Origin: Acidisarcina sp.
GTDB lineage: Bacteria > Acidobacteriota > Blastocatellia > Pyrinomonadales > Pyrinomonadaceae
Assembly: GCA_021155145.1 (NCBI GenBank)
Contig: JAJNPX010000136.1
Location: forward strand, 1 to 10,962
Reading direction: 5' to 3'
Length of the DNA: 10,962 bases
Numbering within the stretch: position 1 is the stretch's first letter; each line of letters opens with the position of its first letter. Of the stretch, positions 1 to 10,962 are shown piece by piece. Both the position numbers and the translations under genes were made by a program. The notes beneath the pieces were generated by a model. It saw nothing but the letters and a program-made list of their open reading frames with translations. It did not search any database and was not told the DNA's origin.

Positions 1-122
1 GATGCCGATGATCAAATGCACATTGTAGATGAATCGGTTCATAGGCTTAATATCTACTTTTCGGCCGCCGATATCCAATGAAGAATTCGCCGAACTGTGC
101 TAGTCTTTACAGTTGAACGACC
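1..122. other. Left-edge region with two possible partial genes
   Basis: No gene can be assigned with certainty. On the plus strand a frame is open from base 1 to a TGA at 79-81, giving 26 residues that could be the C-terminus of an upstream gene. On the minus strand an ATG at 42-40 opens a frame to the window edge beginning MNRFIYNVHLIIGI; its hydrophobic start and mostly G/C third positions make it slightly more gene-like, but there is no Shine-Dalgarno. The two readings exclude each other. The remaining roughly 80 bp would hold the promoter of the gene starting at 123; no convincing -35/-10 pair is visible. Confidence 0.3.
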
Positions 123-548
123 ATGAGTAACCCGACCGTAACAGATATCTTCAAGCGTGCACTCGAGTTGCGTGCAAAGGCCCCGAACGGATCTTACGAG
201 GACCTCAAGTCCCAGCTTAAGAACGAGTTTAGCGGGAAGGCCATTCCCGATACCGCTTATCTTACGATCCCCGAGTACGACAATATCGTGCCCGAGGAAG
301 ATTGGACGGCGGGATTGCCCGTTACGCTGCGCGGCATTCAAAACGAGGACTGGAACGATGTGATCCACGGGATCATCATCAGCCTGGAACAGGTCGAGAA
401 CTATCCGAAGGAGTCCGGCCGCGAGGACGACCCGGCCAAAGAATGGCGGAACCGCGGCAAGTCTATCGCCGAAGCCGAAGAGAAGAACCTTTCAAAATGG
501 ATGCCCGAAGAGTTGATGGCAATGGCGAAGCGAAACGTCATCAATTAG
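123..548 (+). CDS. Hypothetical acidic protein, 141 aa
   Basis: I do not recognise a family. The product is a soluble, strongly acidic protein with no signal peptide, membrane segment or cysteine. It is rich in Glu/Asp and charged helical stretches, with tryptophans near residues 61, 77, 107 and 126. The ATG at 123 is the first start in the frame; no clear Shine-Dalgarno precedes it. The overlapping frames at 157-363 and 302-577 and the minus frame at 54-368 look like shadows, with Arg/Pro/Ser-rich products and no family features. The gene ends 20 bp before a strong hairpin and converges on the metallo-hydrolase. Codon use is like its neighbours. Being a real gene is likely; function is unknown. 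Confidence 0.7.
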   Translation: MSNPTVTDIFKRALELRAKAPNGSYEDLKSQLKNEFSGKAIPDTAYLTIPEYDNIVPEEDWTAGLPVTLRGIQNEDWNDVIHGIIISLEQVENYPKESGREDDPAKEWRNRGKSIAEAEEKNLSKWMPEELMAMAKRNVIN

Positions 549-567
549 TTTCGAACAAAGTGAAAAC

Positions 568-603
568 TGAGAACTGAAAATGCCTTAGCGTTTTCAGTTC
601 TCA
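568..603. terminator. Bidirectional hairpin terminator between convergent genes
   Basis: A 13-bp perfect stem pairs 568-580 (TGAGAACTGAAAA) with 591-603. The inner bases add a U-G, G-C and C-G pair, leaving a four-base CTTA loop (584-587). A-rich sequence on the left and CTTTTTACTTTTC on the right give T-tracts for both strands. It lies between the stop of the 141-aa gene and the stop of the minus-strand hydrolase at 608. The arms are built from iterated ACTGAAAA-type units. Confidence 0.85.
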
Positions 604-607
604 CTTT

Positions 608-1378
608 TTACTTTTCAGTTTCTCCGGAGACATCGAACCGAAGCCCGTCGGAAGCCAAACAGGTTTTGATCCCGCCGATCTCCGCGGGACCCTCGTGGCC
701 ATCCCACTCCGGATAAAGGTGCGTCAGCACGATCTTTCTTGGCTTGGCGAAGCGGGCGATCTGTTCGATGTCGGAGAGATTCAGGTGAATGGTGACCGGC
801 TTTTCCACGATGAACGAGCACTCGATCAACAGAACATCAACGTCGCGGGCGAATACGCCGAGGTTGGTCGAGTAGCCGGTGTCGGCAGAAAACGCTATTG
901 ATCCGGACGCGTCATCGATCCGGATGGCGCAGCTTTCATCGGTGTGCGGTGTGGAGAATGTTTTGGCCGTCACGCCTTGAAAGAGTTCGAATTGCTTGCC
1001 GGGTTCGATCTCGACAACGTCGATCCGGAATGGCTGTTCGAGTAGGCCATAGTCGTATGCCGAATCGAATGCCGCGATCAGCTTCGCTAGCCCCGGCGGG
1101 CCGACGATCCGCATCGGCTTCGTGCGCGTTTGAGTTGTCGGAGCGTACTTCGTGCCGAACAAAAAAGGCGCCAGGCCGCCGCAGTGATCAAGATGAAAGT
1201 GCGAGATCCAGATCGCGTCCAGATTCGCCCAGTCGCGACCTTCCTGCGCCATCCGGTGTATCGCCGACGCCGAACAATCGAGCAGTATCGAGCCGCCGGA
1301 AGTCTCAAGCCAATAGCCCGAGCTTGAACGTGTCGGATGTGGGACGGATGAACCTGAGCCGAGAACGATGAGTTGCAT
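608..1378 (-). CDS. MBL-fold metallo-hydrolase (RNase Z / YhfI-like)
   Basis: This is a metallo-beta-lactamase-fold hydrolase of the RNase Z/arylsulfatase-like branch, 256 aa, cytoplasmic (no signal peptide). The binuclear zinc ligands are visible: HFHLDH at residues 60-65 (H60, H62, D64, H65), H145 in TPHTDES, D166 in FSADTGY and H220 in LTHLYPEWD. The N-terminal strand LIVLGSGSSVPHPTRSSSG is typical of this branch, and the extra H198 lies in the helix before the last ligand. At 256 aa, without an obvious long exosite arm, it fits YhfI-like hydrolases better than a full tRNase Z, so the substrate is unassigned. The ATG at 1378 has no Shine-Dalgarno; a TAGAAT hexamer sits 7 bp upstream. It is divergent from bshB1 across 83 bp and ends in the shared hairpin. 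Confidence 0.9.
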   Translation of the reverse strand: MQLIVLGSGSSVPHPTRSSSGYWLETSGGSILLDCSASAIHRMAQEGRDWANLDAIWISHFHLDHCGGLAPFLFGTKYAPTTQTRTKPMRIVGPPGLAKLIAAFDSAYDYGLLEQPFRIDVVEIEPGKQFELFQGVTAKTFSTPHTDESCAIRIDDASGSIAFSADTGYSTNLGVFARDVDVLLIECSFIVEKPVTIHLNLSDIEQIARFAKPRKIVLTHLYPEWDGHEGPAEIGGIKTCLASDGLRFDVSGETEK

Positions 1379-1384
1379 GTCGTA

Positions 1385-1390
1385 ATTCTA
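1385..1390 (-). promoter_or_regulatory. -10 element, probable leaderless start of MBL gene
   Basis: TAGAAT on the minus strand (5 of 6 match to TATAAT) ends 6 bases before the ATG at 1378-1376, so transcription would begin at or within a base of the A of the start codon. No -35 of consensus type is visible 16-18 bp upstream. Confidence 0.4.
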
Positions 1391-1448
1391 ACAGTTCTCG
1401 TTGTCGCGATGAGTCCTTACTCACGTGCGGGCTACCGACACGCCGTGC

Positions 1449-1454
1449 TAAATT
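1449..1454 (+). promoter_or_regulatory. -10-like element, probable leaderless start of bshB1
   Basis: TAAATT (4 of 6 match) lies 7 bases before the ATG at 1462 and there is no Shine-Dalgarno in between, again predicting a transcript that begins at the start codon. No clear -35 is seen. Confidence 0.3.
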
Positions 1455-1461
1455 CAAATCA

Positions 1462-2196
1462 ATGGCCCAGGTAGATATCCTTGCAGTTTTCGCACACCCC
1501 GACGATCTCGAATTGACCGTCGGAGGGACGATGCTGCGGATGAAGAGTCTTGGCTATCGAACCGGCGGGCTCGATGTAACTCGCGGAGAGATGGGTACGC
1601 GTGGAACGGTCGAGGGAAGGGCGCTGGAAGCAGACGACGCTGCGAAGATACTTAGGCTCGACGTCCGCGAGAATCTCGGACTCGCAGACGGACACGTCTT
1701 TGTCGACGACGGTTCGCGGACGGCGATGGTGCGGGCGTTTCGACGCTTGAAGCCAAAGATCGTCCTTACGCATCAGCTCGACGATCCGCATCCCGATCAC
1801 GACCATATCGCCCGGATCGTACGCGAATCGGCCCGACTTTCCAGTATGCGCAACTATGACCCCGAGAGCGGCGCAGATACGATCCCGGTCCCGAAGGTCG
1901 CACATAATATATTCTCGCGCCGCGTAAACCCGTCGTTCATTGTGGATATATCAGAATTCCTGCCCGATAAGATGGCGGCTATCCGCGCGCATAGGTCGCA
2001 GTTCTACGATCCGGGATCGACCGAACCCGAAACCCGCCTGACGGACAGACGCTTTCTCGATGAGATCGAGAACCGCTCCCGTTACTTTGGTTCGCTTATC
2101 GGCGTCGAGGCCGGAGAGCCATTCTACGTGCGGGAGGTCCTGAATGTCGCCGACCCCATCGAACTGCTCTCCAGGCCGATGAATCTCTATTCATGA
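1462..2196 (+). CDS. Bacillithiol biosynthesis deacetylase BshB1 (PIG-L family)
   Basis: This zinc-dependent LmbE/PIG-L deacetylase, 244 aa, should remove the acetyl group from GlcNAc-malate in the second step of bacillithiol synthesis in the cytoplasm. The sequence shows AHPDDLEL at 11-18 and PHPDHDH at 109-115. The expected zinc ligands H12, D15 and H113, the catalytic D14 and the second-shell H110 and R53 are all present, at the positions I recall for the Bacillus cereus homologue BcZBP. TRGEMGTRGT (40-49) and SQFYDPGSTEPET (179-191) are BshB1 signatures that separate it from generic LmbE proteins. bshA and bshC are not in the window. It overlaps the next gene by ATGA, so the two are probably co-translated. 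Confidence 0.93.
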   Translation: MAQVDILAVFAHPDDLELTVGGTMLRMKSLGYRTGGLDVTRGEMGTRGTVEGRALEADDAAKILRLDVRENLGLADGHVFVDDGSRTAMVRAFRRLKPKIVLTHQLDDPHPDHDHIARIVRESARLSSMRNYDPESGADTIPVPKVAHNIFSRRVNPSFIVDISEFLPDKMAAIRAHRSQFYDPGSTEPETRLTDRRFLDEIENRSRYFGSLIGVEAGEPFYVREVLNVADPIELLSRPMNLYS

Positions 2197-3005
2197 ACGA
2201 ACTCACACCCGAAGAGATCGAGCTCAACAAGAAACGCCGCGTTCTGGAGCGGCTCAAAGATAAGCTCGCCGATCGGGAAGAGGAAATGGCTGATCTGCGT
2301 GCGGAGCTTGAGCAGTTCGAAGCACGATACTCGATGGATGTCGCGCGTCTTTACGCACAGTTTGACGAGATCGAAGCTGAGATAGCCGAAGAAGAATTAA
2401 AGCTCGTACCCGATGATGAGGAAATAAAGAAACGGGTCGAGGAACTCCGCCGACGTGCCGAAGAGTCAGCCGCTCGGGCCGAAGCGGCTCACGACGCAGA
2501 AGAATATATCCCTACGCAGGAGGCGAAAAAGGCATACCACGACCTTGCCCGGTCGATCCATCCCGACCTCGCACTTGACGCGAACGAAAAGGAACGACGC
2601 CACGGACTGATGGCCGAGTTGAATCAGGCCTATTCATCCGGCGACCAGCAGAAGCTGGACAAGATGATCGAGGACCTTCGGCATAGCCCGGACACGATCA
2701 AAGGAGACTCGGTCGGCGACTCGCTCGTGCGCGCGATCAGGCAGATCTATCAGATAAACAAACGATTTCGTGAGCTTGATCGCGAAAAGGCCGACGCTGA
2801 GGCATCGGAACTATATGAGTTGAGGGTGAAGGCCGAGTCCGAATTGGCGGCGGGCCGGGACCTCTTGAAACAGATGGCCGAACGCACGAAAACACATATC
2901 TTAAAGGCGTCTCGAAGGCTGGAGAATCTTCGGAGCGTCAACGCTGCACAGGAAGAATATGTGAAGGAAGAATTCGGAATGGATATATCAGACTTCCGGA
3001 AATGA
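2193..3005 (+). CDS. Coiled-coil protein with J-domain-like HPD segment
   Basis: A 270-aa, highly charged cytoplasmic protein. Residues 5-100 are almost continuous Glu/Lys/Arg-rich heptads, predicted coiled coil. Residues 108-160 resemble a J-domain-like module: KKAYHDLARSIHPDLA with H123-P124-D125, then a helix ending in MAELNQAYSSGD (140-151). Residues 180-250 form a second coiled coil. In J-domain proteins the HPD loop stimulates DnaK ATPase; whether this insert does so is unknown. The start overlaps the bshB1 stop by four bases, so translation is probably coupled, although no pathway link is obvious. The final 18 bp overlap, tail to tail, the end of the minus-strand TPR gene. No symbol is justified. 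Confidence 0.8.
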   Translation: MNELTPEEIELNKKRRVLERLKDKLADREEEMADLRAELEQFEARYSMDVARLYAQFDEIEAEIAEEELKLVPDDEEIKKRVEELRRRAEESAARAEAAHDAEEYIPTQEAKKAYHDLARSIHPDLALDANEKERRHGLMAELNQAYSSGDQQKLDKMIEDLRHSPDTIKGDSVGDSLVRAIRQIYQINKRFRELDREKADAEASELYELRVKAESELAAGRDLLKQMAERTKTHILKASRRLENLRSVNAAQEEYVKEEFGMDISDFRK

Positions 3006-4475
3006 CCGGCGGCCTTCGACCGGCCGCACGATCCGTCTGCCATCGGCCCCGGCTTCACCGACGATCCCTACGATCTTGCCGATCACCTTGACCGAGTCGA
3101 GGTCGAAAAGCTGCGGTTCCGACCCGCAGCCCTCGAGACACACGAGTCCAAAATCCGAATCGTAAAAACCGCAGCTGATCTCGCCCGACGCGATCTCCGA
3201 CAGGGCGACGAGATCACCACGCGCTATCGGTGCCTCCACCGCGATCGTCAGCGAGCCCTTCTTGATCCCGATCTGTTCGAGGTGGCCATTGTTGATCCAA
3301 ATACCCTGATATCGGGTGAACGCAGCAAGCGAGGGAGGTATCTCAAGCGCCAGGTCGCCCGATTCGAGTTCCGAAAGGCTCTTCTTGCCCTTTTCAGATT
3401 CGTTTCGCTCCTGCAGTGACGTCTCGAACCTTGCAATGAGAACCTTGGCAAGCTCATTGCCCGAATAGGTCTTGGCCATCTGAACGGCCTCGGTCAATAC
3501 TGAAAGAGCTGCCCTCAGATGGCCGATCCGTGCGAGTATTCGTGCTTCCGTAACCAGAGCTTCTGCTAAAAACCCCTTATTTTCTCCGTTTTTCAGTAGA
3601 GAAACGGCCGATTCGATCGTGACGAGCGCCTCGTCGAACCGCTTTGCATCAAGATAAATTCCGGCCTTCGTATCCCAAAGCAGGCCTTCGCGCGACATAT
3701 CGCCTATCAACCGGAACACATCGATACCGCGATCGACCGCCGCGTGGGCCTCTTCAAAACGCCCAAGCGACTTGAAAACCAGGGCACGTTCATTCTCGAT
3801 CGAACCGAGATACATCCATATCGATGAACGCCCGGACCGGTAACGGCCCTCTTCGTAGCAGCGAAGCGCTTCCTCCAGCCGGCCGGTCTCTACAAGTCCG
3901 ATGCCCGCATTGATATAGAAACTAGCTCCGATCCAGTCATCGGCCCACGTCCGAAAAACAGATCCGTAGCGATGGTAGATCTCGACATTCTCGGCATAAC
4001 GCTCTTCGCTCACATTTATGAGCATTTCGTACATCACCGAAGCGAGCCGGTGGATGTTCGTCTCAGGTAATGGGCGGGCCTTTGCCGCAGCGAGCCACGT
4101 TCTCGACTCGGCGTATTCGCCGGTTCGCGAGTAAGTGAGCGCAATATGGTTCTCACATTCGGCCGCCATTTCTTCATTCCCCTGGGTCTCAAGATCGCCC
4201 AGGACGGCAGTGAGGATATCGCGGGCGCGCAACTGCGAACCCGGGATCTTTCGATAGTGTCCCTGGTAGCCGAGAAGGCTGGCAAATCGGAGGTGAAGTT
4301 CGGCCCTGAGTTGGAGCGGCAGGCCGCGTGAATCCGGCAAGAAATCGGGGGCCGCCCAGTCAACAGAAACTTCGCGCAACCCGTTTTCGAACTGGCCGCA
4401 GCGCTCGAACCTCCAGAGGGTTCGGATCAGCTCCTGTGCCTTTGTGTTTGTGGCGTTTGTGGGGAAAGCGGCCAT
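2988..4475 (-). CDS. TPR protein with C-terminal LexA/S24-like domain
   Basis: This 495-aa soluble protein has an all-helical first three quarters with about five TPR-like helix pairs (roughly residues 107-134, 184-212, 224-254, 264-294, 304-334; for example ETGRLEEALRCYEEG). After a charged linker, residues 402-472 match the S24/LexA beta fold: GIKKGSLTIAVE, ARGDLVALSE, GFYDSDFGLVCLEG and VKVIGKIVGIV line up with its core strands. The GDSM catalytic serine is absent (NNGHLEQI in its place) and the expected lysine is not found, so it is probably a non-proteolytic binding or dimerisation module. There is no HTH. I chose the ATG at 4475; a TTG at 4484 would add three residues. It is divergent from the small secreted-peptide gene across 78 bp. 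A peptide- or ligand-sensing role is inference. Confidence 0.8.
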   Translation of the reverse strand: MAAFPTNATNTKAQELIRTLWRFERCGQFENGLREVSVDWAAPDFLPDSRGLPLQLRAELHLRFASLLGYQGHYRKIPGSQLRARDILTAVLGDLETQGNEEMAAECENHIALTYSRTGEYAESRTWLAAAKARPLPETNIHRLASVMYEMLINVSEERYAENVEIYHRYGSVFRTWADDWIGASFYINAGIGLVETGRLEEALRCYEEGRYRSGRSSIWMYLGSIENERALVFKSLGRFEEAHAAVDRGIDVFRLIGDMSREGLLWDTKAGIYLDAKRFDEALVTIESAVSLLKNGENKGFLAEALVTEARILARIGHLRAALSVLTEAVQMAKTYSGNELAKVLIARFETSLQERNESEKGKKSLSELESGDLALEIPPSLAAFTRYQGIWINNGHLEQIGIKKGSLTIAVEAPIARGDLVALSEIASGEISCGFYDSDFGLVCLEGCGSEPQLFDLDSVKVIGKIVGIVGEAGADGRRIVRPVEGRRSFPEV

Positions 4476-4512
4476 AACGAACAAAACACACGATTCTTGC
4501 TAGTATGTTCTG

Positions 4513-4527
4513 GATACAAAGTGTATC
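4513..4527. promoter_or_regulatory. Palindrome in divergent TPR/peptide control region
   Basis: GATACA-AAG-TGTATC is a perfect 6-bp inverted repeat with a 3-bp centre. It lies inside the 78-bp region from which the TPR gene (leftward) and the peptide gene (rightward) must both be transcribed. A TTGCTA hexamer at 4497-4502 could be a plus-strand -35, but the best -10 options are weak and overlap the right arm. An operator for a dimeric repressor is the simplest reading; which protein binds is unknown. Confidence 0.45.
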
Positions 4528-4542
4528 AGAAAACCCAAAAAA

Positions 4543-4547
4543 AGGAG
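4543..4547 (+). promoter_or_regulatory. Ribosome binding site that sets the peptide start
   Basis: AGGAG with a 6-base spacer (AATTTT) precedes the ATG at 4554. It is one of the clearest Shine-Dalgarno sites in the window and decides against the longer in-frame start at 4497. Confidence 0.8.
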
Positions 4548-4553
4548 AATTTT

Positions 4554-4805
4554 ATGAAACTCGTAGCAACACTTTTCCTGGCGCTTTCCCTATTCACATC
4601 AGCGGCAATTGCAGACGACGGACACACCGGAACCGGCAACCGTGACGGCTGTACGATCAATTGTCCGCCGCCGTGCCAGGAAGGCTGCTTCACTTCCGGC
4701 GAGACTGGCGGCTTGGGCGCTGTTTCGGGCTCGACCGCTGAAACTCAGGAGGAACCGTCCTTTTTCGAGTTCTGGAGCGATCTGATAATCGATCTAGTAA
4801 GTTAG
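4554..4805 (+). CDS. Small secreted Cys-motif peptide precursor, 83 aa
   Basis: I do not recognise a named family. Residues 1-20 are a textbook Sec signal peptide (MKLVATLFLALSLFTSAAIA) with AIA before DD as the likely cleavage site. The mature part, about 63 aa, begins DDGHTGTGNRDG and then has four cysteines spaced exactly every fourth residue: C33, C37, C41, C45 (CTINCPPPCQEGC). After a Gly/Ser/Thr-rich linker it ends in a Glu-rich, aromatic and hydrophobic tail (FFEFWSDLIIDLV). The four Cys could bind a metal or form two disulfides. It is flanked by the divergent TPR gene and, 24 bp beyond its stop, the end of a convergent HTH repressor gene. The start is fixed by the AGGAG site. A signal peptide, toxin-like or structural role cannot be chosen from sequence. 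Confidence 0.75.
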   Translation: MKLVATLFLALSLFTSAAIADDGHTGTGNRDGCTINCPPPCQEGCFTSGETGGLGAVSGSTAETQEEPSFFEFWSDLIIDLVS

Positions 4806-4829
4806 TAACAAAAACGCCGGAACGCCCTA

Positions 4830-5270
4830 TCACTCGCTAGCTTCGACCGGAAGTTTGGGCGTTTCGGACTTGATCTCGTCAGCCCGCAGTACGATGGTCT
4901 TCGGTCGGGAAAGGTCAGTCTCCCTGCTTAGGACGGATTCGCGCACCGCCGACGCAACTTCCTGCCGTATAAGTTCACTTATCTGGCGGGCAAGTATTGT
5001 TGTGTCTTCACGTCCCCGGCCGATCGCGAGCTTTTCACCCTCGCCCGTCAGTAGCCAGTGAATGGAGTAGGGGGTTCGCTCTGCGATCGTCAACAAGACT
5101 CGGGTATCCGGAAGCCGGCCATTAAGATAATTCTTTGCCGCCTGATAGGAGATATTCAATGCCCGTTGAATACGTGCGGGCTCAAACGTTCCGCACACCT
5201 CCGCGAAACGCTTACCAAATTGAACTTTTTCTATATCCGTCGCATTTTCGCTTGACATTGATTTCGCCAT
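4830..5270 (-). CDS. CI/XRE-like HTH transcriptional repressor, 146 aa
   Basis: A DNA-binding protein resembling the N-terminal half of phage CI-type repressors. Residues about 17-75 hold the helical domain, with the helix-turn-helix in PARIQRALNISYQAAKNYLNG (31-51) followed by TRVLLTIAERTPYSIHWLLTGEG (57-77), the sequence pattern typical of CI-like domains. After residue 80 there is a helical stretch (90-112) and a polar tail; the S24/LexA-like C-terminal domain expected in full CI repressors is missing. Such a domain instead sits at the end of the TPR protein nearby. The ATG at 5270 follows a promoter with an embedded palindrome, which suggests autorepression. It converges on the secreted-peptide gene with 24 bp between stops. 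Target genes are unknown. Confidence 0.82.
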   Translation of the reverse strand: MAKSMSSENATDIEKVQFGKRFAEVCGTFEPARIQRALNISYQAAKNYLNGRLPDTRVLLTIAERTPYSIHWLLTGEGEKLAIGRGREDTTILARQISELIRQEVASAVRESVLSRETDLSRPKTIVLRADEIKSETPKLPVEASE

Positions 5271-5308
5271 CGTGTAATTATTTTACACGGTCGTTGAAGA
5301 AGTGTAAA
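5271..5308 (-). promoter_or_regulatory. Promoter and operator of the HTH repressor gene
   Basis: On the minus strand TTTACA (5308-5303) and TAAAAT (5285-5280), each 5 of 6 to the sigma-70 consensus, are 17 bp apart. A perfect palindrome, CGTGTAA-TTATT-TTACACG (5271-5289), covers the -10 and runs up to the start codon. A third GTGTAA half-site (5302-5307) covers the -35. A repressor bound here would block RNA polymerase; self-binding by the HTH protein is the simplest inference. Confidence 0.7.
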
Positions 5309-5374
5309 TCTTAATTTCGCGAGTAATTAAAAAAGTATCGTCTTCGTTGCCGGCTGCTCCACGCAGTAGGCGCG

Positions 5375-5410
5375 AAAAAAGAGGGAAACGGTGTGGGAGA
5401 CGTTTCCCTC
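5375..5410 (-). terminator. Intrinsic terminator of the flavoprotein operon
   Basis: A perfect 10-bp stem (5381-5390 GAGGGAAACG with 5401-5410) and a 10-base loop. On the minus strand it is followed by a run of six T (complement of 5375-5380). It sits 8 bp after the stop of the flavoprotein gene. Confidence 0.88.
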
Positions 5411-5417
5411 TCTTTCT

Positions 5418-6575
5418 TTAAATTGCCTGAGCGGCCGCAAACGCGGAAGACCAGGCCCACTGAAAGTTATAGCCGCCCAACCAACCGGTCACGTCGACGA
5501 CTTCGCCGATAAAATAGAGCCCCGCTACCTTTTTTGATCCCATCGTCTTCGACGAAAGTTCATCGGTCGAAACGCCGCCGAGCGTGACCTCGGCTTTGTC
5601 GTACCCCTCGGTGTCGCGAAAGTGTACCTTCCAGCCGCTTAACTGCTCCGCCGCCGCGGCGATCTCAGCATCGTTGAGTGTATTGAGCGGTCGTGAACGG
5701 CCATCCGGGTTGAAAAGCCTTTCGGCGGCCTTTGCGGGAATGTAATCGGCCAAGAGGTTATCCAACCTCTTTCGGCTGCCCCGGTTTCGGACAAAAAGGT
5801 CGCGGGCATTTCCGTCGGGCAAAAGGTCGATCGTGACGGGAGTTTCGCGGTGCCAGTAATTAGAAGCCTGAAGTATAGCGGGGCCCGAAAGTCCGCGGTG
5901 TGTGAACAAAATGTTCTCTCGAAACGACTCGCCGTCCACGCTGACCCGTGCGTCGATGGAAACGCCGGCGAGTTCGCGATAGGCCTTGCCCGAAAGCACA
6001 AGCGGGACGAGGGATGGCCGCGTCTCGACAATGTCTATCCCGAACTGCCGCGCAACGCGGTATCCGATGTCCGTCGCGCCGACCTTAGGGAACGAAAGTC
6101 CGCCAGAGGCGATGACCAGGCTCTCAGATACGAAGCTCCCTTGTGACGTGGATACAATGAAGGGCCCGTCCCGCGTTATCTTCTCGACGCTGCAGCCGGA
6201 GATCAGCCTTACATTGGAATCGCGGCATTCGGCCAGGAGCATTTCGACGATCTGTCTCGAGCTTCCGCGGCAGAAAAGCTGGCCGAGCTTCTTCTCGTAG
6301 AACTCAATGTTGTGCGCCTTGACCAGTCCGACAAAATCGTCCGGCGTGTATCGGGCGAGGGCGGATTTTGCGAAATGCGGATTCCGCGATACGAAGTTTT
6401 GGGCGGAAACTTCGCGGTTGGTAAAGTTGCAGCGGCCTCCGCCGGAGATGATGATCTTGCGGCCCGCTTCGGCATTCCGCTCGATCACCAAAACCCGCCG
6501 CCCGCGCTTTCCCGCCTCCGCCGCACAGAAGAGCCCGGCCGCTCCGCCGCCGATCACGATCGCGTCGAACTTCAC
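5418..6575 (-). CDS. BaiN/HI0933 (YhiN)-like FAD-dependent oxidoreductase
   Basis: A 385-aa flavoprotein of the HI0933/YhiN family, named BaiN-like after one characterised bile-acid enzyme; the substrate in this organism is unknown. The FAD-binding Rossmann motif GGGAAG is at 9-14, with E32 ending the second strand. Family signatures follow: SGGGRCNFTN (44-53), ASGGLSFPKVGATDIGY (156-172), LFTHRGLSGPAILQAS (223-238) and the C-terminal FIGEVVDVTGWLGGYNFQWA (355-374). Length is full for the family, and no transmembrane segment is seen. The start is GTG at 6575, overlapping the DinB gene stop in a GTGA quartet, so it is the second gene of a two-gene operon. A strong intrinsic terminator follows. 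Confidence 0.92.
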   Translation of the reverse strand: MKFDAIVIGGGAAGLFCAAEAGKRGRRVLVIERNAEAGRKIIISGGGRCNFTNREVSAQNFVSRNPHFAKSALARYTPDDFVGLVKAHNIEFYEKKLGQLFCRGSSRQIVEMLLAECRDSNVRLISGCSVEKITRDGPFIVSTSQGSFVSESLVIASGGLSFPKVGATDIGYRVARQFGIDIVETRPSLVPLVLSGKAYRELAGVSIDARVSVDGESFRENILFTHRGLSGPAILQASNYWHRETPVTIDLLPDGNARDLFVRNRGSRKRLDNLLADYIPAKAAERLFNPDGRSRPLNTLNDAEIAAAAEQLSGWKVHFRDTEGYDKAEVTLGGVSTDELSSKTMGSKKVAGLYFIGEVVDVTGWLGGYNFQWAWSSAFAAAQAI

Positions 6576-7129
6576 TTACGGTCTTCGCCGGCCGCGACGT
6601 ATCGTTCTTTCAAGATTCCCAAATGATGACGGACATGCCCGGCCATAATATACCCGAGGGCACGCGCCGAGACCAGAAAACCGCTGGCCGTCCCCATTCG
6701 CTTCCAATCAGCTTCGTCCAACACGCGAAGTTGTCGTACGTTCGCACTCCTAAGCTCTGAGAACTCGGCGGCCAGATCGCCTATCGTTCGCTGACCGGCA
6801 TGAGAATTCTCGATGTAGCCGTCCTGTTCAAAACCCTCGATCGGGGTTGCATCTCCGCGGGCGATCCGGTGGAGGCGGTAGGCGAAATGGCGTTCCCCGT
6901 CTATCAGATGGTTGAATACCTCTTTTACGGTCCACTTACCTTCGGCGTAGGCAAAGTTTCCGCGTTCATCGCCAAGCGCACCAAACACCGCCTTAACATC
7001 TTCCGCCTGTGATGCGAGAACGTCGACCAGTTCTGTTTCCGGAACCAGAGAAATGTACTTCGCATAATACTCGTTGAATTCGCCTTCGGCGGGCTTTTCG
7101 ATCTTTAGCGGCTTCATTCCTGTCTGCAT
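6572..7129 (-). CDS. DinB-like (DinB_2) four-helix protein, 185 aa
   Basis: A member of the DinB/YfiT-like putative metalloenzyme superfamily, 185 aa. Family features are GKWTVKEVFNHLIDGERHFAYRL (65-86) with H74 in the second helix and GHVRHHLGILKERY (164-177) in the last. The triad H74, H165 and H169 is the expected metal site. Homologues include thiol-dependent S-transferases, among them bacillithiol transferases, so a link to the nearby bshB1 is possible but unproved. The frame stays open to 7306, but that extension is Arg/Pro-rich and runs across the divergent yceI start. I chose the ATG at 7129, which has a -10-like TAATAT 7 bp upstream; an ATG at 7117 is the alternative. It is coupled to the flavoprotein gene. 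Confidence 0.87.
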   Translation of the reverse strand: MQTGMKPLKIEKPAEGEFNEYYAKYISLVPETELVDVLASQAEDVKAVFGALGDERGNFAYAEGKWTVKEVFNHLIDGERHFAYRLHRIARGDATPIEGFEQDGYIENSHAGQRTIGDLAAEFSELRSANVRQLRVLDEADWKRMGTASGFLVSARALGYIMAGHVRHHLGILKERYVAAGEDRK

Positions 7130-7136
7130 AAGCGAT

Positions 7137-7142
7137 ATATTA
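7137..7142 (-). promoter_or_regulatory. -10-like element of DinB gene, probable leaderless start
   Basis: TAATAT on the minus strand lies 7 bases before the ATG at 7129 with no Shine-Dalgarno in the gap, the same arrangement as for the hydrolase and bshB1 genes. It supports the shorter start over the 244-residue open frame. Confidence 0.35.
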
Positions 7143-7173
7143 CCAGAACAGCCAATTAACCATTTAGCGAAAA

Positions 7174-7180
7174 AGAGGAG
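7174..7180 (+). promoter_or_regulatory. Ribosome binding site of the yceI-like gene
   Basis: AGAGGAG with an 8-base spacer before the ATG at 7189; a strong Shine-Dalgarno that fixes this start. The 59 bp between the two divergent starts must hold both promoters. Confidence 0.8.
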
Positions 7181-7188
7181 TTCGTAAT

Positions 7189-7869
7189 ATGAAGAGGATC
7201 TTGATAGCTTTTGCCATTGTATCGGTGTCCGCGTTCGCGGCGTTAAAGTTCTCGGCCTATGCCGACGCCGGTGTCGAGGCCACCATTTTGCCGGACGAAA
7301 AGGCAATGAAGATGGTCGAGACCGGCACTTACAATTTCGATAAGGCCCACAGCTTTATCGGCTTTAAGGTAAGGCACATGGGCCTGATAGACGTGCCCGG
7401 GTTCTTTCGCGATTTCACGGGTACGGTCAACTTCAACTCTGCCGACCCGACAAGATCGAGCGTCGAATTCACTGCGAAAATGACAAGCGTGGATACCGGA
7501 GTTGCCGCACGCGATAACCATCTGCGGAGCAAGGACTTCTTTGAAGTCGAGAAATTTCCCGAGATGACTTTCAAGAGCACCAGCGTGGCAAAGAAGGGAA
7601 AGGGTTGGATCGTGACGGGTGACCTTACGATGAAAGGCGTGACGAAGTCGGTCGCGATACCTTTCGAAGTCTCGGGCTGGCTTCCTGCAGGCGAGAGAAG
7701 TGCCGCGAAGATGGGCATCGCCGGCGAGACCATGATCAATCGGCGCGATTTCGGTGTGAATTACGGCAACGCCCTCCCGAGCGGGATCGCGGCCATATCA
7801 GATGAGGTCAAGGTCGTCCTGCAGATCGAGGCCGCAAAGGCGAAGGACGCATCGCCGTCAGCGCAGTAA
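7189..7869 (+). CDS. YceI-family periplasmic lipocalin-like protein
   Basis: A 226-aa secreted YceI protein. Residues 1 to about 25 are a Sec signal peptide (MKRILIAFAIVSVSAFAALK, then a likely cleavage after AYA or ADA). The YceI beta-barrel runs from about 46 to 217: GTYNFDKAHSFIGFKVRHMG (46-65), SADPTRSSVEFTAKMTSVDTG, the family motif RDNHLRSKDFFEVEKFPEMTFKS and the NRRDFGVNYG segment. YceI proteins bind polyisoprenoid or amphiphilic ligands in a hydrophobic barrel; the ligand here is unknown. The gene stands alone, divergent from the DinB operon and convergent with the dipeptidase gene, with a GC-rich hairpin between them. The tail after 217 is a short Ala/Lys-rich extension. Confidence 0.93.
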   Translation: MKRILIAFAIVSVSAFAALKFSAYADAGVEATILPDEKAMKMVETGTYNFDKAHSFIGFKVRHMGLIDVPGFFRDFTGTVNFNSADPTRSSVEFTAKMTSVDTGVAARDNHLRSKDFFEVEKFPEMTFKSTSVAKKGKGWIVTGDLTMKGVTKSVAIPFEVSGWLPAGERSAAKMGIAGETMINRRDFGVNYGNALPSGIAAISDEVKVVLQIEAAKAKDASPSAQ

Positions 7870-7885
7870 CGTTCGGCCGGTACGT

Positions 7886-7910
7886 TGGAGCGGCTGACCC
7901 GGCCGCTCCA
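7886..7910. terminator. GC-rich hairpin between convergent yceI and dipeptidase genes
   Basis: A 9-bp perfect stem, TGGAGCGGC (7886-7894) with GCCGCTCCA (7902-7910), closed by a short loop. It lies in the 43 bp between the two convergent stops and could terminate both. There is no long T-run on either side, so termination efficiency is uncertain. Confidence 0.6.
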
Positions 7911-7912
7911 GA

Positions 7913-8581
7913 TCACTTTGCCGCCAGCGCCGCCTCACCGAACGATATGTCATAGATGGCGTATTTTTCCCAGTCTTTGAAATCGAAGTGCCACCACTCA
8001 TTCGGGTTCACGGTAAATCCGGCGTCCTCCATGAGCTTTCGCAGCATATCGCGGTTAGCTCGCTGTTCCGCCGTCCCGCCCGAGTAGTCGGGCGAGGCCC
8101 GCTCTGTGAACTCGTCGTACTCCGAGGGCATTTCGATCGGTTTGCCCGTCTTGAGATCGAAGATGCTGAGATCGACGGCGCACCCTCGGTTGTGCTTTGA
8201 CCCTTTGGCCGGATTTGCTACAAACATCCGCTTTTCGTCCGGCGTGACCTCCCAAAACAGTTTCGTGATCGACCACGGCCGGTAGCCGTCAAAAATCACC
8301 AATCCCAGGCCCTTTTTCTTAAGCGATCTGTGCACTTTAGCGACTGCCTTAGCAGCAGGCCGCTGCAGAAAGGCACGAGCCTCGGGGTAAACCTTTTTAC
8401 CAACGAAGTTATTATCCGTCGCGTACCGAATATCGAGCTTGATGGTGGGGTCAAGAGTGATGAGTTCTATCAAATTCGCCTCGCGTTTTCCTTCTTCTTT
8501 CGGCGGGCCGTCCTGGGCGGCCGCCTGAATTGACAGGATAAGAAATAATGACGCGATCGCAAATCGTGTGAATGATCTCAT
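7913..8581 (-). CDS. D-alanyl-D-alanine dipeptidase (VanX/DdpX, peptidase M15D)
   Basis: A 222-aa secreted zinc dipeptidase. The active site is complete: H130 and D137 in SKHNRGCAVDLS (128-139), E195 and H198 in EWWHFDF (195-201), and R101 in DGYRPW. These correspond in spacing to VanX H116, D123, E181, H184 and R71. Residues 1-22 form a signal peptide (MRSFTRFAIASLFLILSIQA), so it acts in the periplasm, probably recycling D-Ala-D-Ala from cell-wall turnover; VanX itself is cytoplasmic, and no vanH, vanA or vanRS is present, so a resistance role is not supported. The ATG at 8581 is preferred because it begins the signal peptide; a TTG at 8620 would add 13 unlikely residues. It follows the frameshifted gene by 40 bp. 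Confidence 0.9.
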   Translation of the reverse strand: MRSFTRFAIASLFLILSIQAAAQDGPPKEEGKREANLIELITLDPTIKLDIRYATDNNFVGKKVYPEARAFLQRPAAKAVAKVHRSLKKKGLGLVIFDGYRPWSITKLFWEVTPDEKRMFVANPAKGSKHNRGCAVDLSIFDLKTGKPIEMPSEYDEFTERASPDYSGGTAEQRANRDMLRKLMEDAGFTVNPNEWWHFDFKDWEKYAIYDISFGEAALAAK

Positions 8582-8621
8582 TTGATAAGCCCGGTTAATA
8601 TTGTGTGGCTTGTTCCCCAAG

Positions 8622-9679
8622 TCAGGGCTTTTCCTCGATCACTGGTTCGGAATCTTCCGGGCCGATGATGATGTCCGTTCCAAACTTCTGGTAGTTGGTA
8701 AAGCGGATCAGATTGCGAGACTCGTAAACGTTGCTTTTTTCCCTGAATGTCAGGCGTACATCCGAGACGAGCGGCAGCAGATATCTTTCGTCGGAGATCG
8801 TGGTCCAATCGTAGTCGATCGTGCGTCGGGCCGTCCTGATCGGAAAATTCTCCGGTATCTCGGTCGCTTCGCTTTCGACACGCAAACCCGAAATTCATCG
8901 CGATCTATCCAGATGCGGCCCTTCATTCCGGTAAGCGTCATTTGCGAATAGCCTCCGCCCGCTATGATCTGCTGCTTCGCCTTATCACGCTCTACCGAGA
9001 AATCGAAGATCACCGTATTGCGTCCGCGTACCAGATCAGTTTGCACGGGCGTGAATTCCGTTTCGCTTTCGGGTTTGAAGATAGTGGCCAGCATGGTGAC
9101 GAACTCTCCCGTCGAGCTTGTCCCCCCTGCCTCCTCGTAACTCCTCTTCGATTCCGCATTCGCCTGCAGGGCTCCATTGATCGAGAGCAGTTTATACGAT
9201 TCCTCGCCGCTTGAACGGTAGCTTACGGCCACGATCAGCTTATCCAGATTGCGAAAATTTCCCGTACCTGCATATGCCTCCGAACGCTGGATCTGCTGTT
9301 TTACCACGAAATCCGGCATTTCGCCGACGGCCTCTAGAGTCTTGCGACGCGTCTTGTCTATTAGCCCTGCGGTCTCGAGTGCCGTCGGAAGGCGCGTGCC
9401 CTCCGGGTCTTTCCGACGCCGTTCGGCTTCTTCGAGTGCACGCTTTAGCTCGTCGTCGTTTGCTCCTTTCGAACGAGTAAGGCTGCGGATCCCGTCATTC
9501 AGGGCGAAACCGATGCCCCTCCTGCGAAGGGCGTCTACCACTTCCGACTTGTTGACCGATCTACGCTCGATGCCGTACAGGAGCTGAACGTACTCGGCCT
9601 GTGTAAGCGGTTTCTCCTGAGCCAGGACCGGGACGCAGAACATCAGGGCCAGGATCACATAAACAATAAAAGGTCTCAT
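8622..9679 (-). pseudogene. Secreted unknown protein, interrupted by one frameshift
   Basis: The frame from the ATG at 9679 encodes a signal peptide (MRPFIVYVILALMFCVPVLA) and then a helical segment (LTQAEYVQLLYGIERR to ELKRALEEAERRRKDP, residues 25-92). A beta-rich domain follows from about 125. At residue 265 (IWIDRDEFRV) the frame turns into Arg-rich sequence and stops at 8750. The sensible continuation, LRVESEATEIPENFPIRTAR through IDYDWTTISDERYLLPLVSD to VIEEKP, is in the next frame and stops at 8622. One extra base in the AAA/CCC runs at 8884-8889 would join them into about 352 residues. The family is not recognised by name; I have the impression of similar acidobacterial proteins. Sequencing error or real decay cannot be told apart here. 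Confidence 0.8.
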
Positions 9680-9702
9680 CCAAGTAAAAGATGCGAAAAC
9701 GG

Positions 9703-9723
9703 GGCCGGCTGTTGTAACCGGCC
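9703..9723. terminator. GC-rich hairpin with flanking T/A tracts
   Basis: GGCCGG (9703-9708) pairs with CCGGCC (9718-9723). TTTT follows on the plus strand and, after CC, GTTTTCGC on the minus strand. It sits 23 bp before the start of the frameshifted gene and seems to back up the hairpin at 9755-9784. Confidence 0.5.
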
Positions 9724-9754
9724 TTTTATGATCACAGCCTTCTGGCCAAACAAG

Positions 9755-9784
9755 AACGGGGAAATACCCGCGTATCTCCCCGTT
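9755..9784 (-). terminator. Terminator hairpin after the PilZ-like gene
   Basis: AACGGGGA (9755-9762) pairs perfectly with TCCCCGTT (9777-9784); after one mismatch ATAC/GTAT extends the stem to a CCGC loop. It begins 28 bp after the PilZ-like stop and a T-rich stretch follows on the minus strand. Confidence 0.65.
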
Positions 9785-9812
9785 TCTATATAAATTCGAA
9801 GGTGGTGAAGGG

Positions 9813-10214
9813 CTAGTTGACCCATTCCTCTTCGTAGTTAAGTTTCCAATGGTGGGTCACCCATTGCTGAGCGGCCTCCATTCCGATCGACTTCCACTTC
9901 TTCAGATTCTGAAGGACCGTCAAGGCCGCGAGCGGTTTGCTCGGGTCGCGCTCTACACGGATCACTTCCGTTGCGACCTCGATAATGGTCTTGTTTTCGT
10001 CGAGGATCCGGAGTTTTACCTCCGCGCCTACCGGCGGCAGGATCTCGAGATTTACAAGTGCGCTGTTCTCGCCCAGATTCTCTGTCGTTCCTTCAACCTT
10101 TATCCGTTTTCCGCTCTCGTCGTCCGTCCATATAGCCTGCACCGGCATATGGGCCGATATCCGATGGTGCATCGGTGTTTTGTATGATGCTGTTGCGTAT
10201 TCTATTTGTGCCAT
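9813..10214 (-). CDS. Degenerate PilZ-domain-like protein, 133 aa
   Basis: A small cytoplasmic protein whose strand pattern matches PilZ: HHRISAHMPVQAIWTDD (16-32), VEGTTENLGENSALV (40-54), GAEVKLRIL (63-71) and IIEVATEVIRVERDP (77-91). The two c-di-GMP contacts of classical PilZ domains are altered: RxxxR becomes R18-ISA-H22, and the D/NxSxxG loop reads NLGENS (46-51). c-di-GMP binding is therefore doubtful. A C-terminal aromatic extension (KKWK, QQWVTHHWKLNYEEEW) adds about 30 residues. I start at the ATG at 10214, preceded by a G-rich Shine-Dalgarno; the open frame reaches 10250. It is a single gene with its own promoter and terminator. Confidence 0.7.
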   Translation of the reverse strand: MAQIEYATASYKTPMHHRISAHMPVQAIWTDDESGKRIKVEGTTENLGENSALVNLEILPPVGAEVKLRILDENKTIIEVATEVIRVERDPSKPLAALTVLQNLKKWKSIGMEAAQQWVTHHWKLNYEEEWVN

Positions 10215-10219
10215 ATCTT

Positions 10220-10225
10220 CCCCCC
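10220..10225 (-). promoter_or_regulatory. G-rich ribosome binding site of the PilZ-like gene
   Basis: Six consecutive G on the minus strand with a 5-base spacer (AAGAT) before the ATG at 10214. This sets the shorter start rather than the ATG at 10250. Confidence 0.6.
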
Positions 10226-10292
10226 TGTTTCGCTTGTTCATTGTTATCAAATACCCCCTGGTTCGTCCCCACCCAACGAAAAGAGAACGAGA

Positions 10293-10321
10293 AAATTAAA
10301 TCATTCTTACAAAAAAGTCAA
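10293..10321 (-). promoter_or_regulatory. Sigma-70-like promoter of the PilZ-like gene
   Basis: On the minus strand TTGACT (10321-10316) is a near-consensus -35. Downstream, TTTAAT (10300-10295, 15-bp spacer, 5 of 6 match) and the overlapping TAATTT (10298-10293, 17-bp spacer) are -10 candidates. The predicted leader is about 70 nt. Confidence 0.6.
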
Positions 10322-10343
10322 GTTTTCGCTCGTCTTTTTTGTA
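10308..10343. repeat. AT-rich inverted repeat over the PilZ promoter
   Basis: TACAAAAAAG (10308-10317) and CTTTTTTGTA (10334-10343) are a perfect 10-bp inverted repeat with a 16-bp gap. The left arm overlaps the -35 hexamer of the PilZ-like promoter, so an operator is possible; it could also be a weak terminator-like structure. Confidence 0.4.
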
Positions 10344-10819
10344 TCTTTACCTCTAAACCCTTACAAACATTGCTCGTAATCCATCAGATCAGCCGCTAGG
10401 ATGCCGGACGATCAGAAAGGTTTGCCAGGATTATTTCTCCTCGCTCCGGAACTTTTCGCCGCGATTTAACCCGCCTGTAATGCGCACACCTTATTCTCAT
10501 CGTTTGCAGATATCAACTTTGCTCCCATCGAACTTAGGAATTCAATTTGCGTGAAACTAAGTGCCCTGAAATTCTCGGCCATTCATGGCTAATCCGGATT
10601 TACTGTTGGGATGGACCCGGAAAGGTGTAATGGTGTGCAAACAATCAAGTTAAACCCGTTTCAGCATTAAACCCATAAGGTAGGTTGCAAATGTACAAGT
10701 GGAAGCGGGCTGTTTGTTATCCAAAAAGCGATAGAAAAATCCAAAAATCGAGATTTTGCAGAATTTTCCAAACTTTAATCCATAGCGGTTTGAAAGGAGA
10801 ATGTAGAGGTTTAAGAACA
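10344..10819. other. Gene-free region upstream of TonB-receptor-like gene
   Basis: I see no believable coding region on either strand and no tRNA or rRNA. GC content falls toward the right end. TTAAACCC is repeated directly at 10650-10657 and 10667-10674, 17 bp apart start to start. Just before the downstream gene, AGGAG (10795-10799) is followed at once by ATG-TAG (10801-10806), a start codon directly followed by a stop. A TTGCAG (10756-10761) could be a -35, but no good -10 is found at the right distance. A long regulated leader or a small RNA is possible, without direct evidence. Confidence 0.4.
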
Positions 10820-10962
10820 ATGAGTAAGAATTTTATGATGAGGGGCGTTGGGTCAGCGCTCTTGGCGTTTACGATCGGGGCTCTTGGGATCGTGGCTCAA
10901 TCAACCGTGGGCGGAGGCATAAACGGCAGAATAACCGACCCCCAAGGAGCCGTCGTTCCTAA
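10820..10962 (+). CDS. TonB-dependent receptor-like protein, N-terminus only
   Basis: The gene runs off the right edge; 47 codons are visible. Residues 1 to about 27 form a signal peptide with a basic start and a long hydrophobic stretch (GSALLAFTIGALGIVAQ). The mature protein then begins STVGGGINGRITDPQGAVVP, matching the first strand of the carboxypeptidase-regulatory-like domain found at the N-terminus of many large acidobacterial TonB-dependent/Oar-like outer-membrane receptors. A secreted protein with the same domain but no beta-barrel cannot be excluded from this fragment. A TAGAGG sequence 10 bases upstream is the probable ribosome binding site; ATGs at 10835 and 10838 are alternatives. 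The long upstream gap suggests its own promoter and regulation. Confidence 0.75.
   Translation, partial: MSKNFMMRGVGSALLAFTIGALGIVAQSTVGGGINGRITDPQGAVVP

Follow-up and report, generated by a model that had tools for sequence, protein, structure and literature searches.

A recurrent pair of a TPR protein gene and an exported-type peptide gene in Acidobacteriota as a candidate RRNPP-like communication cassette

Introduction

The stretch of Acidisarcina sp. DNA analyzed here (contig JAJNPX010000136.1, 10,962 nucleotides; hereafter the window) contains neighboring genes for a TPR protein, a small exported-type peptide and a CI-like HTH protein. The locus raises the question of whether these genes form a peptide communication system. 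The RRNPP systems (Rap-Phr, NprR-NprX, PlcR-PapR, Rgg, PrgX) are those of Bacillota, whereas the host here belongs to Acidobacteriota, a diderm phylum. Several papers place RRNPP signaling in Firmicutes or Gram-positive bacteria (PMC10075063, PMC9765709, PMC3601957, PMC11945551, PMC11343458). The literature searched, mostly without subscription journals and without bioRxiv preprints, yielded no prior report of such a system and no paper linking RRNPP with Acidobacteria.

Organization of the locus

The three genes reported in the initial annotation are all present at their place and linked (Table 1). The TPR gene starts with ATG; its start in the list of open reading frames, at 4484, is an upstream TTG. 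The divergent ORF for an 83-aa precursor was confirmed, its signal peptide being predicted by a crude rule. The peptide had no Pfam match, and a Pfam scan of ten window proteins revealed no phage gene. At 16 of the 25 loci examined, at least one of the window's flanking genes is kept, which argues for a settled chromosomal place of the cassette.

Table 1. Features of the candidate cassette in the window
Feature	Position	Strand	Comment
TPR receptor-like gene	2988..4475	-	495 aa; modelled TPR superhelix at residues ~9-365
S24/LexA-like beta domain, C-terminal (residues ~373-488) of the TPR protein	3012..3359	-	
Divergent intergenic region between the TPR and peptide genes, 78 bp	4476..4553	.	
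Palindrome GATAC-N5-GTATC	4513..4527	.	Between the TPR gene and the peptide gene
AAGGAG, Shine-Dalgarno-like, upstream of the peptide gene	4542..4547	+	
Peptide gene, precursor of a small exported-type peptide, 83 aa	4554..4805	+	
Predicted signal peptide, residues 1-20, cut after A20	4554..4613	+	Crude rule
Candidate signal unit DDGHTGTGNR, one copy in the window	4614..4643	+	Copies in relatives
Hydrophobic C-terminal tail, last 12 residues of the precursor	4767..4802	+	Alternative candidate for the part that binds the receptor
CI-like HTH gene, 146 aa	4830..5270	-	Convergent with the peptide gene
Operator-like palindrome across the promoter-like -10 (5285-5280, -) of the HTH gene	5271..5289	.	

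Peptide precursors

The family was represented by 112 TPR genes, comprising the upper part of the order-level match list and loci from the phylum search; six of them, with less than 400 bp of upstream sequence, were dropped. By a crude rule, a signal-peptide-like divergent small ORF was found at 101 of the remaining 106 genes, including L073 and L053, where the proper peptide lies in another frame than the automatically chosen ORF. The five TPR genes without a detected peptide were those of L052, L033 (masked bases), L117, L085 and L084. Under a strict rule, a peptide-type ORF was present at 97 of the 106 family genes versus 2 of 227 control genes, and the arrangement is therefore far beyond chance. 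A further set gave 19 of 20; it was chosen from the same genomes as the main list and is thus a replicate with paralogues, not with independent species. The refutation test proposed with the initial annotation, namely a TPR gene conserved without the peptide or HTH genes or independent variation of the three, was run on these loci and did not refute the link, as a peptide-type ORF accompanies the TPR gene at the 101 loci above and each of the 16 S24-ended TPR loci whose flanks were usable has a CI-like HTH gene (doubtful in one).

Precursor length ranges from 50 to 108 aa among 99 relatives. A strong Shine-Dalgarno sequence precedes 73 of the 99 peptide genes, compared with 2 of 97 when a control window was scanned, and coding constraint on the peptide ORF was also observed. 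The precursors are hypervariable across the family. Nevertheless, the heptamer following the signal peptide is repeated in 37 of 98 precursors (0.9-2.6 expected), as delimited by a cleavage rule, adjusted by eye, that favors G, D, E or N as the residue after cleavage, a choice shared by the swapped-tail control; the other 61 have no such repeat. L073 and L053, as well as L089, for which no cleavage site was called, were excluded from this test. In the further set, the corresponding heptamer is repeated in 10 of 19 precursors, with 0.1-0.6 expected.

At least two copies of the unit corresponding to that of the window occur in the relatives L137, L138, L139, L056 and L001, while the window precursor has a single copy, its best internal match being 3 of 7. 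In L061, a relative of the repeat type, the predicted unit is GETQSPPC. Repeated units differ between paralogues within one genome. The commonest residues in the family are G-[DE]-[IM]-x-[TS]-[PG], and position 4 varies most among close relatives. Of the secreted peptide described earlier as having a DGHTGTG start and four cysteines, the start is kept only as a loose pattern; the four cysteines are not general, with 0-5 per precursor.

In 96 of the 98 precursors, the mean hydropathy of the tail exceeds 0. The tail also correlates best with TPR distance (Mantel r -0.78, compared with -0.46 for the signal peptide and -0.25 for the unit); the receptor might therefore read the tail, but shared descent alone could also yield this correlation. 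Sigma-54 promoters upstream of the peptide genes were considered as proof of autoinduction and dropped, the GAFTGA search having yielded no protein to test.

The TPR protein

Pfam TPR_12 was found in the window TPR protein (3.8e-12). In fold comparison, the model of the TPR domain is similar to Rap, NprR and AimR and also to other TPR proteins, of which LGN, APPBP2 and APC subunits, none of them RRNPP receptors, match at least as well as the RRNPP receptors do. A sequence profile retrieved RapJ, RapF, Rap105 and NprR at 1e-4 to 9e-4, below kinesin light chains and other TPR proteins. The hhalign comparison with phage Rap was weak (probability 9%, E 0.0036, and 2%), and MalT-like TPR matches were found too. 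One study describes Asn227 of RapF as a conserved asparagine binding the peptide backbone (PMC3601957). N228 is invariant in our 74-sequence TPR alignment, and the weak Rap alignment puts it one residue off; the conserved RNPP asparagine was dropped as an argument for membership, since this alignment is too weak. No N-terminal HTH or Rap-type effector domain was found, the outputs of the family being C-terminal or located on another protein.

The LexA/S24-like end initially ascribed to the TPR protein forms a separate beta domain at the C-terminal end of the structure model, while its assignment by sequence is borderline. Of 10 C-terminal domains, 2 matched Peptidase_S24, the better one at E 0.0085, and LexA 3k2z matches the domain at E 0.0039, with a leucine-rich-repeat protein beside it at 0.0034. 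In the weak alignment with 3k2z, His/Asp and Gly stand where Ser and Lys, presumably the catalytic dyad of LexA, align, suggesting an S24-like domain without LexA-type protease residues.

Distribution and modular outputs

The TPR family occurs in 62-64 of 119 genomes of one Acidobacteriota order, with up to 11 copies detected per genome. The class search, with nine candidates scored per genome, found it in at least 72 of 162 genomes, eight of them outside the order and with weak matches (E 6e-27 to 2e-23). In the phylum search (three candidates scored per genome), at least 9 of 396 genomes had matches at E 1e-12, all nine in the same order. The TPR matches in nine plasmid records were partial, all of them spanning less than 80% of the query. 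A scan of genome contigs gave a single locus.

The outputs are modular. In most proteins the output is a Fis-type HTH at the C-terminus, frequently accompanied by receiver or sigma-54 domains. The TPR protein of the window's clade carries the S24-like domain, and a CI-like HTH gene adjoins its gene. DNA binding on a separate protein, as first proposed, therefore holds for the window's clade but not for most relatives scanned, as 36 of 37 proteins, chosen from 55 shorter relatives without CI-like HTH, have a Fis-type HTH in the same chain. Apparent one-chain fusions of the HTH and S24-like parts were seen in L158, L096 and L084 by reading the alignment by eye; Pfam gave HTH_8 below the cut-off for L158, no HTH for L096 and L084, and S24 in none of the three.

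The HTH gene and palindromes

Pfam matches of the HTH gene are weak and below the curated cut-offs (HTH_3, 0.0066; Phage_CI_repr, 0.043, 14.6 of 22 bits), and comparison with PHROG regulator families gave 4.1e-6. Among the 16 loci with a CI-like HTH gene, 15 have the layout of the window, with an HTH-peptide gap of 11-32 bp in 11 of the 15; in the sixteenth, L059, a weak HTH match lies on the other side.

The operator-like palindrome noted earlier in the HTH promoter, CGTGTAATTATTTTACACG, was recovered, with 0 matches in 200 shuffles. The promoter scan for the -10 of this gene found two where 0.5 were expected. The best GTGTAAA/TTTACAC site scores at least 12 of 14 in 7 of 17 clade loci, the window included (0.2 expected from shuffles), the pattern being drawn from the same 17 loci; in 13 of the 17 the site is 90-93 bases ahead of the protein anchor. 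The palindrome between the TPR and peptide genes differs from that of the HTH gene. In the window alone it is not significant (31 of 200 shuffles match at one mismatch), but GATAC/GTATC half-sites at 4-8 bp spacing occur in 7 of 16 clade loci, the window included, versus 0 of 83 other loci. Both patterns were picked after inspecting the loci.

Viral contigs

The pair of TPR and peptide genes is present in 10 viral contigs. L155/L162, L154/L163, L156/L164, L157/L165 and L160/L161/L169 are the same contigs and were each counted once; L170, a non-family match, was excluded. Two of 7 viral records have a match to terminase PF03237, and 4 of 10 have one to integrase PF00589; the terminase of L154 was detected by PHROGs only. 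The TPR gene of L155 has a start other than ATG and is accompanied by a peptide gene. An integrase lies nearby in L166 and L167, and a CI-like repressor in L166, L167 and L168, where the viral neighbors pass the Phage_CI_repr cut-off. When two viral TPR proteins were compared with named phages (INPHARED) by tblastn, nothing matched at E 1e-3. A viral scan with the window's own clade gave 12 stretches and no relative.

Comparison with known systems

RRNPP systems are delimited, in a figure legend of PMC10075063, by a propeptide of 10-100 aa, Sec export, a receptor of 250-500 aa, TPRs and directly neighboring genes. The window combines an 83-aa precursor with a 495-aa TPR protein, encoded 78 bp apart; 41 of the 112 relatives exceed 560 aa. 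Like RRNPP systems, the cassette joins a gene for a small, putatively Sec-exported precursor to a TPR receptor-like gene, the modelled superhelix is like that of Rap and NprR, precursors have one to several copies of a short unit, as in some Bacillus pheromone precursors, and the output is a fused HTH or a separate protein. Unlike in RRNPP systems, the precursor gene is divergent, the fused HTH is C-terminal and of Fis type (or else the outputs are receiver, sigma-54 or S24-like), and the family has no convincing sequence homology to known receptors. In addition, the repeated unit opens the mature part, whereas the pheromone typically sits at the precursor end (PMC11343458).

The viral copies resemble arbitrium (AimR-AimP of Bacillus phages) in the combination of a phage-borne TPR regulator with an exported-type peptide, and in the integrase and CI-like repressor near some of them. 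They differ in the Fis-type or S24-like output, and the window differs in having no phage gene among its scanned proteins. With LexA and lambda CI the cassette shares a CI-like HTH and an S24-like domain; however, in the window's clade these lie on two proteins, the catalytic residues are replaced in the weak alignment, and the S24-like domain is joined to TPRs. To our knowledge, MalT has no adjacent exported peptide; MalT-type TPR regulators thus differ from the family studied here, in which an exported-type peptide gene adjoins the TPR gene.

Discussion

The cassette is probably a peptide communication system working like RRNPP or arbitrium in a diderm phylum, and the best reading of the window is a two-protein version of an RRNPP-like system used by this phylum and its phages. 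The RRNPP-like arrangement of TPR receptor and small secreted peptide, suggested initially, gains support from the Rap/NprR-like modelled fold and from the repeated units of the relatives. The precursor would be exported by Sec, and signal peptidase together with further proteases may release a short peptide from it, most probably the unit that directly follows the signal peptide. The peptide would then leave across the outer membrane and re-enter by way of porins and a peptide permease. In the cytoplasm it would bind the TPR superhelix on its concave side and thereby switch a DNA-binding module, either attached or on a partner protein. For most of the relatives scanned, this module would be the Fis-type HTH within the TPR protein itself. 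It appears to be divided in the window's clade, where the TPR-S24-like protein presumably acts with the CI-like HTH protein; the latter probably represses its own gene as well.

Four other explanations have to be weighed. The peptide could be an effector (antimicrobial, surface or structural) and the TPR protein a local transcription regulator sensing something else. This is unlikely, although the divergent promoter region with its recurring palindromes is common to both genes, a local regulator adjoining its target is a common arrangement, and MalT-like matches occur. A regulator of another ligand needs no short units repeated within a precursor and differing among paralogues of the same genome, and the TPR-peptide pair stays while the output changes. 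The tail evidence would also suit a TPR protein that gauges unexported precursor in the cytoplasm, as a measure of export or envelope stress, since the tail is nearly always hydrophobic and follows TPR distance most closely; we consider this quite improbable, as it leaves unexplained the repeats after the signal peptide, the diversified paralogues and the phage copies.

The same hydrophobic tail, taken with the repressor-like HTH and the presence in phage contigs, could point to a toxin-antitoxin-like or immunity module, in which a small membrane-active toxin is checked by the TPR/HTH pair. Toxins of this type, however, do not usually have a cleavable signal peptide or repeats of a hydrophilic unit; together with the settled chromosomal place of the cassette, this makes such a module very improbable. 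Finally, beyond the signal peptide and the beginning of the mature portion, distant peptides hardly align, as would be expected of unrelated neighbors or a spurious small ORF, but the excess over control genes, its replication in the further set, the Shine-Dalgarno sequences and the coding constraint leave this explanation almost no weight.

Returning to the RRNPP-like reading, a recurring pair with ever-changing peptides, present in roughly half of the related genomes that were searched as well as in some viruses, points to an unrecognized peptide language outside Gram-positive bacteria. A broader proposal, to which we give slightly less than an even chance, is that Acidobacteriota of one order and phages run a large, diversified peptide-signaling network built around their own family of TPR receptors, with many distinct pairs of exported peptide and receptor per genome. 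An arbitrium-like version would reside on temperate phages beside an integrase and a CI-like repressor, and the window's clade would have a settled chromosomal cassette in which two proteins, an HTH protein and a TPR-S24-like receptor, share the parts of a CI-like repressor and join in a peptide-dependent manner. A diderm phylum would then have RRNPP-type peptide quorum sensing, which may have arisen independently. If true, cytoplasmic sensing of exported peptides would exist also in bacteria with two membranes, the little-studied soil Acidobacteriota would have a readable signaling language whose predicted peptides can be synthesized, and the origin of TPR pheromone receptors would become testable.

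Gene content and host

A divergent pair of a TPR gene and a signal-peptide-type gene, accompanied by an HTH gene, had been proposed in the initial annotation, and all three genes were found at 2988-5270.

Features of the window
Feature	Position	Strand	Description
TPR gene	2988-4475	minus	495 aa; TPRs by Pfam
Small peptide gene	4554-4805	plus, divergent from the TPR gene	83 aa; signal-peptide-like start; no Pfam match
HTH gene	4830-5270	minus	146 aa; CI and HTH_3 Pfam matches, both sub-threshold
Inverted repeat	5382-5409		flavoprotein-HTH intergenic region; minus-strand sequence AGGGAAACGTCTCCCACACCGTTTCCCT
Apparently interrupted gene	8622-9679	minus	ORFs 8750-9679 and 8622-8885, in two frames

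Acidobacteriota are diderm, Gram-negative bacteria. One member of the Acidobacteriota has been described as Gram-negative (PMC12816986). The proteins nearest to those of the window are metagenome-derived; among the matches listed (in one search, the best 120 of 2694), those with a source taxon given were assigned to Pyrinomonadaceae, Blastocatellia, Acidobacteria, Acidobacteriota, "bacterium" or "soil metagenome". The gene order flavoprotein, HTH, divergent peptide, TPR, DnaJ-like, PIG-L is common to the window and locus L001 from an Acidobacteria gp4 MAG; the likeness between the two peptides is largely confined to the signal peptide and the first residues of the mature part. By appearance, the apparently interrupted gene of the window is a split form of an uninterrupted 373-aa gene of L001.

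Linkage of TPR and peptide genes

TPR relatives were detected in 62 of the 119 genomes of L001's order at an E-value of 1e-10, and in 64 of 119 with a Fis-type profile at 1e-20, with at least 11 copies in one genome; the copy counts are lower bounds, because the profile search scored no more than 13 candidates in each genome. Linkage was assessed on higher-ranking loci of the hit list, which yielded 112 distinct TPR genes by HMM, 106 of them with at least 400 bp upstream. Conservation of the TPR gene without the peptide, which would have spoken against the proposed cassette, was not the pattern observed: when signal peptides were called by a simple rule, 101/106 TPR genes had a divergent partner ORF of 40-150 aa, compared with 16/227 other long ORFs of the same loci, and no peptide was detected at 5/106. 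When the rule was tightened to require ATG, a length of 45-110 aa, and a start no more than 300 bp away, the counts were 97/106 and 2/227, respectively, and 19 of 20 fresh loci, representing other paralogues from the same genome set, passed the peptide rule. A strong Shine-Dalgarno sequence precedes 73/99 small genes, versus 2/97 in a control window; pooled pN and pS for 35 close, non-independent small-gene pairs were 0.21 and 0.45. Contig C53 of genome G108 (L082, L088, L089) carries four family TPR genes in approximately 25 kb, a local expansion; a divergent peptide gene was seen for three, and the sequence covered upstream of the fourth was too short for one to be called.

Peptide precursors

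The precursors consist of a signal peptide, a short unit immediately following it, a variable, often proline-rich linker, and a C-terminal tail that is hydrophobic in 96 of 98 cases. The commonest unit residues are G-[DE]-[IM]-x-[TS]-[PG], position 4 varying most among close relatives, and the seven cassettes of one genome (G040) have seven different units. The first unit is repeated at an identity of at least 5/7 in 37/98 precursors (expected 0.86 with shuffled tails and 2.58 with tails swapped between precursors), and in 10/19 precursors of a further set (0.07 and 0.61 expected, respectively). As the repeats exceed the swapped-tail expectation, unit copies inside one precursor resemble one another more closely than units from different precursors do. 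In the window precursor the unit occurs once. A duplication of this sort is present in the Phr-like precursor of phage phi3T, and one account of RRNPPA propeptides reports 1 to 4 copies (PMC11343458). Sequence comparison makes the C-terminal tail a rival candidate to the unit for the receptor-binding part, because the tail tracks TPR distance most closely (Mantel r -0.78, versus -0.46 for the signal peptide and -0.25 for the unit).

Output domains and the HTH partner

A C-terminal Fis-type HTH was found in 36 of 37 shorter relatives scanned (from 55 without the CI-like HTH); among 41 long relatives 30 had a receiver domain, 30 HTH_8, and 10 a sigma-54 domain. In the window's clade, these outputs are replaced by an S24-like C-terminal domain, in which a weak LexA alignment puts His/Asp and Gly at the catalytic-residue places. 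The co-occurrence of an HTH gene with such TPR genes held up: a CI-like HTH gene was found at 16/16 S24-ended loci with usable flanks, the match at L059 being weak and located downstream of the TPR gene. Fifteen of these loci have the window's layout, and in 11 of the 15 the HTH and peptide genes converge at no more than 32 bp; L141, L056, and L148 have a wider gap of 289-961 bp. In many of the clade's HTH proteins, a variable linker is followed by a common short motif at the C-terminal end (KTIVLRADEIKSE in the window, KVVVLQSGSLKSEK in L001), which could serve to dock the TPR-S24-like partner.

An alignment read by eye suggests that the viral L158, as well as L096 and L084, combines an S24-like end with a Fis-like HTH in one chain; Pfam gave a sub-threshold HTH_8 match for L158 and neither domain in L096 and L084. 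Should the one-chain reading hold, the three modules (HTH, S24-like domain, TPRs) would be either fused or neighbours, which would argue that they function together. L057, L149, and L058 encode short TPR proteins (approximately 360 aa) that have no output domain, and keep the divergent peptide gene; a CI-like HTH gene was not found in the flanks examined. By analogy with Rap, these short members might act on another protein.

Candidate regulatory sites

The operator-like palindrome claimed for the HTH promoter was recovered as CGTGTAATTATTTTACACG, covering a promoter-like -10. The palindrome between the TPR and peptide genes, GATACAAAGTGTATC, differs from it in sequence and is not significant in the window alone (one-mismatch match in 31/200 shuffles). 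When scored on the loci from which both patterns were derived, GATAC/GTATC half-sites occur at 10/10 in 7/16 TPR-peptide regions of the window's clade, a level reached in 0/200 shuffles and at 0/83 other loci, and the best GTGTAAA/TTTACAC site of the HTH gene reaches at least 12/14 in 7/17 loci (0.2 expected), this best site lying at a fixed place in 13/17. In the other clade, enumeration revealed the 8-mer CTTGCAAG in 18/83 intergenic regions (0.1 expected). The inverted repeat of the flavoprotein-HTH region is conserved at L137 and L143, where it likewise precedes the HTH gene, with a near-copy in L146.

Viral contigs

IMG/VR scans gave 7 loci for the Fis-type family and 9 for the long family, of which five were repeats and one (L170) was not a family member; on each of the 10 distinct contigs with family TPR genes, an ORF of the signal-peptide type is divergent from the TPR gene. 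Several genes are signs of a phage nature. In L154 the cassette lies among terminase, portal, and minor head genes; portal and minor head genes were seen in L157, an integrase in L156, transposition and replication proteins in L158, a weak terminase match in L159, and a helicase and a repressor in L160, with a terminase on its contig. The contig of L155 carries a terminase and an integrase, L166 and L167 have an integrase and a CI-like repressor, and in L168 a CI-like repressor was the sole phage sign seen. No match was found in the annotated phage records searched. The pairing of TPR and exported-peptide-type genes near phage genes or a CI-like repressor on these contigs (L154-L160, L166-L168) is an arrangement like that of arbitrium.

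Functional interpretation

No earlier report of such a system was found in the open-access literature searched. Since the RRNPP N-terminal effector domain is absent and homology is unproven, we class the system as one that would work like RRNPP/arbitrium and claim no membership. Peptide permease components were found in 24/24 genomes tested with the TPR family and in 23/24 without it, and their presence makes peptide import possible. The best reading of the window cassette is probably an RRNPP-like peptide communication system, in which export of the peptide would be followed by its processing, passage through the outer membrane, import, and binding.
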